In this document: positions 1 to 64,000 of the stretch, one piece after another
Layout: the number at the start of each line of letters is the position of its first letter
Position numbering within the stretch: position 1 is the first letter of the stretch
Assembly (NCBI RefSeq): GCF_001693515.2
Contig: NZ_CP042968.1
Location: 1,736,001-1,800,000 of the forward strand
DNA from: Bradyrhizobium paxllaeri
Lineage (GTDB): Bacteria; Pseudomonadota; Alphaproteobacteria; Rhizobiales; Xanthobacteraceae
DNA length: 64,000 bases
Direction: 5' to 3'
Position numbers and translations under genes: made by a program
The notes under the pieces: generated by a model
Told to the model about the DNA's origin: nothing
The model's database searches: none
What the model saw: only the letters and a program-made list of their open reading frames with translations

Positions 1-21
1 AAACAACGAAGCCGGACTTGC

Positions 22-579
22 ATGACCGATCGCCTGAAGCCTGCCACCGAACCCTATGACGCGCGCGTGCAGGCAATCTTCGACCGTCTGCCGCGATCCT
101 GGATGCCGCCGTTCCGGCTGTTCACGACGCTGGCGCGCCATCCGGCGCTGCTCGAACGTTTCATCAACGGTGCGCCTGCCTATCTCAGGGATTCGCATGT
201 CAGCCTAAGGCAGCGCGAGGTCTTCCTGCTGCGGGTCACGGCGCGGTGCGGCTGCGAATATGAATGGGGCATGCGCCTGCACTACTTTGCCGAGGAGGCG
301 CGGCTGACCGAGGCGCAGGTCAGCGCCACCGTGCATGGCAACGCCGCGAGCGCGTGCTGGGATGCGACCGACGCCCTTCTGATCCGGCTTGCCGATGAAT
401 TGCATGAACGTTGCGACATCGGCGACGACTTATGGAGCGCGCTGCGTCCCGTGTTCGACGATGAGGCCATTCTCGAGCTGCTGGTGATGGCCGGCTACTA
501 CCGAACGGTCGGCTATGTCGCGAACGCGCTGCGGTTGCCGCTCGAACCCGCAGTGGGCCGACCGTTTCCCAAAGTTTGA
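22..579 (+). CDS. Carboxymuconolactone decarboxylase / AhpD-like protein
   Basis: This is a 185-residue protein of the alkylhydroperoxidase AhpD-like / carboxymuconolactone decarboxylase superfamily. Members are all-helical cytoplasmic proteins that act as peroxidase partners or decarboxylases. The diagnostic stretch RCGCEYEWGMRLH lies at about residues 75-87, where the family carries its catalytic Cys/His region. The spacing here is C-x-C, not the C-x2-C of true AhpD, so a peroxidase function is not assured. It lies 33 bases before a SnoaL-like gene on the same strand and may be cotranscribed with it. The substrate is unknown. Family call is secure, function is not. Confidence 0.8.
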   Translation: MTDRLKPATEPYDARVQAIFDRLPRSWMPPFRLFTTLARHPALLERFINGAPAYLRDSHVSLRQREVFLLRVTARCGCEYEWGMRLHYFAEEARLTEAQVSATVHGNAASACWDATDALLIRLADELHERCDIGDDLWSALRPVFDDEAILELLVMAGYYRTVGYVANALRLPLEPAVGRPFPKV

Positions 580-612
580 TCAACAGAGTGCTTAGCAGAA
601 GGACAAGCCGCC

Positions 613-1047
613 ATGAGCGCACCAGCGAACAAGAAACTGGTACAGCAGGTCTATGCCGATTCCGCCAACCGGAGCGGAACGACCTTTCTCGACAACATAG
701 CAGAGGACGTCACCTGGATCGTCACCGGCCAGTATTCATGGTCTGGTGAATTCAAGGGGCGCGAGGCGATCAACAATGGCCTGATGGGCCATTTGCGCTC
801 GCTCCTCGCCTCCGGCCGCCCGCGCTCGCTGGCGTTCAACTTCATCGCGGAGGGCGACTATGTCGTCGTCGAAGCGCGCGGCGACAATTTGGCCAAGAGC
901 GGAGAGCGCTACGACAACCAATACTGCATGGTCTGGCGCATCGAGAACGGCAAGATCAAGGAGATCAAGGAATATTGCGACTCCGCGCTGGTCGAGCGCG
1001 TGCTCGGGCCGTTCCCTGCTGAATTGAAGCTGGCGGCGGCGGGTTGA
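613..1047 (+). CDS. NTF2-like / SnoaL-like small protein
   Basis: The 144-residue product has the SnoaL-like (nuclear transport factor 2 superfamily) pattern: an N-terminal helix beginning NKKLVQQVYADSAN, a central W-x-V-T-G segment, and a C-terminal sheet with the typical MVWRIENGKIKEIKEY strand pair. These single-domain alpha+beta cone proteins act as isomerases, hydrolases or ligand-binding proteins. Nothing in the sequence fixes the substrate. The start at 613 is preceded by AAGGAC about 10 bases upstream. It follows the AhpD-like gene closely, so the two are probably one unit that ends at the terminator near 1177. Confidence 0.8.
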   Translation: MSAPANKKLVQQVYADSANRSGTTFLDNIAEDVTWIVTGQYSWSGEFKGREAINNGLMGHLRSLLASGRPRSLAFNFIAEGDYVVVEARGDNLAKSGERYDNQYCMVWRIENGKIKEIKEYCDSALVERVLGPFPAELKLAAAG

Positions 1048-1078
1048 GGCGTTGAGCAGTGTTGGCGCGGTGAGGTTC

Positions 1079-1167
1079 GTAGGGTGGGCAAAGGAGCGTT
1101 AGCGACGTGCCCACCATTTTTCATGGGCACTCGTGATGGTGGGCACGCTCCGCTTTGCCCACCCTAC
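1079..1167. repeat. GTAGGGTGGGCA palindromic intergenic repeat, copy 1
   Basis: An element of about 89 bases opens with GTAGGGTGGGCAAAG and closes with its reverse complement, CTTTGCCCACCCTAC. Inner arms GTGCCCACCAT and ATGGTGGGCACG also pair. Three further copies lie at 25694, 40649 and 47809. It sits between two convergent genes. Confidence 0.9.
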
Positions 1168-1176
1168 GCATAAACT

Positions 1177-1204
1177 AAAACGGCGCCCGCGAGGGCGCCG
1201 TTTT
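1177..1204. terminator. Bidirectional intrinsic terminator
   Basis: A perfect 12-bp stem (1177-1188 with 1193-1204) encloses a GCGA loop. The A-run on one side and T-run on the other let it work in both directions. It lies between the convergent SnoaL-like and glutathione transferase genes. Confidence 0.8.
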
Positions 1205-1220
1205 GCTTAGTTAGGTCCGA

Positions 1221-1907
1221 TCAGGCGGCCCTGATCTTGAGATGCTTGAACATGTTGCCGCGGGCCTCGTCGTCCATCTCGGCCTTGAACTTAAAATTAT
1301 CCTTCAGGACGATCGCCTTGGCCGCCGCCGGACGCGCCGAAATCTCGTCGACCAGCCGCTTGACGTTCGGATACTTCGCGACCGCCTCTTCGCCGAGAAC
1401 CAGGGGGATCATGCGCGCCCAGCCCCACACGTCCATGTCGACGATGGTGTAGGTGTCGCCGACCATGTAGCGGCGTTTGGCCAGATGGTCGTTGAGAATG
1501 CCGAAATGCCGCTGCGCCTCGAACTGGTAGCGGTTATGGGCGTAGTCGATCTTCTCCGGCGCGAAGTGCTTGAAGTGGACGGCCTGGCCGGAATACGGGC
1601 CGACGCCGGTGGCGGCGAACATCAGCCAGGACAGCAATTCGGCACGATTTTGCGGCGTGTTCGCGGGAAGAAACTTGCCGGTCTTTTCGGCGAGGTAGAG
1701 CAGGATGGCGTTGCTGTCGAACACGATAACGCCGTCGTCGTCGATCGCGGGCACCTTGGCGTTCGGATTGATGGCGAGATATTCCGGCTTGAACTGCTCG
1801 CCCTTGCGGGTGTCGACCGCAACCGGCTGGTAGGCGAGGCCGGCTTCCTCGAGGAAGAGGGCGACCTTGGTCGGGTTGGGCGATCCGTTGAAGTAGAATT
1901 TGAGCAT
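1221..1907 (-). CDS. Glutathione S-transferase family protein
   Basis: The 228-residue protein has a two-domain GST layout. An N-terminal thioredoxin-like half (about residues 1-80) carries the cis-Pro region NAKVPAIDDD and the glutathione gamma-glutamyl binding motif DSNAIL. A C-terminal helical half follows, with the TIVDMDVWGWARM helix that forms the structural core. It would act in the cytoplasm on electrophiles or as a disulfide-bond reductase. I chose the start giving MLKFYFNGSPN because GGGGAGA lies about 10 bases upstream; a longer frame to 1955 would add 16 residues with no homology. The substrate cannot be told from sequence. Confidence 0.88.
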   Translation of the reverse strand: MLKFYFNGSPNPTKVALFLEEAGLAYQPVAVDTRKGEQFKPEYLAINPNAKVPAIDDDGVIVFDSNAILLYLAEKTGKFLPANTPQNRAELLSWLMFAATGVGPYSGQAVHFKHFAPEKIDYAHNRYQFEAQRHFGILNDHLAKRRYMVGDTYTIVDMDVWGWARMIPLVLGEEAVAKYPNVKRLVDEISARPAAAKAIVLKDNFKFKAEMDDEARGNMFKHLKIRAA

Positions 1908-2046
1908 TTTGGAATTTCTCCCCATTGCTTCTTGCAAGGAATCTTGTCGCGGCACGCGGCGGCATTGCCGCCGGGCCCACGTCCATGCTCAAATTTTTAT
2001 TGAATGCGCAAGCGACGAGTTCGTGACCGGCGCGCGCCGCCAGCGC

Positions 2047-2373
2047 TTACGACAGCGCCAGACCGCCGATGCCGGCGACCGCCAGGCCCGCACCGGCAGC
2101 GATCATAATCGACGCGAAGCGCATTTCCGTGCGCAGCGCCGTGCGCTGTCCCGCCCGCTCCGATCCTTTCGCATAGCCATGGACGATGATCTGCTCGCTG
2201 AAGGTGCCGCTGGCGTCGAGAATGTCGGTAAGCCCTGCGCAGGCGACCAGGATGCCGAGGATGATCAGCCCGGCCGGCCCCAGCAAACTCAGCAATAGCA
2301 TCGGAAATACGCCGATCAGGAAAATCGGCAGCAGCGGCAGCACAATGAAGGACTCGGAGCCTCGGGTGCGCAT
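2047..2373 (-). CDS. Small membrane protein of unknown function
   Basis: About 108 residues with three hydrophobic stretches: roughly residues 10-30 (IVLPLLPIFLIGVFPMLL), 31-48 (GPAGLIILGILVACAGL) and a C-terminal GLAVAGIGGLAL segment. A short soluble loop lies between the second and third. I do not recognise a family. It is probably an inner-membrane protein. The start beginning MRTRGSESF is preferred, although no strong ribosome binding site precedes it and an in-frame ATG lies 24 codons further upstream. It is followed on the same strand by ccrM upstream at 3684, about 178 bases away. Confidence 0.6.
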   Translation of the reverse strand: MRTRGSESFIVLPLLPIFLIGVFPMLLLSLLGPAGLIILGILVACAGLTDILDASGTFSEQIIVHGYAKGSERAGQRTALRTEMRFASIMIAAGAGLAVAGIGGLALS

Positions 2374-2550
2374 GGCACTAGTCTCATACGGGATAATGAA
2401 TGTTGCAAGTATTCCCTGAATTATGGGCGAAAGGCCGCACGACAACCCGCGCGCCCGGCACGGCTGCCATGCCGCATACGCACGCTAGAGTGCGTTGCGG
2501 CGGCCAGAAGCCCGCAAAGCCGGACGTCCCGTGATGAGGCAAGCCGCCTC

Positions 2551-3703
<1,153 letters not shown>

Positions 3704-3958
3704 AGGCGACGCTGTCGGCGACGCGGGACTAAACAACCGACTGGCGATACATTGACCCGGCAAAGTAAAAATCGACTTAATTGCGGATGCGGTGATCGGA
3801 GAATGCGCAGAGATATCATCGGCAAGAATGCCAGCAGAGATTGCGTCGCTCGCGCACTAGGCAATTTTTGCCGGGCAGGTTATTGATTAATGAAATGGAA
3901 ATTTTACGTGACTGCCGCGTTGGTATTTGAGCAGCCCCGGGGATGAGGAAACAGCGCC
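3704..3958. other. Intergenic region between divergent ccrM and ypfJ
   Basis: About 255 bases, more AT-rich than the surroundings (for example GTTATTGATTAATGAAATGG near 3880). It must hold the promoters of both divergent genes. I see no further open frame and no clear operator. Confidence 0.5.
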
Positions 3959-4897
3959 ATGCGTTACGATGACTTCCGCCGCAGCGATAGTATCGACGAC
4001 CGTCGTGACGAGGGCGGCGGCGGAATGGGTGGTGGTGGTGGCGGCTTTGGCCTGCCGATGGGCGGTGGTGGGCTCGGCATCGGCACCATCATCATTCTCG
4101 GCCTCGTCGGCTATGCCTTCGGCATCGATCCGCGCCTTCTGATCGGCGGCGCTGAAATTCTCACCGGCGGCCAGCAGGCGCCGACCTACCAGACCGATCG
4201 CAGGTCGGGCCCGGCCAAGACCGGCGCGCCGAAGGATGAAGTCGGCAGCATGATCGCCGGCATCCTCGGCGAGATCGACGATCGCTGGAGCGAGATCTTC
4301 CAGACCAGCGGACAGAATTATACGGGACCGCGCATCGTGCTGTTTCGCAACGTCACCAATGGCGGGCGCTGCGGCATGGCGCAGTCGGCGATGGGACCGT
4401 TCTATTGCCCGCCGGACAAGCAGATTTTCCTCGACACCTCTTTCTTCCGCGAAGTCGAGACGCGCTTCCGCGGTTGCTCAGGCAGTGCCTGCAAATTCAC
4501 GACCGCCTACATCATCGCGCATGAGGCGGGACATCACATTCAGAACCTGCTCGGCATCCTGCCGCGCGTGCAGCGACTGCAGCAGCAAGCCGGCAGCAAG
4601 GCGGAAGCCAACGCGCTGCAGGTCAAGGTCGAGTTGCAGGCGGATTGCCTGTCGGGCGTCTGGGTCAACCGCGAGGAGAAGAAGCGTCCCGGCTTCATCG
4701 AGCCCGGCGATATCGACGCGGCGTTGAGGACGGCAACCGCGATCGGCGACGACACGCTGCAGCGGCAGTCGACGGGCAGGGTGGTGCCCGACAGCTTTAC
4801 CCACGGCTCCGCGGCGCAGCGCAAGCAATGGTTCATGACCGGCTACCAGCAGGGCACGGTGCAGGCCTGCAACACGTTTGCTCAGGGCGCGTTGTAG
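3959..4897 (+). CDS. ypfJ: YpfJ-type neutral zinc metallopeptidase
   Basis: A 312-residue protein of the KPN_02809/YpfJ family (zinc metallopeptidase-like). After a Gly-rich linker (residues 20-45) comes one membrane segment GIGTIIILGLVGYAFGI, and then a domain exposed outside the cytoplasm. The zinc site HEAGHHIQ is near residue 185, and the later ELQADCLSGVW supplies the third acidic ligand region, as in this family. The fold resembles a gluzincin. Biological substrates are not established. The start at 3959 gives the usual MRYDDFRRS beginning. The gene is divergent from ccrM. Confidence 0.88.
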   Translation: MRYDDFRRSDSIDDRRDEGGGGMGGGGGGFGLPMGGGGLGIGTIIILGLVGYAFGIDPRLLIGGAEILTGGQQAPTYQTDRRSGPAKTGAPKDEVGSMIAGILGEIDDRWSEIFQTSGQNYTGPRIVLFRNVTNGGRCGMAQSAMGPFYCPPDKQIFLDTSFFREVETRFRGCSGSACKFTTAYIIAHEAGHHIQNLLGILPRVQRLQQQAGSKAEANALQVKVELQADCLSGVWVNREEKKRPGFIEPGDIDAALRTATAIGDDTLQRQSTGRVVPDSFTHGSAAQRKQWFMTGYQQGTVQACNTFAQGAL

Positions 4898-4914
4898 CTC
4901 GAGCGGAAGTAATT

Positions 4915-5028
4915 CGTCATGGCCGGGCTTGTCCCGGCCATCCACGTCTTGCTTCCGGATAGTTGAAAGACGTGGATGCCCGGGACGTCTGCGCGAAGAC
5001 GCGCTTCGCGCTTTTGCCCGGGCATGAG
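4915..5028. repeat. GTCATGGCCGGGCTTGTCCCGGCC repeat, copy 1
   Basis: A palindromic element: TCATGGCCGGGCTTGTCC, then CATCCACGTCTT, pairing with AAGACGTGGATG and a closing GCCCGGGCATGA. An extra inner hairpin (GCGCGAAGACGCGCTTCGCGC) makes this copy longer than the one at 58355. Confidence 0.85.
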
Positions 5029-5042
5029 GGGAAGAAGCAGTC

Positions 5043-5603
5043 ATGTCGATCGACGAAACAAAACAATTCGTGCCGCTCAACATCGCGGTGCTGACGGTCT
5101 CTGACACGCGCTCGCTGGCCGACGACAAATCCGGCGCCACGCTGGCGGACCGGCTGACGGCGGCGGGCCATCACCTCGCCGCGCGCGAAATCATCGTCGA
5201 CGACGTCGATGCGATCCGCGTCATCGTCAAGCGGTGGATCGCCGACGAAGGCGTCGATGCGATCATCACCACCGGCGGCACCGGCTTCACCGGCCGCGAC
5301 GTGACGCCGGAGGCGATCGAGCCGCTGTTCGAAAAGCGGATGGATGGTTTTTCCATCGCCTTCCACATGCTGAGCCACGCCAAGATCGGCACCTCGACGG
5401 TGCAGAGCCGCGCCACCGCGGGCGTAGCGGGTGCCACCTTCATCTTCTGTCTGCCGGGATCGCCGGGCGCCTGCCGCGACGCGTGGGACGGCATCCTCGC
5501 CGCCCAGCTTGATTACCGCACGCGCCCCTGTAATTTTGTCGAGATCATGCCGCGGCTGGACGAGCACCTGCGGCGACCTAAAGCACAAGGCGCTTCAGCC
5601 TGA
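5043..5603 (+). CDS. moaB: Molybdenum cofactor biosynthesis protein MoaB/MogA family
   Basis: A 186-residue protein of the MoaB/MogA family, which binds molybdopterin and takes part in adenylation or metal insertion during molybdenum cofactor synthesis. The molybdopterin-binding motif TTGGTGFTGRDVTPEA at about residues 77-92 is clear, as is the PGSPGA motif near residue 139. It has the SDTRSL beginning typical of the MoaB branch. It acts in the cytoplasm as an oligomer. It stands alone between a palindromic repeat and the convergent MarR-GNAT gene. No other moa gene is in view. Confidence 0.9.
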   Translation: MSIDETKQFVPLNIAVLTVSDTRSLADDKSGATLADRLTAAGHHLAAREIIVDDVDAIRVIVKRWIADEGVDAIITTGGTGFTGRDVTPEAIEPLFEKRMDGFSIAFHMLSHAKIGTSTVQSRATAGVAGATFIFCLPGSPGACRDAWDGILAAQLDYRTRPCNFVEIMPRLDEHLRRPKAQGASA

Positions 5604-5729
5604 CCAGCAGCGTCCACAGCCCGCGCCACATGTTGCGCCAGGCCTCAATGCGCAAGTGATGCGCACGCTTGATATGAAAGTCGAGGATATCAGGCGTCAC
5701 GCGCCGCGCAGTATCGCGACGCCCCGGCC

Positions 5730-6659
5730 TCACAGTTCCATTTCCCAGGTTTCGCCTATCAGGCTTTGCCCGAAACTGCGATGCGGCTCGGTGGCGACCA
5801 GCTTGAATCCGGCTTCCTGATAGATCTTGCGGGCGGCGACCAGGTTGCTCTGCGTCCACAGCGTGATCTTGCGATAGCCGCAGGCCCTGGCGAATGCGAT
5901 GCATTCGCCGACCAGCCGATGGCCCAGCCTCTGGCCACGCCCGGCCGGCTCGACCAGCAGCAGTCGCAGCTTGGCGACGTCGTCGGTGTGACGCACCAGA
6001 AAGATCGAGCCGACTTGCGTCCCGTCGATATCGGCGATCCAGCAGCGTTCGCGCGATGCGTCGAACGAAGCGAGGAATTTTGCCGCGATCTCCGCGACCA
6101 GTCCCTCGAAAGAGGAGTCGAAGCCGTATTCGCGGGCGTAGAACGCGCCGTGGCTCTGCACCACCCATCCCATGTCGCCGGGACGCGGTTCGCGCAACAC
6201 TGCGGGCGAAGAAGACCCGCGGGAATCACCGAGCAGCCGTTCGATCTCGGCCATCGCACCGATCAAGCGCGCCTTGCCGTCGTGCGGCAACGTGGCCAGC
6301 ATCGCCCCAACTTCGTCCCGCATGCTGCGCTCGAGTTTTGCGAATGTCTGACGCCCCTTGGCCGTCAAAGTGAGGCGGTATTGCCGGCGATCGGACGGCA
6401 GCGGCTTGCTGGTAATCAGTCCGGCTTCATCGAATTTCTGCACGATGCGGCTGAGATAGCCGGCATCGAGGCCCAGCTCGCTTCCGATCTCCTTGGCAGA
6501 GGTGTCTTCGCGGTGGGCGAGTTCGTACAGCACCCGCGCCTCGCTCAGCGAATAGGGGCTCTTCAGGAGCTGTTGGTCCAGCACGCCGAGCTTGCGGGTG
6601 TAGAAGCGATTGAAGGCGCGAACCGCCGCGACTTCTTGTTCGGAATCCAGTTCGGACAT
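5730..6659 (-). CDS. MarR-type regulator fused to a GNAT acetyltransferase
   Basis: A 309-residue two-domain protein. Residues 1-145 are a MarR winged helix-turn-helix (SEARVLYELAHRE, LGLDAGYLSRIVQKFDEAGL, wing SDRRQYRLTLTAKG). Residues 155-309 are a GNAT N-acetyltransferase with the acetyl-CoA loop VEPAGRGQRLGHRL and the following KITLWTQSNLVAARKIYQEAGF. This fusion is a known family. It probably senses a small molecule or couples repression to acetylation. The start MSELDSEQ at 6659 follows a promoter region with two operator-like palindromes. A longer open frame upstream is antisense to other genes and is not used. Confidence 0.9.
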   Translation of the reverse strand: MSELDSEQEVAAVRAFNRFYTRKLGVLDQQLLKSPYSLSEARVLYELAHREDTSAKEIGSELGLDAGYLSRIVQKFDEAGLITSKPLPSDRRQYRLTLTAKGRQTFAKLERSMRDEVGAMLATLPHDGKARLIGAMAEIERLLGDSRGSSSPAVLREPRPGDMGWVVQSHGAFYAREYGFDSSFEGLVAEIAAKFLASFDASRERCWIADIDGTQVGSIFLVRHTDDVAKLRLLLVEPAGRGQRLGHRLVGECIAFARACGYRKITLWTQSNLVAARKIYQEAGFKLVATEPHRSFGQSLIGETWEMEL

Positions 6660-6675
6660 GGCAACACCTCGATAC

Positions 6676-6709
6676 TTGCCATTGTCAAATATATAGTTGC
6701 CTTTGGCAA
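6676..6709. promoter_or_regulatory. Twin palindromic operator upstream of the MarR-GNAT gene
   Basis: TTGCCATTGTCAA (6676-6688) and TTGCCTTTGGCAA (6697-6709) are two versions of a TTGCC-N3-GGCAA palindrome. Their centres are 21 bp apart, about two helical turns, and they lie 17-50 bases before the start codon. This fits two MarR dimers bound on one face and autoregulation. Confidence 0.7.
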
Positions 6710-6802
6710 GTATATTCTCGTGGGGCACGCCGGCTCGTGCCGCCCCTACTTTGCATGGGGTTGTTTTTGATATTTTGCGTCTGTGCCCTGCGGTGTACCG
6801 CT

Positions 6803-7375
6803 TCAGGCGACGACCATGATCCGGCTGCGCAACTGGGTACGCGCCGAGCGGCCGAGCTGGCGCAACAGCCGCGTCTCGGAGCGGCGGGAATCGGGCCGGT
6901 AGCCGCCAAGCCGCTCGTAATGATCGCGGGCGATCAGGAGCCCCTGTTCCGCCGATGGCCCGGCGATCATGCGGGCGACGAATTTGAAGCCGTCGCGCAG
7001 CCGCGTGTCGGAATAGGGCGAGCGGGCATAGCGAAACACCCCGGCGCGCGGCCGGCCGCTGCTCGATACGGCCTGGATGAACTGCGTGGTCTCGTCGATC
7101 CAGCCGCTGTCGAGCACCGCGCCGGCATGCAGGAACATCAGCCAGGGCGAGCGCGCTGCCCGTGCGCCGGCGGCCAGTGCCGCGGCGCGTGTTCCCTCGA
7201 ACTTCAGAAAGCCGCAGCCGGCAACGTCGGCCACCCGCTCGATCACGCCATTGGCGCCCCTGTCGACCAGCAGCACCTCGGCAATCACACCGGCCGCGGC
7301 GCCCGGCACCAGCGCGGCCAGCGTTGCGACGGCCGGCTGTTCTATTCCTTCGGTCGGAACGATCACGCTCAACAT
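6803..7375 (-). CDS. Short GT2-like glycosyltransferase
   Basis: A protein of about 190 residues with the start of a family 2 glycosyltransferase: LSVIVPTEG, then EVLLVDRGANGVIERV, then AALAAGARAARSPWLMFLHAGA. It resembles the short transferases that have FLHADT at the last position. Here HADT is replaced by HAGA, so the usual DxD-type metal-binding aspartate is missing. The C-terminal half ends in a basic tail. The ATG at 7375 is preferred over a TTG seven codons upstream. It could be a degenerate or non-catalytic member. The acceptor is unknown. Confidence 0.7.
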   Translation of the reverse strand: MLSVIVPTEGIEQPAVATLAALVPGAAAGVIAEVLLVDRGANGVIERVADVAGCGFLKFEGTRAAALAAGARAARSPWLMFLHAGAVLDSGWIDETTQFIQAVSSSGRPRAGVFRYARSPYSDTRLRDGFKFVARMIAGPSAEQGLLIARDHYERLGGYRPDSRRSETRLLRQLGRSARTQLRSRIMVVA

Positions 7376-7565
7376 GATGAGGCTTCGCTGGCTCAAGCGG
7401 TGAAAAACGCTGCACTGTTATCACCTTGTCACAAGCAAAACAGCCGTTTGCGTGCGGTTTTTTAAGGCATGCCGCGCCGGTGTCCTCTCCGGCAAATTGG
7501 GCATCGCCGTGAATTGTTGGCGATCATGTTCTTGATTTGTTCTTTCCTCGTGCTATGTTCTCCCC

Positions 7566-8726
7566 ATGAGCCGAGCATCCTCTCATGCCCTCAAGCACCC
7601 GCCGGTCACGGCGCCCTCCGAACCGGCGGGTGCGACACCTTTTCCCGAGCTTGCGGTCAACATCGAAAAGCAGCGACGGCGTGGGCGCGGCGCGCAGTCC
7701 AACCAGAGCGGCCGGTTCGAGGCCGAGGCGCGGGTCGCCTTCGACGATGGCTGGCAGAGCCTTGACGATCTGCCGCCGTTCAAGACGACGGTGTCGCTGG
7801 ACACCTCGCGCAAGGTCATCACCCGCAACGACTCGCCCGACATCGGCTTCGACCGCTCGATCAATCCCTATCGCGGCTGTGAGCATGGCTGCGTCTACTG
7901 CTTCGCGCGGCCGACCCATGCCTTTCTCGGCCTGTCGCCCGGACTCGATTTCGAATCCAAGCTGCTCGCCAAGCCCGACGCGCCGGAACTGCTCGAGAAG
8001 GAGCTCGCCGCATCGGGCTACGAGCCGCGCATGATCGCGATCGGCACCAACACCGATCCGTATCAGCCGATCGAGCGCGAACACAAAATCATGCGCGGCA
8101 TTCTCGAAGTGCTTGACCGAGCCGGCCATCCCGTCGGCATCGTCACCAAATCGGCGCTGGTGACGCGCGATATCGACATTCTGCAGCGGATGGCGAAGCG
8201 CAATCTCGCGAAGGTCGCGATATCAGTGACCACGCTCGATCCCAAGCTCGCGCGCACCATGGAGCCGCGCGCCTCGACGCCGCCGAAACGGCTGGAGGCG
8301 CTGCGGCAATTATCGGAGGCCGGGATCCCCTCAACCGTGATGGTCGCGCCCGTCATCCCCGCGCTGAACGATTCCGAGATCGAGCGCATCCTCGATGCCG
8401 CGGCCCATGCCGGCGTCAAGGAAGCGAGCTACGTGCTGCTGCGGCTGCCGCTGGAGGTGCGCGACCTCTTTCGCGAATGGCTGATGGCGAACTATCCCGA
8501 TCGCTACCGCCACGTCTTCACCCTGATCCGCGACATGCGCGGCGGACGCGATTACGACTCGCAATGGGGAACGCGGATGAAGGGCACCGGCCCGATGGCC
8601 TGGATGATCGGCCGCCGCTTCGAAATCGCCTGCGAGAAGCTCGGTCTCAACAAGCGGCGTTCGAAGCTGACGACCGATCATTTCGTCAAGCCGAAGCGCA
8701 GCGGGCAGCAACTGAGTTTGTTCTGA
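7566..8726 (+). CDS. PA0069-family radical SAM protein
   Basis: A 386-residue radical SAM protein of the PA0069/Rv2578c group, distantly related to spore photoproduct lyase. The cluster motif appears as CEHGCVYCFARPTH near residue 108 (C-x3-C-x2-C), preceded by NPYRGC. Later parts include TKSALVTRDIDIL and VMVAPVIPALND, matching the TIM-barrel strands. It would bind a [4Fe-4S] cluster and cleave SAM; its physiological substrate is not known. The C-terminus ends RSGQQLSLF, typical of the family. It is monocistronic here, followed by a degenerate palindromic repeat. Confidence 0.9.
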   Translation: MSRASSHALKHPPVTAPSEPAGATPFPELAVNIEKQRRRGRGAQSNQSGRFEAEARVAFDDGWQSLDDLPPFKTTVSLDTSRKVITRNDSPDIGFDRSINPYRGCEHGCVYCFARPTHAFLGLSPGLDFESKLLAKPDAPELLEKELAASGYEPRMIAIGTNTDPYQPIEREHKIMRGILEVLDRAGHPVGIVTKSALVTRDIDILQRMAKRNLAKVAISVTTLDPKLARTMEPRASTPPKRLEALRQLSEAGIPSTVMVAPVIPALNDSEIERILDAAAHAGVKEASYVLLRLPLEVRDLFREWLMANYPDRYRHVFTLIRDMRGGRDYDSQWGTRMKGTGPMAWMIGRRFEIACEKLGLNKRRSKLTTDHFVKPKRSGQQLSLF

Positions 8727-8734
8727 GGCGTTGT

Positions 8735-8788
8735 CGTCATTGAGAGCGAGCGACTTATCCGCCGTAGCTTAGGCTCATCGCAATGACG
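8735..8788. repeat. Degenerate GTCATTGCGAGCG repeat
   Basis: CGTCATTGAGAGCGAGCGA at one end and TCGCAATGACG at the other form an imperfect palindrome. It is a shortened relative of the copies at 29713 and 44360. Its end covers an upstream ATG of the following VOC gene, which argues against that start. Confidence 0.6.
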
Positions 8789-8800
8789 GAAGGAAATAAC

Positions 8801-9250
8801 ATGCGTACTGGCAAGCCAATCCCCAGGTTCACCGTCATCACGCTCGGCGTCAGCGATATCAGCGCCAGCATCGCCTTTTACGAAGCGCTTGGCTTTGCCC
8901 GCAAAATGAAGGCAACCGGCGACGCCGTCGCTTTCTTCGACACCGGCGGCACCATGATCGCGCTCTACCCGTGGGATCAACTCGCGAGCGACGCCACGCT
9001 GCCAGACCAACCGCGGCCGAAAACCTTTCGCGGCGTGACGCTCGCCTGGAATTGCAGCTCGGTCGAGGAGGTCGACACGGTGCTCGATTTCGCCATCTCC
9101 TGCGGCGCGTCGCTGCTCAAGCCCGCGCGCAAGACCGATTACGGCGGTTACTCCTGCTATTTCGGCGATCCCGATAACCACGCGTGGGAAGTGGTGGTCG
9201 CGCCCGGCATCGAGGTCGGCGACGACCGGCGGGTTCGCCTGCCGGATTAG
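8801..9250 (+). CDS. VOC family (glyoxalase/bleomycin resistance fold) protein
   Basis: About 149 residues with the paired beta-alpha-beta-beta-beta modules of the vicinal oxygen chelate superfamily: ITLGVSDISASIAFYEALGF in the first half and YSCYFGDPDNHAWEVVVAPG in the second. The final E of HAWEV is the usual metal ligand position. The function may be lyase, dioxygenase-like or binding, and cannot be narrowed. I chose the ATG at 8801, preceded by GGAAGG seven bases upstream, over the ATG at 8783, which lies in a repeat. It is a single gene. Confidence 0.85.
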   Translation: MRTGKPIPRFTVITLGVSDISASIAFYEALGFARKMKATGDAVAFFDTGGTMIALYPWDQLASDATLPDQPRPKTFRGVTLAWNCSSVEEVDTVLDFAISCGASLLKPARKTDYGGYSCYFGDPDNHAWEVVVAPGIEVGDDRRVRLPD

Positions 9251-9263
9251 AACCCGTGGTGTT

Positions 9264-9443
9264 ATGGCGGTGCCACTTCTCTCTGTCAGCGAGTTGCTCT
9301 ATTGCGGCTTGATGGACCGGAAGACCATGCCAGCATCGGAAGAGCAGCCGCACGTCATTTTGACGACGCCGCGCCCCAAGCGCGGGAGCCGGGACGTTTA
9401 TGTGATTGAGGCCGGGGAGTGGCGGCAGCGTCACGCTGAATAA
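9264..9443 (+). CDS. Small hypothetical protein (59 aa)
   Basis: An open frame of 59 codons from ATG 9264 to TAA 9441-9443 encodes a soluble peptide beginning [20 protein letters not shown] and ending [16 protein letters not shown]. It occupies the whole gap before rnhB on the same strand. No strong ribosome binding site is visible and I do not recognise a family, so it is a candidate only. Its fit into the gap and its reasonable amino acid composition favour coding. Confidence 0.4.
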
Positions 9444-9502
9444 CGGGAATAGTGCCGGGTTCCCGGTTGCGCGCGGTCGCGCGCATGCGCACGATCCCGG
9501 CC

Positions 9503-10288
9503 ATGATTCGAAACAAGTCCGCCAAGAAAACCGACAGGAAATCAGGTAAGAAAGCCGGCATGGAACAGGCCGGACTGCCCAAGGGCGTCATCGCCGTCGC
9601 GCCGCCGAGCTTTCGCCGCGAGCGGGCGCTGATCAAGCGCGGCGTCTGGCCGGTTGCCGGCTGCGACGAGGCCGGGCGCGGTCCGCTGGCGGGTCCGGTG
9701 GTGGCAGCCGCCGTCATCCTCGATCCCAAGCGGATTCCCAAAGGCATCGACGATTCCAAGCGGCTGACGGCCGAGCGTCGCGAGGAACTGTTCGAGGAGA
9801 TCTGCGCGACCTCGTCCTTTGCAGTTGCCTTTGCATCGCCGGCGCGGATCGATCGCGACAATATATTGCGCGCCTCGCTCTGGGCGCTGGCGCGCTCCGT
9901 GCGCGCGCTGCCGGAACTGCCGAAGCATGTGTTCGTCGACGGCCGTGACAAGATTGATGCGCCCTGCGACTGTGACGCCGTGATCGGCGGCGACGGCATC
10001 GTCATGTCGATTGCGGCCGCCTCGATCATCGCCAAGGTCACGCGCGACCGCCTGATGAGCGCCCTGGCGCTGGATTGCCCGGGCTACGGTTTCGAGACCC
10101 ACAAGGGCTACGCCGTGCCGGAACATCGCGAGGCGCTGGACCGGCTCGGCCCGAGCATCCACCACCGCCGGTTTTTTGCGCCCGTGATTGCCGCGCGGCA
10201 GAAGCATTTTCCGGAGACGGTCGAAGTCGAGCCCGATCTTTTCACGGCGGATGGGGAGATCGCTTCCGATATCTCCGTCACGATCTGA
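9503..10288 (+). CDS. rnhB: Ribonuclease HII
   Basis: RNase HII removes ribonucleotides misincorporated into DNA and RNA primers. The signature [19 protein letters not shown] contains the first catalytic Asp-Glu pair. DGRDK and the [14 protein letters not shown] segment supply the remaining acidic residues and the conserved core. The C-terminal [13 protein letters not shown] is also typical. The start is ambiguous: in-frame starts exist from 9452 (GTG) to 9503 (ATG, giving MIRNKSAKK). I use the last because everything before residue 60 is a basic, low-conservation tail. The protein is about 261 residues. Confidence 0.92.
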
Positions 10289-10382
10289 GATCGGTTGCCT
10301 CGACGGCTCGTGCGCTCTATCAAACGTGCTTAGGGGACAAGCTTGGGGACAGGGCCGCCAGGCCCGGGCATTCGGACGTTTC

Positions 10383-11891
10383 ATGCGCTTCACCTCGCTC
10401 GTTGTCGAACTGATCCGCGCCCGCCCGCGGCTGGTGGTCTTGCTCGTGGTGCTGGTCCAGGCCGGACTTTGGCTGTTCCTGCCGATGCTGCTCTATCGCA
10501 GCCCGCCCGGCGACCTCGCGACCGTGCTGGCCTTCGGCCGGGAATATCAGGTCGGAACCTCGCTCGGCCCGCCGCTGGCGTTCTGGCTCGCTGATATCGC
10601 CTTCCGCGCCGCCGGCAACAGCATGTTCGGCGTCTATCTCCTGGCGCAGGCCTGCGCTGTCGCCACGTTCTGGATCTACTATCAACTGGCGCGCGCGATT
10701 GTCGGTGGGCAGCAGGCGGTGCTCGCGGTTCTCTTGTCGATGACGGTGGTGGCCTTCAGTTCGCCCGGCGTCGAATTCGGACCCATGGTGCTGGCGCGTC
10801 CGCTATGGGCGCTGCTGCTGCTGCATTCCTGGCAATTGATCGGCCAGAACCGCCGCAACGCCTGGTTCGCCTGGTCGATCGAGGCCGGGCTATTGCTGCT
10901 GACGACGCCGGCCGCGCTCGGATTGTTGCTGCTGCTCGCCGGATTTGCAGTGGCCACGGAGCGAAGGCGGCGCGTGCTGATGTCGCTCGATCCGCTCTAT
11001 GCGCTGCTCGTGATCGCCGTGCTGGTCTTGCCGTATCTGATCTGGCTGCTCCGTGCCGATGCGCTCGCGATGCCGCCATGGCCGGCATTCTCCGACCTTG
11101 GCGCGCGCGCGATGCAATGGGGCTGGCTGCTCGTCGGCCTGGTGCTCGCGATGTCCGCCATCGTGCTGCTCGTGATCCTCAACTCCGGCTGGTTCGCCCG
11201 TCACGCCGAGGAAGCGCCGATCATCTTTCGGCCGCCGGTCGATCCGCTGGCGCGCGACTTCGTCTATTTCTTCGCATTGGCGCCCGCGCTGCTCGGAAGC
11301 CTGATTGCGGGGATCTTCAACCTCGATCACGTAGTGGGCGGGGCCGGCGTGGCCCTGCTGATGTCGGGGCTGGCCGTGATCGTGGCGACCGGCGACCTGC
11401 TTCATCTGCGGCGCCAGCGCCTGCTCCGAACGGTGTGGGCGGCGGCCGTTGTTGCGCCTGCCGTGGCGGTCGTTGCGACGAGCCTGTTCCTGCCCTGGAC
11501 CGGGGACAATGAAGTGCCGACCGCGCTGCCGGCCAAAGCAATCGCGAGTTTCTTCGGCGACAACTTCGAGCGCCGAACCAACCAGCGCCTGCGCGCGGTG
11601 GCCGGCGATCCGCAGCTGGCTGGAATCATCGCCATGAACCGCGGACGTCCGCATCTGTTGCTCGATTCCACGCCGGAACGAACCCCGTGGATGTCGGTCG
11701 CGAAATTCAGCGAGACCGGCGGCGTTGTGGTCTGGCGCGCTTCCGATACCTCAGGCACGCCGCCGCCCGATATCGCGCAACGCTTTCCCGGCCTGGTGCC
11801 GGAAGTGCCGCGCGTCTTCGAATGGATGGTGAACGGCCGCCAGCCGTTGTTGCGGGTCGGCTGGGCGATCGTGCGGCCGAAGGCGCAGTAA
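10383..11891 (+). CDS. GT39/ArnT-like membrane glycosyltransferase
   Basis: About 502 residues with roughly ten hydrophobic segments, beginning LVVLLVVLVQAGLWLFLPML. The first periplasmic loop has the acidic-poor DLATVLAFGREYQVGTSLGPP stretch where PMT/ArnT-type enzymes have their substrate site. A soluble C-terminal domain (after about residue 370) ends the protein. This fits the GT-C superfamily glycosyltransferase 39 group, which uses lipid-linked sugars. The acceptor is unknown. It starts at ATG 10383, after rnhB on the same strand. Longer upstream frames overlap rnhB and are rejected. Confidence 0.75.
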   Translation: MRFTSLVVELIRARPRLVVLLVVLVQAGLWLFLPMLLYRSPPGDLATVLAFGREYQVGTSLGPPLAFWLADIAFRAAGNSMFGVYLLAQACAVATFWIYYQLARAIVGGQQAVLAVLLSMTVVAFSSPGVEFGPMVLARPLWALLLLHSWQLIGQNRRNAWFAWSIEAGLLLLTTPAALGLLLLLAGFAVATERRRRVLMSLDPLYALLVIAVLVLPYLIWLLRADALAMPPWPAFSDLGARAMQWGWLLVGLVLAMSAIVLLVILNSGWFARHAEEAPIIFRPPVDPLARDFVYFFALAPALLGSLIAGIFNLDHVVGGAGVALLMSGLAVIVATGDLLHLRRQRLLRTVWAAAVVAPAVAVVATSLFLPWTGDNEVPTALPAKAIASFFGDNFERRTNQRLRAVAGDPQLAGIIAMNRGRPHLLLDSTPERTPWMSVAKFSETGGVVVWRASDTSGTPPPDIAQRFPGLVPEVPRVFEWMVNGRQPLLRVGWAIVRPKAQ

Positions 11892-11895
11892 AACC

Positions 11896-12723
11896 CTACG
11901 AAGCCGCCAGCGCTTTCGCGATCGCGCGCAAATCCTGCCACGACATCCGCTTGTAGGACGGCGAACGCAGCAGATAGGCCGGGTGGAATGTCGCCATGGC
12001 GCGGATGGTGCGGCTGCCGGTGTCGTAGTCGAACCATTTCCCGCGGGTTCTCATGATGCCTTCACGGGTCGACAGCAGCGTCTGCGTCGACGGGTTGCCG
12101 AGCGTCACCAGCACGTCGGGGTTCACCAGCTCGATCTGCCGCTGGATGAAGGGCAGGCAGATCTGCGTTTCCTGCGGCGTCGGCGTCCGGTTGCCGGGCG
12201 GCCGCCAGGGGATCACGTTGGCGATGTAGGCCTTGCTGCGGTCGAGGCCGATTGCCGCGATCATCCGGTCGAGCAACTTGCCGGAACGACCGACGAAAGG
12301 CAGGCCCTCGATGTCCTCGTCGCGTCCGGGCGCTTCGCCGACGAACATGATGCGCGCCTTGGGATTGCCGTCGGCGAACACCAGCCGTGTCGCGGTGTTC
12401 CGCAGCGCGCAGCCCTCGAATTTTTCCAGGAGCGCACGCAGTTCTTCCAGTGTCGGTGCGCTTCGCGCCGCTTCGCGGGCGGACGCGATCGCAACTTCCG
12501 GCGCGGGCGCGATTTCGCTGCGCGGAACTGCTGATACCGCCACCGGCATTTCCCGGACCGGAGGAGGTGGCGCACTCTCGCGCGCCACGAGCGCGGGGGC
12601 GGGCGCGTCCGGTTCGGCAAGGCGGTCGACCGGCTCCTCCGCCAGCGTGCAATCGACCCCGGCCTCCAGATAAAAGGCCAGCAATTGCCTGAGATTAGGC
12701 GCGGGTTCGGGGATGAAATCCAT
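11896..12723 (-). CDS. Uracil-DNA glycosylase family 4/5-like
   Basis: A 275-residue protein that would excise uracil from DNA. The motif GEAPGRDEDIEGLPFVGRSG (about residues 130-149) is the family 4 water-activating loop, followed by NVIPWRPPGNRTPTPQE and the C-terminal HPAYLL motif. A poorly conserved 100-residue N-terminal region rich in Ala/Pro precedes it. Only three cysteines occur in the whole protein (DCT, GCA, QIC), fewer than the four cluster ligands of Thermus UDGA. The gene is convergent with the GT39 gene, four bases apart. Confidence 0.87.
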   Translation of the reverse strand: MDFIPEPAPNLRQLLAFYLEAGVDCTLAEEPVDRLAEPDAPAPALVARESAPPPPVREMPVAVSAVPRSEIAPAPEVAIASAREAARSAPTLEELRALLEKFEGCALRNTATRLVFADGNPKARIMFVGEAPGRDEDIEGLPFVGRSGKLLDRMIAAIGLDRSKAYIANVIPWRPPGNRTPTPQETQICLPFIQRQIELVNPDVLVTLGNPSTQTLLSTREGIMRTRGKWFDYDTGSRTIRAMATFHPAYLLRSPSYKRMSWQDLRAIAKALAAS

Positions 12724-12851
12724 TATGCCAATCTAGGATCAATTGGACGGATGCGAAACCGCCTCACATTGCATTTCCATGGTTGTCCTCCTACCAAAAA
12801 TCGTAAACAAGGACGCTTTAGAGCCGTTCTCAATTGGGCTGAGACCAGATC

Positions 12852-14510
12852 ATGAGTGCAGAAGAACTTCCTCCCCGCGAATCCATGGAATTCGACGTCG
12901 TGATCGTCGGCGCCGGGCCGTCCGGCCTCGCCGCGGCGATCCGGCTGAAGCAGCTCAATGCGGACCTCAGCATCGTGGTGGTTGAAAAGGGTTCCGAGGT
13001 CGGTGCGCATATCCTGTCGGGCGCGGTGATCGATCCGGTTTCCCTCGACAAACTGATCCCCGATTGGCGTGAGGATGCGGAGTGTCCGCTGAAGACGCAG
13101 GTCAAGGACGATCGCTTCTACTGGACGACGGCGTCAAGCGCGATCCGGCTGCCGAACTTCGCGATGCCGCCGCTGATGGACAACCATCACTGCTATATCG
13201 GTTCGCTCGGCGATGTCTGCCGCTGGCTGGGGCCGAAGGCGGAGGCGCTCGGCGTCGAAATCTATCCGGGCTTTGCGGCCGCCGAGGTGCTTTATGACGA
13301 CAACGGCGCGGTGCGCGGCATCGCGACCGGCGACATGGGCATCGGCAGGGATGGCAAGCCGAAGGACTCCTTCACGCGTGGCATGGAGCTGCTCGGCAAA
13401 TACACGCTGTTCGCCGAAGGCGCGCGCGGTAGCCTGAGCAAGCAGTTGATCGCGAAATACTCGCTCGACGCCAAGAGCGAGCCGTCGAAATTCGGCATCG
13501 GGCTCAAGGAAGTCTGGGAGATCGATCCCGCCAAGCACCAGAAGGGGCTGATCCAGCATTCGTTCGGCTGGCCGCTGAACAACAAGACCGGCGGCGGCTC
13601 GTTCCTCTACCATTACGACGACAACAAGGTCGCGGTCGGTTTCGTCGTGCATCTCAATTACGACGATCCGTATCTGTCGCCGTTCGACGAATTCCAGCGC
13701 TTCAAGACGCATCCCGCCATCCGTACCGTGTTCGAAGGCGGCAAGCGCATCTCCTATGGCGCGCGCGCCATTACCGAGGGCGGCTATCAGTCGGTGCCGC
13801 GCCTGAGTTTCCCGGGCGGCGCGCTGATCGGCTGCGCGGCAGGCTTCGTCAACGTGCCGCGCATCAAGGGCGTGCACAATGCGATGGGCAGCGGCATGCT
13901 CGCGGCCGAACATGTCGCGCAAGCGCTCGGCGCGGGCCGCGCCAATGACGAACTGGTCAGTTACGAAAACGCCTGGCGCGATTCTGCCGTCGGCCGAGAC
14001 CTGCACAAGGTCCGCAACGTCAAGCCGCTATGGTCGAAGTTCGGCACCATCATCGGCGTGGCGCTCGGCGGCTTCGACATGTGGTGCAACACGCTGGGCT
14101 TCTCGCTGTTCGGAACGCAGTCGCACGCCAAGCCGGACCGCAAGACGCTGGATGCGGCGAGGGCGCACACCCCGATCGCCTATCCGAAGCCGGACGGCAA
14201 GCTGACCTTCGACAAACTGTCCTCGGTGTTTCTCTCCAACACCAATCATGAAGAGGACCAGCCGGTTCACCTCAAGGTCGCCGACATGAACCTGCAGAAG
14301 ACGTCCGAGCACGACGTCTTCGCTGGTCCGTCGAACCGCTATTGCCCGGCCGGCGTCTATGAATGGGTCGAGGAGGGCGCTGGTCCGCGCTTCCAGATCA
14401 ACGCCCAGAACTGCGTCCACTGCAAAACCTGCGACGTGAAGGACCCGAACGGCAATATCACCTGGGTTCCGCCGGAAGGCGGCGGCGGGCCCAATTACCA
14501 GGGCATGTAG
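12852..14510 (+). CDS. Electron transfer flavoprotein-ubiquinone oxidoreductase
   Basis: ETF-QO (552 residues) passes electrons from reduced electron transfer flavoprotein, for example after acyl-CoA dehydrogenation, to ubiquinone. The N-terminal FAD-binding motif VIVGAGPSGLAAAIRLKQ is at about residues 16-33. The C-terminal [4Fe-4S] ligands are Cys498 and the CVHCKTC group at about 521-527, followed by the typical NITWVPPEGGGGPNYQGM end. It is a membrane-associated protein without transmembrane helices. It is transcribed alone, divergent from the uracil glycosylase gene. The 128-base gap holds CTCAATTGGGCTGAG, a small palindrome just before the start. Confidence 0.94.
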   Translation: MSAEELPPRESMEFDVVIVGAGPSGLAAAIRLKQLNADLSIVVVEKGSEVGAHILSGAVIDPVSLDKLIPDWREDAECPLKTQVKDDRFYWTTASSAIRLPNFAMPPLMDNHHCYIGSLGDVCRWLGPKAEALGVEIYPGFAAAEVLYDDNGAVRGIATGDMGIGRDGKPKDSFTRGMELLGKYTLFAEGARGSLSKQLIAKYSLDAKSEPSKFGIGLKEVWEIDPAKHQKGLIQHSFGWPLNNKTGGGSFLYHYDDNKVAVGFVVHLNYDDPYLSPFDEFQRFKTHPAIRTVFEGGKRISYGARAITEGGYQSVPRLSFPGGALIGCAAGFVNVPRIKGVHNAMGSGMLAAEHVAQALGAGRANDELVSYENAWRDSAVGRDLHKVRNVKPLWSKFGTIIGVALGGFDMWCNTLGFSLFGTQSHAKPDRKTLDAARAHTPIAYPKPDGKLTFDKLSSVFLSNTNHEEDQPVHLKVADMNLQKTSEHDVFAGPSNRYCPAGVYEWVEEGAGPRFQINAQNCVHCKTCDVKDPNGNITWVPPEGGGGPNYQGM

Positions 14511-14776
14511 AGCGGCCGTATCAACCACGATTGCGTGAGATGGAGGAGGGTGATACCGCCTCCAGCCACGATACCGCCACAGTAAGAGCGTTTCCGGGTT
14601 GGGCTGGGCAAATCGGAGCCCTAAGGGCCTCATCTGCCAACCGATTCGCCAGCCCGTATCCTTGCGGTTGAGGGCCAAACGCGGCATTGTCGCTGCCCGA
14701 GATGCCGCCGCTTGGGTTTGCATTAGAGACCGATCGTAACGATCCCGCCATACATCCTGGAGCTAGGCGAACCGTG
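14511..14776. other. Intergenic region, no gene seen
   Basis: About 266 bases between the ETF-QO gene and the TPR gene, both on the plus strand. I see no supported coding frame, repeat or clear terminator. It likely contains the promoter of the TPR gene. Confidence 0.4.
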
Positions 14777-16558
14777 ATGCTTTCCACCCGTATGAATCGT
14801 TGGACCATCGCCGCAATTACTTTCGCCGCACTGGCCGCACCGGCTGCGGTCTCGGCGCAGACGCCCGAACATCCGGCCGATAGCGCTGCGCAATTCCCCA
14901 CCAAGGCCGATCTGAAATCGCTGACCACGGCGGGCAGCTATCTCGCCGCGCGGCATGCCAGCGTCGAGCGTGACGCGGCCTCGGCTGCGGCATTCTATCG
15001 CTCCGCGCTGCGCACCGATCCGAAGAACAACGAGCTCCTGGATCGCGCCTTCATCTCCTCGCTCGCCGATGGCGACATCGACGAAGCGGTCAAGCTGGCC
15101 GATCGCATCCTGACGATGGACAAGGCCAACCGCGTTGCGCGGCTCGTGGTCGGCGTCCGCGATCTCAAGCAGAAGAAATATCCGGCCGCGCAGCTCAACA
15201 TCAACCAGTCGATCCGCGGACCGATCACGGATCTCGTGGCGACGCTGCTGTCGGGATGGGCGAGCTACGGCGCCGGCGACGCCAAGGCCGCGGTTGCCAA
15301 TATCGACAAGCTGACCGGCCCCGAATGGTATCCAATCTTCAAGGATCTCCACACCGGCATGATCATGGAGATCTCGGGCAAGGACAAGGATGCCGGCACG
15401 CGGTTCGAGCGCGCCTACAAGCTCGACGATTCGATGCTGCGCGTTTCCGACGCCTATGCGCGCTGGCTGTCGCGCAACAAGGATGGCGCGGCGGCGGCCG
15501 GCATCTACGAAGCCTTCGACAAGAAATTGCCGCGGCACCCGCTGGTGCAGGAAGGCCTGCGCGAGACCCGGGCCGGCAAGAAGATGTCGCCGCTGGTGGA
15601 TTCGGCGCAAGCCGGCGCGGCCGAGGCGCTTTACGGCATCGGCGCCACGCTGACCCGCCGCGGCGGCGAGGATCTGGCGCTGGTCTATCTGCAGCTCGCG
15701 CTCTACCTGCAGCCCAATCATCCGCTGGCGCTGCTGTCGCTCGCCGATCTCTATGAATCGGTCAAGAAGCCGAAGATGGCGATCAAGGTCTACGAGCGCA
15801 TGCCGGCCACTTCGCCGCTCAAGCGCAACGCGCAGATCCAGCTCGCCACCAATCTCGACGCCGCCGACCGCAGCGACGAGGCGATCAAGATCCTGAAGGG
15901 TGTCACCGCAGAGGCTCCGAAGGACATCGAGGCGATCATGGCGCTCGGCAACATCGAGCGCGGCCGCAAGAAGTTCAACGATTGCGCCAACACCTATACG
16001 CTGGCGATCGACGCACAGCCCGGCGTGACCGACAAGAACACCTGGGTCACCTACTATTACCGCGGCATCTGCGAGGAGCGTTCCAAGCAGTGGAGCAAGG
16101 CCGAAGCCGACATGCGCAAGGCGCTCGAGCTGCAGCCCGAGCAGCCGCATGTCCTGAACTATCTCGGCTATTCCTGGATCGACCAGGGCATCAACCTCGA
16201 CGAAGGCATGAAGATGATCCGCCGCGCCGTCGATCAGCGCCCGGATGACGGCTACATCGTGGATTCGCTGGGCTGGGCGTTTTACCGGATCGGCAATTTC
16301 GAAGACGCGGTGAAGCATCTCGAGCGTGCGATCGATCTCAAGCCCGAGGATCCGACCATCAACGACCATCTCGGCGATGCCTATTGGCGTGTCGGTCGGA
16401 CGCTGGAAGCGAAATTCCAGTGGGCCCATGCCCGCGACCTCAAGCCCGAGGCGGAAGAACTGCCGAAGATCGAAGCCAAGATTGCCAATGGCCTGCCCGA
16501 AGACACTTCCTCTGCGGCTTCTGCCGACAAGAAGAAGGAAGACGGCAAGGGCGGCTGA
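14777..16558 (+). CDS. Exported tetratricopeptide repeat protein
   Basis: A 593-residue TPR protein with a signal peptide (RWTIAAITFAALAAPAAVSAQ, cleavage after about residue 28). Repeats are seen throughout, for example LVYLQLALYLQPNHPLALLS, AEADMRKALELQPEQPHVLN and AVKHLERAIDLKPEDPTIND. The C-terminal four repeats resemble those of bacterial tetratricopeptide lipoproteins, but no lipobox Cys is present. It should act as a periplasmic scaffold. It ends with a Lys-rich tail (SADKKKEDGKGG) and lies 26 bases before ispE, so the two are probably cotranscribed. The start is the ATG that gives the complete signal peptide. Confidence 0.85.
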   Translation: MLSTRMNRWTIAAITFAALAAPAAVSAQTPEHPADSAAQFPTKADLKSLTTAGSYLAARHASVERDAASAAAFYRSALRTDPKNNELLDRAFISSLADGDIDEAVKLADRILTMDKANRVARLVVGVRDLKQKKYPAAQLNINQSIRGPITDLVATLLSGWASYGAGDAKAAVANIDKLTGPEWYPIFKDLHTGMIMEISGKDKDAGTRFERAYKLDDSMLRVSDAYARWLSRNKDGAAAAGIYEAFDKKLPRHPLVQEGLRETRAGKKMSPLVDSAQAGAAEALYGIGATLTRRGGEDLALVYLQLALYLQPNHPLALLSLADLYESVKKPKMAIKVYERMPATSPLKRNAQIQLATNLDAADRSDEAIKILKGVTAEAPKDIEAIMALGNIERGRKKFNDCANTYTLAIDAQPGVTDKNTWVTYYYRGICEERSKQWSKAEADMRKALELQPEQPHVLNYLGYSWIDQGINLDEGMKMIRRAVDQRPDDGYIVDSLGWAFYRIGNFEDAVKHLERAIDLKPEDPTINDHLGDAYWRVGRTLEAKFQWAHARDLKPEAEELPKIEAKIANGLPEDTSSAASADKKKEDGKGG

Positions 16559-16584
16559 CGGAAGAGTTTGGGGGCTGTTCGGCA

Positions 16585-17469
16585 ATGCCGCTATTGAGTG
16601 ATGAAGGACGCGCCAAGGTCAACCTGACCTTGCGGGTGAACGGCCGCCGCGCCGACGGCTATCACGATCTCGAAAGCGTGGTGGCGTTCGCAGACTGCGC
16701 CGATCGGCTGACGCTGTCGCCGGGCTCCGATCTGGATTTGAAGATGTCCGGACCGCTGGCGCAGGCCTGCGGCGATACCTCGGACAATCTGGTGATCAAG
16801 GCCGCGCGTTTGTTGGCGGAACGCGTGCCTGGCATGAAGGCGGGCAGCTTTACGCTCGACAAGGTCCTGCCGGTGGCGGCCGGCATCGGCGGCGGTTCGG
16901 CCGATGCCGCAGCGGCGCTGCGGCTGCTTGCGCAGTTGAACGGGCTTTCGCTCGACGATCCCCGCATCATCGAGGTCGCGCAACTGACCGGCGCCGACGT
17001 GCCGGTCTGCGTCAACTCGCGTGGCTGCGTCATGACCGGCGTCGGCGAAGCGCTGCAGCCGCTCAGCCTGCCGAAAATGCCCTGCGTGATGGTCAATCCC
17101 GGCGTTCCCGTCGCAACCCGCGACGTGTTCAACGCGCTGGGCCTGCGCAACGGCGAACTGCTGGTTGGCGTCACCGACGTGCTGCTGCGGGATCGCTGGC
17201 CCGACGACAAGGCGTCGCTGGAGGAATGGGTCGAAGCGCTCGCCGCCAACTCCAACGATCTGGAGACGCCCGCCATGCGCGTGCAGCCCGTGATCGGCGA
17301 AGTCATCGCAGCACTCAACGCCACCAACGGCGCCTGGCTGGCGCGGATGTCCGGATCCGGCGCCACCTGCTTTGCGATCTACGAGAACACCGCCGAAGCC
17401 GGCCGCGCGGCGGAAAAGATCCGCCGCGATCACCCGGGATGGTGGGTGCACGCGGGGACGCTGAGTTAA
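16585..17469 (+). CDS. ispE: 4-diphosphocytidyl-2-C-methyl-D-erythritol kinase
   Basis: IspE (294 residues) phosphorylates 4-diphosphocytidyl-2-C-methylerythritol in the non-mevalonate isoprenoid pathway. It is a GHMP kinase: AKVNLTLRVNGRRADGYHDL at the N-terminus, the ATP-binding loop LPVAAGIGGGSADAAAALR in the middle, and MSGSGATCFAIYE near the C-terminus. The start at 16585 gives MPLLSDEGRAKVNL; an upstream in-frame extension overlaps the TPR gene and is not used. The pathway supplies precursors to the polyprenyl diphosphate synthase encoded at 18.3 kb. Confidence 0.95.
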   Translation: MPLLSDEGRAKVNLTLRVNGRRADGYHDLESVVAFADCADRLTLSPGSDLDLKMSGPLAQACGDTSDNLVIKAARLLAERVPGMKAGSFTLDKVLPVAAGIGGGSADAAAALRLLAQLNGLSLDDPRIIEVAQLTGADVPVCVNSRGCVMTGVGEALQPLSLPKMPCVMVNPGVPVATRDVFNALGLRNGELLVGVTDVLLRDRWPDDKASLEEWVEALAANSNDLETPAMRVQPVIGEVIAALNATNGAWLARMSGSGATCFAIYENTAEAGRAAEKIRRDHPGWWVHAGTLS

Positions 17470-18095
17470 CTCGCGGGCCGCCGCGCCAGCGCCAGCGAAA
17501 TCCCGAGGCCGGCGATGAACAGCCCCGATCCCTGCCGCAATCGTTGAAGCAAGTTCGGCCTGCGCGTGAGACTATCGCGCGCGGTCGTGGCCATCATCAC
17601 GACGACGACATCGACCAGCGTATTCAGCGCGACCGAGATCAGTCCCAGCGCCATGAACTGCAGCGCCGGATAGCTGCCGGCCGGGTCGAGAAATTGCGGA
17701 ATGAAGGCGAGGAAGAACGCGGCGGTCTTCGGATTCAAGGCTTCGACCAGCACGCCTTCCCGAAACACTCGTTGTGTGCCGACGGCACTGATCTGCTCCG
17801 GCAACCATTTCCCGGCTTCGCGAAATGTCCTGATGCCGAGCCACACGAGATAGACGGCGCCGGCGAATTTCAGCGCGGTGAAGAGTTCAGCGCTGGCAAG
17901 GATGATCGCCGAGACGCCAAGCCCGCCCGCGATCACATGCACCAGCCCGCCGAGCGCCGTGCCGAAGGTCGAGGCGATGCCGGCTCGCTTGCCGCCCGAT
18001 AGCGTGCGTGCCGCGACGTAAAAGATTCCGGGGCCGGGGACGGCGGCAATGACGAGGGCCGCCAGCAGGAACAAGGTGAAATTGGTGCCGTTCAA
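17466..18095 (-). CDS. LysE family amino acid exporter
   Basis: A 209-residue inner-membrane protein of the LysE/RhtB exporter family with six predicted membrane segments. The family motif PGPGIFYVAARTLSGGKRAGI occupies residues 20-40, and GAVYLVWLGIRTFREA and NPKTAAFFLAFIPQFLDP follow in the expected order. It would export an amino acid or similar solute by proton exchange; the substrate is not predictable. It is convergent with ispE with a four-base overlap of the 3' ends. Confidence 0.9.
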   Translation of the reverse strand: MNGTNFTLFLLAALVIAAVPGPGIFYVAARTLSGGKRAGIASTFGTALGGLVHVIAGGLGVSAIILASAELFTALKFAGAVYLVWLGIRTFREAGKWLPEQISAVGTQRVFREGVLVEALNPKTAAFFLAFIPQFLDPAGSYPALQFMALGLISVALNTLVDVVVVMMATTARDSLTRRPNLLQRLRQGSGLFIAGLGISLALARRPAS

Positions 18096-18164
18096 ATGTG
18101 GTCACTCTTGTAGGATATGGGTAGAGCGAAGCGAAACCTATCGATTGTCCCCGATGGGATTGTT

Positions 18165-18256
18165 GTCATCACCCGCGAAGGCGGGTGATCCAGTATTCCA
18201 GAGGCATCACCGAGAAGCCGCAGCGTACTGGATACCCCGCTTTCGCGGGGTATGAC
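18165..18256. repeat. CACCCGCGAAGGCGGGTG intergenic repeat
   Basis: Two hairpins, CACCCGCGAAGGCGGGTGATCC and ACCCCGCTTTCGCGGGGTATGAC, flank a core with CCAGTAT and its partner TACTGG. It is a long palindrome of about 92 bases lying between two minus-strand genes. Confidence 0.8.
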
Positions 18257-18267
18257 GAGGTCGGTAA

Positions 18268-19275
18268 TCAATGCGACCGCGCCAGACAGAACGCCACCAC
18301 CTGCTCCAGCGCGGTCTTCATCGGTGAGGCCGGGAAAAGCGCCAGGGCATCCACCGCCATCGCGCCGTAGTGCTGGGCGCGGCTGATCGTGTCTTCCAGC
18401 GCGCGGTGCTTGGTCATCAACCCGATGGCGTGATCGAGGTCGCTGTCGCTGATCTCGCCGCGCTCCAATGCCTTGATCCAGAACTTGCGCTCGCTGTCAC
18501 TGCCGCGGCGGAACGCCAGCACCACCGGCAGCGTGATCTTGCCTTCGCGGAAATCGTCGCCGATGTTCTTGCCGAGTTTTGCGGCCTTGCCGCCATAATC
18601 CAGCACGTCGTCGACGAGCTGGAAGGCGATACCGAGATTCATGCCGACCGAGCGGCACGCGGTCTGTTCGGCCTTCGGCCGGTTGGCGATGACGGGACCG
18701 ACCTCGCAGGCGGCGGCGAACAGTTCGGCCGTTTTGCCCCTGATCACGGCGAGGTATTCGTCCTCGGTGGTCGCGGTGTTCTTGGCTGCCGCAAGCTGCA
18801 TCACTTCGCCTTCGGCGATGGTGGCGGCGGCGGAAGAGAGAATGTCCAGCGCGCGCAGCGAGCCGACCTCGACCATCATGCGGAAGGCCTGACCGAGCAG
18901 GAAGTCGCCGACCAGCACGCTCGCCTCATTGCCCCACAGCATCCGCGCCGACAGCTTGCCGCGGCGCAGCTCGCTTTCGTCGACGACGTCGTCATGCAGC
19001 AGCGTCGCGGTGTGCATGAATTCGACCGCGGCAGCGAGCTTGATGTGGCCATCGCCGGAATAGTTGGAGAGCTGGGCCATCGCCAGCGTCAGCATCGGGC
19101 GGAGGCGCTTGCCGCCGGAGGAGATCAGGTGATTGGCGACCTCCGGGATCATGGTGACTTCCGACCCCGTCCGCGACAGGATCGTAGCATTGACCCGCTC
19201 CATGTCGGCGGCGACGAGCCCGACCAGCGCGTCTATCGAAGCGTTCGGGCTCTCGAAGGGTACAATAACCGCCAC
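18268..19275 (-). CDS. Long-chain polyprenyl diphosphate synthase
   Basis: A 335-residue trans-isoprenyl diphosphate synthase, making the long polyprenyl tail used for ubiquinone (octa- or decaprenyl). The first Asp-rich motif DDVVDESELRRG and the second DDVLDY are both present, and the small residues before the first motif fit a long-chain enzyme. The GTG at 19275 is chosen because GGAG lies six bases upstream; a TTG four codons earlier is the other candidate. The product length cannot be read reliably from sequence. It is divergent from the DUF2007 gene. Confidence 0.92.
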   Translation of the reverse strand: MAVIVPFESPNASIDALVGLVAADMERVNATILSRTGSEVTMIPEVANHLISSGGKRLRPMLTLAMAQLSNYSGDGHIKLAAAVEFMHTATLLHDDVVDESELRRGKLSARMLWGNEASVLVGDFLLGQAFRMMVEVGSLRALDILSSAAATIAEGEVMQLAAAKNTATTEDEYLAVIRGKTAELFAAACEVGPVIANRPKAEQTACRSVGMNLGIAFQLVDDVLDYGGKAAKLGKNIGDDFREGKITLPVVLAFRRGSDSERKFWIKALERGEISDSDLDHAIGLMTKHRALEDTISRAQHYGAMAVDALALFPASPMKTALEQVVAFCLARSH

Positions 19276-19409
19276 GCGGGTCTCCAATTTTGGCCAATTC
19301 GCACTATCCTTGTTCTACAATAGAAAGTGCCGGTGATGGCGGCAAGGGCACGAAGCGGTTGACAGGCCCGGTGCCACCGCCGCACCGGGGCAAAAAAGGA
19401 GCACATCCG

Positions 19410-19637
19410 TTGCGGGAATTGGTCAGGACCAACGATATCGTGCTGGTTTCCGCTGTAGGCGCGCTGCTCGACGGCGCCAATATCCATCATCTGGTGCTGG
19501 ACCAGAACATGAGCGTGATCGAGGGATCGCTCGGCATCCTGCCGCGCCGTATCCTGGTTCACGAGGACGATAACCGCGCGGCCCGCCAGTTGCTGTCGGA
19601 AGCGGGCCTGGCCCACGAATTGCGCCCCGATGAGTGA
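19410..19637 (+). CDS. DUF2007 family protein
   Basis: A 75-residue protein of the DUF2007 (putative prokaryotic signal-transducing) family: RELVRTNDIVLVSAVGALLD, then NIHHLVLDQNMSVIEGS. It has a small alpha/beta fold similar to a PII-like domain; its role is unknown. It starts with TTG at 19410, preceded by AGGAG about nine bases upstream. Its stop overlaps the next gene by eight bases, so it is probably translated together with the methyltransferase. A longer frame upstream runs into the divergent promoter. Confidence 0.85.
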   Translation: MRELVRTNDIVLVSAVGALLDGANIHHLVLDQNMSVIEGSLGILPRRILVHEDDNRAARQLLSEAGLAHELRPDE

Positions 19638-20397
19638 TCCTGTCCTCGAACTCACCGAGGACGCGTTTCTCGGCGGGCAATTGCGTTTGATGCAACTGAA
19701 ATCGGGACATCGCGCCGGCCACGATGCGGTGCTGCTGGCGGCGGCGACCGCAGCCCGTTCGGGCGACCGCATCGCCGATTTAGGCGCCGGCATCGGGGCC
19801 GCGGGGCTGGCGGTGGCGAGCCGCGTCGCGGGCATCGATCTGGTCCTGGTCGAGATCGATCCGGCGTTGGCGGACCTAGCGCGCGCCAATGCGGAAGCGA
19901 ATGCGATTCAAGCCGACGTGATCGTGCTCGATGTCGAAGCCGATGCCACGGCCTTTGCCGCGGCCGGGATAGGCCCCGACAGTGTTGATGCCGTGCTGAT
20001 GAATCCGCCCTTCAACGATCCGGCGCGGCATCGCGTCTCGCCGGACACCGCGCGCGGCATCGCGCACATGGCGACCGCAACGACGCTTCCAAAATGGGTG
20101 CACGCGGCGCGGCGCATTCTCAAGTCCAGGGGAATGCTGACGCTGATCTGGCGCGCCGATGGACTGGCTGAGGTGCTCTCGGCGCTCGATCACGGTTTCG
20201 GGAGTTTGCAGCTTCTGCCGGTTCACGGCGACGCGCGGGGGCCGGCCAACCGGATTCTCGTCAGGGCCATGAAGGGCGGGCGGGCGCCGACGCAAATCCA
20301 TCCGGCCCTGATGCTCAATGACGCGGCAGGTGTGCCCAACCCCATGGCGCAGGAGATTTTGGCTGGAAAGGGAACCTTGCCGCTCGCGAGCCCGTAG
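19630..20397 (+). CDS. TrmN6-like tRNA/protein N6-methyltransferase
   Basis: A 255-residue class I SAM methyltransferase resembling tRNA1(Val) adenine-37 N6-methyltransferase. It has the SAM-binding motif IADLGAGIGAAGLAVASR (about residues 51-68), an acidic residue after LVEIDPALADLA, and the catalytic NPPF motif (MNPPFND) near residue 120, which is characteristic of N6-adenine or Gln methylation. The motif argues for a nucleic acid or Gln substrate and TrmN6 is the closest match; this is inference. It overlaps the preceding DUF2007 gene by eight bases. Confidence 0.8.
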   Translation: MSDPVLELTEDAFLGGQLRLMQLKSGHRAGHDAVLLAAATAARSGDRIADLGAGIGAAGLAVASRVAGIDLVLVEIDPALADLARANAEANAIQADVIVLDVEADATAFAAAGIGPDSVDAVLMNPPFNDPARHRVSPDTARGIAHMATATTLPKWVHAARRILKSRGMLTLIWRADGLAEVLSALDHGFGSLQLLPVHGDARGPANRILVRAMKGGRAPTQIHPALMLNDAAGVPNPMAQEILAGKGTLPLASP

Positions 20398-20432
20398 GCG
20401 GTCCGCGTCTCCCAAATTCGCCGTGCAGGACG

Positions 20433-20531
20433 CTATTGCGGAAGCGTCTCTGACTGTTGTTTGGGCGACGATGTAAAGTGGATCGCGGCCAGAAGGCTGC
20501 CGATGAGCATTATCAGCAGGTAGATTTTCAT
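20433..20531 (-). CDS. Single-helix membrane microprotein (32 aa)
   Basis: An open frame of 32 codons encodes a peptide beginning MKIYLLIMLIGSLLAAIHF and ending SSPKQQSETLPQ, one membrane-spanning stretch followed by a short polar tail. The sequence GGAGACTGAC places a Shine-Dalgarno site seven bases before the ATG. It lies on the minus strand in an otherwise empty gap between the TrmN6-like gene and the S49 peptidase gene. Function unknown; translation is inferred. Confidence 0.55.
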   Translation of the reverse strand: MKIYLLIMLIGSLLAAIHFTSSPKQQSETLPQ

Positions 20532-20656
20532 GTCAGTCTCCGCTGCGCCATTGCAGCCCTAACATCTGCAGGGCAAAAGGCGTTCCGGCCGAAAACGGCG
20601 TTTCGTCTTTGCAATGACACTGGTGCGATAAAAAATGGTTAATTCGAGGTAACGGC

Positions 20657-21568
20657 ATGAGTGAACAAATAAGTGATCGCACAGGATTGCCGAACCTCAT
20701 TGACCGGATGAAACAATTCATTCCGGCAAGATTCCGGCGCGACGCCGCGGTCGTCCCCGTCGTGCGCCTGTCGGGTGTCATCGGTGCGGTGACGCCGCTC
20801 AGGCCGGGGCTGACGTTGGCCGGCATCGCCAAGACGCTGGAGCGCGCCTTCGCCACCCGCCACGCCAAGGCGGTGGCGCTGGTGATCAATTCACCCGGCG
20901 GCTCGCCGGTGCAATCGCGCCAGATCTATTTGCGGATCAGGCAGCTTTCCGCGGAAAAGAAGCTGCCGGTGCTGGTGTTCGTCGAGGATGTCGCGGCGTC
21001 CGGCGGCTACATGATCGCCTGTGCGGGCGACGAGATTTTTTGCGATCCGTCCTCGATCCTCGGCTCGATCGGAGTGGTCGGCGGCAGTTTCGGCTTTCAG
21101 GATCTGATCAAGCGAATTGGTGTCGAGCGGCGGCTGTACACGGCTGGCGAGCACAAGGCGATGCTGGATCCGTTCCTGCCCGAAGACCCCGATGATGTGG
21201 CGCGTCTGAAGGCGCTCCAGCGCGAGATCCACGCCATCTTCATCGCGCTGGTCAAGGGCGCCCGCGGGGCACGCCTCAAGGACGCCGATGACGTCCTGTT
21301 CACCGGCGAATACTGGGCGGGCGAGAGGTCCGTCGCGCTCGGCCTTGCCGACAAGATCGGCGATATCAGATCGACGTTGCGCGAGCGCTTTGGCGAGAAG
21401 GTGCTGACGCCGGTCATTGCGCCGGCAAGCGGAATGCTGTCCGGGCTGTTGGGCCGCAGATCGCCGGGCGCGGGTTCGCTCGCCGCATTCGACGGTATCG
21501 GGGGACTGCCGGACGACCTGATTTCCGCGCTGGAGACGAGGGCGATTTGGGCCAAATTCGGATTCTAA
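20657..21568 (+). CDS. S49 family (SppA/SohB-like) serine peptidase
   Basis: A 303-residue peptidase of the signal peptide peptidase A clan. The nucleophile region EDVAASGGYMIACAGDEIF holds the catalytic Ser, and LYTAGEHKAMLDPF supplies the Lys of the Ser-Lys dyad. INSPGGSPVQSRQIY is the other conserved strand. No N-terminal signal or membrane segment is evident, unlike classical SppA, so it may be cytoplasmic or peripherally bound. A small gene of unknown function follows 89 bases downstream. Confidence 0.9.
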   Translation: MSEQISDRTGLPNLIDRMKQFIPARFRRDAAVVPVVRLSGVIGAVTPLRPGLTLAGIAKTLERAFATRHAKAVALVINSPGGSPVQSRQIYLRIRQLSAEKKLPVLVFVEDVAASGGYMIACAGDEIFCDPSSILGSIGVVGGSFGFQDLIKRIGVERRLYTAGEHKAMLDPFLPEDPDDVARLKALQREIHAIFIALVKGARGARLKDADDVLFTGEYWAGERSVALGLADKIGDIRSTLRERFGEKVLTPVIAPASGMLSGLLGRRSPGAGSLAAFDGIGGLPDDLISALETRAIWAKFGF

Positions 21569-21657
21569 CGCGTAAGTGAGCGCGCCATTTAGTCCCAAAA
21601 GCGCAATTGCGGCGCAGCCCGGCTTCGGCGAGAATGCGCTGATTGGGGGCTGATTAA

Positions 21658-21870
21658 GTGAACGACAAGGATCGACCGATGCCGCCGCTGATCGCATTCG
21701 CGGGTGCCCTGGGAGGGCTCGCCGTGGTCCGCTGGGCCTACAAGACTGCCGTCCGCATCAACAGGGAACTGGAAGAGGCGCGCCTGGCACGCGTCGCCGA
21801 GGCCACGCAGACGGCCGATATTCCCACCCTCCGCCGCGACCCCGTCACCGGGGCCTATCGCCCGGGCTAG
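21658..21870 (+). CDS. Small protein with one hydrophobic helix
   Basis: A 70-residue protein with a hydrophobic N-terminal helix (PLIAFAGALGGLAVVRWAY) and a charged coil (INRELEEARLARVAEATQ), followed by PTLRRDPVTGAYRPG. It begins with GTG at 21658, preceded by GGGGG about ten bases upstream. It is probably a membrane-anchored helix with a cytoplasmic tail. I do not recognise a named family. It lies downstream of the S49 peptidase gene on the same strand. Confidence 0.75.
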   Translation: MNDKDRPMPPLIAFAGALGGLAVVRWAYKTAVRINRELEEARLARVAEATQTADIPTLRRDPVTGAYRPG

Positions 21871-21873
21871 CCA

Positions 21874-21957
21874 CGGTCATTCCGGGGCGATGCAAAGCAT
21901 CGAACCCGGAATCTCGAGATTCCGGGTTCGGTCCTAGCGGACCGCCCCGGAATGACA
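21874..21957. repeat. GTCATTCCGGGGCG palindromic repeat
   Basis: GGTCATTCCGGGGCG pairs with CCGCCCCGGAATGAC at the far end. An inner perfect palindrome, AACCCGGAATCTCGAGATTCCGGGTT, forms the core. It lies in the gap before glyQ. Confidence 0.85.
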
Positions 21958-22042
21958 TCGTCCCCGCATCGCCTTGATTCCCTGTCCCTACGCCGATACG
22001 GTCCCGCGCTTCTAAAACCCCCTCGCGAGCCCGATTCTGCCG

Positions 22043-22978
22043 ATGGACGCCTTGCCTGACCACATGCGCCCGGAACGTTCGTTCCAGGGCTTCATCCTCG
22101 CCCTCCAGCGGTTCTGGGCGGAGCAGGGCTGCGTGATCCTGCAACCCTACGACATGGAAATGGGCGCCGGCACCTTCCATCCCGCCACCACGCTGCGCGC
22201 GCTCGGACCGAAGCGCTGGAACGCGGCCTATGTGCAGCCTTCGCGCCGGCCGAAGGACGGCCGTTACGGCGAAAACCCCAACCGGATGCAGCACTACTAC
22301 CAGTTCCAGGTGATCATGAAGCCGTCGCCGCCGAACCTTCAGGACCTGTACCTGAAGTCGCTGGCCGCCATCGGCATCGATTCAGGCGTACACGACATCC
22401 GCTTTGTCGAGGACGATTGGGAAAGCCCGACGCTCGGCGCCTGGGGGCTCGGCTGGGAATGCTGGTGCGACGGCATGGAAGTCAGCCAGTTCACTTACTT
22501 CCAGCAGGTCGCGGGCGTCGAATGTGCGCCGGTCTCCGGCGAACTCACTTACGGACTCGAGCGGCTGGCGATGTATGTGCAGGGTGTCGACCGCGTCTAC
22601 GATCTCAACTTCAACGGCCGCGAGGGCGCCGACAAGGTCACCTATGGCGACGTCTTCCTGCAGGCCGAGCAGGAATATTCCCGGCATAATTTCGAATACG
22701 CCGACACCGCAATGCTGTTCGAGCAGTTCAGGATGGCGGAAGACGCCTGCAAAAAATATCTCGCGGCCGGTTGGAAAGAGGGCGGCAACCAGAAGGAGCA
22801 TCTGATGGCGCTGCCGGCCTATGACCAGTGCATCAAGGCGAGCCATGTCTTCAACCTGCTCGATGCCCGTGGCGTGATCTCGGTGACGGAACGGCAGAGC
22901 TACATCATGCGCGTGCGCGAACTGGCGAAAGCCTGCGGCGAAGCCTGGGTTCACACCGAAGCGGGCAGGGCGGTCTGA
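22043..22978 (+). CDS. glyQ: Glycyl-tRNA synthetase alpha subunit
   Basis: GlyQ (311 residues) is the catalytic subunit of the bacterial alpha2beta2 glycyl-tRNA synthetase, which charges tRNA-Gly. Nearly every family block is present: [19 protein letters not shown] at the start, the class II motif 2 region [16 protein letters not shown], and [15 protein letters not shown] (motif 3). Its stop overlaps the glyS start (TGATG), so the two are translationally coupled. The start at 22043 gives [16 protein letters not shown]; the internal MRPE start is also possible. Confidence 0.97.
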
Positions 22979-25077
22979 TGCCTGATCTTCTCCTCGAACT
23001 CTTCTCCGAAGAAATCCCCGCGCGCATGCAGACGAAGGCGGCGGACGATCTGCGCCGCATGGTCACCGACAAGCTCGTCGCCGAAGGTCTCGTCTACGAA
23101 GGCGCAAAGGCGTTCGCGACGCCGCGCCGGCTGGCGCTGACCGTGCATGGCATTCCCCAGCGTCAGTCCGACCTGAAGGAAGAGCGCCGCGGCCCGCGCG
23201 TCGGGGGGCCCGATGCCGCGATCCAGGGATTTTTGAAGGCGACCGGGCTTGCGCGGATCGAGGACGCCAAGATCCAGACCGATCCGAAGAAGGGCGATTT
23301 CTACATCGCACTGATCGAAAAGCCGGGCCGCGCCACCATCGACGTGCTGGCCGAAATCCTGCCGGTCATCATCAGAACCTTCCCGTGGCCGAAATCGATG
23401 CGCTGGGGCGAACGCTCGGCCAAGTCAGGCTCGCTCTCCTGGGTGCGGCCGCTGCACTCGATCATCGCGACCTTCGGTCCCGAGACCGAAGACCCCGACG
23501 TGGTGAAGTTTGCTGTCGACGGCATCGAGGCCGGTCAAGTCACGCACGGCCACCGCTTCCTGGCGCCGGATGCAATCTCCGTGCGCCGCTTCGAGGATTA
23601 CGAAGCGAAATTGAAGGCCGCCAAGGTCGTGCTCGACGCGCAGGCGCGCAAGGACATCATCCTTGAGGATGCCAAGGAATTGGCATTCGCACAGGGCTTT
23701 GAGCTGGTGGAAGACCAGGTGCTAGCCGACGAAGTGGCGGGCCTTGTCGAGTGGCCGGTCGCGCTGATGGGATCGTTCGAAAAAGAATTCTTGTCGATCC
23801 CGGACGAGGTGATCCGCGCCACCATCAGAAACAATCAGAAATGCTTTGTGGTGCGCGATCCGAAGACCGGCAAGCTCGCCAACAAGTTCATCCTGACCGC
23901 CAACATCGAGGCCACCGACGGCGGCAAGGTGATCATCGCCGGTAACGAACGCGTCATCCGCGCGCGGCTGTCGGACGCAAAATTCTTCTACGAGACCGAC
24001 CTGAAGACGAAGCTGGAGAGCCGGCTGCCGAAATTCGAGCAGATCGTGTTCCATGAGAAGCTGGGCACGCAGGCCGAGCGGATCAAACGGATCGAGCGTT
24101 TGGCCGCGGAGATCGCACCGCTGGTCGGCGCCGATGTTGAAAAGGCCAAGCGTGCCGCGCATCTGGCAAAAGCCGATCTGTTGACCGAAGTCGTCGGCGA
24201 ATTCCCCGAGCTGCAGGGCTTGATGGGCAAGTACTATGCGCAGGCGCAGGGCGAAGACGTTGCCGTCGCAGCCGCAAGCGAGGAGCACTACAAGCCGCAA
24301 GGGCCCGCCGATCGCGTTCCGACCGATCCAGTGAGCGTGGCGGTCGCGCTGGCCGACAAGGTCGATACGCTGGTTGGGTTCTGGGCGATCGATGAGAAGC
24401 CAACCGGCAGTAAAGATCCATATGCACTGCGGCGCGCGGCGCTGGGTGTGATCAGGCTGATCGTGGACAATACGCTGCGGCTGCCGATCCTGAACGTAGC
24501 GAAGTCGGCATTGGCTGGTTTGCCGAAAAAGGACGATGTCCAGAATCTTCCGGGCGATCTCCTCGCCTTCTTCGCCGACCGCCTGAAAGTCCAGCTTCGC
24601 GACCAGGGCGCGCGCCACGATCTCGTCGACGCCGTCTTTTCGCTCGGCGGCCAAGACGACCTGTTGCTGGTGGTCCGCCGCGTCGAGGCGCTCGGAAAGT
24701 TCCTCGACACTGACGACGGCAAGAACCTTCTTGCGGGGACCAAGCGTGCGAGTAACATCCTCGCGATTGAGGAGAAGAAGGACAAGCGCACCTTTGACGG
24801 TGCGCCGGATGCCGGGCTCTACAGCTTGCTTGAGGAAAAGGCGCTCGCCAAGGCGATCGACCAGGTCAAGAGCGAGGCCTCCGCCGCGGTGCAGAAGGAA
24901 GATTTCGCTGCCGCGATGAGCGCGATGGCAAAGCTACGTCCGGCGGTCGATGCGTTCTTCGACAAGGTCAAGGTCAATGACGATGAACCCAAAGTCCGCG
25001 AGAATCGACTAAAGTTACTGAACGAAATCCGCGCGGCCACTCGCGCGGTGGCGGATTTTTCCAAGATCGAAGGCTAG
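22978..25077 (+). CDS. glyS: Glycyl-tRNA synthetase beta subunit
   Basis: GlyS (699 residues) binds tRNA-Gly and completes the alpha2beta2 enzyme. It starts [20 protein letters not shown], the standard family beginning, and contains the HD-like region ([18 protein letters not shown]) and a C-terminal anticodon-binding DALR-type domain. The start is the ATG overlapping the glyQ stop; a frame that extends further upstream lies inside glyQ and is not used. It is followed four bases later by a methyltransferase gene on the same strand. Confidence 0.97.
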
Positions 25078-25080
25078 ACC

Positions 25081-25683
25081 ATGGATCGTCAGACGCTCGC
25101 CGCTTATGACCAGGATGCGGCGGCGTTCGCGAAGGACTGGCTCGGCCAGCCGGCGCCGGTCGACCTGCAGGAAATCGTCGAGCGGTTTTTTGTGCGTGGC
25201 GGCAATTCGGCCGATATCGGCTGCGGTTGCGGCCGCGAGGTCGCCTGGCTTCACGCGAACGGTTTTTCGGCCGCCGGCTTCGATGCCTCCGAGGGCCTGC
25301 TCAGCGAAGCGCGCCGTCGCTATCCCTCCTACAGGTTCGCCCATGCGGAATTGCCCGATCTGAACGGCATTGGCACGTTCGACAACGTGCTGTGCGAAAC
25401 CGTGATCATGCACCTCGACCGCAAGCAGATTGCGGCATCGGTTCGCCGCCTGCTCGATATCGTCAAGCCCAGCGGCATTCTCTATCTGAGCTGGCGCGTC
25501 ACCGAGGGCACCGATCAGCGCGACGCGCAGGGCCGCCTTTATGTGGCGTTCGATCCGGCGGTGGTGCGGGCGGAGCTGAAGGATGCGGCCGTACTGCTCG
25601 ACGAAGAGGTCGTCAGCGCCTCATCGGGGAAGAAGATCCATCGGCTCGTGGTGAAGAAGGCGGGATTGGAAATCCGCGAGTAG
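25081..25683 (+). CDS. Class I SAM-dependent methyltransferase
   Basis: A 200-residue methyltransferase with the SAM-binding motif SADIGCGCGREVAWLHANGF (about residues 41-60), GFDASEGLLSEARRRY for the ribose-binding acidic residue, and DNVLCETVIMHLDRKQI as motif IV. It has a single Rossmann domain and no extra substrate-binding part that I recognise. It begins three bases after glyS and probably belongs to that transcript. The substrate is unknown. Confidence 0.88.
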   Translation: MDRQTLAAYDQDAAAFAKDWLGQPAPVDLQEIVERFFVRGGNSADIGCGCGREVAWLHANGFSAAGFDASEGLLSEARRRYPSYRFAHAELPDLNGIGTFDNVLCETVIMHLDRKQIAASVRRLLDIVKPSGILYLSWRVTEGTDQRDAQGRLYVAFDPAVVRAELKDAAVLLDEEVVSASSGKKIHRLVVKKAGLEIRE

Positions 25684-25693
25684 TCGGTATCCC

Positions 25694-25778
25694 GTAGGGT
25701 GGGCAAAGCGAAGCGTGCCCACCATCTCTCCAAACCGTTGCCTTGAAGGGTGGGCACGCTGCGCTTTGCCCACCCTAC
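25694..25778. repeat. GTAGGGTGGGCA palindromic intergenic repeat, copy 2
   Basis: Same family as the element at 1079, with matching outer arms GTAGGGTGGGCAAAGCG and CGCTTTGCCCACCCTAC. It is again placed between two convergent genes. Confidence 0.9.
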
Positions 25779-25815
25779 GCATCTACGCATCACGCGAGAG
25801 CCCTCACGCAAAACG

Positions 25816-25852
25816 AAAGCCCCGCCCGGAGGGGACGCCGAGCGGGGCCTTT
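25816..25852. terminator. Intrinsic terminator after the DUF1236 gene
   Basis: The stem GCCCCGC (25819-25825) pairs with GCGGGGC (25842-25848). On the minus strand it is followed by TTTCGTTTT, so it should end transcription of the DUF1236 gene. On the plus strand it is followed by CTTTG and could also work for the methyltransferase. Confidence 0.7.
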
Positions 25853-25918
25853 GTCCGGTCGTTTCTCGCGCACATCCGCTTGCGCGGCGCCCGGACCTAT
25901 CGTTCAGGCTACTGAGGT

Positions 25919-26275
25919 CTAATCGACCACCTGAACGATGCGACGCGAACGCGGTTCGACCAGCACCGTCCGGCCGTTCACGACCGTGTAGCGATAGGGC
26001 GTCATGCCGAATGATTGCGGCACGTCGTAAACGGTCACGCCGGTTTCCGGCAGCACGCTGCCGACGATGACGCGCTCGGAGATCGTGTAGTTCGGCACGC
26101 GTTCGCGCACGATGTATTCGCGGAAGGCCGGCCGCTGGTCGGCCGCGATGCCTTCATGTTCGCCGATGACGACCGTGCTGCCGCCGGCTGTGCCGATCGT
26201 GGTCTGCGCCTGCGCCGCGATCGGGGCGGCCATCGCGCCGGCGATCGCCGCAATGGCAAATAGTCTGTTCCGCAT
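25919..26275 (-). CDS. DUF1236 domain exported protein
   Basis: A 118-residue exported protein. Residues 1-23 are a signal peptide (LFAIAAIAGAMAAPIAAQA). The mature part holds one DUF1236 domain: YIVRERVPNYTISERVIVGS, then PETGVTVYDVPQSFG and RYTVVNGRTVLVEPRSRRIV. DUF1236 is a periplasmic or surface domain of unknown function widespread in rhizobia. It is a short, single-domain version. Its own terminator follows at 25816. Upstream lies a 238-base gap shared with the divergent DUF3096 gene. Confidence 0.88.
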   Translation of the reverse strand: MRNRLFAIAAIAGAMAAPIAAQAQTTIGTAGGSTVVIGEHEGIAADQRPAFREYIVRERVPNYTISERVIVGSVLPETGVTVYDVPQSFGMTPYRYTVVNGRTVLVEPRSRRIVQVVD

Positions 26276-26513
26276 GGTCTACTCCTTCGCGAGAAGAGGC
26301 GCCGGCTTTGCCAGCGCACACAATGCGGGCCAATTCATCCCGTGCCGCATTGTTCCGGCAAAATGGCAGCCTCATACGCGGCATTTCTGGGGAATTGTTG
26401 CGGAGGCTGGAACCCCTTGAAGGGCTTGAGCGTCTTGCTATTCCCCCGCCGCGCCAGCGGCTAAGTTGCCGCCCTCGATTCGATTTCCCGCCCCCATCAT
26501 CCCGGAGATTTCA

Positions 26514-26669
26514 ATGACTATCACTGCTGCGCACATTTCCCCGATCATCGCCCTGATCGCGGGAGTCTTGATTCTGATTATGCCGCGGTTCCTCAATTTC
26601 ATCGTCGCCATCTACTTGATCGTGGTCGGTTTGGCCGGTCTCGGCGTGTTCAAGATGTTGAGGTTCTAG
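26514..26669 (+). CDS. DUF3096 small membrane protein
   Basis: A 51-residue hydrophobic protein: SPIIALIAGVLILIMPRFLN and FIVAIYLIVVGLAGLGVF form two short membrane helices joined at a Pro-Arg turn. It matches the DUF3096 family. I chose ATG 26514 because CGGAG precedes it by nine bases; the upstream frame to 26466 lacks such a site. Function unknown. Confidence 0.85.
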   Translation: MTITAAHISPIIALIAGVLILIMPRFLNFIVAIYLIVVGLAGLGVFKMLRF

Positions 26670-26760
26670 CGCGGGAAAGCGGGGTTTCGCGGCTTGCGCG
26701 GAACCCCTCAAAATGGTGTAAGGCGCGCATCTTTCTCACCTTTTCGGATAGTTGGAATCC

Positions 26761-29631
<2,871 letters not shown>

Positions 29632-30103
29632 GTTTTTCACACCGCCAATCACAAAGACGACGTGATGCCCGGGCGAGTCCCGGGCGTTTGCGTTTTTACG
29701 CGCATGTGAGAGCCGTCATTGCAGGAGCGAAAGCGGCGAAGCAATCCATCTATCCGTTATGCCGCGCGATGGATTGCTTCGCTTCGCTCGCAATGACGGC
29801 TGAATGCTTCAGCACGCTAGCGTGAATAGGAACTCGCAACACCCATTGCGATATGCGACGTACACGCACATGCGCGCATAAAATTTCTTCATCATCTTCG
29901 TTGACGGGATATTTACCACTTTCATCGCGCGCCTGTTTACCAACACTTCTCATGCATCTCGCGAAATTCGCGCGATCTCTTGCGTGTAGCGCACGCGCCA
30001 CGCCGATTAACTCCCCGGCAACCTAAATTCGATACCAACAAAAAAGGTCGAATTGCACGGATGTACTGACGTTCGACCCGTGTAAGCGTTGCGTGAGCGT
30101 ACA
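29632..30103. other. Intergenic region with a repeat and an AT-rich upstream part
   Basis: The first part holds the palindromic repeat at 29713-29800. The remainder, about 29820-30100, is relatively AT-rich and probably contains the promoter of the SleB gene. Short open frames across it contain repeat-encoded peptide and are not believed. Confidence 0.5.
29713..29800. repeat. GTCATTGCGAGCG...GCAATCCA repeat, copy 1
   Basis: CCGTCATTGCAGGAGCGAAAG and GAAGCAATCCATC pair with GATGGATTGCTTCGC and CTCGCAATGACGG. The same family occurs at 44360 and, degenerate, at 8735. Confidence 0.85.
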
Positions 30104-31549
30104 ATGTTTGTGTTGCGTAACCAGCCGAAGGGCGCGCGGTTCGCGCTCTTCGGCTTCGGTCTCTGCATCTTCGCATTGATGCCGACCGAGATCGGATATC
30201 AGGATATCGCCTCGCTGCTGGCCCGCCAGCCGGGCGTCGCCGAGCGCTGGCAGAAGCGCGTATTCTCCTCCGCCGGCACCATTCAGGTCGCGACGTTCTC
30301 CTTTGGCCGTCCGATCGGAACGTCCTCGCCGCAAACCGCGACCTACCGCCTCGCCAGCCTCGACAATCAGGGCATCGACATCACCGGTTCAGTGACCCGC
30401 AATCCGATCGTTGCTCCGCCGCCGCGCTATCACGCCACCGACTTTCCCAAGGTTGATCGCACGCTGAAGGGCGACCGCCTCGTCATAGCGCCGCCTCCGC
30501 CGGCAGCGAAGACGACAGGCCCGGCCGAGCGCGCGCCGGCGATCGAGGATCCCGCAACATCAAATTCATCGGTCAAGGGCGCCAAGACCGCCGAAGCAAA
30601 TACCGCCGAGACCGCGCCCCCGGTCGCGCGCGCGCCGCTCGATCCCGAGCTGCAGGCCGCGCTGAATGCGCCGCCGCTGGATATGTCGCTATCGCTCGAG
30701 CGCAAGCCGCAGGACGAACTCAAGGTCGCGCCGAAAGCGGCCACGCCGCCGCGCGACGCATTCTCCTTCAAGACTTCGAGCCTGTTCTTTGGCTCGTCGC
30801 TCGGCTCGCCCGAGAGCATCGAGCGCTGGCAGCCCGGCGAAGAGCCGGTCATCGTCATGCCGGTCGCGCGGCCCGATCCCGACATGAAGGTGATGGCATC
30901 GCTTCCCGTCGATGCCGATGGTCCGGTGCGGGCGGGCGAGATGGGCGAGAGCGTTGCGCCGAAGGGCGAGGTCAACGCCGACAACCAGCGTGCCAAGACG
31001 CCGGCCGAACGGCTCGGTCTGTTCGACGAGAAATCGCGCGCCAAGTCGGAGAAGTGTCTCGCCGAAGCGGTCTATTTTGAGGCCCGCGGCGAAGCCGTGC
31101 GCGGCCAGATGGCCGTGGCGCAGGTGGTCTTGAACCGCGCCTTCTCCGGCAAATATCCGGACACCGTGTGCGGCGTGGTCTATCAGAACAAGCACCGCCA
31201 CCTGGCGTGCCAGTTCACCTTCGCCTGCGACAACAACAAGGATGTCATCCGCGAGCCCGACATGTGGGAACGCGCCAGGAAGATCGCGAAGGCGATGCTT
31301 GACGGCCAGATCTGGCTGCCGGAGGTCGACAAGTCGACGCACTATCACGCCTATTGGGTGCGTCCGTCCTGGGTCAATGAAATGAAGAAGATGTACAAGA
31401 CCGGCGTGCACACCTTCTACCGGCCGCGCGCCTGGGGCAATGGCAGCGACGCGCCGAGCTGGGGCACCGCCGCCGAGACCGCGGCGATTTCCGCGAAGCT
31501 CGCCGAAGCCGCGCAAAGCTCGGCCGAGCAGGCGAGCGTGAAGCGGTAG
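30104..31549 (+). CDS. SleB-type cell wall hydrolase
   Basis: A 481-residue protein with an N-terminal hydrophobic anchor (FALFGFGLCIFALMPTEI), a long low-complexity Ala/Pro-rich region (about residues 100-300), and a C-terminal hydrolase domain from about residue 316. The domain begins KCLAEAVYFEARGEAVRGQM with the catalytic Glu and continues QVVLNRAFSGKYPDTVCGVV. This is the SleB (spore cortex-lytic-like) family, acting as a lytic transglycosylase or amidase on peptidoglycan, here anchored to the inner membrane facing the periplasm. The start is the ATG at 30104; a TTG five codons earlier is possible. Confidence 0.88.
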   Translation: MFVLRNQPKGARFALFGFGLCIFALMPTEIGYQDIASLLARQPGVAERWQKRVFSSAGTIQVATFSFGRPIGTSSPQTATYRLASLDNQGIDITGSVTRNPIVAPPPRYHATDFPKVDRTLKGDRLVIAPPPPAAKTTGPAERAPAIEDPATSNSSVKGAKTAEANTAETAPPVARAPLDPELQAALNAPPLDMSLSLERKPQDELKVAPKAATPPRDAFSFKTSSLFFGSSLGSPESIERWQPGEEPVIVMPVARPDPDMKVMASLPVDADGPVRAGEMGESVAPKGEVNADNQRAKTPAERLGLFDEKSRAKSEKCLAEAVYFEARGEAVRGQMAVAQVVLNRAFSGKYPDTVCGVVYQNKHRHLACQFTFACDNNKDVIREPDMWERARKIAKAMLDGQIWLPEVDKSTHYHAYWVRPSWVNEMKKMYKTGVHTFYRPRAWGNGSDAPSWGTAAETAAISAKLAEAAQSSAEQASVKR

Positions 31550-31851
31550 CTCTATCGGTCGTCCCTGCGAACGCAGGGACCCATAACCACCGGCTGTGGT
31601 TGTGAAACAAAGCCGAGCAACGGGCACTGCCCTCAAATCGCTCAGGCCGCGGCGTATGGGTCCCTGCGTTCGCAGGGACGACATCGTCGGCCCCTCCAAA
31701 TTGCTCTCATTGCCCTCGCCAATTTTGCAGGGCTGCCCTGCAGCGGAAAATTTTTCTCTTCCGCCCCCTTGGGGTTTTCATGCATCTGCATTAACTCACC
31801 GTAACGTTTCGCGCGGCCATCACGGGCGCGGATTCGCCCAAGGGGAAACCA
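31550..31851. other. Intergenic region dominated by a repeat
   Basis: About 300 bases between the SleB gene and the MFS gene. The first half is the palindrome at 31558-31682. The second half shows no gene and presumably contains the promoter of the MFS gene. Confidence 0.5.
31558..31682. repeat. GTCGTCCCTGCGAACGCAGGGACCCATA repeat
   Basis: Outer arms GTCGTCCCTGCGAACGCAGG and CCTGCGTTCGCAGGGACGAC are perfect reverse complements, each itself a small palindrome. The middle 70 bases are not palindromic. Confidence 0.85.
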
Positions 31852-33102
31852 ATGGCTGTAACGACCGGCGACACCAGTTCTTCCTCCGGCACCTGGCGCA
31901 CGCCGCTCGTCATCATCATCTGCGGCTGCGCGATTGCGCTGTTGAGCTTCGGGCCGCGCTCCAGCCTCGGTTTCTTCGTACAGCCGATGAGCCGCGAGTT
32001 TGCCTGGGGCCGCGACGTCTTCGGCCTCGCGCTGGCGCTGCAGAACCTGCTCTGGGGGCTGGGGCAGCCGATTGCCGGCGCCATCGCCGATCGCTTCGGC
32101 ATCCTGCGGGTGATGATCGTCGGTGCCTTGCTCTACGCCGGCGGCCTGCTCTTGATGCGCTATTCCACCGCGCCGCTGTCGCTCGATATCGGCGCCGGCG
32201 TCCTGATCGGCTTCGGGCTATCCGGCTGTTCGTTCAATCTGGTGCTGTCGGCGTTCAGCAAGCTTTTGCCGCCGGAGCGGCGCGGCATTGCGCTCGGCGC
32301 CGGCACCGCGGCCGGCTCGTTCGGCCAGTTCCTGTTCGCACCGTTTGGCGTTGCCATGATCGACAATTTCGGCTGGCAGACGGCGCTGACCGTATTCGCG
32401 CTTCTCATGCTGCTGATCGTGCCGCTGTCGCTGGCGATCGCGACGCCGCCTGCGACTTCCTCGTCGTCGAACGTTTCTGCCGCCGATCAGCAATCGTTCA
32501 AGACTGCGCTGGCGGAGGCGTTTGGCCATCGCTCCTACGTTCTGCTGGTGCTCGGCTTCTTCACCTGCGGCTTCCAGCTCGCCTTCATCACCGTGCATCT
32601 GCCGGCCTATCTGGCCGATCAGGGCGTGTCGTCGCAGACCGGCGGCTGGGTGGTCGCGGCGATCGGCCTGTTCAACATCATCGGCTCGCTCAGTGTCGGC
32701 TGGCTGCAGAATCTGTTTCCGAAGCGCTATATCCTGTCGCTGATCTATTTGACGCGCGCGCTCGCCATCGTCGCCTTCATCTCGTTTCCGATCACCACCT
32801 TCTCGGCAATCATGTTCGGCGCGGTGTCCGGCCTGACCTGGCTCTCCACGGTGCCGCCGACCTCGGCGCTGGTGGCGCTGATGTTCGGCACCCGCTGGTT
32901 CGCGACGCTGTACGGTTTTGCGTTCGTCAGCCATCAGGTCGGAGGCTTCCTCGGCGTCTGGCTCGGCGGCATCGTGTTCGAGCAGTTCGGCTCCTACACG
33001 CCGATCTGGTGGCTCTCGATCCTGTTCGGTGTGCTGTCGGCGCTGATCAACCTGCCGATCGTCGAGCAGCCGGTCGCCCGCCCGGTTGCACAACCCGCCT
33101 GA
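31852..33102 (+). CDS. Major facilitator superfamily transporter
   Basis: A 416-residue inner-membrane transporter with about twelve hydrophobic segments, for example VIIICGCAIALLSFGPRSSL at the start and WVVAAIGLFNIIGSLSVGWL in the second half. The loop between helices 2 and 3 reads IAGAIADRFGILRVMIVGAL, the MFS signature GxxxDRxGxR. It fits the oxalate/formate or monocarboxylate-type MFS group, but the substrate is unknown. The start gives MAVTTGDTSSSSG and is preceded by AAGGGGAAACC. Confidence 0.9.
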   Translation: MAVTTGDTSSSSGTWRTPLVIIICGCAIALLSFGPRSSLGFFVQPMSREFAWGRDVFGLALALQNLLWGLGQPIAGAIADRFGILRVMIVGALLYAGGLLLMRYSTAPLSLDIGAGVLIGFGLSGCSFNLVLSAFSKLLPPERRGIALGAGTAAGSFGQFLFAPFGVAMIDNFGWQTALTVFALLMLLIVPLSLAIATPPATSSSSNVSAADQQSFKTALAEAFGHRSYVLLVLGFFTCGFQLAFITVHLPAYLADQGVSSQTGGWVVAAIGLFNIIGSLSVGWLQNLFPKRYILSLIYLTRALAIVAFISFPITTFSAIMFGAVSGLTWLSTVPPTSALVALMFGTRWFATLYGFAFVSHQVGGFLGVWLGGIVFEQFGSYTPIWWLSILFGVLSALINLPIVEQPVARPVAQPA

Positions 33103-33195
33103 TGCGGTAAACAGCCTCTCAAACCGCTTTTCGTCATCGCCCGGACATGTCCGGCCATGACGCGTGGGCGGTCAACGCAAGTCCGGGAGGTTGCC

Positions 33196-34182
33196 GTGGG
33201 AACGTTCAAGGCCATCAGGATCGACAAGGCGGACAAGGGCACCACCGCCGCGCTGACGCAGTTCGACGAAGCCGAGTTGATGGAAGGCGACGTCACGGTC
33301 GCGGTCGAGTGGTCGACGCTGAACTACAAGGATGGTCTTGCCGTCACCGGCAAGGCGCCGGTGGTGCGGCGTTTCCCGATGATCGCCGGTATCGATTTCG
33401 CAGGCACGGTCCAGCAATCCTCTCATCCCGGGTGGAAGGTCGGCGACAAGGTCGTCTGCAACGGCTGGGGCATGGGCGAGACCCATCTCGGGGCCTATGC
33501 CGAGAAGGCGCGCGTCAGGGGCGACTGGCTGGTGCGGCTGCCTGACGGAATCTCCACGCGCGATGCGATGGCGATCGGCACCGCCGGCTACACCGCGATG
33601 CTGTCGGTGCTGGCGCTGGAGAGACATGGCCTGACGCCGAAGAGCGGCCCGGTCGTGGTGACCGGTGCGGCCGGTGGCGTCGGCTCGGTCGCCACCGCCG
33701 TGCTGTCGAAGCTCGGCTACCACGTCATCGCCTCCACCGGGCGGACATCGGAGGCGGACTATCTCAAGGGGCTGGGCGCCGCCGAGGTGATCGATCGCGC
33801 CGAACTCGCGGGGGCCGCCAAGCCGCTGGCGAAGGAGCGCTGGGCGGGCGGCGTCGACAGCGTCGGCTCGACCACGCTCGCCAACCTGCTCTCGATGACG
33901 AAATATGGCGGCGCCATCGCAGCTTGCGGTCTCGCGGCCGGCATGGATTTACCGTCGTCGGTCGCGCCGTTTATTTTGCGTGGGGTGTGCCTTCTCGGCA
34001 TCGATTCCGTGATGTGTCCGATCGAGCAGCGCAAGCTCGCCTGGAACCGCCTTGCCAACGATTTGGATAAGGGTAAACTAGCTGATATTACTCACGAAAT
34101 AGGTCTGGACCAAGTGATCGGCGCAGGCGCCGAAATCCTCGCAGGCAAGGTCCGCGGTCGAATCGTGGTAAAAATTCTCTAA
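33196..34182 (+). CDS. AcuI-like medium-chain oxidoreductase
   Basis: A 328-residue NADPH-dependent medium-chain reductase resembling acrylyl-CoA reductase AcuI/YhdH. It has [20 protein letters not shown] and GIDFAGTV in the catalytic domain and the nucleotide-binding loop [20 protein letters not shown] (about residues 155-174). No structural zinc-binding cysteine cluster is present, consistent with the zinc-free branch. GTG 33196 is the chosen start because GGGAGG lies five bases upstream; a longer frame would include a small palindromic repeat remnant at about 33133. It is likely involved in acrylyl-CoA or related enone reduction. Confidence 0.88.
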
Positions 34183-34289
34183 GGGTGTTCAGACTTTACC
34201 AACTAACGTGCTCCAATGTTGCCACGGTTGGTATGGTAAGCACGGGGTAAAGGCGGGCGCCCGCGCTATTGTTAAGTTGGAGTAGCTGC

Positions 34290-34880
34290 ATGCTTGCGCG
34301 TTTGGTTCTGGGGGCCGTCTCGGCAGTCGCGATGATCGTTCCTGCGATGGCCGGGATGATGAACGCCGACGAGGCGCGCAGGTTTGTGTCCGGCAAGGTC
34401 TTCGCCTTCACCTGCTTTGACGGCACCCGCGGAGCGGGCCGCATTCTCGACGATCTCGGCGCGGCCGGTTCCATCCAGTTCAGCGGCTCGGGGCCGATTC
34501 GCCATGTCCGCCTGCCCGGCAACACGCTGCAGATTCGCGGCCAGGCCGTCTGCGCTTCCATCAAGGGGCTGCCGTTCGAGCCGTGTTTCAATCTCGACAA
34601 GCGTGACGATCGCTCGTTCCGCGGCTCGGTCTCGGGCATGGGCTTCGCCTATTGCGATTTCCGCCATCAGGGCGCCTCGCAGATGCTGATAGCGCGCTCG
34701 GTGGCGCGGCCGCGCTCGCTGCATCGGCGGGGTACGGCCGACGCACGTGCCGAAGTCACCGCACGGGTCGAAACGCCTGCGGTCGAGAGCGCCAAGCTCG
34801 AACCGGTGAAGTCCGAGCCGGCCAAGTCTGCGCCCGCCAACGCCGAGGGCGCCCCGGAGCTGCGTCGCTCGACCGATTGA
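34290..34880 (+). CDS. Exported protein of unknown function
   Basis: A 196-residue protein with a signal peptide (ARLVLGAVSAVAMIVPAMA, cleaved near residue 21). The mature domain has DEARRFVSGKVFAFTCFDGT and four Cys residues (TC, VC, PC, YC) that may form two disulfides. After about residue 135 comes a low-complexity tail with KLEPVKSEPAKSAPANAEGA. The core resembles rhizobial periplasmic proteins annotated hypothetical. GGAG precedes the ATG by about nine bases. No function can be assigned. Confidence 0.75.
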   Translation: MLARLVLGAVSAVAMIVPAMAGMMNADEARRFVSGKVFAFTCFDGTRGAGRILDDLGAAGSIQFSGSGPIRHVRLPGNTLQIRGQAVCASIKGLPFEPCFNLDKRDDRSFRGSVSGMGFAYCDFRHQGASQMLIARSVARPRSLHRRGTADARAEVTARVETPAVESAKLEPVKSEPAKSAPANAEGAPELRRSTD

Positions 34881-34969
34881 TCGCGGTAGCAGCCGCAGCA
34901 ACCGGGTCGACAAGCCAGTCGTCTCGTGGGCTACCGGCGCGGCCAGTGATCATCCCCCAGCCATTGGCT

Positions 34970-35003
34970 AATGCGACCCCGTAGTCATACGGGCTGGCGC
35001 ATT
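34970..35003. promoter_or_regulatory. Two-part hairpin upstream of the DUF6894 gene
   Basis: AATGCG pairs with CGCATT and, inside, CCCGTA with TACGGG, forming a stem with small mismatches, 80 bases before the gene start. It could be an operator or a leader hairpin. The role is not known. Confidence 0.35.
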
Positions 35004-35081
35004 CATGTCCTGGTAGCGAATCTTGTTCGAAGTGGTGGCCGGCAGGGGAAGGCCGGGGCGGACCAACACATGAGAACAATC

Positions 35082-35315
35082 ATGCCGCTGTATTTTTTTC
35101 GGATCAGCCACGGTCGCTACACGGGCGCGTCCGATCAGGGATCCGAATTTGAAAGCCGCGAGGCGGCCTGGTCCGAGATGACCAAGGTTTGCGGCAACCT
35201 TCTCGGCAGCCTTTCACGCGGCCTGAAACAGAACGCCGAATGGCAGATGGAGCTTCTGGACGAAGCCAAGAAGCCGGTATTCAGGATTCGTCTGGTCGCC
35301 GAGTCAGTCCGTTAG
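35082..35315 (+). CDS. DUF6894 small protein
   Basis: A 77-residue cytoplasmic protein of the DUF6894 family, abundant in Bradyrhizobium. It begins PLYFFRISHGRYTGASDQGSE, with the usual F-D/H-x-x pattern and a central acidic E-x-x-E helix (EAAWSEMTKVCGNLLGSLSR), and ends KPVFRIRLVAESVR. The start is the ATG giving MPLYFF, the standard family beginning; an ATG four codons earlier is possible. Function unknown. Confidence 0.85.
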   Translation: MPLYFFRISHGRYTGASDQGSEFESREAAWSEMTKVCGNLLGSLSRGLKQNAEWQMELLDEAKKPVFRIRLVAESVR

Positions 35316-35503
35316 CGACTGATAGCAACGCGCGCCTGTATCCGGGTAGTTCTACGCATCCGGGTAATTTTACTGAGCTTCCAGTTAACCATCGCTTGGA
35401 ACCTGATGCGTTACGGTTGCCGAATATTCCCGGCGCATCGAAATTTGACGGCGGTTCCTCATAATTCAGCGGCGCCTACCTCCAACGCTTGAGAGAGCTA
35501 GCC

Positions 35504-37192
35504 ATGTCCGCACTTTCCATTCGCGCGAAGGTCATCGCTGTGATCGCTTTCATGCTGATCGCGATGTCAGGCATGGGCCTGCTCGCAATCCGCAGCATGC
35601 AGGTGATCAATGCCCACACGGTGGAGATCGCCTCGAGCTGGCTTCCGAGCGTCCGCGTGCTTGGTGAGCTGCGCGCGGACATCAACCTGTTCCGTATTGC
35701 GCTGCGCGCCCATGTGATGGCGGAAACGCTGGAGGCGAAGGCCGCCAACGACAAGCGGCTGGCCGGCATCCTCGAGCGGATCGCGAAGGACCGCAAGGTT
35801 TACGAGCCGTTGATATCCACTCCCGAAGAGCGCTCGATCTACGACAACTGGGCGCGCGCCTGGGACAGATACATCACCGGCGTGCAGGAAGTCATCGAAT
35901 TGTCGCGCCAGAGCATCGGGCGGATTCCGCATGAGGCGAGCGAGGCCATCTCCAAGAAGGTCGCGGTGATCGCCGCCGAATCCGATGCGTTCCTGGAAAA
36001 AGCCATCAACCTCAGCAATGCGGGTGCGGATACCGCGACCAGGCAGGCCGCGGAAGGTTACAATTTTGCGTTCTGGATCGTTCTGGGCATTGTCGCTGCC
36101 GTCGTCATCTGCGGCGTCGGCATCGGCTTGTATCTGGTTCGCGATCTCTCGCGCGGGATCACGGCCATCGTGCAGCCGATGCAGGCGCTCGGAAGCGGGG
36201 ATCTGGCCGCCGAAGTGACGCGCCGCGGCGAGAAGACCGAAATCGGCGCCATGGCCGACGCCTTGCAGGTGTTCAAGGATGCGCTGATCGCCAAGAAGGC
36301 CGCCGATGAAGCGGCGGCGCGCGACACCGAAGCCAAGATCGAGCGCGGCCGCCGCGTCGACGGCATCACGCGGGATTTCGAAGCCATGATCAGCGAGATC
36401 GTCGAAACCGTTTCCTCGGCCTCGACCGAACTCGAGGCTTCCGCTGATACCCTGACCTCGACGGCAGAGCGCGCGCAGGAGCTCGCCACCACCGTCTCGG
36501 CAGCCTCGGAGGAGGCCTCCACCAACGTTCAGTCGGTCGCATCCGCCACCGAGGAGATGGCATCATCCGTCAACGAGATCAGCCGGCAGGTGCAGGAATC
36601 GGCACGGATGGCGAGCGATGCGGTGGATCAGGCCGCGAGGACCAATGATCGCGTCGGCGAATTGTCGAAGGCGGCGGCCCGCATCGGCGACGTGATCGAG
36701 CTGATCAATACCATCGCCGGCCAGACCAATCTGCTCGCGCTCAACGCGACGATCGAGGCGGCGCGCGCCGGTGAAGCCGGCCGCGGCTTTGCAGTCGTTG
36801 CGTCGGAGGTGAAGGCGCTGGCCGAGCAGACCGCGAAGGCGACCGGCGAGATCGGCCAGCAGGTCACCGGCATCCAGGCGGCAACACAGGATTCGGTGAA
36901 CGCCATCCAGGAGATATCGGGCACGATCGCAAAGCTGTCTGAAATTTCCTCGGCGATCGCGGCCGCCGTGGAAGAGCAGGGAGCGGCCACGCAGGAAATC
37001 TCCCGCAACGTGCAGCAGGCGGCGCAGGGCACGCAGATGGTCTCCGCCAACATCACCGACGTGCAGCGCGGCGCGACTGAGACGGAGACCGCCTCATCGC
37101 ATGTTCTCTCCGCGGCGCAGTTGCTGTCGGGCGACAGCAACCGTCTCAAGGTCGAGGTTGCCAAATTCCTCGAGTCGGTGCGCGCCGCCTGA
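35504..37192 (+). CDS. Methyl-accepting chemotaxis protein
   Basis: A 562-residue chemoreceptor. The N-terminal membrane helix ([20 protein letters not shown]) is followed by a four-helix-bundle sensor outside the cytoplasm, a second membrane helix ([20 protein letters not shown]) near residue 190, a HAMP domain, and the cytoplasmic signalling bundle with the hairpin tip [20 protein letters not shown] and [20 protein letters not shown]. It would signal to CheA in the cytoplasm. No pentapeptide tether for CheR is seen at the C-terminus (ends FLESVRAA). The ligand is unknown. The start ATG 35504 follows GAGAG. No other che genes are in the window. Confidence 0.93.
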
Positions 37193-37202
37193 TTGGCGTG
37201 CG

Positions 37203-39932
37203 CTAGCCTCCCGTGGGCGTGCCTGGCGCGACCGGCGCTGCCGCTTGCCGGCGGAACAGGATCCGCTGGTACAGCCAGCCGATCGCCACCAGCACCAGGC
37301 CGAGGCACATGAAGGACAGCGCGCGATAGACGCCGGTCAGTGTCGACATGTCGATCAGGAAGGCTTTCAGGATCGTCAGTGCGATGACGACCGCCGACGC
37401 CAGCCGCGCGCGCTGCGAGTTGAAGAGAATGCCGATGCCGAGCAGCACGACGCCGAATGCCAGGTACGCGATCGAGTAGGTGTATTGCTCGGCGCCGGTG
37501 GTCGGGCCTGTGGCCATGACCGGGCCGTGATAGAGTCTCCGGATTTCGAACGTCACGTAAGCGAGCGCGAGGATGAGCGCGCCAGCCGCGATCGTGTTGG
37601 CGTAGGCGACCGGACGCTGCCCCGCCACGGCATAGGACAACAGCAGCGCGAGCACTGCGGGCAGGGCGTAGCCCAGCAGCAGCAGGTTGATGACCGTGCC
37701 GCCGACGTCGATATGCCAGAGAATCGGATTTTCCAGTCCCAGTAACCCGAACAACGCCGCCAGGCCGGCAAACACCGTGAGGAGAATTGCGCCGGCGTTG
37801 TGAATCACGCTGCCGGTACGGATGCGCAGGCGCTCGAGCCCGATTGCCATCGCCAGCGCCACGCAGACCTGCAACGCAATCTCGGTGAGGCCAGCGCTCT
37901 GGCTATAGACGTCGCCCTGATTGACGACATGGCGGATTTCCATGAACGCCAGCAACACCGTGAACAGGATCGCCGCCGCCTCCACCGTCCGCAGCGGCGC
38001 GTCGTCGCCGCCGCGGCGCAGGAAGATGCTTCCGGCCCAGAACGAGAGCGCTGGAATGCCGTAGCCCCACAACAGCCAGTTGAAGATCGGGGTGGTGCCG
38101 ACGGCGCTGCCCACGATGCGCGGATCGTCAGCGATCCGCAGCACCACGATCGCAGCCAGGATCGCGGCCAGCGAGCGCAAGAACGGAATCGGCCGCTGCG
38201 TCGAAATCCACGCGGTACCTGCCGACATCAACGCCAGCGCAATTGTGAGCCAGCCTTTTTCCAGCGCGAATGTCAGCGCCAGCGCCAGCGCGGCGAGTGA
38301 ACCGGTCGCAAACAGCGCGATTGAGGCCTGCAGTCCCGGACGGTCTTCGCGCTTGGCGAGGATCTCGGTCGCAGCGGCATAGGCCGCGGCGAGCGCGACC
38401 GCGAGGATCGCAAACGGAATCGAGCGGTCGAGATGCGCGATGCGGGCGTAGAGCGCGACCAGAAGCGCCAGCGGCGTGAAGACTGCCGCGGCCGACCAGA
38501 TCACCGGTATGACCGGTCCTGTCGAACGCCCCTGCGCGAGGAATCCCGCCACGCCAAAGCCTGCGGCGAAGATCGCGGCCGATATCAGGTGCAGCGACAC
38601 CGATCCGTCCGTGACGTTCGGTCCAATCCCTGACAACGGCCCACCGGGCAGCACCAGCATGTCAGGATTGGCGCGAACGGCCCATTCGGCGAACACCACG
38701 AAGACCAAAGCGGCAGCGGCTCCGACGGCGCCAGCGGCGGCATCGCTGCGCCAGGCAACCGCCAGACTGCCTGCCACCAGTAAGCCGAACACGATCATCG
38801 CGGTATCGGCATGGAAACTGTTCAGCACGATCAGGGTCGCGCCGAGCAAATAGGCCGCCAACGAGCCGGACGAGATCGGCTCGACCTCGCCCTGATCGGC
38901 GGGCGGGCCGAACATGAAGCCGCAGACGACAAGCAGCGCGGCGAGAATGAAGCCGACGAGCACATGGAATGCATGCGGGCCGACCATCGAGGGACCGCAT
39001 TGCAGGCAGGGGAACGTCCACAGCAGTGCAAACACGATGGTGGTGACCGCGAGCCAGCGCCACAGCCTGATACGCGCGAGGCCAAAGGCCGCGGCGGTGA
39101 CGATCGCGAGGTAAATGTAGAGCGCCCAGTAGTCGGCCTTGCCGGACGAGACCAGCACCGGCGTGACGAAGGCGCCGACGACACCAAGGCCGGCGAGCGC
39201 AGGCCCATGCAGCAGCGCGGCCGCCAGCGTGCCCATCGCCACCAGCCCGAGCAGGATGAACGCGGTGGCCGGCACCAGGAAGCCGTACAGTGCATAGGCT
39301 GCGTAAATGGTGGCAAACGCTACCGCCGTTCCGGCAGCGGTGAGAATGGCCGGGATGTTGGCGATCGGAAGGGCTGCAATGGAAGACACGCTTTCCTTGC
39401 GGCGCGTCCACTCACCAGCCAGCAGCAGGGCCAGCGCGAACAGGCCGCCGAGAATGGTGCGCACGCCGGGGCCGAGCAGGCCGGCCTCGATCGAATAGCG
39501 AACCATGAAGAAGCCGCCGAGCGCCAGCGTCAGGCCGCCGACCCACACCACCCAGCGGGTGCCGATGGTTTCCTCGAAGCCGCGATCGGGCTGCGGCAGG
39601 GGAGGCGGCGGAGGCGGCGGAGGCGGAGGCGCAGCCGCGCCGGCAGCTTGCTCGAACGCCTCGGGGCCGGCAGCGGGCGCGATGGATTCCGTGTCCGGAA
39701 TGATCGGCGGAGGCATCGGTGGGGCCGCGCCTGAAGCCGGCGGCAGGCTCTGCTCGAACGCCTCGAACGGGGTGAGCGGCGGGGGTACGGATCGGGCTCC
39801 GGCCACTGGCGCGGCCTGGATCGCCTCCAGGCGCTGGCGCAACTCCTCCACCTGATTCATGGCCTTCCGCGCAAAGATCAGGGCGATGATCGCGATCAGG
39901 AGCGCAAAGAAAACGAAGGGGTCGTCGAACAT
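37203..39932 (-). CDS. DUF2339 large membrane protein
   Basis: A 909-residue protein of the DUF2339 family. After one N-terminal membrane helix (PFVFFALLIAIIALIFARK) and a coiled stretch (ELRQRLEAI) comes a Pro-rich linker with a run of about ten prolines near residue 105. The rest is a very long series of about 25 hydrophobic helices separated by short loops, beginning with the family mark IGTRWVVWVGGLTLALGGFF. Its function is unknown; it is thought to be an inner-membrane protein. It is convergent with the chemoreceptor gene, ten bases apart. Confidence 0.9.
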   Translation of the reverse strand: MFDDPFVFFALLIAIIALIFARKAMNQVEELRQRLEAIQAAPVAGARSVPPPLTPFEAFEQSLPPASGAAPPMPPPIIPDTESIAPAAGPEAFEQAAGAAAPPPPPPPPPPLPQPDRGFEETIGTRWVVWVGGLTLALGGFFMVRYSIEAGLLGPGVRTILGGLFALALLLAGEWTRRKESVSSIAALPIANIPAILTAAGTAVAFATIYAAYALYGFLVPATAFILLGLVAMGTLAAALLHGPALAGLGVVGAFVTPVLVSSGKADYWALYIYLAIVTAAAFGLARIRLWRWLAVTTIVFALLWTFPCLQCGPSMVGPHAFHVLVGFILAALLVVCGFMFGPPADQGEVEPISSGSLAAYLLGATLIVLNSFHADTAMIVFGLLVAGSLAVAWRSDAAAGAVGAAAALVFVVFAEWAVRANPDMLVLPGGPLSGIGPNVTDGSVSLHLISAAIFAAGFGVAGFLAQGRSTGPVIPVIWSAAAVFTPLALLVALYARIAHLDRSIPFAILAVALAAAYAAATEILAKREDRPGLQASIALFATGSLAALALALTFALEKGWLTIALALMSAGTAWISTQRPIPFLRSLAAILAAIVVLRIADDPRIVGSAVGTTPIFNWLLWGYGIPALSFWAGSIFLRRGGDDAPLRTVEAAAILFTVLLAFMEIRHVVNQGDVYSQSAGLTEIALQVCVALAMAIGLERLRIRTGSVIHNAGAILLTVFAGLAALFGLLGLENPILWHIDVGGTVINLLLLGYALPAVLALLLSYAVAGQRPVAYANTIAAGALILALAYVTFEIRRLYHGPVMATGPTTGAEQYTYSIAYLAFGVVLLGIGILFNSQRARLASAVVIALTILKAFLIDMSTLTGVYRALSFMCLGLVLVAIGWLYQRILFRRQAAAPVAPGTPTGG

Positions 39933-40101
39933 CGGGCCTCCAGGCGGGCGCGTCAGAGTATTAACCGGCCACGTCCGCAGCCCGGTTGCAATCCTGTGTG
40001 CGTCTTTGTCCGCTAAAAGTTCAAATCACGCCCGGCGGGCAATGTCGCACGCTTCGCCGCAAATGATATGGCGTTTTCGTGCCATTGCCCTTGGAGAGGC
40101 T

Positions 40102-40608
40102 CTATTCCAGATCGAGCTGGAAGGGCCGGCCTTCGACCGTCATGCTACCCGGGCCCATTTCGTCGAGAGCGCGCAGCATCCGCCCCTCGCGCCCCAGCGC
40201 CCTGTCGGCGAGGCTGACGATCAGCCGGTTCGGCGAGGCGATCGGCGAACGGGCGCGAATTTGCCGGGCGATCTCGATCTCGGCACGGTGCGGATTGAGC
40301 GCACAGGCGGCGGCAAACGCGCTCGCTGTCGAGCGGCTGATGCCGGCATAGCAATGCACGACCATCGGCGCGGTACGGTCCCAGCCTCGGACGAAATTCA
40401 GGACCCTCTCGATGTGCAGCTCCGACGGTGCGACAAAGCCATCCATCTGTTCGGTGATGTCGTCCATCGACACCCTCAGATGGTTGGCTTCGAGTATCGA
40501 AGCGGGGCGCAGCACCTGGTCGACATTGGCCATCACGGTGAGAATGTGACTGGCGCCGGTCGCCCTGACGGTCTCGGGAAGTGCGGCAAGCGAGCAGACG
40601 TGAAGCAT
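40102..40608 (-). CDS. Protein tyrosine phosphatase-like protein
   Basis: A 168-residue protein with the phosphatase loop VVHCYAGISRSTASAF (about residues 93-108), the C-x5-R-S signature of protein tyrosine phosphatases, and a MDDITEQMDG segment before it as the general acid region. It resembles the small rhizobial tyrosine/dual specificity phosphatase proteins. Start ATG 40608 is preceded by AGGGAA; an upstream in-frame region to 40734 is antisense to a repeat and is not used. The target is unknown. Confidence 0.83.
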   Translation of the reverse strand: MLHVCSLAALPETVRATGASHILTVMANVDQVLRPASILEANHLRVSMDDITEQMDGFVAPSELHIERVLNFVRGWDRTAPMVVHCYAGISRSTASAFAAACALNPHRAEIEIARQIRARSPIASPNRLIVSLADRALGREGRMLRALDEMGPGSMTVEGRPFQLDLE

Positions 40609-40648
40609 GACGTTCCCTGGGTATTTGCCGCGATTATAGCCGCTGGCC

Positions 40649-40739
40649 GTAGGGTGGGCAAAGGCGCGTTTGCGCCGTGCCCACCATCTATCCAGGCGGC
40701 ATTGTGAATGGTGGGCACGCTTCGCTTTGCCCACCCTAC
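40649..40739. repeat. GTAGGGTGGGCA palindromic intergenic repeat, copy 3
   Basis: Same family as at 1079. The outer arms GTAGGGTGGGCAAAG and CTTTGCCCACCCTAC are intact, with inner GTGCCCACCAT and ATGGTGGGCACG arms. It lies between two minus-strand genes in this case. Confidence 0.9.
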
Positions 40740-40757
40740 GTTTCTACAGCGGCCCCA

Positions 40758-41369
40758 TCACCCGAGCAGCAGCGTAAATCGCGCCAAAAACTGCTTCTCG
40801 GCCCGGGCCGCGGTCCACGGCGTCAGGTAGTCGCGCACCGTGGCTTCGGGCAGGCCGGGGTCCCTGCCGAACAGGCGCTTCGCTTCGCTCACCGAAAATC
40901 CTGCCAGATGGGTGGCTTCGAGATACGCTGCACCGCGATCGGCCGCCTTGATGGCCTTGGTGATTTCGTCGGCGATAACAGGCGGCAGGCCGAAGCGAAT
41001 ATGGATCGCCGCCAGCAGCCGCTTCTCAACCACCTTGTAGTCGCCGCCGAGCACCGCCTTGAACGGCGAAATCATGTCGCCGATGACGTATTCGGGCGCG
41101 TCATGCAGCATCGCGGCGAGGCGGAAGCTGATATCGACGCGCGGCGTCTGCTCGCGCATCACGGCTTCGACCAGCAGCGTGTGCTGTGCCACCGAGAAAA
41201 TATGCGCGCCGCTGGTCTGCCCGTTCCAGCGCGCCACGCGCGCCAGCCCATGGGCGATGTCGGCGATCTCGATATCGAGCGGGGAGGGGTCGAGCAAATC
41301 GAGTCGCCGCCCCGACAGCATACGCTGCCAGGCTCGGGTAGCGACGCTGGACGATTTTCGCGGCGTCAT
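40758..41369 (-). CDS. YfbR-like HD domain hydrolase
   Basis: A 203-residue HD-domain phosphohydrolase. The metal-binding sequence includes AHIFSVAQHTLLVEAV (first His), FRLAAMLHDAPEYVIGDM (HD pair) and a later acidic site in KAIKAADRGAAYLEATHLAG. It fits the YfbR 5'-deoxynucleotidase-like group, though substrates may differ. Its ATG overlaps the stop of tag (ATGA), so it is the last gene of the ygfZ-tag-HD unit. Confidence 0.85.
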   Translation of the reverse strand: MTPRKSSSVATRAWQRMLSGRRLDLLDPSPLDIEIADIAHGLARVARWNGQTSGAHIFSVAQHTLLVEAVMREQTPRVDISFRLAAMLHDAPEYVIGDMISPFKAVLGGDYKVVEKRLLAAIHIRFGLPPVIADEITKAIKAADRGAAYLEATHLAGFSVSEAKRLFGRDPGLPEATVRDYLTPWTAARAEKQFLARFTLLLG

Positions 41370-41992
41370 TTGGCCTTGAGGCGCGGCTTGCGGAGCTTGC
41401 CGCTGCAGCTCTCGTGGCAGAAGCAGGTGACGAGATGATCGTTGACCATGCCGGTGGCCTGCATGAAGGCATAGACGATGGTCGGACCGACGAACTTGAA
41501 GCCGCGCGCGCCGAGCTCCTTTGAGATCTTGACCGAGACCGGCGTCGAGGCCGGTACACTCGCGGTGGTCTTGAACTGGTTGACGACGGGCTTGCCGTCG
41601 ACGAAGTCCCACAGGAATTTGGAGAAGCCCGCGCCTTCTTCCATGATCTTCAGGTAGGCCTTGGCGCTGTTGACCGCGCCCTCGATCTTGGCGCGGTTGC
41701 GCACGATGCCGGCATCGTTCATCAGCGCATGGACTTTCTTGTCGCTGTAGCGCGCGATCTTCTCGGGTTGAAAATCGTCGAACGCTTTGCGGAAGTTTTC
41801 GCGCTTGCGCAAAATCGTGATCCAGGACAGCCCGGCCTGGAAGCCGTCGAGTATCAGCTTCTCGTACAGCGCGCGGTCGTCATATTCGGGCACGCCCCAT
41901 TCGGTGTCGTGATAGGCCATGTAGAACGGATCTTCGCCGGGCCACGGGCACCGCATCTTGCCGTCAGGGTGCAGGCGCGCAGATTTGCTCAT
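41366..41992 (-). CDS. tag: DNA-3-methyladenine glycosylase I
   Basis: Tag (208 residues) removes 3-methyladenine from alkylated DNA. The family pattern is clear: RCPWPGEDPFYMAYHDTEWG at residues 13-32, LDGFQAGLSWITILRKRENF, and HLVTCFCHESC near the C-terminus; the Cys/His set binds a structural zinc. It overlaps both neighbours by four bases (ygfZ before it and the HD gene after it), suggesting translational coupling. Confidence 0.95.
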   Translation of the reverse strand: MSKSARLHPDGKMRCPWPGEDPFYMAYHDTEWGVPEYDDRALYEKLILDGFQAGLSWITILRKRENFRKAFDDFQPEKIARYSDKKVHALMNDAGIVRNRAKIEGAVNSAKAYLKIMEEGAGFSKFLWDFVDGKPVVNQFKTTASVPASTPVSVKISKELGARGFKFVGPTIVYAFMQATGMVNDHLVTCFCHESCSGKLRKPRLKAK

Positions 41993-42870
41993 GCGACGGT
42001 CTGCTTCGGTGGGGTGCGAACGTCGTTCGGATCGGTCAGCCGGATTGCAAGGCCACCGGCTGTCAACTTAAGTCCGGCATCGAGCGCATCCGCAACGCGG
42101 TCGATCCGGACCAGCGCGAGGCCATGGCCGCCGGCGGTCGATCCCATGGTGCCGAGCTGCTTGTCGCCGCCGAGAACGGCGACGCCGGTCTCGGGCGAAA
42201 AATCTTCCAGCGTGACCCGCACGATCCGCGTGCGCGCGGTGCCGCGATGCTGCATCCGCGACACCACTTCCTGGCCGACATAGCAGCCCTTGTCGAAATC
42301 GACGCCGTGCAGACGGTCCATATTGGTCTCATGCGGGAACGCGTCGCTGTACATGAAATCCAGCCCGCCGCGCGGCACGCCCAGGGCGATGCGATGGACC
42401 TCGTAGGCCTCGCTGTCGACGAGATCAGCGCCGAGCACGTCGGCGACCTTCTGCTTGAGATCTTCCGATACGAGAATGCGCCAGCCGAGAGCTTCGTGCC
42501 GCGGATCGGCAAAGGCGAGATCGGGCTTCATCGCGGGCTCGCCGTCCCAAGCCGCCAGCACGCCCATGCCGTCGGAAATATTCTCCACCTTGACCTTGGC
42601 GCGCAGCTTGTAGAAGCCGAGCTTGTCGGCGAGGTTCTGCGCCAGCGCGCGGGGCGCATCGATCAGGAAGCCGCCGCCGTGGCCGTCCGGGGCTTCGGTG
42701 ATCAGGAAATCGGCCGTGATCTTGCCCTGCGGCGTCAGCAGCGCGCCGAACCGGCCAAGGCCGGGCTGCAGCAGCGCGACGTCTGTGGTGATGAGGCCGT
42801 TGAGGAAGTTGCGGGCATCCTCGCCGCTCACCTTGACCACGCCCCGGTCTGGAAGAAACGCTGCTTTCAT
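41989..42870 (-). CDS. ygfZ: Folate-binding protein YgfZ/GcvT-like
   Basis: A 293-residue tetrahydrofolate-binding protein of the YgfZ/IBA57 family, which helps repair or assemble iron-sulfur cluster enzymes. The diagnostic motif KGCYVGQEVVSRMQHRG is at about residues 193-209. The N-terminal GVVKVSGEDARNFLNGLITTD matches the GcvT-like domain. The start codon lies 138 bases before the divergent pyrC-like gene. Its stop overlaps tag by four bases. The association with tag is conserved only by position here, not a known complex. Confidence 0.93.
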   Translation of the reverse strand: MKAAFLPDRGVVKVSGEDARNFLNGLITTDVALLQPGLGRFGALLTPQGKITADFLITEAPDGHGGGFLIDAPRALAQNLADKLGFYKLRAKVKVENISDGMGVLAAWDGEPAMKPDLAFADPRHEALGWRILVSEDLKQKVADVLGADLVDSEAYEVHRIALGVPRGGLDFMYSDAFPHETNMDRLHGVDFDKGCYVGQEVVSRMQHRGTARTRIVRVTLEDFSPETGVAVLGGDKQLGTMGSTAGGHGLALVRIDRVADALDAGLKLTAGGLAIRLTDPNDVRTPPKQTVA

Positions 42871-43008
42871 AAGCTAAAACGGCCTCTTTTGATGCTTATC
42901 TGAAGTTCCTGGGAAAACGCAGGCGATGGATATCCCATGCGAAGTTAAGGCGCTAAGGTGCCGCCAACAAGCCCTGCACGAGAGCCTTAAAGCGGGCGTC
43001 GAGGACCG

Positions 43009-44343
43009 ATGAATCAACGATTTGATACCATTCTAAAATCCGGCACCGTGGTCAATCAGGACGGCGAGGGTGTCCGCGACATCGGCATTTCCAATGGCCG
43101 GATCGCCGCGATCGGCGGGCTCGGACAGGCTTCCGCCGGCGAGACCATCGACTGCAAGGGCCTGCACATTCTGCCCGGGGTGATGGACACGCAGGTGCAT
43201 TTCCGCGAGCCCGGGCTGACGCACAAGGAAGACCTCGAGACCGGCTCGCGCAGCGCCGTGATGGGCGGGGTCACCGCGGTGTTCGAGATGCCGAACACCA
43301 ATCCGCTGACGGTCACCGAGGAGACCTTCACCGCCAAGATCAAGGCCGGTCACCATCGTATGCATTGCGATTTCGCCTTCTTCATCGGCGGCACCCGCGA
43401 GAATGTGAATCATCTGCCTGAACTGGAGCGCGCGCCGGGTTGCGCCGGCGTCAAGGTGTTCATCGGCTCCTCCACCGGCGCGCTGTTGGTCGAGGACGAC
43501 GAAAGCCTGCGGCGCATCTTCCAGGTGATCCGCCGCCGCGCCGCCTTTCACGCCGAGGACGAATACCGCCTCAACGATCGCAAGCCGATCCGCGTCGAGG
43601 GCGATCCGCGCTCGCATCCGATATGGCGGGACGAGACCGCGGCGCTGATGGCGACGCAGCGGCTGGTCAATCTCGCGCGCGAGACGGGCAAGCGTATCCA
43701 CGTGCTGCATATCTCCACCAAGGAGGAGATCGAATATCTGCGCGATCACAAGGACGTCGCCTCCTGCGAGGCGACGCCGCATCATCTGACGATGGCCGCA
43801 CCCGAATGCTATGAGCGGCTCGGCACGCTGGCGCAGATGAACCCGCCGGTGCGCTCGGCCGATCACCGCGAAGGCATCTGGCGCGGCATCGAGCAGGGCA
43901 TCATCGATGTGCTTGGCTCGGACCACGCGCCGCATACGCTGGAAGAAAAGGCCAAGACCTATCCGGCTTCGCCCTCCGGCATGACCGGCGTGCAGACGCT
44001 GGTGCCGCTGATGCTCGACCACGTCAATGCCGGCCGGCTGTCGCTGGCGCGTTTCGTCGATCTCACCAGCGCTGGCCCCGCGCGGCTCTACAACATCGCC
44101 TGCAAGGGCCGTATCGCCGCGGGCTATGACGCCGATTTCACCATCGTCGACCTCAAGCGCACGGAGACCATCACCAACAAATGGGTGGCCTCGCGCGCGG
44201 GCTGGACGCCCTATGACGGCGTCCGCGTCACTGGCTGGCCGGTCGGCACCTTCGTCCGCGGCAACCGCGTGATGTGGCAGGGCGAGGTGACGACGCCATC
44301 AACCGGCGAGCCGGTGCGGTTCCTGGAGACGTTGAAGGCGTAG
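43009..44343 (+). CDS. Dihydroorotase-like amidohydrolase
   Basis: A 444-residue cyclic amidohydrolase close to dihydroorotase (PyrC, class I). Motifs: MDTQVHFREPGLTHKED (residues 59-75), GVKVFIGSSTG with the carboxylated Lys, HVLHISTKEE, CEATPHHLTM, and GSDHAPHT with the catalytic Asp near residue 304. The first metal motif reads Q-V-H where canonical enzymes have H-V-H. All other ligands are present. It may still bind one metal or be specialised. No pyrB is adjacent. It is divergent from ygfZ. Confidence 0.85.
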   Translation: MNQRFDTILKSGTVVNQDGEGVRDIGISNGRIAAIGGLGQASAGETIDCKGLHILPGVMDTQVHFREPGLTHKEDLETGSRSAVMGGVTAVFEMPNTNPLTVTEETFTAKIKAGHHRMHCDFAFFIGGTRENVNHLPELERAPGCAGVKVFIGSSTGALLVEDDESLRRIFQVIRRRAAFHAEDEYRLNDRKPIRVEGDPRSHPIWRDETAALMATQRLVNLARETGKRIHVLHISTKEEIEYLRDHKDVASCEATPHHLTMAAPECYERLGTLAQMNPPVRSADHREGIWRGIEQGIIDVLGSDHAPHTLEEKAKTYPASPSGMTGVQTLVPLMLDHVNAGRLSLARFVDLTSAGPARLYNIACKGRIAAGYDADFTIVDLKRTETITNKWVASRAGWTPYDGVRVTGWPVGTFVRGNRVMWQGEVTTPSTGEPVRFLETLKA

Positions 44344-44359
44344 GGCAGAATTTCTCCCC

Positions 44360-44445
44360 CGTCATTGCGAGCGCAGCGAAGCAATCCATGGCGCGGCATA
44401 ACGGATAGGTGGATTGCTTCGTTGCTTCGCTCCTCGCAATGACGA
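44360..44445. repeat. GTCATTGCGAGCG...GCAATCCA repeat, copy 2
   Basis: CGTCATTGCGAGCGCAGCG and AAGCAATCCA pair with TGGATTGCTTCG and CTCGCAATGACG. It is the better-preserved copy of the family seen at 29713, placed between convergent genes. Confidence 0.85.
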
Positions 44446-44455
44446 CGGAGCAAGT

Positions 44456-44722
44456 CTACTGCTTCGCCAGCGCCAGCGAAAACTCGCCGTTGCGCACGCG
44501 CGCGGAGAGACCATCCGCGAATTTCGCTACTGCATCCTCGCCATAGGTCGAGACCAGTTCCGCCAGTGCGGTGAACAGGCTCGCCTGCGCCAGGCAGTCG
44601 CCATCGACACCGTCATGCCGCGCCTCCGCCCAGGCCTCGCTGAGGTAACCGAGCGCAGTCCGCTTCTGTTCGAGATCGGGAAGAGGGTCGTGGGCGATCG
44701 GGAAGGTGGCTGGGCGGCTCAT
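44456..44722 (-). CDS. Small hypothetical protein
   Basis: An 88-residue soluble, helix-rich protein beginning MSRPATFPIAHDPLPDLEQK and ending RVRNGEFSLALAKQ. It has regular spacing of Leu and Ala (LAQASLFTALAELVSTYG) and no hydrophobic segment. I do not recognise the family. The ATG at 44722 is chosen; the frame is open for another 30 codons upstream but those residues look unlike the rest. It lies upstream of a repeat. Confidence 0.65.
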   Translation of the reverse strand: MSRPATFPIAHDPLPDLEQKRTALGYLSEAWAEARHDGVDGDCLAQASLFTALAELVSTYGEDAVAKFADGLSARVRNGEFSLALAKQ

Positions 44723-44874
44723 GAAGCTCAACGAAATCTGCGCGCGAACCAGGGCGGAACGCATCCTCACGCGATAAGCTGTAGCACGCGGTGCTGATGC
44801 GCCTAGCCACATCTTTAGGAAAGGTTAACGGCGCTGTTGATATTTGCGGCGGCGGTTCCTTGAGGTCGCCTGCT

Positions 44875-45513
44875 TCAGGAAATGCAGCCGAGAATCGCGC
44901 CCGGCGTGGCGCAGACATGGTGCGCACCGGCGCCCAGCAGTTCGTCGCGGCTGCCGTAGCCGTACAGCACGCCGATGCCCTTCATGCCGTTGTTTTTCGC
45001 CCCGACCATGTCGTGGCTGCGGTCGCCGATCATCAGGGTTTTGGACGGATCGACGCCGACTTCTTTCAACGCGTATTCCAGCAGATGCGATTTGTCGGCG
45101 CGGGTGCCGTCGTACTCGGCGCCGAACACGCGCTCGAAGTGCTTGCGCAAGCCGAAATGGTCGATGATGCGTTCGGCGAACACATGCGCCTTGCTGGTGG
45201 CGACGAACAGCCGGTGACCGGACGCACGGAGCGCGGTCAGCACCTCGTCGATGCCGTCGTACACGCCGTTTTCGTAGAGGCCGATGTCGGAAAATCGTTC
45301 GCGGTAGAGCACCACCGCCCGGTCGGCGGCATGATCGCCGCCGAGCAATCTCACAAAGCTCGAGCGCAGCGGCGGGCCGATGCACCAGGTCAGTTCGTCC
45401 GCGGTCGGGATCGTTGGATGATCAAGCCGTTGCAGCGCGTATTGGATCGAGCGGGTGATCCCAAGCTTGGGGTCGGTCAGCGTTCCGTCGAGGTCGAAAT
45501 AGATGGCGTCCAT
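44875..45513 (-). CDS. HAD family hydrolase (phosphoglycolate phosphatase-like)
   Basis: A 212-residue haloacid dehalogenase superfamily phosphatase. The nucleophile motif YFDLDGTLTDPK sits at residues 5-16, motif II is in LFVATSKAHVF, and the Lys and acidic metal motif is TLMIGDRSHDMVGAKNNG near residue 165. The cap domain is of the helical type. It resembles Gph/PGP-like enzymes but the substrate is not fixed. It follows TIGR02301 by six bases and forms the last gene of the NUDIX-TIGR02301-HAD row. Confidence 0.9.
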   Translation of the reverse strand: MDAIYFDLDGTLTDPKLGITRSIQYALQRLDHPTIPTADELTWCIGPPLRSSFVRLLGGDHAADRAVVLYRERFSDIGLYENGVYDGIDEVLTALRASGHRLFVATSKAHVFAERIIDHFGLRKHFERVFGAEYDGTRADKSHLLEYALKEVGVDPSKTLMIGDRSHDMVGAKNNGMKGIGVLYGYGSRDELLGAGAHHVCATPGAILGCIS

Positions 45514-45519
45514 GGACCC

Positions 45520-45897
45520 TCAGTTCGCGTAGCGCGCGGTGAGGTCGCGCGAGATCTTTGAACCTTCCTCGATATATCTGCGAATTGCGACCGAAGCTGC
45601 GGGGGTGCAGGTCCGGTAGGTCTGCTGAAAGCCGTTATAGCCGCGGTTGAAGCCGGCGATCATGCGGGCGCGGCGGTCGCCGGAGGGAGTTTCGGCGTCG
45701 ATCAGAGCCTGCATTTCGTTGCGCCATTTGGCCCCTTCATTGGCGCCGCAAATGCCCCGGAGGTAGTGCAGGGTGCCGAGTATCTCGGCCAGCCGCTGCA
45801 GTTCGCCGTCAAACGGCGCGGCCGCATCCTGGGCCCGCGCCGGGGCCAGATGGCATGCCGAAATCAGGATGAGGGCGGCGAGGGCGTGCTTGAGCAT
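45520..45897 (-). CDS. TIGR02301 family exported protein
   Basis: A 125-residue protein with a signal peptide (ALAALILISACHLAPARAQ). The mature part contains RLAEILGTLHYLRGICGANEG and RRARMIAGFNRGYNGFQQTYRTC, the conserved blocks of the alphaproteobacterial TIGR02301 family, with two Cys (GIC and RTC) that could pair. Periplasmic function unknown. It lies between a NUDIX gene and a HAD gene on the same strand with gaps of 43 and 6 bases. Confidence 0.88.
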   Translation of the reverse strand: MLKHALAALILISACHLAPARAQDAAAPFDGELQRLAEILGTLHYLRGICGANEGAKWRNEMQALIDAETPSGDRRARMIAGFNRGYNGFQQTYRTCTPAASVAIRRYIEEGSKISRDLTARYAN

Positions 45898-45940
45898 TTG
45901 AGGGCCGATATGCCCCCTCGGGACGCCCGAGGCAAGGCGT

Positions 45941-46363
45941 CTAGACCAGCTTCCGGGCGGCCTCGATGACCTCCAGGAGGCCGCCGGTGACCTTGAGGCC
46001 GCCGAGCTCTTCCGGCGCCAGCCATTTGAAATGGTCGTGTTCGTCGTTCAGGACCGGCTCCCGGGCGGTCCAGCGCGCCGCGAACGACATGATCAGATAA
46101 TGCCCGCCGCCGCCGCCGGCCCCGGGCAGCACCTCGCGCCAGCCGGCCAGGCCCAAAATCTCGATTCTGAGCCCGGTTTCCTCGTCCACCTCGCGGTGGA
46201 GGGCGGTGTGCAAGGATTCGCCGAATTCGACCCGGCCGCCGGGGAGCGAGTAGAAGCCCTTGCCGGGCGAGCGGGCACGGCGGACGAGCAGGACCTTGCC
46301 GTCGCGAAAAATCGCGCCGCTGACGGCGAGCTGGGGGCGGGTCGGCTGGAGAGGGGCGGTCAA
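45941..46363 (-). CDS. NUDIX hydrolase
   Basis: A 140-residue NUDIX protein with a complete box: GGRVEFGESLHTALHREVDE then ETGL (about residues 42-65). It hydrolyses a nucleoside diphosphate linked to some moiety; the specific substrate is unclear, though the short single-domain build resembles ADP-ribose or MutT-like enzymes. It is the first gene of the NUDIX-TIGR02301-HAD row. Confidence 0.9.
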   Translation of the reverse strand: MTAPLQPTRPQLAVSGAIFRDGKVLLVRRARSPGKGFYSLPGGRVEFGESLHTALHREVDEETGLRIEILGLAGWREVLPGAGGGGGHYLIMSFAARWTAREPVLNDEHDHFKWLAPEELGGLKVTGGLLEVIEAARKLV

Positions 46364-46454
46364 GGGTCGGTCCGGTAAGCAGGTTCCTGTGGAACGATCA
46401 TGCCCGATCGGTCCGCGCAGGTCTAATGGCGGCGGGCTGGAGCCAGGCGCAAGG

Positions 46455-46970
46455 CTAGTTCGTCAGCGCGGATTCGATATCGGTGTCGGAATTGCCGTTG
46501 ATGACGCCGCCGGCCATCGCCACCAGCGGCTTGACCCAGGCGGTGGCCTGCTCGGCCAGCGTGGAGCGGGTCTTGTCCTGCTGGGCTTCGCGCATCGCCT
46601 TGCCCACCGCTGATAGAATCGACGTCATCGTAGCCGTGAGTTTGTCGAAATCGGCACGGACCTTGGGATCGGCGGATTCGTAGGCCTCGATCGCGAGGTC
46701 GCGGGCCTTGAAGTTGGACGCCCAGAAATGCTCGGCGTAGGACAGCGGCGTCCAGGTGAGAAAATCCTCCGCGCATTCCGGCATGTCCGGAACCATTTCG
46801 AGCAGCATGATGGCTTCGTTGAAATGATTCAGGTAGTCGGTGGCGAGCCCGGTGCGGGGATTGATGTTGGCCGCGCGCAATTGCTCCGCACGGGCCTCGT
46901 CTATACGGACCGTCGTCGGTGGCGGCATCGGGCGATCGGATCGCACTTCTGTGGCGGCCGTAACATTCAT
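46455..46970 (-). CDS. Helical protein of unknown function
   Basis: A 171-residue soluble protein beginning MNVTAATEVRSDRPMPPPTT. The central part (LATDYLNHFNEAIMLLEMVP and SYAEHFWASNFKARDLAIEAY) is strongly helical. I recognise it only as a conserved rhizobial hypothetical protein. ATG 46970 is preferred (GTGGAACAG directly upstream); a GTG six codons earlier is also in frame. The gene is divergent from yedK, with a 62-base gap. Confidence 0.75.
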   Translation of the reverse strand: MNVTAATEVRSDRPMPPPTTVRIDEARAEQLRAANINPRTGLATDYLNHFNEAIMLLEMVPDMPECAEDFLTWTPLSYAEHFWASNFKARDLAIEAYESADPKVRADFDKLTATMTSILSAVGKAMREAQQDKTRSTLAEQATAWVKPLVAMAGGVINGNSDTDIESALTN

Positions 46971-47032
46971 CTGTTCCACTGTTAACACGGTGGGTTAACA
47001 CCCCTTAAACAGAAGCTTGAGTTGATCAGATA

Positions 47033-47791
47033 ATGTGCGGACGTTTCGTTATTACCTCGCCGCCGGCGGCGCTTCGGCAGATCTTCGGTTATATCGAGCA
47101 GCCTAATTTCCCGCCGCGGTATAATATCGCGCCAACTCAACCGGTTCCCGTGATCATTCTGGAAAATGGCGGCCGCCATTTCCGGCTGATGCGCTGGGGG
47201 CTGGTCCCGGCATGGGTCAAAGACCCCCGTAAATTTACGCTCCTGATCAACGCGCGATCCGAGACGGTGCTCGACAAGCCCGCGTTCAAGAACGCCATCA
47301 AGCGGCGGCGCGTCCTGATTCCAGCCGACGGCTATTACGAATGGCAGGATGCCAACGGTCGCAAGCGGCCGTTCTTCATCCATCGCCGCGACGGCCATCC
47401 CGTCGGCTTTGCTGCGCTGGCGGAGACCTGGATGGGGCCGAACGGCGAGGAGACCGACGGCGTCGCCATCGTCACCGCGCCCGCCAGCCGCGATCTCGCT
47501 AGCCTGCATCATCGCGTGCCCGTGACGATCGCGCCTGAGCAATTCGAGCGCTGGCTCGATGGCCGGACCAATGACGCCAACGACGTGATGCCGCTGCTGC
47601 GCGGACCGGCGGAGGGCGAGTTCGCCTGGCACGAGATTTCCACGCGCGTCAACCGCGTCGTCAATGACGACGCGCAATTGCTGCTGCCGATCACCGACGA
47701 GCAGCGGGCGGAGGAGGAGCCGAAGCCCGCGAAGAAGGCGTCGCGCAAGGCGGCGGTGGAAGAGGATGACGGGCAGGGCTCGTTGTTTTGA
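47033..47791 (+). CDS. yedK: SRAP-domain protein YedK (abasic-site crosslinking)
   Basis: A 252-residue member of the SOS response-associated peptidase (HMCES/YedK) family, which forms a covalent link to abasic sites in single-stranded DNA and protects them. The catalytic Cys is residue 2 (MCGRFVI), uncovered by Met removal. The Glu lies in PADGYYEWQ (about residue 107) and a His in AWHEISTRVN. All essential residues are present. The C-terminal tail is charged and Lys-rich. It is convergent with nudK. Confidence 0.93.
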   Translation: MCGRFVITSPPAALRQIFGYIEQPNFPPRYNIAPTQPVPVIILENGGRHFRLMRWGLVPAWVKDPRKFTLLINARSETVLDKPAFKNAIKRRRVLIPADGYYEWQDANGRKRPFFIHRRDGHPVGFAALAETWMGPNGEETDGVAIVTAPASRDLASLHHRVPVTIAPEQFERWLDGRTNDANDVMPLLRGPAEGEFAWHEISTRVNRVVNDDAQLLLPITDEQRAEEEPKPAKKASRKAAVEEDDGQGSLF

Positions 47792-47808
47792 AGGCGTCGC
47801 GATCTCTT

Positions 47809-47893
47809 GTAGGGTGGGCAAAGCGAAGCGTGCCCACCATCTATCCAAGCAATCATCGCGAATGGTGGGCACGCTGCGCTTTGCCCACCCTAC
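47809..47893. repeat. GTAGGGTGGGCA palindromic intergenic repeat, copy 4
   Basis: Same family as at 1079, 25694 and 40649. The outer arms and the inner GTGCCCACCATC and ATGGTGGGCACG arms are present. It lies between two convergent genes. Confidence 0.9.
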
Positions 47894-47899
47894 GGCACC

Positions 47900-48481
47900 T
47901 CAGCGAAAAATATTCAGCGCGGCGTATTGCAACAGCATGATGGTTTTGGCGTCGACGATGCGGCCGTCCGATATCATCGCAAGTGCCTGGTCGATCGGCA
48001 ATTCCAGCACCTCGATGTCCTCGCCTTCCTCGACGAGGCCACCGCCATCGCCGACGCGCATCGCGGCTTCATATTCGGCGACGAAGAAGTGCAGCTTCTC
48101 GGTGACCGAGCCCGGGCTCATGAAGGCCTCGAAGATCTTTCTGATCTCACCGAGCCGATAGCCGATTTCTTCCTCGGCCTCCGCACGGATACGCGCCTCC
48201 GGCGACGCGTCGTCGAGCATGCCGGCGGCGGCCTCGATCATCAGCTCGTCGTAGCCGGCAAGATAGGTCGGCAGGCGGAACTGGCGCGTCAGCACGACGC
48301 TGCGGCTTGCGACACGATACGGCAGCAGCGCCGCCGCATGGCCGCGGTCGAACACCTCGCGCTTCATTGTCTGCCACTCGCCGCTGCCGCGGCGATAGTC
48401 GAACTCGACCTCGTTCAACCGGTAATGCCGGTCGGAGAGCACGCTGATATTCTTGACGCGGACACGATCGGAGATGCTCAT
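47900..48481 (-). CDS. nudK: NudK-like NUDIX hydrolase
   Basis: A 193-residue NUDIX hydrolase like GDP-mannose hydrolase NudK. The start (VRVKNISVLSDRHYRLNEVE) and the box AAGMLDDASPEARIRAEAEE then EIGY follow NudK, where the usual Arg before the catalytic Glu is also changed. The region FMSPGSVTEKLHFFVAEY is the next NudK-conserved block. It hydrolyses nucleotide sugars. It is followed downstream by a palindromic repeat and the end of convergent yedK. Confidence 0.87.
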   Translation of the reverse strand: MSISDRVRVKNISVLSDRHYRLNEVEFDYRRGSGEWQTMKREVFDRGHAAALLPYRVASRSVVLTRQFRLPTYLAGYDELMIEAAAGMLDDASPEARIRAEAEEEIGYRLGEIRKIFEAFMSPGSVTEKLHFFVAEYEAAMRVGDGGGLVEEGEDIEVLELPIDQALAMISDGRIVDAKTIMLLQYAALNIFR

Positions 48482-48495
48482 GAAAATCCTTCAGC

Positions 48496-48957
48496 TCACC
48501 GCGTCGGCGCGCGGCCGTCGAGCCATTTGGCGAACACGACGGTCTGGGCCTCTTCGTAGCCGATCGACTGATAGAACGCGGCGACGCCGGCGTTTTCGCG
48601 TCGAACCATCAACTGCAGTTTCGGCATGCCAGCGGCGCGCAGCCAGTCCTCGGCCGCATTCATGATGGCACGGCCAAAACCTTTCGCGCGGAGCGCGGGA
48701 TCGCTGGCGACGTAATAGACCCAGCCGCGATGACCGTCATGACCGACCATCGCGGTAGCGACGATCGCATCGCCGTCGCGGCCGATCAGCACGGTCGAGT
48801 TCGGCTCGCGGCGGGCGAGGGCAATGTCGGCGGCGGGATCGTTCCACGGCCGCGTCAGGCCACAGGCCTGCCACAGCGCAATCACGGTCGCAACGTCAGC
48901 ATCCGCGATGTCGGTGATGGCGAGCGCGGGAGTTGGCTTCGCGGCAGGCGCAGTCAC
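48496..48957 (-). CDS. GNAT acetyltransferase (YpeA-like)
   Basis: A 153-residue GNAT acetyltransferase. The acetyl-CoA-binding region is SDPALRAKGFGRAIMNAAED near residue 85, and the C-terminal QLMVRRENAGVAAFYQSIGYEEA completes the fold. It resembles YpeA/RimI-like proteins; the substrate is unknown. Its start overlaps the stop of the FAD-linked oxidase (ATGA) by four bases, so it is the last gene of the trio tsaC, oxidase, GNAT. Confidence 0.88.
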   Translation of the reverse strand: MTAPAAKPTPALAITDIADADVATVIALWQACGLTRPWNDPAADIALARREPNSTVLIGRDGDAIVATAMVGHDGHRGWVYYVASDPALRAKGFGRAIMNAAEDWLRAAGMPKLQLMVRRENAGVAAFYQSIGYEEAQTVVFAKWLDGRAPTR

Positions 48958-50399
48958 AGCACTTTCCCCGGATTCATGATGCCGAGCGGGTCGAGCATCG
49001 CCTTGATGCCGCGCATCAGTTCGATCGCGACCTTGTCCTTTACATCGGGCAGTTCGTCGCGCTTGAGCACGCCGATGCCGTGTTCGGCGGAGATCGATCC
49101 GCCCATCCGCAGCACGATCTCGAATACGACCTCGTTGACCTCATGCCAGCGCGACATGAAGTCGGCGGTGTTGCCGCCGACCGGCTGGCTGACATTGTAA
49201 TGAATGTTGCCGTCGCCGAGATGGCCGAACGGCACCGGCCGCGAGCCCGGAATGAGTTTCACCACCGCTGCATTGGCTTCCTCGATGAACGCGGGGACCG
49301 CGGCAACCGGCACCGAGATATCGTGCTTGATCGAGCCGCCTTCCGGCTTCTGCGCCGCCGACATTTCATCGCGCAGTTTCCAGAACCCGGCGCGCTGCGT
49401 CAGATTCGCCGCGATCACGGCATCATCGACGATGCCTTCCTCCATTCCCTTGGCAAGGATCGATTCCAGCGCGGCACGGGCGTCGTCGCGCGAGGACGAC
49501 AATTCCATCAGCACGTACCAGGGATGCTTGGTCGTGAGGGGATCGCGGATGTCGATGCCGTGGCGCAGGCTGAAATCGACGGCGATGTCGGCCAGCAATT
49601 CGAAGCTGGTCAGGCTGCCGGCGGCCTCGTTCTGCGCAATCGACAACAGTTTGAGGGCCTGCGCCGGCGATTGCAGGCCGACATAGGCGGTCTCCACCGC
49701 ATGCGGCTTCGGAAACAGCTTTAGCGTCGCTGCGGTGATGATGCCGAGCGTGCCCTCGGCGCCGATGAAGAGGTTGCGCAGGTCGTAGCCGGTATTGTCC
49801 TTTTTCAGTTTCGACAATCCGTTCAGGATTCGCCCGTCGGCGAGCACCACTTCGAGCCCGAGCGCCATTTCGCGCGCCACGCCGTAGGCCAGCGCCGCCG
49901 TGCCGCCGGCATTGGTGGAGAGATTGCCGCCGATGGTGCAGCTTCCTTCCGCGCCGAGTGACAGCGGGAACAGGCGATCGACCTCGGCCGCACGCTGCTG
50001 CGCGATCTGCAGCACGACGCCGGCTTCGCAGGTCATGGTGTTGGAGGCGGGGTCGATGTCGCGAATTTTATCCAGACGCCGCAGCGAGACGACGACCTCA
50101 CCATGATGTGGGGTCTGACCACCGACGAGGCCCGTGTTGCCGCCCTGCGGCACCAGCGCGATTCTGTGCTCGCTGGCGAGCTTGCAGATCGCGGATACTT
50201 CCGCTGTCGAGCCGGGCCGTAGCACCAGCGGCGAGCGGCCATGGAACAGGTCGCGTTCCTCGGTGACGTAGGGCGCGATATCGGCCGCATCGGTCACCGC
50301 ATATTTGTCACCGACGATAGCGCGGAATTTTGCGATCAGCTCGGCGGGAAGCGGCGGCACGGAATTCTGGACGACATTCATTTTCTTCTTCTCTTTCAT
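48954..50399 (-). CDS. FAD-linked oxidase (D-2-hydroxyacid dehydrogenase type)
   Basis: A 481-residue flavoenzyme of the vanillyl-alcohol oxidase/GlcD family, close to D-lactate or D-2-hydroxyglutarate dehydrogenase. The FAD-binding part includes VPQGGNTGLVGGQTP and CTIGGNLSTNAGGTAAL (about residues 80-165). The C-terminal domain carries HLGDGNIHYNVSQP and the metal region MGGSISAEHGIGVLKRDELP. It would oxidise a D-2-hydroxy acid and pass electrons to ETF or a quinone. The start overlaps the tsaC stop (ATGA); an ATG six codons on (MNVVQNS) is the other candidate. Confidence 0.9.
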   Translation of the reverse strand: MKEKKKMNVVQNSVPPLPAELIAKFRAIVGDKYAVTDAADIAPYVTEERDLFHGRSPLVLRPGSTAEVSAICKLASEHRIALVPQGGNTGLVGGQTPHHGEVVVSLRRLDKIRDIDPASNTMTCEAGVVLQIAQQRAAEVDRLFPLSLGAEGSCTIGGNLSTNAGGTAALAYGVAREMALGLEVVLADGRILNGLSKLKKDNTGYDLRNLFIGAEGTLGIITAATLKLFPKPHAVETAYVGLQSPAQALKLLSIAQNEAAGSLTSFELLADIAVDFSLRHGIDIRDPLTTKHPWYVLMELSSSRDDARAALESILAKGMEEGIVDDAVIAANLTQRAGFWKLRDEMSAAQKPEGGSIKHDISVPVAAVPAFIEEANAAVVKLIPGSRPVPFGHLGDGNIHYNVSQPVGGNTADFMSRWHEVNEVVFEIVLRMGGSISAEHGIGVLKRDELPDVKDKVAIELMRGIKAMLDPLGIMNPGKVL

Positions 50400-51388
50400 T
50401 CCCGCCCCACGGCCGCGCGCCGCAGCCGGTCGTTGATGGCTTCGCCCAATCCCTCGTCCGGGATGGGCATGACCGCGATGGTGTGCGCGCCCTTGGCGTC
50501 GAGCGCGCGAAGATGACCGAACAGGTTTGCGGCCGCCTCGTCGAGATCGCCGCGCTTTGACAGATTCATCACGTGCGAGGCGGCGTCAATTCCCGAAATT
50601 GCTCCGAGGCCGAACGCGAGCAATGCTTCGTCGGGCTCGATCGCGACCGCATTGAGCCGCACCCGCGCGCGCGGCGCGTAGTGCGAGGCCAGCATACCCG
50701 GCGCCAGCGGCTGTCCATTGTCGCTTTCGGCATCCGCCGGCGGTTGCAGAAGCGCGCGGCCAAGCACGCGCTCGATCTCGGCGCGCGGCAGGCCGCCGGG
50801 TCGCAGCAGCATCGGCGCCTCAAAGCAGCCGACGATGGTCGATTCGACGCCGACTTCGACCGCGCCGCTATCGACGATCAGGTCGATCCGCCCCGCAAGA
50901 TCGCTTTGCACATGGGCGGCCGTGGTCGGCGAGACGTGGCCCGAAATGTTCGCTGATGGCGCCACCACCGGGCCGCCGAAGACGCGCAGGATATCACGCG
51001 CGATTCCGTGGGCCGGGATGCGGACCGCGACCGTATCGAGGCCGGCGGTCGCGAGATCGGCCACCGCACAACCTTCCGTCTTCGGCAGCACCAGCGTCAG
51101 CGGGCCGGGCCAGAACGCTTCGGCCAGCGCCGTCGCGGCGGCGTCAAAACGGGCGATCTGCTGTGCGGCGCGGATATCGCCGACATGGGCGATCAGCGGA
51201 TTGAAGGCCGGCCGGCCCTTGGCCTGGTAGAGGCGCGCGATCGCGGCCGGATTGGTAGCATCGGCGCCGAGGCCGTAGACGGTTTCGGTCGGGAACGCGA
51301 CCAGCCCGCCTGCCGCCAGCGCATGCGCGGCGGCCGACACAGCGGCCTCACCGGCGGGCAAAATCTGGGTTTTCAGGCCAACATTCAC
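50396..51388 (-). CDS. tsaC: L-threonylcarbamoyladenylate synthase (TsaC/Sua5)
   Basis: A 330-residue Sua5-type enzyme that makes threonylcarbamoyl-AMP for the t6A37 modification of tRNAs decoding ANN codons. The YrdC domain shows GGLVAFPTETVYGLGADAT and KGRPAFNPLIAHV, and its C-terminal Sua5 domain follows (APGMLASHYAPRARVRLN). I chose GTG 51388; a longer reading to 51535 overlaps the tRNA gene and is rejected. AAGGA precedes the GTG by 12 bases. The downstream oxidase gene overlaps its stop. Confidence 0.93.
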   Translation of the reverse strand: MNVGLKTQILPAGEAAVSAAAHALAAGGLVAFPTETVYGLGADATNPAAIARLYQAKGRPAFNPLIAHVGDIRAAQQIARFDAAATALAEAFWPGPLTLVLPKTEGCAVADLATAGLDTVAVRIPAHGIARDILRVFGGPVVAPSANISGHVSPTTAAHVQSDLAGRIDLIVDSGAVEVGVESTIVGCFEAPMLLRPGGLPRAEIERVLGRALLQPPADAESDNGQPLAPGMLASHYAPRARVRLNAVAIEPDEALLAFGLGAISGIDAASHVMNLSKRGDLDEAAANLFGHLRALDAKGAHTIAVMPIPDEGLGEAINDRLRRAAVGRE

Positions 51389-51457
51389 TGTGATTAATTT
51401 CCTTAATTCGGCTGCTTGCGGTCGCCGAAACCCAAGGCTATAAGCCGCCTTCCAAGT

Positions 51458-51534
51458 CGGAGTGTGGCTCAGCCCGGTAGAGCACTGCGTTCGGGACGCA
51501 GGGGTCGCAGGTTCGAATCCTGCCACTCCGACCA
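51458..51534 (+). tRNA. tRNA-Pro (anticodon CGG)
   Basis: A complete 77-base tRNA including the encoded CCA. Acceptor CGGAGTG pairs with CACTCCG, the anticodon stem CTGCG/CGCAG holds the loop TTCGGGA with anticodon CGG, and the T arm has GGTTCGAATCC. It is divergent from tsaC, which reads away from it. The structured element begins about 115 bases downstream. Confidence 0.97.
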
Positions 51535-51649
51535 TTATCCTAGCCGTTCATTTTTCAGGACTTTTTCTGATTGCTGGCGGTTCCCGAGTCAACCGTCCAT
51601 TCCCTTCAAAAGCCGGATACAGGTCTGCGTTCCCGCGGCGCGTGGCGTC

Positions 51650-52200
51650 CGGGCCTTGTCAGGTTCACCCCCTGATACGGAGGGTGCAGGGAATGCCGGG
51701 TGCTCGCCGCACCCGCGGTCTCGTGTGCAATGTGTGTAGGAAATGCGCACACGAGCATACAGGTACAGCCGAAGCAGTCCGGCATTCCCTGCGCAATGGG
51801 TTGACGGCTTATGCCGTGGTCTCCCCGGAGCCGAATTCCTCTGGCCTCCGTCACTGCCGGATTAGCAGTTCATCGAAACCCGGTTGGGTTTCGATAAACT
51901 TCCGTCAAGCTTGGCACCAGCCACGGGTGTCAGGACCACACGGCTTTGCCGTACGCAATAAGCGCCGTCATCTTGCGCGCCGCCGGCCGCTCATGAGGTT
52001 CAACTCACCCTGCGACCAACCTGTGCGCCGACGCTCTTGCGTCCACCGCATCCCGCCTCACGTTCGTGACGACCGCGATACGCCCCTCGTGTCGAGGCGG
52101 GACGCGCGGAAAATGCCGCTGATTTGGGGTGAAAGGGAAGTGGTATATTTTTGCGCTGACGACTGGACGGCCCAAATCAGATTGAATCTGTTCAGCAAAT
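51650..52200. ncRNA. Long, highly structured non-coding element
   Basis: About 550 bases without a believable gene but with many perfect stems. Examples: 14 bp (51686-51699 with 51779-51792), nested 9 bp (51720-51728 with 51747-51755), 10 bp with a GGTT loop (51872-51881 with 51886-51895), 9 bp plus 3 bp (52051-52059 with 52094-52102, extended by 52047-52049 with 52104-52106) enclosing the small hairpin TCACGTTCGTGA, and 10 bp (52119-52128 with 52171-52180). Open frames across it encode Arg/Pro/Cys-rich strings typical of translated structured RNA or repeat DNA. It may be a structured RNA or a multicopy mobile-like element; the strand of any transcript is unknown. Confidence 0.5.
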
Positions 52201-52293
52201 TAGATTATTCGCGCGGCCGCCTACCTTCGGTTGTGTAGATCCGTTTCTGCACATAATCCTTTTGCGCCATGACGCTGAGCGACCCTGTCCGAG
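52201..52293. other. Intergenic end of the element, no gene seen
   Basis: About 90 bases between the structured element and the stop of the next minus-strand gene. No further feature is recognised. Confidence 0.4.
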
Positions 52294-52593
52294 TCATGGC
52301 GCCGCAGATCCTGCTGACATCCCGGCCATGCCACAGGCTTCGTTACCGGGAAAATCAGCAGATTGTTTTGACAGGGCGACTCGAGCGCGGGGTTGCGTAG
52401 AGGCTTGCGGGCGAGCGCGGACAGGAGGCGGGCTTGGTGGCGGCAGGTCATACCTGGCCGCGCGTTCGGAGACGAGCTTCCGATAAGCGACCGCCTGCAT
52501 CTCGAAACACTTTCGGAGCGCCGGATTGGTTTCTTCGGCGGCCAATCGCTCGAAGGTGAGCGCATGCTCCACGTACTCGGTCAACAACTTCAT
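52294..52593 (-). CDS. Small helical protein (rhizobial family, unnamed)
   Basis: A 99-residue protein. The N-terminal 50 residues (MKLLTEYVEHALTFERLAAE and FEMQAVAYRKLVSERAARYD) form two amphipathic helices of a type common among rhizobial small proteins. The rest (from PPPSPPPVRARP) is a disordered-looking Pro/Arg-rich tail. Start ATG 52593 is preceded by CGGAG eight bases upstream. Function unknown. It begins the accessory stretch between the structured element and the ligase remnant. Confidence 0.7.
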   Translation of the reverse strand: MKLLTEYVEHALTFERLAAEETNPALRKCFEMQAVAYRKLVSERAARYDLPPPSPPPVRARPQASTQPRARVALSKQSADFPGNEACGMAGMSAGSAAP

Positions 52594-52803
52594 CGGTCGT
52601 CTCCGATTTTGTCCACCCAATGCGCCAGGGGGCGTGCAAGTTCCTAACGGTCTTCCGGGCTTCATCGCGTAGAAGCAATTGCGTTCAAATGAGTGAATGG
52701 CGTGCGATGCTCACATCGAGTACGTGAAGGTATGTCGGGAAAAGATGGCATATGAGCGGAATTGGCCGTGCTCAAAAATTCGCGCGCCGTCTAATAGAGG
52801 CGC
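52594..52803. other. Intergenic region, nothing recognised
   Basis: About 210 bases with no supported coding frame. It contains the upstream regions of a minus-strand small gene and of the plus-strand microprotein at 52804. Confidence 0.35.
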
Positions 52804-52890
52804 GTGACTGATGAAATCTTTACCGCTGTTGTTGTTGCGTGTGGCCTGCTCGTGGTGATGCTGCTTGCTGCCGTCATATTCAATTTGTGA
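52804..52890 (+). CDS. Single-helix membrane microprotein (28 aa)
   Basis: GTG 52804 opens a 28-codon frame encoding VTDEIFTAVVVACGLL then VVMLLAAVIFNL (with Met at initiation): a short acidic head and one membrane span. AGAGG lies close upstream (4 bases from GTG), which is tight but usable. It is one of several similarly built very small genes in this window. Function unknown, translation inferred. Confidence 0.4.
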   Translation: MTDEIFTAVVVACGLLVVMLLAAVIFNL

Positions 52891-53253
52891 CGACTGCTGG
52901 TGTATCTGCACGCCTCGGTTCTCGATCGCGCCCAGCGCGTGGCCGGATCTGCTTTTATTGCAGCCCCTTGCGCCTAACTTTTGTTGTAGCGGGAGACGGC
53001 TGTCCGGTGCTGTGATTTCGGCGCGGCCCTTTGTAGGTGAAGGGCTGGCCTCCAGGAGTCTCAGCTTCGACACGCCGAAGCTGAGGCTCTTGGTGACAGG
53101 GAAATAGCGGCAACCGCATACTTCCTCAATAAGCCCTGCAGCATTGGTGGTGGCAGGCAGGATCACGTCCCCTGATTGTTCGAGATTCCTGAGAGCCGCG
53201 CGAAGATGTCTGTTTTACCGCAGGCATTTTTTTGAGTTGCGTTGTTGCCCAAG
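52891..53253. other. Intergenic region with one hairpin, no gene believed
   Basis: Frames on both strands here give unconvincing products. One feature stands out: a perfect 10-bp hairpin, CTCAGCTTCG and CGAAGCTGAG (53060-53069 with 53076-53085). The rest is featureless. Confidence 0.4.
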
Positions 53254-53433
53254 AATATCCAGATGCCGGGGTTCATTGAGCCCCAGCGTGCAACGTTGAA
53301 ATCCAAGGCGCCGAAGGCCACATGGGTCGAGCCGACGTTCTACGCAGACGTGGAGTACAAGGATATCACCTCGGAAGGCTTGTTGCGCGCCAGCTCCTTC
53401 AGAGGATTGTTCAAGGGAACGGGCCGCACCTGA
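53254..53433 (+). pseudogene. Remnant of an ATP-dependent DNA ligase (LigD-type), internal deletion
   Basis: The frame from about 53254 reads QMPGFIEPQRATLKSKAPK, which is the start of a LigD-type ligase domain just before its lysine motif, then jumps to ATWVEPTFYADVEYKDITSE and GLLRASSFRGL, which matches the end of the OB-fold part. The roughly 200 residues between them, including the nucleotidyl-lysine motif (K-Y-D-G in the family), are absent, so it cannot be an active ligase. It ends at TGA 53431-53433. It appears to be the scar of a deleted NHEJ ligase gene. Confidence 0.65.
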
Positions 53434-53448
53434 CAACGTTCGTTGTTC

Positions 53449-53706
53449 ATGAGCCAGACGCTGCAATATTCAATCGCGGAGTCCTTCCAGATCGCCTGGG
53501 ACTATCTCGACGCAACGGGTGAGCTCGGCAATCCTGACACGGCCGCGGGCCATCTGCTCGATACCATCGAGACGATGGTCCGTCAGGGCGAAAGGCGGCC
53601 GCTTCTTCTCTCCAACAAAGCGATCGCCTCCTATCAGCGGTTCAGAGCGGAGCAGAGGCTGTCCATATCGCGCTCTGGAGGAACAGGAAGTTTTGGACGG
53701 CGTTGA
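53449..53706 (+). CDS. Small hypothetical protein (rhizobial)
   Basis: An 85-residue soluble protein. MSQTLQYSIAESFQIAWDYL then DATGELGNPDTAAGHLLDTI and ETMVRQGERRPLLLSNKAIA form helices, with a short basic tail. I have no family name. It begins 16 bases after the ligase remnant, on the same strand, and precedes a DUF3606 gene. The TTG two codons upstream is an alternative start. Confidence 0.65.
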   Translation: MSQTLQYSIAESFQIAWDYLDATGELGNPDTAAGHLLDTIETMVRQGERRPLLLSNKAIASYQRFRAEQRLSISRSGGTGSFGRR

Positions 53707-53725
53707 TCTGGCTGGAGGAAGCATC

Positions 53726-53917
53726 ATGGATAATCTGACCAAACGTGATCAGCCGGACCGCTCCAAGATCAACATGCAGGAAGGTTACGAGGTCAAATAC
53801 TGGACCAAGGCGTTCGGCGTTTCGAAGGAGGAATTGCAGAAGGCCGTCGACAAGGTCGGCAACTCAGCCGCAGCGGTGCGGAAAGAACTTGGACTCTTGG
53901 GTGCATCTCACTCGTGA
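53726..53917 (+). CDS. DUF3606 protein
   Basis: A 63-residue soluble protein: DQPDRSKINMQEGYEVKYWT, then KAFGVSKEELQKAVDKVGNS and AAAVRKELG, the whole DUF3606 domain. These proteins are abundant in rhizobia and probably bind DNA or are stress-related; neither is established. GGAGGAAGC precedes ATG 53726 by four bases and is a strong ribosome binding site. Confidence 0.85.
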   Translation: MDNLTKRDQPDRSKINMQEGYEVKYWTKAFGVSKEELQKAVDKVGNSAAAVRKELGLLGASHS

Positions 53918-53995
53918 TCGATCCCGACTGCCCGTATGCTTGGGCCTGGGCACGGTTTGTGAGAATCAACGGGCAGCTGAACCAGGAGGGTTCGA

Positions 53996-54157
53996 ATGCC
54001 GAAAGATAACGAGCTGGAAGGCCGACAAGACATGGGCGGCAAGCACGGCGGACAGGCAGGAATGCCCAGGCCGGAGTCGCAGACCGCAGCTCAACAGGGC
54101 ATCGCCCGTGGCGAGAAGGGCAACGAACAACCTTCAGATAAGTCGCGGCAGCGGTAG
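53996..54157 (+). CDS. Small hydrophilic protein (53 aa)
   Basis: A 53-residue Gly/Gln/Lys-rich protein (GRQDMGGKHGGQAGMPRPES then QTAAQQGIARGEKGNEQPSD) with almost no hydrophobic residue, resembling small stress-related proteins with KGG-like repeats. AGGAGG is seven bases before the ATG, the best Shine-Dalgarno sequence in this region. It lies downstream of the DUF3606 gene and upstream of an 11-bp hairpin. Function unknown. Confidence 0.65.
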   Translation: MPKDNELEGRQDMGGKHGGQAGMPRPESQTAAQQGIARGEKGNEQPSDKSRQR

Positions 54158-54507
54158 TTGCCGAGGCCGTCTCAAAAAGAAGCGCCGCCGGGCTCGAAAT
54201 GGATTGTCCCGGCGGCGCCTTGTCTCAGACCGGGCCCTGAAATCCCAGTCACTGACAAGGATGCAATGGCTATGCCACAGGGGCATGACACCAAAGGAAA
54301 AAGCGGAAATACATAATAGAGCCGCTTAAAGCGAGCGGCCGTCCGGTGGGTGATCAACCCAACGGCTACTTGATGTGCAGACCTCCGGCTTTCATAGTTC
54401 CGTAAAATAACGTCCGCGAACCTTCCGCGAGCCTGCACTTCTACGCGCGCTATTTTCTGCAGTATCCGCGAGTATTTTCCGATGGCCAGTGGCCGGAGTC
54501 ATTCTCC
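54158..54507. other. Intergenic region with hairpin
   Basis: About 350 bases with no supported gene. It includes the hairpin at 54182-54218. The rest is likely upstream sequence of the ankyrin gene. Confidence 0.4.
54182..54218 (+). terminator. Possible intrinsic terminator
   Basis: GCGCCGCCGGG (54182-54192) pairs perfectly with CCCGGCGGCGC (54208-54218) over 11 bp, 24 bases after the stop of the small hydrophilic protein gene. The T-tract after it (CTTGTCTC) is poor. Confidence 0.5.
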
Positions 54508-55188
54508 ATGCGTTTCCTCGCCGCGCTTGTTGTCGCGCTCCTGACCGTCCTGCCTGCATCAGCGCAGGTCGCGCCGACCGAGGCGGAGGTGCGCGGGTAT
54601 GGGGGCTTGCATGCGGCCGCCGCACGGGGCGACGTCGCCGATATCGAAAAGCGTATCGCGGCTGCCGAAGACAAGGAAGCGATCGACGCGCGTCATCGCA
54701 CAGCGCTGCATGTCGCGGTCTATCAGAAGAAGCACGATGCCGCGCGCGCCCTGATCCGGCTCGGCGCCGATCCGAACAGGCTGGAGATCGACCGCTATGA
54801 CATCATCACCATCGCAGCGGTTGCCGACGACGTGCCGATGCTCAGGATCGCGCTCGAGGGCGGCGGCAACCCGAAGGCCGTTACCAGCCGTTATGATGGC
54901 ACGGCGCTGATTGCGGCCGCGCATCTTGGCCACGCCGAGATCGTGCGGACATTGATTGCCGCCAAAGCGCCGCTCGATCACGTCAACAATCTGCAATGGA
55001 CTGCGCTGATCGAGTCGATCGTGCTCGGCGACGGCGGCAGGAACCACACCGAGACCTTGCGTGCGCTGGTCGAGGCCGGCGCCAACGTCAACATTCCGGA
55101 CAGAAGCGGATCGACGCCGCTCACGCTGGCGCGAAGCCGCGGCTATCGCGACATGGTTGCGATCCTGGAAAAGGCCGGCGCGAAGTGA
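54508..55188 (+). CDS. Exported ankyrin repeat protein
   Basis: A 226-residue protein with an N-terminal signal peptide (RFLAALVVALLTVLPASAQ, cleavage near residue 20) and about five ankyrin repeats, for example ALHVAVYQKKHDAARALIRL, ALIAAAHLGHAEIVRTLIAA and PLTLARSRGYRDMVAILEKA. It should be a periplasmic protein-protein interaction module. No partner is evident. A 42-residue microprotein gene lies just beyond its end on the other strand. Confidence 0.87.
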   Translation: MRFLAALVVALLTVLPASAQVAPTEAEVRGYGGLHAAAARGDVADIEKRIAAAEDKEAIDARHRTALHVAVYQKKHDAARALIRLGADPNRLEIDRYDIITIAAVADDVPMLRIALEGGGNPKAVTSRYDGTALIAAAHLGHAEIVRTLIAAKAPLDHVNNLQWTALIESIVLGDGGRNHTETLRALVEAGANVNIPDRSGSTPLTLARSRGYRDMVAILEKAGAK

Positions 55189-55207
55189 CGAGATCTCCGG
55201 CGCGGGT

Positions 55208-55336
55208 CTAGAACGCCCGGCGCCGCGGCGGCGGGCCAACTTGCGGGTGCCGACGGGTGAGGAGTTCCGAAACTGCGATCGTCGCGATGCCCGCGATGAT
55301 GGTGATGGCTGCCATCACCAGAACAGTCTTGAGCAT
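55208..55336 (-). CDS. Single-helix membrane microprotein (42 aa)
   Basis: An open frame of 42 codons encodes MLKTVLVMAAITIIAGIATI then AVSELLTRRHPQVGPPPRRR then AF: one membrane helix and a basic, Pro-rich tail. GAGGAGGG lies four bases before the ATG, a near-ideal ribosome binding site. It is transcribed towards the ankyrin gene's end. Strong ribosome binding site and composition make it likely real; function unknown. Confidence 0.65.
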   Translation of the reverse strand: MLKTVLVMAAITIIAGIATIAVSELLTRRHPQVGPPPRRRAF

Positions 55337-55571
55337 GGTTCCCTCCTCAACGGCTTTGACGTCAGGACGCCAGACGAATCACGTCCTGGCAAGACGAGGG
55401 AACTACGGGGCCGAGTTGTACGGAGCGTTCGGCGGGGCTGTTCCGTTCCAGTCCATAGACGATCCGGATGCGGGACTCGCTGATGCAGCAACCTGGCCGA
55501 TGAGTCTGATTCCGAACAGACGGATGATCCAGCGTCGATTTTAATGACCCTCGCGAACGAGGAGCACCGGC

Positions 55572-55811
55572 ATGCAGACACGGCGCGTCAAACGCGAGAA
55601 GACTTTCGAGGATCGACTGGCGGAAGAGGTTCAGTGCTTCAGGGAGGCGGCCAATCAGGCACAGCCCGGCATGGCCCGCGAGCTGCTGTTGCGGCGGGTT
55701 CGGCAGATGGAAGCCGCATTGGAGCTCGTCGAGCACAAGGGGATAGCGAGACTTGCCTCCCCGCCGGCAGGTGCTGCGTTTAAAGCGGCGGCCTATCCGC
55801 CAAAGCCGTAA
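55572..55811 (+). CDS. Small helical protein, conserved in rhizobia (unnamed)
   Basis: A 79-residue basic, helical protein: MQTRRVKREKTFEDRLAEEV then QCFREAANQAQPGMARELLL then RRVRQMEAALELVEHKG, ending in a short Pro-rich tail. No family name known. GAGGAG is seven bases before the ATG. Its end overlaps the convergent VOC gene by 19 bases. Confidence 0.7.
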   Translation: MQTRRVKREKTFEDRLAEEVQCFREAANQAQPGMARELLLRRVRQMEAALELVEHKGIARLASPPAGAAFKAAAYPPKP

Positions 55812-56242
55812 TAATCCCGCACGACCGTTTCGCGCAGCGCGCCGGGCTCGAAGATTTCGATCACGACGCCGTCCGGCGCGCCGAGCATGAAATAGCCGCC
55901 TCCGCCGCCGGTTGGCCGGATCGGATTCGGAATATGCAGGCCTGCGGTCTTCATCCGGTCATACACCTCGTGAACGCCGACGACCTGCATGCCCAGATGA
56001 TGGACCGCGTTCTTGCCGTCGCCGCGCGGCGGCTGGTCGTAGAGGTGCATGGCGCCGATGCCGATCTTGATGAAGACGTTGCGCGCGCCGACAACGCCGC
56101 CGTCCCAGATCACTTCGGCATCGAACCATTTCCTGTAGAACTCGATCGTCGCGTCGATGTCGGACGCGAAGAGATGGACGTGCTGCAGGTGGTAGCGCTG
56201 CTTCGTGCCGTACGGATACTGCCACTCGCTCTGCGTCGTCAT
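55793..56242 (-). CDS. VOC family protein
   Basis: A 149-residue vicinal oxygen chelate protein: HLQHVHLFASDIDATIEFYR in the first module and AVHHLGMQVVGVHEVYDRMK plus PDGVVIEIFEPGA in the second. The His and Glu metal-ligand positions are retained (QHVH, MHLYDQ, VIEIF). It might be a dioxygenase or isomerase-like enzyme; substrate unknown. ATG 56242 follows GAGGAGCGGGC, so I reject the in-frame start at 56263. Confidence 0.87.
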   Translation of the reverse strand: MTTQSEWQYPYGTKQRYHLQHVHLFASDIDATIEFYRKWFDAEVIWDGGVVGARNVFIKIGIGAMHLYDQPPRGDGKNAVHHLGMQVVGVHEVYDRMKTAGLHIPNPIRPTGGGGGYFMLGAPDGVVIEIFEPGALRETVVRDYYGFGG

Positions 56243-56443
56243 GCCCGCTCCTCGGAGGTCCATGCGCGGTTTTTCGACAATGCGCGCTTTGGATCGTGGA
56301 GGCGTCTGTGTCAGAGCCGTGTCAGGTTGGCAAACGAGCTTTTTCGAACGCGGCTTGAGTAAAACTCAACGCACACGGCCGCCGTCTCCGCCGCGGCGGT
56401 CTCATGAGGTTCCCGGCGGCTTTCGCAGCGGCGGCCACTTTCT

Positions 56444-56543
56444 AAAGCGTGATGACTTTTCTTCGAATCGTCATCCCGCTTTATGTTTTTGTTTGAGCAT
56501 GATCTTTTCGGAAAACCGCTACACACTTTTCCGGATCATGCTC
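56444..56543. repeat. Paired palindromes (GAGCATGATC family)
   Basis: AAAGCGTGATGAC pairs with GTCATCCCGCTTT (56444-56482), and GAGCATGATC pairs perfectly with GATCATGCTC (56495-56504 with 56534-56543). I recognise this type of element as common in Rhizobiales genomes. It touches the stop codon of the CPBP gene at 56543. Confidence 0.75.
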
Positions 56544-57067
56544 TAAGTGCCAACGCCGCTTGTCGCGGCAATAAAGCCAGCCGCGTTGAACACGCCGTGA
56601 ATGACGATGCCTACCGATGTGTTTCGCCGCCGCTGCACGATCCAGGGCAACAGCAGGGTGATCGGCAGCAACGTCACCATGATCGCCCCGCCGAAACTCC
56701 AGTGAAACAGGCACCACAAAACTCCGTTTGGCAGCCATGCCAGGCGGCCCAATCCCGCCTCCTGCCGCGGCAGAAGGTAACCGCGCCAGCACAGTTCCTC
56801 ACCCAGAATGTTGCTGACGAACAAGGGAAGCCATGCCGCAAATACCGAGGCGTGCCAACCCGGGGGATGTTGCAGGAACCAGGGTGAGGGGCGGAAACCT
56901 GGGTCGATGTAGCGCGCCAGGGCCAGGATCGCAGCGGTGGCGATCACAATGGCGACAAGGCCGCCACTCGCCCAGATGACGTCGCCACGATTCATCCTGC
57001 GCAACCGTAGGCGCTCCCTCAGCGAGCCGAGGCCACGCTTTGGCAGTTCGCGCCAGGCCTTCAGCAT
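56543..57067 (-). CDS. CPBP-type intramembrane protease, C-terminal part (split gene)
   Basis: A frame of about 174 residues with the CPBP (abortive-infection-like) glutamic protease signature: LGEELCWRGYLLPRQEAGLG carries the EExxR motif, WCLFHWSFGGA the first His, and GIVIHGVFNAAGF the second. Several hydrophobic helices surround it. By itself it lacks the N-terminal membrane helices, which are encoded in another reading frame immediately upstream (57061-57267). An ATG at 57067 overlaps the stop of that frame (ATGCTGA). Confidence 0.6.
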   Translation of the reverse strand: MLKAWRELPKRGLGSLRERLRLRRMNRGDVIWASGGLVAIVIATAAILALARYIDPGFRPSPWFLQHPPGWHASVFAAWLPLFVSNILGEELCWRGYLLPRQEAGLGRLAWLPNGVLWCLFHWSFGGAIMVTLLPITLLLPWIVQRRRNTSVGIVIHGVFNAAGFIAATSGVGT

Positions 57068-57267
57068 CCGTAGATCAGCATCGGGACAAGCACGAGCGCC
57101 GTGCCGCTGACGTACCAGCCGATGATCGGTGAAATACCGAACGCGTCGCGGAGCCAGGGGATCACGGCCATGATTGTCAGCCACAGCAGCACGGAGAAAG
57201 CGCCGAACATCGAGGCCGACGCGGCAAGTCCTATCGGTGGCGAAATCGTTTCCGTTTGCGCTTGCAT
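57061..57267 (-). pseudogene. N-terminal part of the split CPBP protease gene
   Basis: A 68-residue frame: ASMFGAFSVLLWLTIMAVIP and GWYVSGTALVLVPMLIYGC are two membrane helices typical for the N-terminus of CPBP proteases. It ends in TGA exactly where the C-terminal frame starts. It looks like the other half of the same gene, separated by a one-base frameshift or by an unusual overlap. No strong ribosome binding site precedes the ATG at 57267. Confidence 0.55.
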
Positions 57268-57316
57268 GGGCGGCGTTCAGCTTGTCTTTGTCGATCCATG
57301 CCTGTGAAGGCGTCGG

Positions 57317-58270
57317 TCACGCGAGCAACCGCCGCCTGACAGCACCAGACGCAGGGGCGCCGCGATCGTTCTTGCTCGCTGAAGTACGACCTGACGGTTG
57401 CCCGCGGGCACCGTTCAGCCAGGCGACGAAAGCGGTGACGGCGGGATCGTCGGCCATGCGCTGCTCGTATTCGAGGACGAACTGCCGGCGCGTCGGGCGG
57501 ATGATCGGATGGGCCCTGACCAGGTTGCCGCGGGCGAGATCGGGCGCGAGCAGGCCGTCGATCGCGATGGCGACGCCCATGCCGGCGGCCGCAGCCTCGA
57601 TGGTCAGGCCGAGGCTTTCAAAACTGCTGCCGCCCTGCACGGGCACGTCGGCGAATTGCGCGTAATCGAGCCAGCGGCGCCAATCATCCGGACGCGGCCG
57701 CGCATGCAGAAGGGGAACGGCGGCGAAATCCACCGCGCCCTTGTTCAAAAACTCCGGCGCGCAGACCGGTACGGTCGCGATCGGCATCAGGGAATGGGTG
57801 ACGAGCCCGGCGCGCGGCTGCCCGTCGGAAACGGCGATCACCGCGTCGTAACGGCTGGCGAGCAGGTCGAGCGGATTGGAGCTCGTGTGCAAATCGACTT
57901 CCAGCTCGGGATAGGCCGCATTCAGCGTCGGCCAGATCGGCAGCAGGAAGCGCGAGACGAAGAAGCCGTAGACCCCGACGGTTAGCCGCCGGAAACGCCG
58001 CAAGCGCAGCCCGTCGGCGGCGTCGGCGATCCGGTCCAACGCCTCGCGGGCGGAATCGGCGAAGGTTTTCCCTGCCGAGGTCAGGGCCAGCCCGCGCGAG
58101 CCGCGCAGGAAGAGGGCGGTTCCCATGCGCGCCTCGAGCGCGCGGACGTGCCGGCTCACGGCGCCGACCGTCACGTTCAGCTCCTCGGCCGCCCGGGTGA
58201 TCGACAGGTGCCGCGCGGCGGCCTCGAACGCCCGCACGGCATGCAAGGGAGGAAGTCGTCGTGATGCCAT
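57317..58270 (-). CDS. LysR-type transcriptional regulator (GcvA-like)
   Basis: A 317-residue LysR regulator. The helix-turn-helix (HAVRAFEAAARHLSITRAAE then ELNVTVGAVSRHVRALEARM) spans residues 9-48, with the effector domain after residue 95 (VGVYGFFVSRFLLPIWPTLN). The GcvA-like type often controls a neighbouring transport or catabolic gene. It is divergent from the acyl-CoA dehydrogenase/hydratase pair, which is its likely target, with a repeat at 58355 in the shared region. Confidence 0.9.
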   Translation of the reverse strand: MASRRLPPLHAVRAFEAAARHLSITRAAEELNVTVGAVSRHVRALEARMGTALFLRGSRGLALTSAGKTFADSAREALDRIADAADGLRLRRFRRLTVGVYGFFVSRFLLPIWPTLNAAYPELEVDLHTSSNPLDLLASRYDAVIAVSDGQPRAGLVTHSLMPIATVPVCAPEFLNKGAVDFAAVPLLHARPRPDDWRRWLDYAQFADVPVQGGSSFESLGLTIEAAAAGMGVAIAIDGLLAPDLARGNLVRAHPIIRPTRRQFVLEYEQRMADDPAVTAFVAWLNGARGQPSGRTSASKNDRGAPASGAVRRRLLA

Positions 58271-58574
58271 CGCGCGAGTTTAGTTGAAAAGGACCGGCCG
58301 GCAAACGGGGGCGGGGAGCCGTATACGCGAGATAGAGCGCTGAAGTTTCCTCCTCGTCATGGCCGGGCTTGTCCCGGCCATCCACGTCTTCCACGCGGAG
58401 ACCAAGACGTGGATGCCCGGGACAAGCCCGGGCATGACGAGAAACGGGGAGCGTTGACTCTGGCTCAAGGCGCCGACCCAAGAAGTCGTTTGCGCTGATA
58501 CATGGCAGGCCATACCCCGGCATGCACCCCGGGCGCTGCGTCAGCCCGGGCAGGCGAAGCCGAGGGAGGTGTCC
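58271..58574. other. Shared intergenic region of the LysR and dehydrogenase genes
   Basis: About 304 bases. The middle is the palindromic repeat at 58355-58440. The right part ends in GAGGGAGG, the ribosome binding site of the next gene. No T-N11-A LysR box could be assigned with confidence. Confidence 0.45.
58355..58440. repeat. GTCATGGCCGGGCTTGTCCCGGCC repeat, copy 2
   Basis: Same family as at 4915 but without the inner extra hairpin: CGTCATGGCCGGGCTTGTCC, CATCCACGTCTT, AAGACGTGGATG and CCCGGGCATGACG are recognised. Confidence 0.85.
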
Positions 58575-60326
58575 ATGACCATTCATGTCGATCTGACCAG
58601 CCGCGAGGCGGTGGCCCGGCGCTCCGGCGCGTTGGCACCGACCTGCCGCGGGCTGAATTTTTACTCGCTCGACCAGAGCCTGCGGGACCTGTTGCCGCAT
58701 TACATGGACGCGCCGCTGCTGGCGCACCTTTCGCCGCACCTTGCGGAACTCGGCGAGCTCGCCGGCGGCCGGCTGCATGATTTGTCCGATCAGGCCGAGC
58801 GCCATCAGCCGGTGCTGCATCCTCGCGACGGCTACGGCCGCGACGAGGAGTGGATCGAATATCATCCGGCCTATCGCGAGATGGAAAGCATCGCGTTCGG
58901 CAAGTTCGGCATGCACGCGATGTGCAACCGCGCCGGCGTCATGGGCTGGTCGTCGCCGATGCCGCCGCTCGCCAAATACGTCTTTCATTATCTGTTTGCG
59001 CAGGCCGAGTTCGGCCTGCTGTGCCCGGTCAATCTCACCGACAGCTCTTCCGAGCTGGTGCGCCGTTTCGGAAACGATGAGCTGCGCGAGCGCTATCTCG
59101 ACCGGATGTGGAGCCAGGATCCCGCCACGCTGTTCAAATGCGCGCAGTTCATGACGGAGAAGACCGGCGGCTCCGATGTCGGCGCCGGCGAACTCCTCGC
59201 GGTCAGGGAGGGCAAGGACTGGAAGCTGTGGGGCGAGAAGTGGTTCTGCTCCAATGTCGATGCTGAACTCGCGGTGCTGTTGGCGCGCCCCGAAGGCGCC
59301 GTGGCCGGCGGGCGCGGCCTCGGCCTGTTCCTGATGCCGAAGGTGCTGCCCGATGGCCGGCGGAACTCCTACCGGATCATGCGCCTGAAGGACAAGCTCG
59401 GCAGCCGCACCATGGCGAGCGGCGAGATCGTGTTCGAGGGCGCGGTCGCCTATCAGCTCGGCGAGCTCGACCAGGGCCTCAAGCACATGCTGGTCATGGT
59501 GAATTCGAGCCGCGTGTCGCATTTGGCGCGCGCCGCCGGCATGATGCGGCGCTGCCTCAACGAGGCGATGGTCGCCGCGCGGCATCGCAACGCGTTCGGG
59601 CGCGCCGTGATCGATCATCCGCTGATGCGACGGCAGTTGCTCAAGCTGATGGTGCCGACCGAGCAGGCGCTGTCGGCGCTGCTCTACTCGGCGACGTCAT
59701 CGGACAAGGTGCTGCGGCTCTTGACGCCGATCGCAAAATACCGGGCGTGCCGGGACAATGTCACGGTCGCCACCGGTGCGATGGAGGCGCGCGGCGGCAA
59801 CGGCTACATCGAGGACTGGCCGAACGCGCGGCTCATTCGCGATGCGCATCTCGGGCTGCTCTGGGAAGGCACCAGCAACATCAACGCGCTGGATGCGGTG
59901 CAGCGCGCGGTCGGCAAGGCACGTGGCCACGAAGCGCTGCGCGACGATCTCGGCCGCCAGTTGGAAGACACGGCCGGCATGCCGGGCCAGTTCCGCACGC
60001 GCCTTTCCGGGGTGCTGACGGATGCCATGCGCTTTGCGGAAGAGGTTGCGGCCGATCCGGAGAACGAGCGCTTTTGCCGGATCGCCGCCGGAAAGCTCTA
60101 CCACGCCACGACGGCCGCGCTGCTGGCATCCGAAGGCACGCGCATCGGCAATGCCGGCGGCGATGCGCGCCGCCTGCTGCTCTCCCGTTTCGTGCTCGAG
60201 CATCGTCTGGCCGAACATTCCCAAGCCAATCTGCAGGCGCAGCGTTGGGAGAACGAAGCGATCGATCTGCTGCTCGGCGATGCGCCTGTTTCGATGAGCC
60301 AGGCGGCGGCGCTGGTGCAGGGATAG
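58575..60326 (+). CDS. Acyl-CoA dehydrogenase, AidB-like
   Basis: A 583-residue flavoprotein of the acyl-CoA dehydrogenase superfamily with the AidB-like layout: EYHPAYREMESIAFGKFGMH, GLLCPVNLTDSSSELVRRFG, FMTEKTGGSDVGAGELLAVR, and the C-terminal KYRACRDNVTVATGAMEARG then GNGYIEDWPNARLIRDAHLG. AidB binds alkylated DNA in E. coli; whether this one is a dehydrogenase or a DNA-protective protein is not decided by sequence. ATG 58575 follows GAGGGAGG. A hydratase gene begins four bases after its stop. Confidence 0.87.
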   Translation: MTIHVDLTSREAVARRSGALAPTCRGLNFYSLDQSLRDLLPHYMDAPLLAHLSPHLAELGELAGGRLHDLSDQAERHQPVLHPRDGYGRDEEWIEYHPAYREMESIAFGKFGMHAMCNRAGVMGWSSPMPPLAKYVFHYLFAQAEFGLLCPVNLTDSSSELVRRFGNDELRERYLDRMWSQDPATLFKCAQFMTEKTGGSDVGAGELLAVREGKDWKLWGEKWFCSNVDAELAVLLARPEGAVAGGRGLGLFLMPKVLPDGRRNSYRIMRLKDKLGSRTMASGEIVFEGAVAYQLGELDQGLKHMLVMVNSSRVSHLARAAGMMRRCLNEAMVAARHRNAFGRAVIDHPLMRRQLLKLMVPTEQALSALLYSATSSDKVLRLLTPIAKYRACRDNVTVATGAMEARGGNGYIEDWPNARLIRDAHLGLLWEGTSNINALDAVQRAVGKARGHEALRDDLGRQLEDTAGMPGQFRTRLSGVLTDAMRFAEEVAADPENERFCRIAAGKLYHATTAALLASEGTRIGNAGGDARRLLLSRFVLEHRLAEHSQANLQAQRWENEAIDLLLGDAPVSMSQAAALVQG

Positions 60327-60329
60327 ATC

Positions 60330-61112
60330 ATGGACATTGCTCTTCAACGCGAACTCGCACGCCTGCTCGCCACGCTGCGCCGTGAAGGCCGCCAGCAGAG
60401 CGGCCTCGATCAACGCCTGGTGCCGCCGAACAAGGCGACGGCCTATCGCATCGCCGGCATGGTCGCGGAAGAACTCGGCTGGGACGTCGTCGGCTGGAAG
60501 ATCGCCGCGATGAAGGAGGGGTTGCAGCGCCAGCTTCGCACGGACTCTCCGATCTACGGCCGGGTGTTGATGCCGGTCATGCCGTCGCCGGCTAGCGTCG
60601 AGCACGCCAAGGTCTGCAGCCCGATTCCCGAAGTCGAATATCAGGCCATACTCGGCGCCGACCTGCCGCCGCGCCAAAAGACCTACACGGTGGAGGAAGT
60701 CACCGAGGCGGTGGTGTCGCTGCATCCGGGCATCGAACTCGCCGAATGCCGCTTTGTCCACGATGCGGCGTTTCCGCCGCTGCCGGCGATCCTCGCCGAC
60801 GGCGCCGGAAGCGGCATCATCGCCTGCGGCGAGGCAATCCCCGACTGGAAGACGCGCGATATCGCCGGACAGGAAGTGGTGTTGAGCTGCAACGGCGCGC
60901 TGCGGCGGAAGGGCACGGCGGGTGAATTGCTCGACCATCCGATGGTGCCGCTGACCTGGCTCGCCAACGAACTGTCGCGCACCGGCATCGGCATGAAGGC
61001 GGGGCAGATCGTCAGCACGGGGGCGCTGACCGGCATGCTGCGGCCGAAGCCGGGAGATACCTTTGTTGCGGATTTCGGCCCGTTCGGGAGCGTGACCGCG
61101 ACCTATGCGTGA
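60330..61112 (+). CDS. 2-keto-4-pentenoate hydratase / fumarylacetoacetase-like protein
   Basis: A 260-residue protein with the hydratase/FAH fold: AYRIAGMVAEELGWDVVGWK at the start, EVEYQAILGADLPPRQKTYT with the divalent-metal acidic residue, and MKAGQIVSTGALTGMLRPKP near the C-terminus. It would hydrate 2-oxopent-4-enoate or a relative in aromatic catabolism. It is coexpressed with the dehydrogenase gene four bases upstream, presumably under the divergent LysR regulator. Confidence 0.88.
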   Translation: MDIALQRELARLLATLRREGRQQSGLDQRLVPPNKATAYRIAGMVAEELGWDVVGWKIAAMKEGLQRQLRTDSPIYGRVLMPVMPSPASVEHAKVCSPIPEVEYQAILGADLPPRQKTYTVEEVTEAVVSLHPGIELAECRFVHDAAFPPLPAILADGAGSGIIACGEAIPDWKTRDIAGQEVVLSCNGALRRKGTAGELLDHPMVPLTWLANELSRTGIGMKAGQIVSTGALTGMLRPKPGDTFVADFGPFGSVTATYA

Positions 61113-61130
61113 TCGACGGTAGTGTCGATC

Positions 61131-61445
61131 TCACGTGCTCTGTTTGGGGAGGTCGCCGAGCAGATTTGACAGCCTGACTGCAAGGTGCCGCAGCCTAGCG
61201 TTCTCCTCGAGCAGTTGCCGCACGTTGCCGGTGTCCTGTTGCCGCGCCTTATCGCCCCGAAGTCCGTCGGCTTCGTCGAGCAGAGGGGAAAGGGCGGCGA
61301 GCAGCGCCTCACCCCGGAGCGGTACTTCCTGTGCCGGGGCCACGTTATTGCGCTCGCGCAGCGGCACCACGTTGTCGCGACGTCCGACATTGCGGAAGGT
61401 ATCGACGCGGAACTGTTTGCCAAACGGTAGAGGTTCGGTACTCAT
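61131..61445 (-). CDS. Small protein with EENARLR coiled-coil tail (A)
   Basis: A 104-residue soluble protein. Residues 1-70 are loosely structured; residues 74-98 form a coiled coil (VRQLLEENARLRHLAVRLSN then LLGDLPKQST). The same tail occurs in the gene at 62673. AGGAAA is seven bases before ATG 61445. No family name. It is convergent with the hydratase gene. Confidence 0.7.
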   Translation of the reverse strand: MSTEPLPFGKQFRVDTFRNVGRRDNVVPLRERNNVAPAQEVPLRGEALLAALSPLLDEADGLRGDKARQQDTGNVRQLLEENARLRHLAVRLSNLLGDLPKQST

Positions 61446-61671
61446 GACAATTTCCTGATCACAAGGTGGCGCAGTCGCCATTTTCGACGACCAGCTTTCA
61501 TTGAGTCCGGGGCAAATTTGCGTCGGAAAGGCAACGGCGAAAAGGCTTACCAAATGTCACCTGCGCCGTTCGAGTCACACGGCAGATCCGATTAGGCCAA
61601 ATTTTTGACGTATCGCCGTCCTTTCTGACGTCAGCGGTGGGCTGGGGAGCGACCACCGTAGGGGCGTATCG

Positions 61672-61872
61672 ATGACGGATTTCCTGACCAACGCGGATCA
61701 CTGGCGCAAGCGCGCGGAACAGACAAGGGCGTTAGCCGCGACGGCAGCCAAGGACCAGGGACGTCTGCTCAAGGTGGCGGAAGAATACGATCGCCTGGCG
61801 GCGCACGCCGAGCAGCGACGAAGCACGCCGGTTCCGGCCGGCTCCTACGTTCCGGCAAGCCGGCCCGAATAA
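61672..61872 (+). CDS. Small helical protein (rhizobial, unnamed)
   Basis: A 66-residue soluble protein: MTDFLTNADHWRKRAEQTRA then LAATAAKDQGRLLKVAEEYD then RLAAHAEQRR form two helices with an A-x-x-Y-D-R-L-A end, similar in build to the protein at 52294. A disordered tail follows. GGGGCG lies five bases upstream of the ATG. Function unknown. Confidence 0.7.
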   Translation: MTDFLTNADHWRKRAEQTRALAATAAKDQGRLLKVAEEYDRLAAHAEQRRSTPVPAGSYVPASRPE

Positions 61873-62068
61873 CCTTCTTCAATCGAAAACCGCCGGGAGA
61901 CGCGGGCATTTCCGCTTCCGAAAGGCGCGTGGCTGCACCGCCATACCCAGATGTGTGACCTGTAAAACACAACCACGATGCAACGTTCAGAGCATTGTGA
62001 TGGCGCGATTGCAGTCGAATCAACGAATCGCCTAGACCGTTAGCGGGGCTGGGAAGCGGAGAGTTAGT

Positions 62069-62167
62069 ATGAGAGTCGCTTCCTTAGAAAGTGTACTGAC
62101 GGCGGCTACGCTGGTATTGGCCATCGTCATCGTGCTGTGGGGAATCAAGATTTTCCACGGTGTGTGA
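62069..62167 (+). CDS. Single-helix membrane microprotein (32 aa)
   Basis: An open frame encoding MRVASLESVLTAATLVLAIV then IVLWGIKIFHGV: a short soluble head and one membrane helix. CGGAGAG lies six to eight bases before the ATG. The gap before it is about 196 bases with nothing else visible. Function unknown; translation inferred. Confidence 0.55.
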   Translation: MRVASLESVLTAATLVLAIVIVLWGIKIFHGV

Positions 62168-62387
62168 GCGGGTGAGCTGGCGTCGAACAGAGACCTCCGG
62201 TCAAGAAGAGGGCTCACGACAAAGGCACGGGCAGGGCGTCACTTCCGCGGCGGCGGAGGCCTTCTCATTTCTGATTGCCGAGGCATAGTTCGCCGGAGGC
62301 TTGTCCCTTCCGACGCGTATCGGGTTTGGTTTACGGCTTGGCGTAAAATCCGCACAGGCCGCGAAAGGCATTGGTTTCAATTTCCGC
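62168..62387. other. Intergenic region, nothing recognised
   Basis: About 220 bases with weak short frames on both strands and no repeat. I see no RNA gene or terminator. Confidence 0.35.
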
Positions 62388-62480
62388 ATGCATTTTGGTT
62401 ATTATCTGATGATCGCAGCCCTCGTTCTCATCGGGCTGGAAGTCCTTTACCGGCTCTATCAATTGGCAACATTCCTTTAA
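62388..62480 (+). CDS. Single-helix membrane microprotein candidate (30 aa)
   Basis: A 30-codon frame encoding MHFGYYLMIAALVLIGLEVL then YRLYQLATFL, one strongly hydrophobic helix. No good ribosome binding site precedes it (GGCATTGG is distant). It resembles the other microproteins of the window in design. Weak candidate. Confidence 0.35.
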   Translation: MHFGYYLMIAALVLIGLEVLYRLYQLATFL

Positions 62481-62672
62481 ATCGCACGCGCAGGCTGCTG
62501 TTTTTGCTCCGCGCGGATTGACGATTTGCCGCAATCACGCCGCTTTAGCGCCGGGGTCGTTCCCGTACGATTCCAATTTTAGTCGCAAAATTGCCGGCCG
62601 ACTCACCTCATTCTCCGCGCGCGACGTGGTGACTGGGGGCACGTTCCGCTTTTTAAAATTGGAGTATCAATC

Positions 62673-62915
62673 ATGCGAGTAGACCATCCGCAGCTTAATA
62701 AGCGAGACCGCCGCGCTGAACCTTCATTTTGGGTTGAGGAACCGACCGACGACGCGCTTTCATTGCTTGAGAATGCCCTTCGCGGGGATGAGCCTGCCCT
62801 TCGCCGCGACGAGCGGGCCGACGAAGCCAACGCGCTGATCGAGGAAAATGCCAGGCTTCGGGAGCTTCTGTCGCAACTATCGGACCTGATCCGCAAAAAC
62901 GGCGTTCAGCGCTAA
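62673..62915 (+). CDS. Small protein with EENARLR coiled-coil tail (B)
   Basis: An 80-residue soluble protein. The N-terminal half is charged (HPQLNKRDRRAEPSFWVEEP). The C-terminal part (ANALIEENARLRELLSQLSD then LIRKNGVQR) is a coiled coil nearly matching the tail of the protein encoded at 61131. GGAG is ten bases before ATG 62673. Its stop is followed by a strong terminator. No family name is known to me. Confidence 0.72.
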   Translation: MRVDHPQLNKRDRRAEPSFWVEEPTDDALSLLENALRGDEPALRRDERADEANALIEENARLRELLSQLSDLIRKNGVQR

Positions 62916-63492
62916 CGCCCACGATCTGATTTCGGCCCCGCCCCGGCAACAAGCGATTGCACCGCTGCCGGGGCGGGGCCGCGTTTATTTCCAGGAATTG
63001 CATTCACGCTGCCGCCGTTACGAAACGGCAGATGACCCGGCGGTTAGATTATTAAGCTGTGAACCCCATTAGTCTTCTGACTGGACGGCTTGCCAGAGTC
63101 CGCTATGCGCCGATGGCCACCAAATTCCGCAACGCAGCGATATGGCGCGATGGACCAACAGGCGACATTGCCTTTCCGGGGGTCTCGGGAAGAGGAGTAC
63201 GCTAGTTCCGATCAGCCGTCCGCATTTGCCCGGAGGAACCCGACAGACCCAGCTAAGCTGCAGCGACACGCGGTGATGGTCCCGGTCGCGTGGTCGACGT
63301 TGTTGTCGAGAAACGACAGCCTGCCGCGCAGACTCAGATTCGTGGCCCGCCGGATTCAATCGATATTCACGCACCACCGTGGCTGACTACGAAATCGCAC
63401 ATTTGAGTCATTGTCTGGCCATCAAGTTTTCGGAGACGAGGGGAGTTTCCGTCAGGATTGAGGAGTTACCATCGGATATGGGAGAGCAGCCG
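62916..63492. other. Intergenic region with terminator, otherwise no gene
   Basis: About 577 bases. After the terminator at 62933-62981 I find only doubtful frames on either strand, none with a ribosome binding site or recognisable family. The last part is likely the promoter region of the channel gene. Confidence 0.5.
62933..62981 (+). terminator. Strong intrinsic terminator
   Basis: A perfect 16-bp stem: CGGCCCCGCCCCGGCA (62933-62948) pairs with TGCCGGGGCGGGGCCG (62966-62981), followed by CGTTTATTT. It ends transcription of the 62673 gene. Confidence 0.85.
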
Positions 63493-64000
63493 ATGTTCCG
63501 CCGACTGTGGTTCGTAGCGTGGGCGTTGAGCCTCTTTTCCCTGCTGATTGTAGCCGGCGCTCAGGCTCAGACCGCACAGGCGCCGACATCGCCCAATCCG
63601 GATGTGGCTCCGCAGGCCGGTTCTCCTTCGGGTGCGCAAGCTACCGCGCAGCCAGCAAAACCGCCTGCCGCTCCGATCAACACGGCCGAGATCGTTGGAC
63701 GTGCCAACAAGAGTGTCGGCGTTGACATCGAGAAGAGGATCACGGGTTGGCAACAGGAGCTTTCGCGCCTGGAGAGCGACCTGCAAAAGGAGCGCTTGCG
63801 CTATTCGGAACTGAACGACTTCCGTGAGAAGCTCCAGCGCGTTCGCGGCGAGATTGGGAGCTTCCGCACGCAACTTGAACCTGCGCTCGCGGCCGCCAAG
63901 GACCAATTGGGCCTGCTCGGGCCGGCAGCGGCCGCCGGTCAACCACCCGAGCCGGACGACGTAGCACGAATTCGGGCTGACCGGACCTACTACCTCGGAG
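63493..64000 (+). CDS. Mechanosensitive channel-type protein (DUF3772), partial
   Basis: The first 169 residues of a larger gene that runs off the window. Residues 1-26 are a signal peptide (RLWFVAWALSLFSLLIVAGA then QAQ). After an Ala/Pro/Gln-rich linker comes a coiled, periplasmic domain (DIEKRITGWQQELSRLESDL and KLQRVRGEIGSFRTQLEPAL) as in the DUF3772 domain that precedes MscS channels in rhizobia. The channel part itself is not visible, so the call depends on this domain. GGGAGAG precedes the chosen ATG; an upstream ATG at 63478 and a GTG are in frame. Confidence 0.7.
   Translation, partial: MFRRLWFVAWALSLFSLLIVAGAQAQTAQAPTSPNPDVAPQAGSPSGAQATAQPAKPPAAPINTAEIVGRANKSVGVDIEKRITGWQQELSRLESDLQKERLRYSELNDFREKLQRVRGEIGSFRTQLEPALAAAKDQLGLLGPAAAAGQPPEPDDVARIRADRTYYLG

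Follow-up and report, generated by a model that had tools for sequence, protein, structure and literature searches.

Results

The locus and its features

The window, by which we mean the whole stretch of DNA analysed, comprises 64,000 nt of the 8.38-Mb genome of Bradyrhizobium paxllaeri (NZ_CP042968.1, forward strand, positions 1,736,001-1,800,000), and all coordinates below are counted within it. An earlier sequence-only reading had placed a structured element at 51650-52200, downstream of a tRNA-Pro gene. Both are present, the repeat starting 81 nt after the tRNA, and the boundaries of its copies make the element slightly longer than proposed, at about 51616-52218. Read as a minus-strand molecule, the RNA has its 5' end near 52218 and its 3' end near 51616. 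The features are:

51458..51534, plus strand: tRNA-Pro (cgg), a neighbour and not part of the element
51462..52238, plus strand: spurious 258-aa open reading frame starting inside the tRNA, not a gene (stops and flat codon entropy)
51616..52218, minus strand: whole repeat unit (copy boundaries in 78 copies; best own-genome model match on the minus strand; strand test)
52120..52179, minus strand: helix H1 (52179-52173/52126-52120), in this genus
52050..52103, minus strand: helix H2 (52103-52093/52060-52050), with inner stem 52086-52081/52071-52066
51793..52049, minus strand: core, with closing helix 52049-52043/51799-51793
52042-52029/51967-51953 and 51952-51932/51825-51804, minus strand: core arms
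52017-51985, 51931-51913 and 51910-51853, minus strand: core hairpins
51826..51850, minus strand: small covarying hairpin (51850-51844/51832-51826), with the pair 51850/51826
51686..51792, minus strand: long helix H3 (51792-51774/51703-51686, continuing as 51755-51747/51728-51720)
51632..51653, minus strand: 3'-terminal hairpin (51653-51645/51641-51632)
51808..51829, plus strand: site matching the insertion point of an IS110-family element, with a putative CT core at 51821-51822

The sequence-only reading had spoken of at least six perfect stems and listed five, and all five were found (51686-51699/51779-51792, 51720-51728/51747-51755, 51867-51881/51886-51900, 52047-52059/52094-52106 and 52119-52128/52171-52180). 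It had also judged the structure denser than chance, and the folding energies agree: against 60 dinucleotide shuffles, 51632-52138 gives a minimum free energy z of -7.5 on the minus strand and -4.7 on the plus strand, compared with -0.6 and -1.5 (30 shuffles) in one adjacent control of 501 nt (52250-52750). When the window copy is folded by itself, its minimum free energy structure contains 93 of the 146 consensus pairs.

Copies and distribution

Searching the own genome at the DNA level with 51400-52400 gave 46 matches including the query itself, three of which cover the tRNA part only. A covariance model of 171 positions (R1), built from 35 copies, found 47 matches in the same genome, 23 of them at 125 bits or more; the remaining 24 are weak (35-58 bits), and all but one lie opposite in strand to a strong match. 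The closest pair of aligned own-genome copies is 93% identical and the median pair 58%. By eye, no bias in orientation relative to neighbouring genes is visible in 18 own-genome loci.

Within Bradyrhizobium, 38 of the 40 sampled genomes contain a DNA match, one of them only at E = 4.7e-6. Across the host's family, R1 reaches E <= 1e-3 in 52 of 149 genomes, representing 18 of 47 genera, and E <= 1e-10 in 33 of 149; the former count is an upper figure, because the lowest-scoring matches do no better than a palindrome read on its opposite strand. Under stricter filters, 10 of the 297 genomes sampled from the host's order match, all belonging to the host's family, and none from the other sampled families. 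No match occurs in the phage sequences searched, and one plasmid record matches over 27% of the query.

The repeat does not encode a conserved protein

We found no reading frame conserved across the 78 copies. The 258-aa frame is interrupted by stops in 72 of 78 copies over 51690-52110, its entropy by codon position is flat (0.774, 0.802 and 0.783, with no excess at the third position), and length differences between copies fall about evenly into the three classes modulo 3 (30, 24 and 24). On these three grounds a protein-coding gene is rejected. The statement in the sequence-only reading that peptides of this kind recur proved right, in that 461 database proteins match the translation at E <= 1e-3 and, among the 120 matching proteins listed, all those with a readable name are called 'hypothetical protein'. 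The repeat thus accounts for hundreds of spurious hypothetical proteins, a recurring mis-annotation.

A strand-specific, multi-helix fold

To describe the fold we aligned 78 copies (the window copy, 17 own-genome loci and 60 loci from 20 other Bradyrhizobium genomes), with columns filled in fewer than half of them omitted before folding. RNAalifold gives -357.7 for the minus strand, with 161 pairs, versus -294.2 for the plus strand, with 150 pairs, and 21 helices are predicted in the unit of about 600 bp. The strands differ most clearly in their wobble pairs. Predicted minus-strand pairs contain 1487 G-U versus 216 A-C cells, compared with 638 versus 631 for predicted plus-strand pairs, and in the plus-strand structure, at pairs that are mostly Watson-Crick, G-T and A-C number 281 and 624. 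One wobble pair, 51761/51714, is nearly invariant, being present in 75 of 78 copies. In paired columns, the minor-allele transitions C to T and G to A occur at nearly symmetric rates (7.4% and 5.5%). Mutation bias does not explain the G-U excess; unpaired minus-strand columns are rich in A. We reject a plus-strand RNA on this wobble asymmetry, and the structured strand is the one opposite to the peptides noted in the sequence-only reading. G-T pairs are tolerated in single-stranded DNA as well, which we count against the RNA reading.

Covariation beyond phylogeny was found across helices. In a structure-limited test with a tree-simulated null, 19 of the 161 minus-strand pairs covary at E < 0.05, in ten helices (76 copies, without L023 and L165, the latter containing a stretch of N), and six slid controls, with partners moved by 1-3 columns, give 0-1 covarying pairs. 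An earlier run of like kind on the plus-strand structure, which shares many helices with the minus-strand one, found covariation (E < 0.05) in 14 of its 150 pairs; when that run tested all pairs, which is stricter, only three passed, two of them in the structure. Because the plus-strand structure covaries too, covariation supports the fold and not the strand, and our choice of the minus strand as the probable RNA strand rests on the wobble asymmetry together with the promoter described below. Taken as a whole, a strand-specific multi-helix structure is well supported.

A smaller alignment of diverse copies (A1), which also underlies R1, used 35 of 37 picked copies (L209 and L210 omitted, L165 kept). 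Its covariation score is 0.249 versus 0.138 when shuffled (reached in 0 of 500 shuffles), 96.9% of its cells are paired, and cells changed on both sides number 76 versus 24.5 (0 of 500). Pairs with a change on both sides (10 versus 7.6, 11 of 500) are a weaker signal, and further pair types (38 versus 35.4, 56 of 500) stay within the shuffles; two of the five measures are thus not outside the shuffles, the former more weakly so. In the consensus fold of the alignment, 10 of 36 pairs show compensatory change.

The helices from 5' to 3'

Helix H1 closes a region of 46 nt with the conserved motif GTCCAG...AAAAATATTCC and holds up poorly outside the genus, where 58 of 126 cells are paired. In this genus an AT-rich, -10-like region of the RNA strand lies within the palindrome TGATTTG...CAAATCA of 52119-52180, a candidate operator that could act there. 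H2, the first helix after the promoter in other genera, is paired in 191 of 211 cells of the other-genus copies. The core contains the covarying pairs 51943/51814, 51928/51916, 51908/51855 and 52016/51986; in other genera its closing helix is paired in 133 of 140 cells, and the helices 51910-51901 (75 of 170) and 51893-51886 (68 of 139) are poorly kept. In the small hairpin, the pair 51850/51826 occurs as C-G, U-A or G-C (E = 3.3e-5), and in H3 the pair 51784/51694 occurs as U-A, G-C or A-U, also at E = 3.3e-5. The outer helix of H3 is paired in 99.3% of A1 cells, and in other genera H3 keeps 305 of 340 cells paired, with 61 both-side changes. After the 3'-terminal hairpin, no U-run terminator was seen in the copies displayed.

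Pairing in held-out and same-locus copies

The fold extends to copies that did not contribute to it. Twenty further copies from the same genus have 83.5% of their cells paired, versus 36-44% for slid controls, and 20 copies from other genera have 69.9%, versus 35-44%. H2, the core helix and H3 are the best kept among the other-genus copies; there the wobble asymmetry, at 346:272, is weak, and several helices hold up poorly in what is a sequence-only alignment.

We also compared copies at the same locus in 11 hand-listed groups that share flanks and are taken as orthologous. Seven match on both flanks (two of these also include members with a single matching flank), three were grouped by one flank only, and the remaining group, the window copy and L158, was recognised by its tRNA-Pro flank. 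Within these groups the divergence is 6-35% at unpaired sites, against 0.4-10% where sites are paired. Of the one-sided transitions, 91 preserve a pair and 12 create A-C (p = 3.5e-16 on the assumption of independent cells, which does not hold). A further 24 single changes disrupt pairs, and double changes are compensatory in 42 cases versus 3 otherwise. This pattern suggests that copies do not simply decay after insertion; gene conversion could be an alternative source of the same constraint, and the groups also share ancestry.

A promoter on the structured strand in other genera

In other genera, TTGACA and TATAAT-like hexamers start the RNA strand directly before H2. A scan could score 83 of 98 copies (69 from this genus and 14 of 20 from other genera; the 15 without an anchor include 6 from other genera), and TTGAC[A/G]-N16-18-TATA[A/G/T]T lies 37-39 nt from the fixed anchor in 11 of the 14 scorable other-genus loci. 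Over the other-genus loci the mean z of the scan is 4.6 on the RNA strand versus 0.75 on the other strand. No near-consensus sigma-70 promoter was found in the 69 scorable Bradyrhizobium copies, whose best score is 6.40 versus 7.55-8.65 in other genera. Two copies in one genome of another genus (L242 and L243) are relatives with a strong promoter, and their homology of 86% extends over about 760 bp, including Br-REP2-like flanks.

Ends, dispersal and flanking sequences

The closest pair of copies from another genus (L228/L229) is 90.5% identical, with homology that starts beside the -35 box and stops near GC[A/G][C/T][A/G]TCC. Other Bradyrhizobium genomes contain pairs at different loci that are 94-96% identical over about 650 bp, among loci chosen for equal model scores (one, L322, contains only part of the unit). 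Most of these pairs stop at the unit, and L305/L307 and L314/L315 extend into a flank. Such identity at different loci points to dispersal, from which we infer that the unit is mobile. It is a mosaic, because its 3' end (plus strand) differs between subtypes, and many copies follow REPs on the plus-strand 5' side, e.g. TGGATCACCCGC...GCGGGTGATGACA.

By eye, no terminal inverted repeats or target-site duplication, the features that would mark a MITE, were seen at the displayed copy ends, and two loci tried in a close relative (G001) yielded no clean empty site: the repeat is present there at one (L015), and at the other (L016) its absence leaves a 3' remnant and looks like a deletion. The search for an ORF-bearing autonomous version turned up only the inserted IS110-family element in own-genome copies. 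All 40 recurrent ORFs listed within 1.5 kb of 20 distant copies overlap the repeat itself. In Rfam 15, only the tRNA reaches the gathering score within the window, and permissive scans of L015, L228, L242, L316 and L232 gave sub-gathering matches only, the strongest of which (cspA and WsnRNA46, in L232) fall outside the repeat.

Several Bradyrhizobium genomes carry different sequences 3' of the tRNA-Pro (51535 onward), a pattern like that of an integration hot spot. In related loci, homology to the window ends at the end of the tRNA-Pro. Among eight loci compared, the repeat is present in one (L158, beside the same tRNA-Pro in G019) and absent from the stretches examined of the other seven, six of which match over the tRNA. 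The 24-nt 3' end of the tRNA occurs once in the window, with up to three mismatches allowed, although a second one may lie beyond the window, and no integrase was found among six downstream ORFs scanned, two of which have no Pfam match. Since tRNA genes occur in 4 of 127 copy loci, an association of the repeat with tRNA is rejected, and this neighbourhood looks incidental.

An IS110-family element at one exact site

In six own-genome copies (L035-L040) an IS110-family element with near-identical ends is inserted at one exact site. The element in L038 matches DEDD_Tnp_IS110 (PF01548, E = 7.7e-19) and Transposase_20 (PF02371, E = 4.7e-16), which places it in the IS110 family. The window copy is uninterrupted at the corresponding 51808-51829 and differs at 51819 (G for C). 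The leader of the element, 187 nt long, folds into stems (-79.2 kcal/mol), one of which surrounds TTCGTGCTC, a sequence that the left target of some copies matches exactly. The same stem holds CGGGGAG, complementary to CTCCCCG, a sequence that flanks the six insertions on the right and contains the putative CT core; this right guide was read by eye. The layout is that of the left and right target guides of a bridge RNA, as part of PMC11208160 describes them. A 9-nt same-strand match between leader and target arose in 19 of 3000 mononucleotide shuffles, and between the leader and one uninterrupted copy (L028) no complement is longer than 6 nt and none equals the proposed right guide. These matches are suggestive of a leader that acts as a predicted bridge RNA guided to the repeat.

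Discussion

We propose, with a probability of roughly 0.72, that the feature belongs, as one of its copies, to an undescribed family of large structured non-coding RNAs of about 500 nt, specified by the minus strand of a non-coding repeat that is dispersed and spans about 600 bp. The sequence-only reading is borne out in its description of a structured and apparently non-coding element that occurs in many copies and has been mis-annotated as protein, and its suggestion of a large structured RNA is kept as probable after the tests of copies, covariation and frame. Findings that it had named as fatal (an absence of other copies, an absence of covariation, or one constrained reading frame) were looked for and none was encountered, constraint on a frame being judged by codon-position entropy and stops instead of dN/dS.

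How such a family may spread and persist can be outlined more tentatively. The RNA gene would be copied as DNA, promoter included where present, to new intergenic sites, often beside REP repeats, by an enzyme supplied in trans. Each copy would be kept for the action of its folded RNA, which might serve the cell or help the element itself to spread, for instance if the RNA bound the trans-acting enzyme. A protein-free mobile RNA gene of this kind is a possible scenario: its RNA of about 500 nt might serve as a ribozyme or enzyme scaffold, and the gene would carry its own promoter in a large part of the family, disperse through the genomes of that one family, stay under structural selection wherever it sits and act as a landing pad for an RNA-guided IS110 element. 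As a whole we think this scenario rather doubtful.

Less likely than the RNA family is a non-autonomous DNA transposon that folds as single-stranded DNA, in the manner of IS200/IS605 or RAYT-associated elements, for which transcription would be irrelevant and old copies would decay. Hairpins near both ends, a strand-specific constraint, near-identical copies at different loci, the REPs that adjoin many copies and the missing recognisable promoter in most Bradyrhizobium copies would all fit it. IS200/IS605- or RAYT-like elements need terminal hairpins, however, and not a multi-branched covarying structure of about 500 nt, which exceeds that need; same-locus copies still keep pairing, and in other genera a promoter lies on exactly the structured strand. 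The two Y1_Tnp genes of the genome, which might have supplied the enzyme, lie some 21 and 89 kb away from the closest copy seen, and with neither near a copy we reject a RAYT link.

RIME, Bru-RS and BIME are types of intergenic mosaic repeat. That the unit is an ordinary repeat of this type, with fortuitous structure and no RNA function, agrees with its intergenic, mosaic and often REP-flanked nature and with the lack of orientation bias seen by eye in the 18 own-genome loci, but it is made improbable by compensatory change in many helices and in the genera held out of the fold prediction, by wobble pairs that hardly vary (51761/51714, for example) and by the promoter in other genera, and covariation speaks against it. 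A remnant of an intron (group II), of a retroelement or of an integrative element that targets tRNA genes, as the sequence-only reading had also suggested, would suit a large multi-helix RNA downstream of a tRNA whose 3' side varies between genomes, and is very improbable given the lack of any Rfam match (group II intron Domain V included), of a recurrent flanking ORF separate from the repeat near the 20 distant copies and of a second tRNA 3' end in the window, and given the 4 of 127 loci with tRNA genes.

The preferred reading, a family of large structured RNAs, adds to a short list: to our knowledge, large structured bacterial RNAs form a small set, several with unclear functions, and large RNAs maintained in multiple, seemingly spreading copies are rare and lack an explanation. 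With some two dozen covarying copies in a genome, a promoter in other genera, a range covering the host's family and signs of dispersal, the repeat offers a replicated natural system for testing structure, function and spread. Possibly it also provides a bridge RNA with a natural target, one that is at once structured, conserved and repeated.

Comparison with known systems

HEARO, a large structured RNA, is also associated with mobile elements. The repeat differs from GOLLD, ROOL, OLE and HEARO in having about two dozen copies per genome, no associated ORF found and no match to a covariance model of Rfam 15. It resembles them, on the part of PMC12286853 that treats them, in that these too are large, multi-helix, conserved non-coding RNAs. 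Among the titles and abstract openings listed in our literature search, none described a unit of this size, which is weak evidence of absence since subscription journals lay mostly outside the search.

Within the genus, Br-REP1 and Br-REP2 are likewise structured intergenic repeats, and a Br-REP1-like palindrome adjoins one copy (L323), but their consensus sequences, as given in part of PMC5082802, are unlike the repeat, being palindromes some 20-40 nt long. The GTAG- and CGTC-tagged REPs with their RAYT transposases are similarly dispersed Bradyrhizobium repeats, possibly moved in trans, whereas REPs are palindromes of 20-40 bp (PMC3733652, in part) and the repeat has about 600 bp and a multi-branched fold. 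Identity with these REPs is ruled out for a unit of this size with 21 predicted helices, which REPs flank.

The closest parallel to the interrupted copies lies in IS110 elements that target REPs by bridge RNA (PMC11208160, PMC1525189 and PMC11187229, each in part), where a genomic repeat is likewise the target. In those systems, as far as part of PMC11208160 describes them, the target is a short REP, whereas here it is the core of a large structured repeat, addressed by a predicted bridge RNA.
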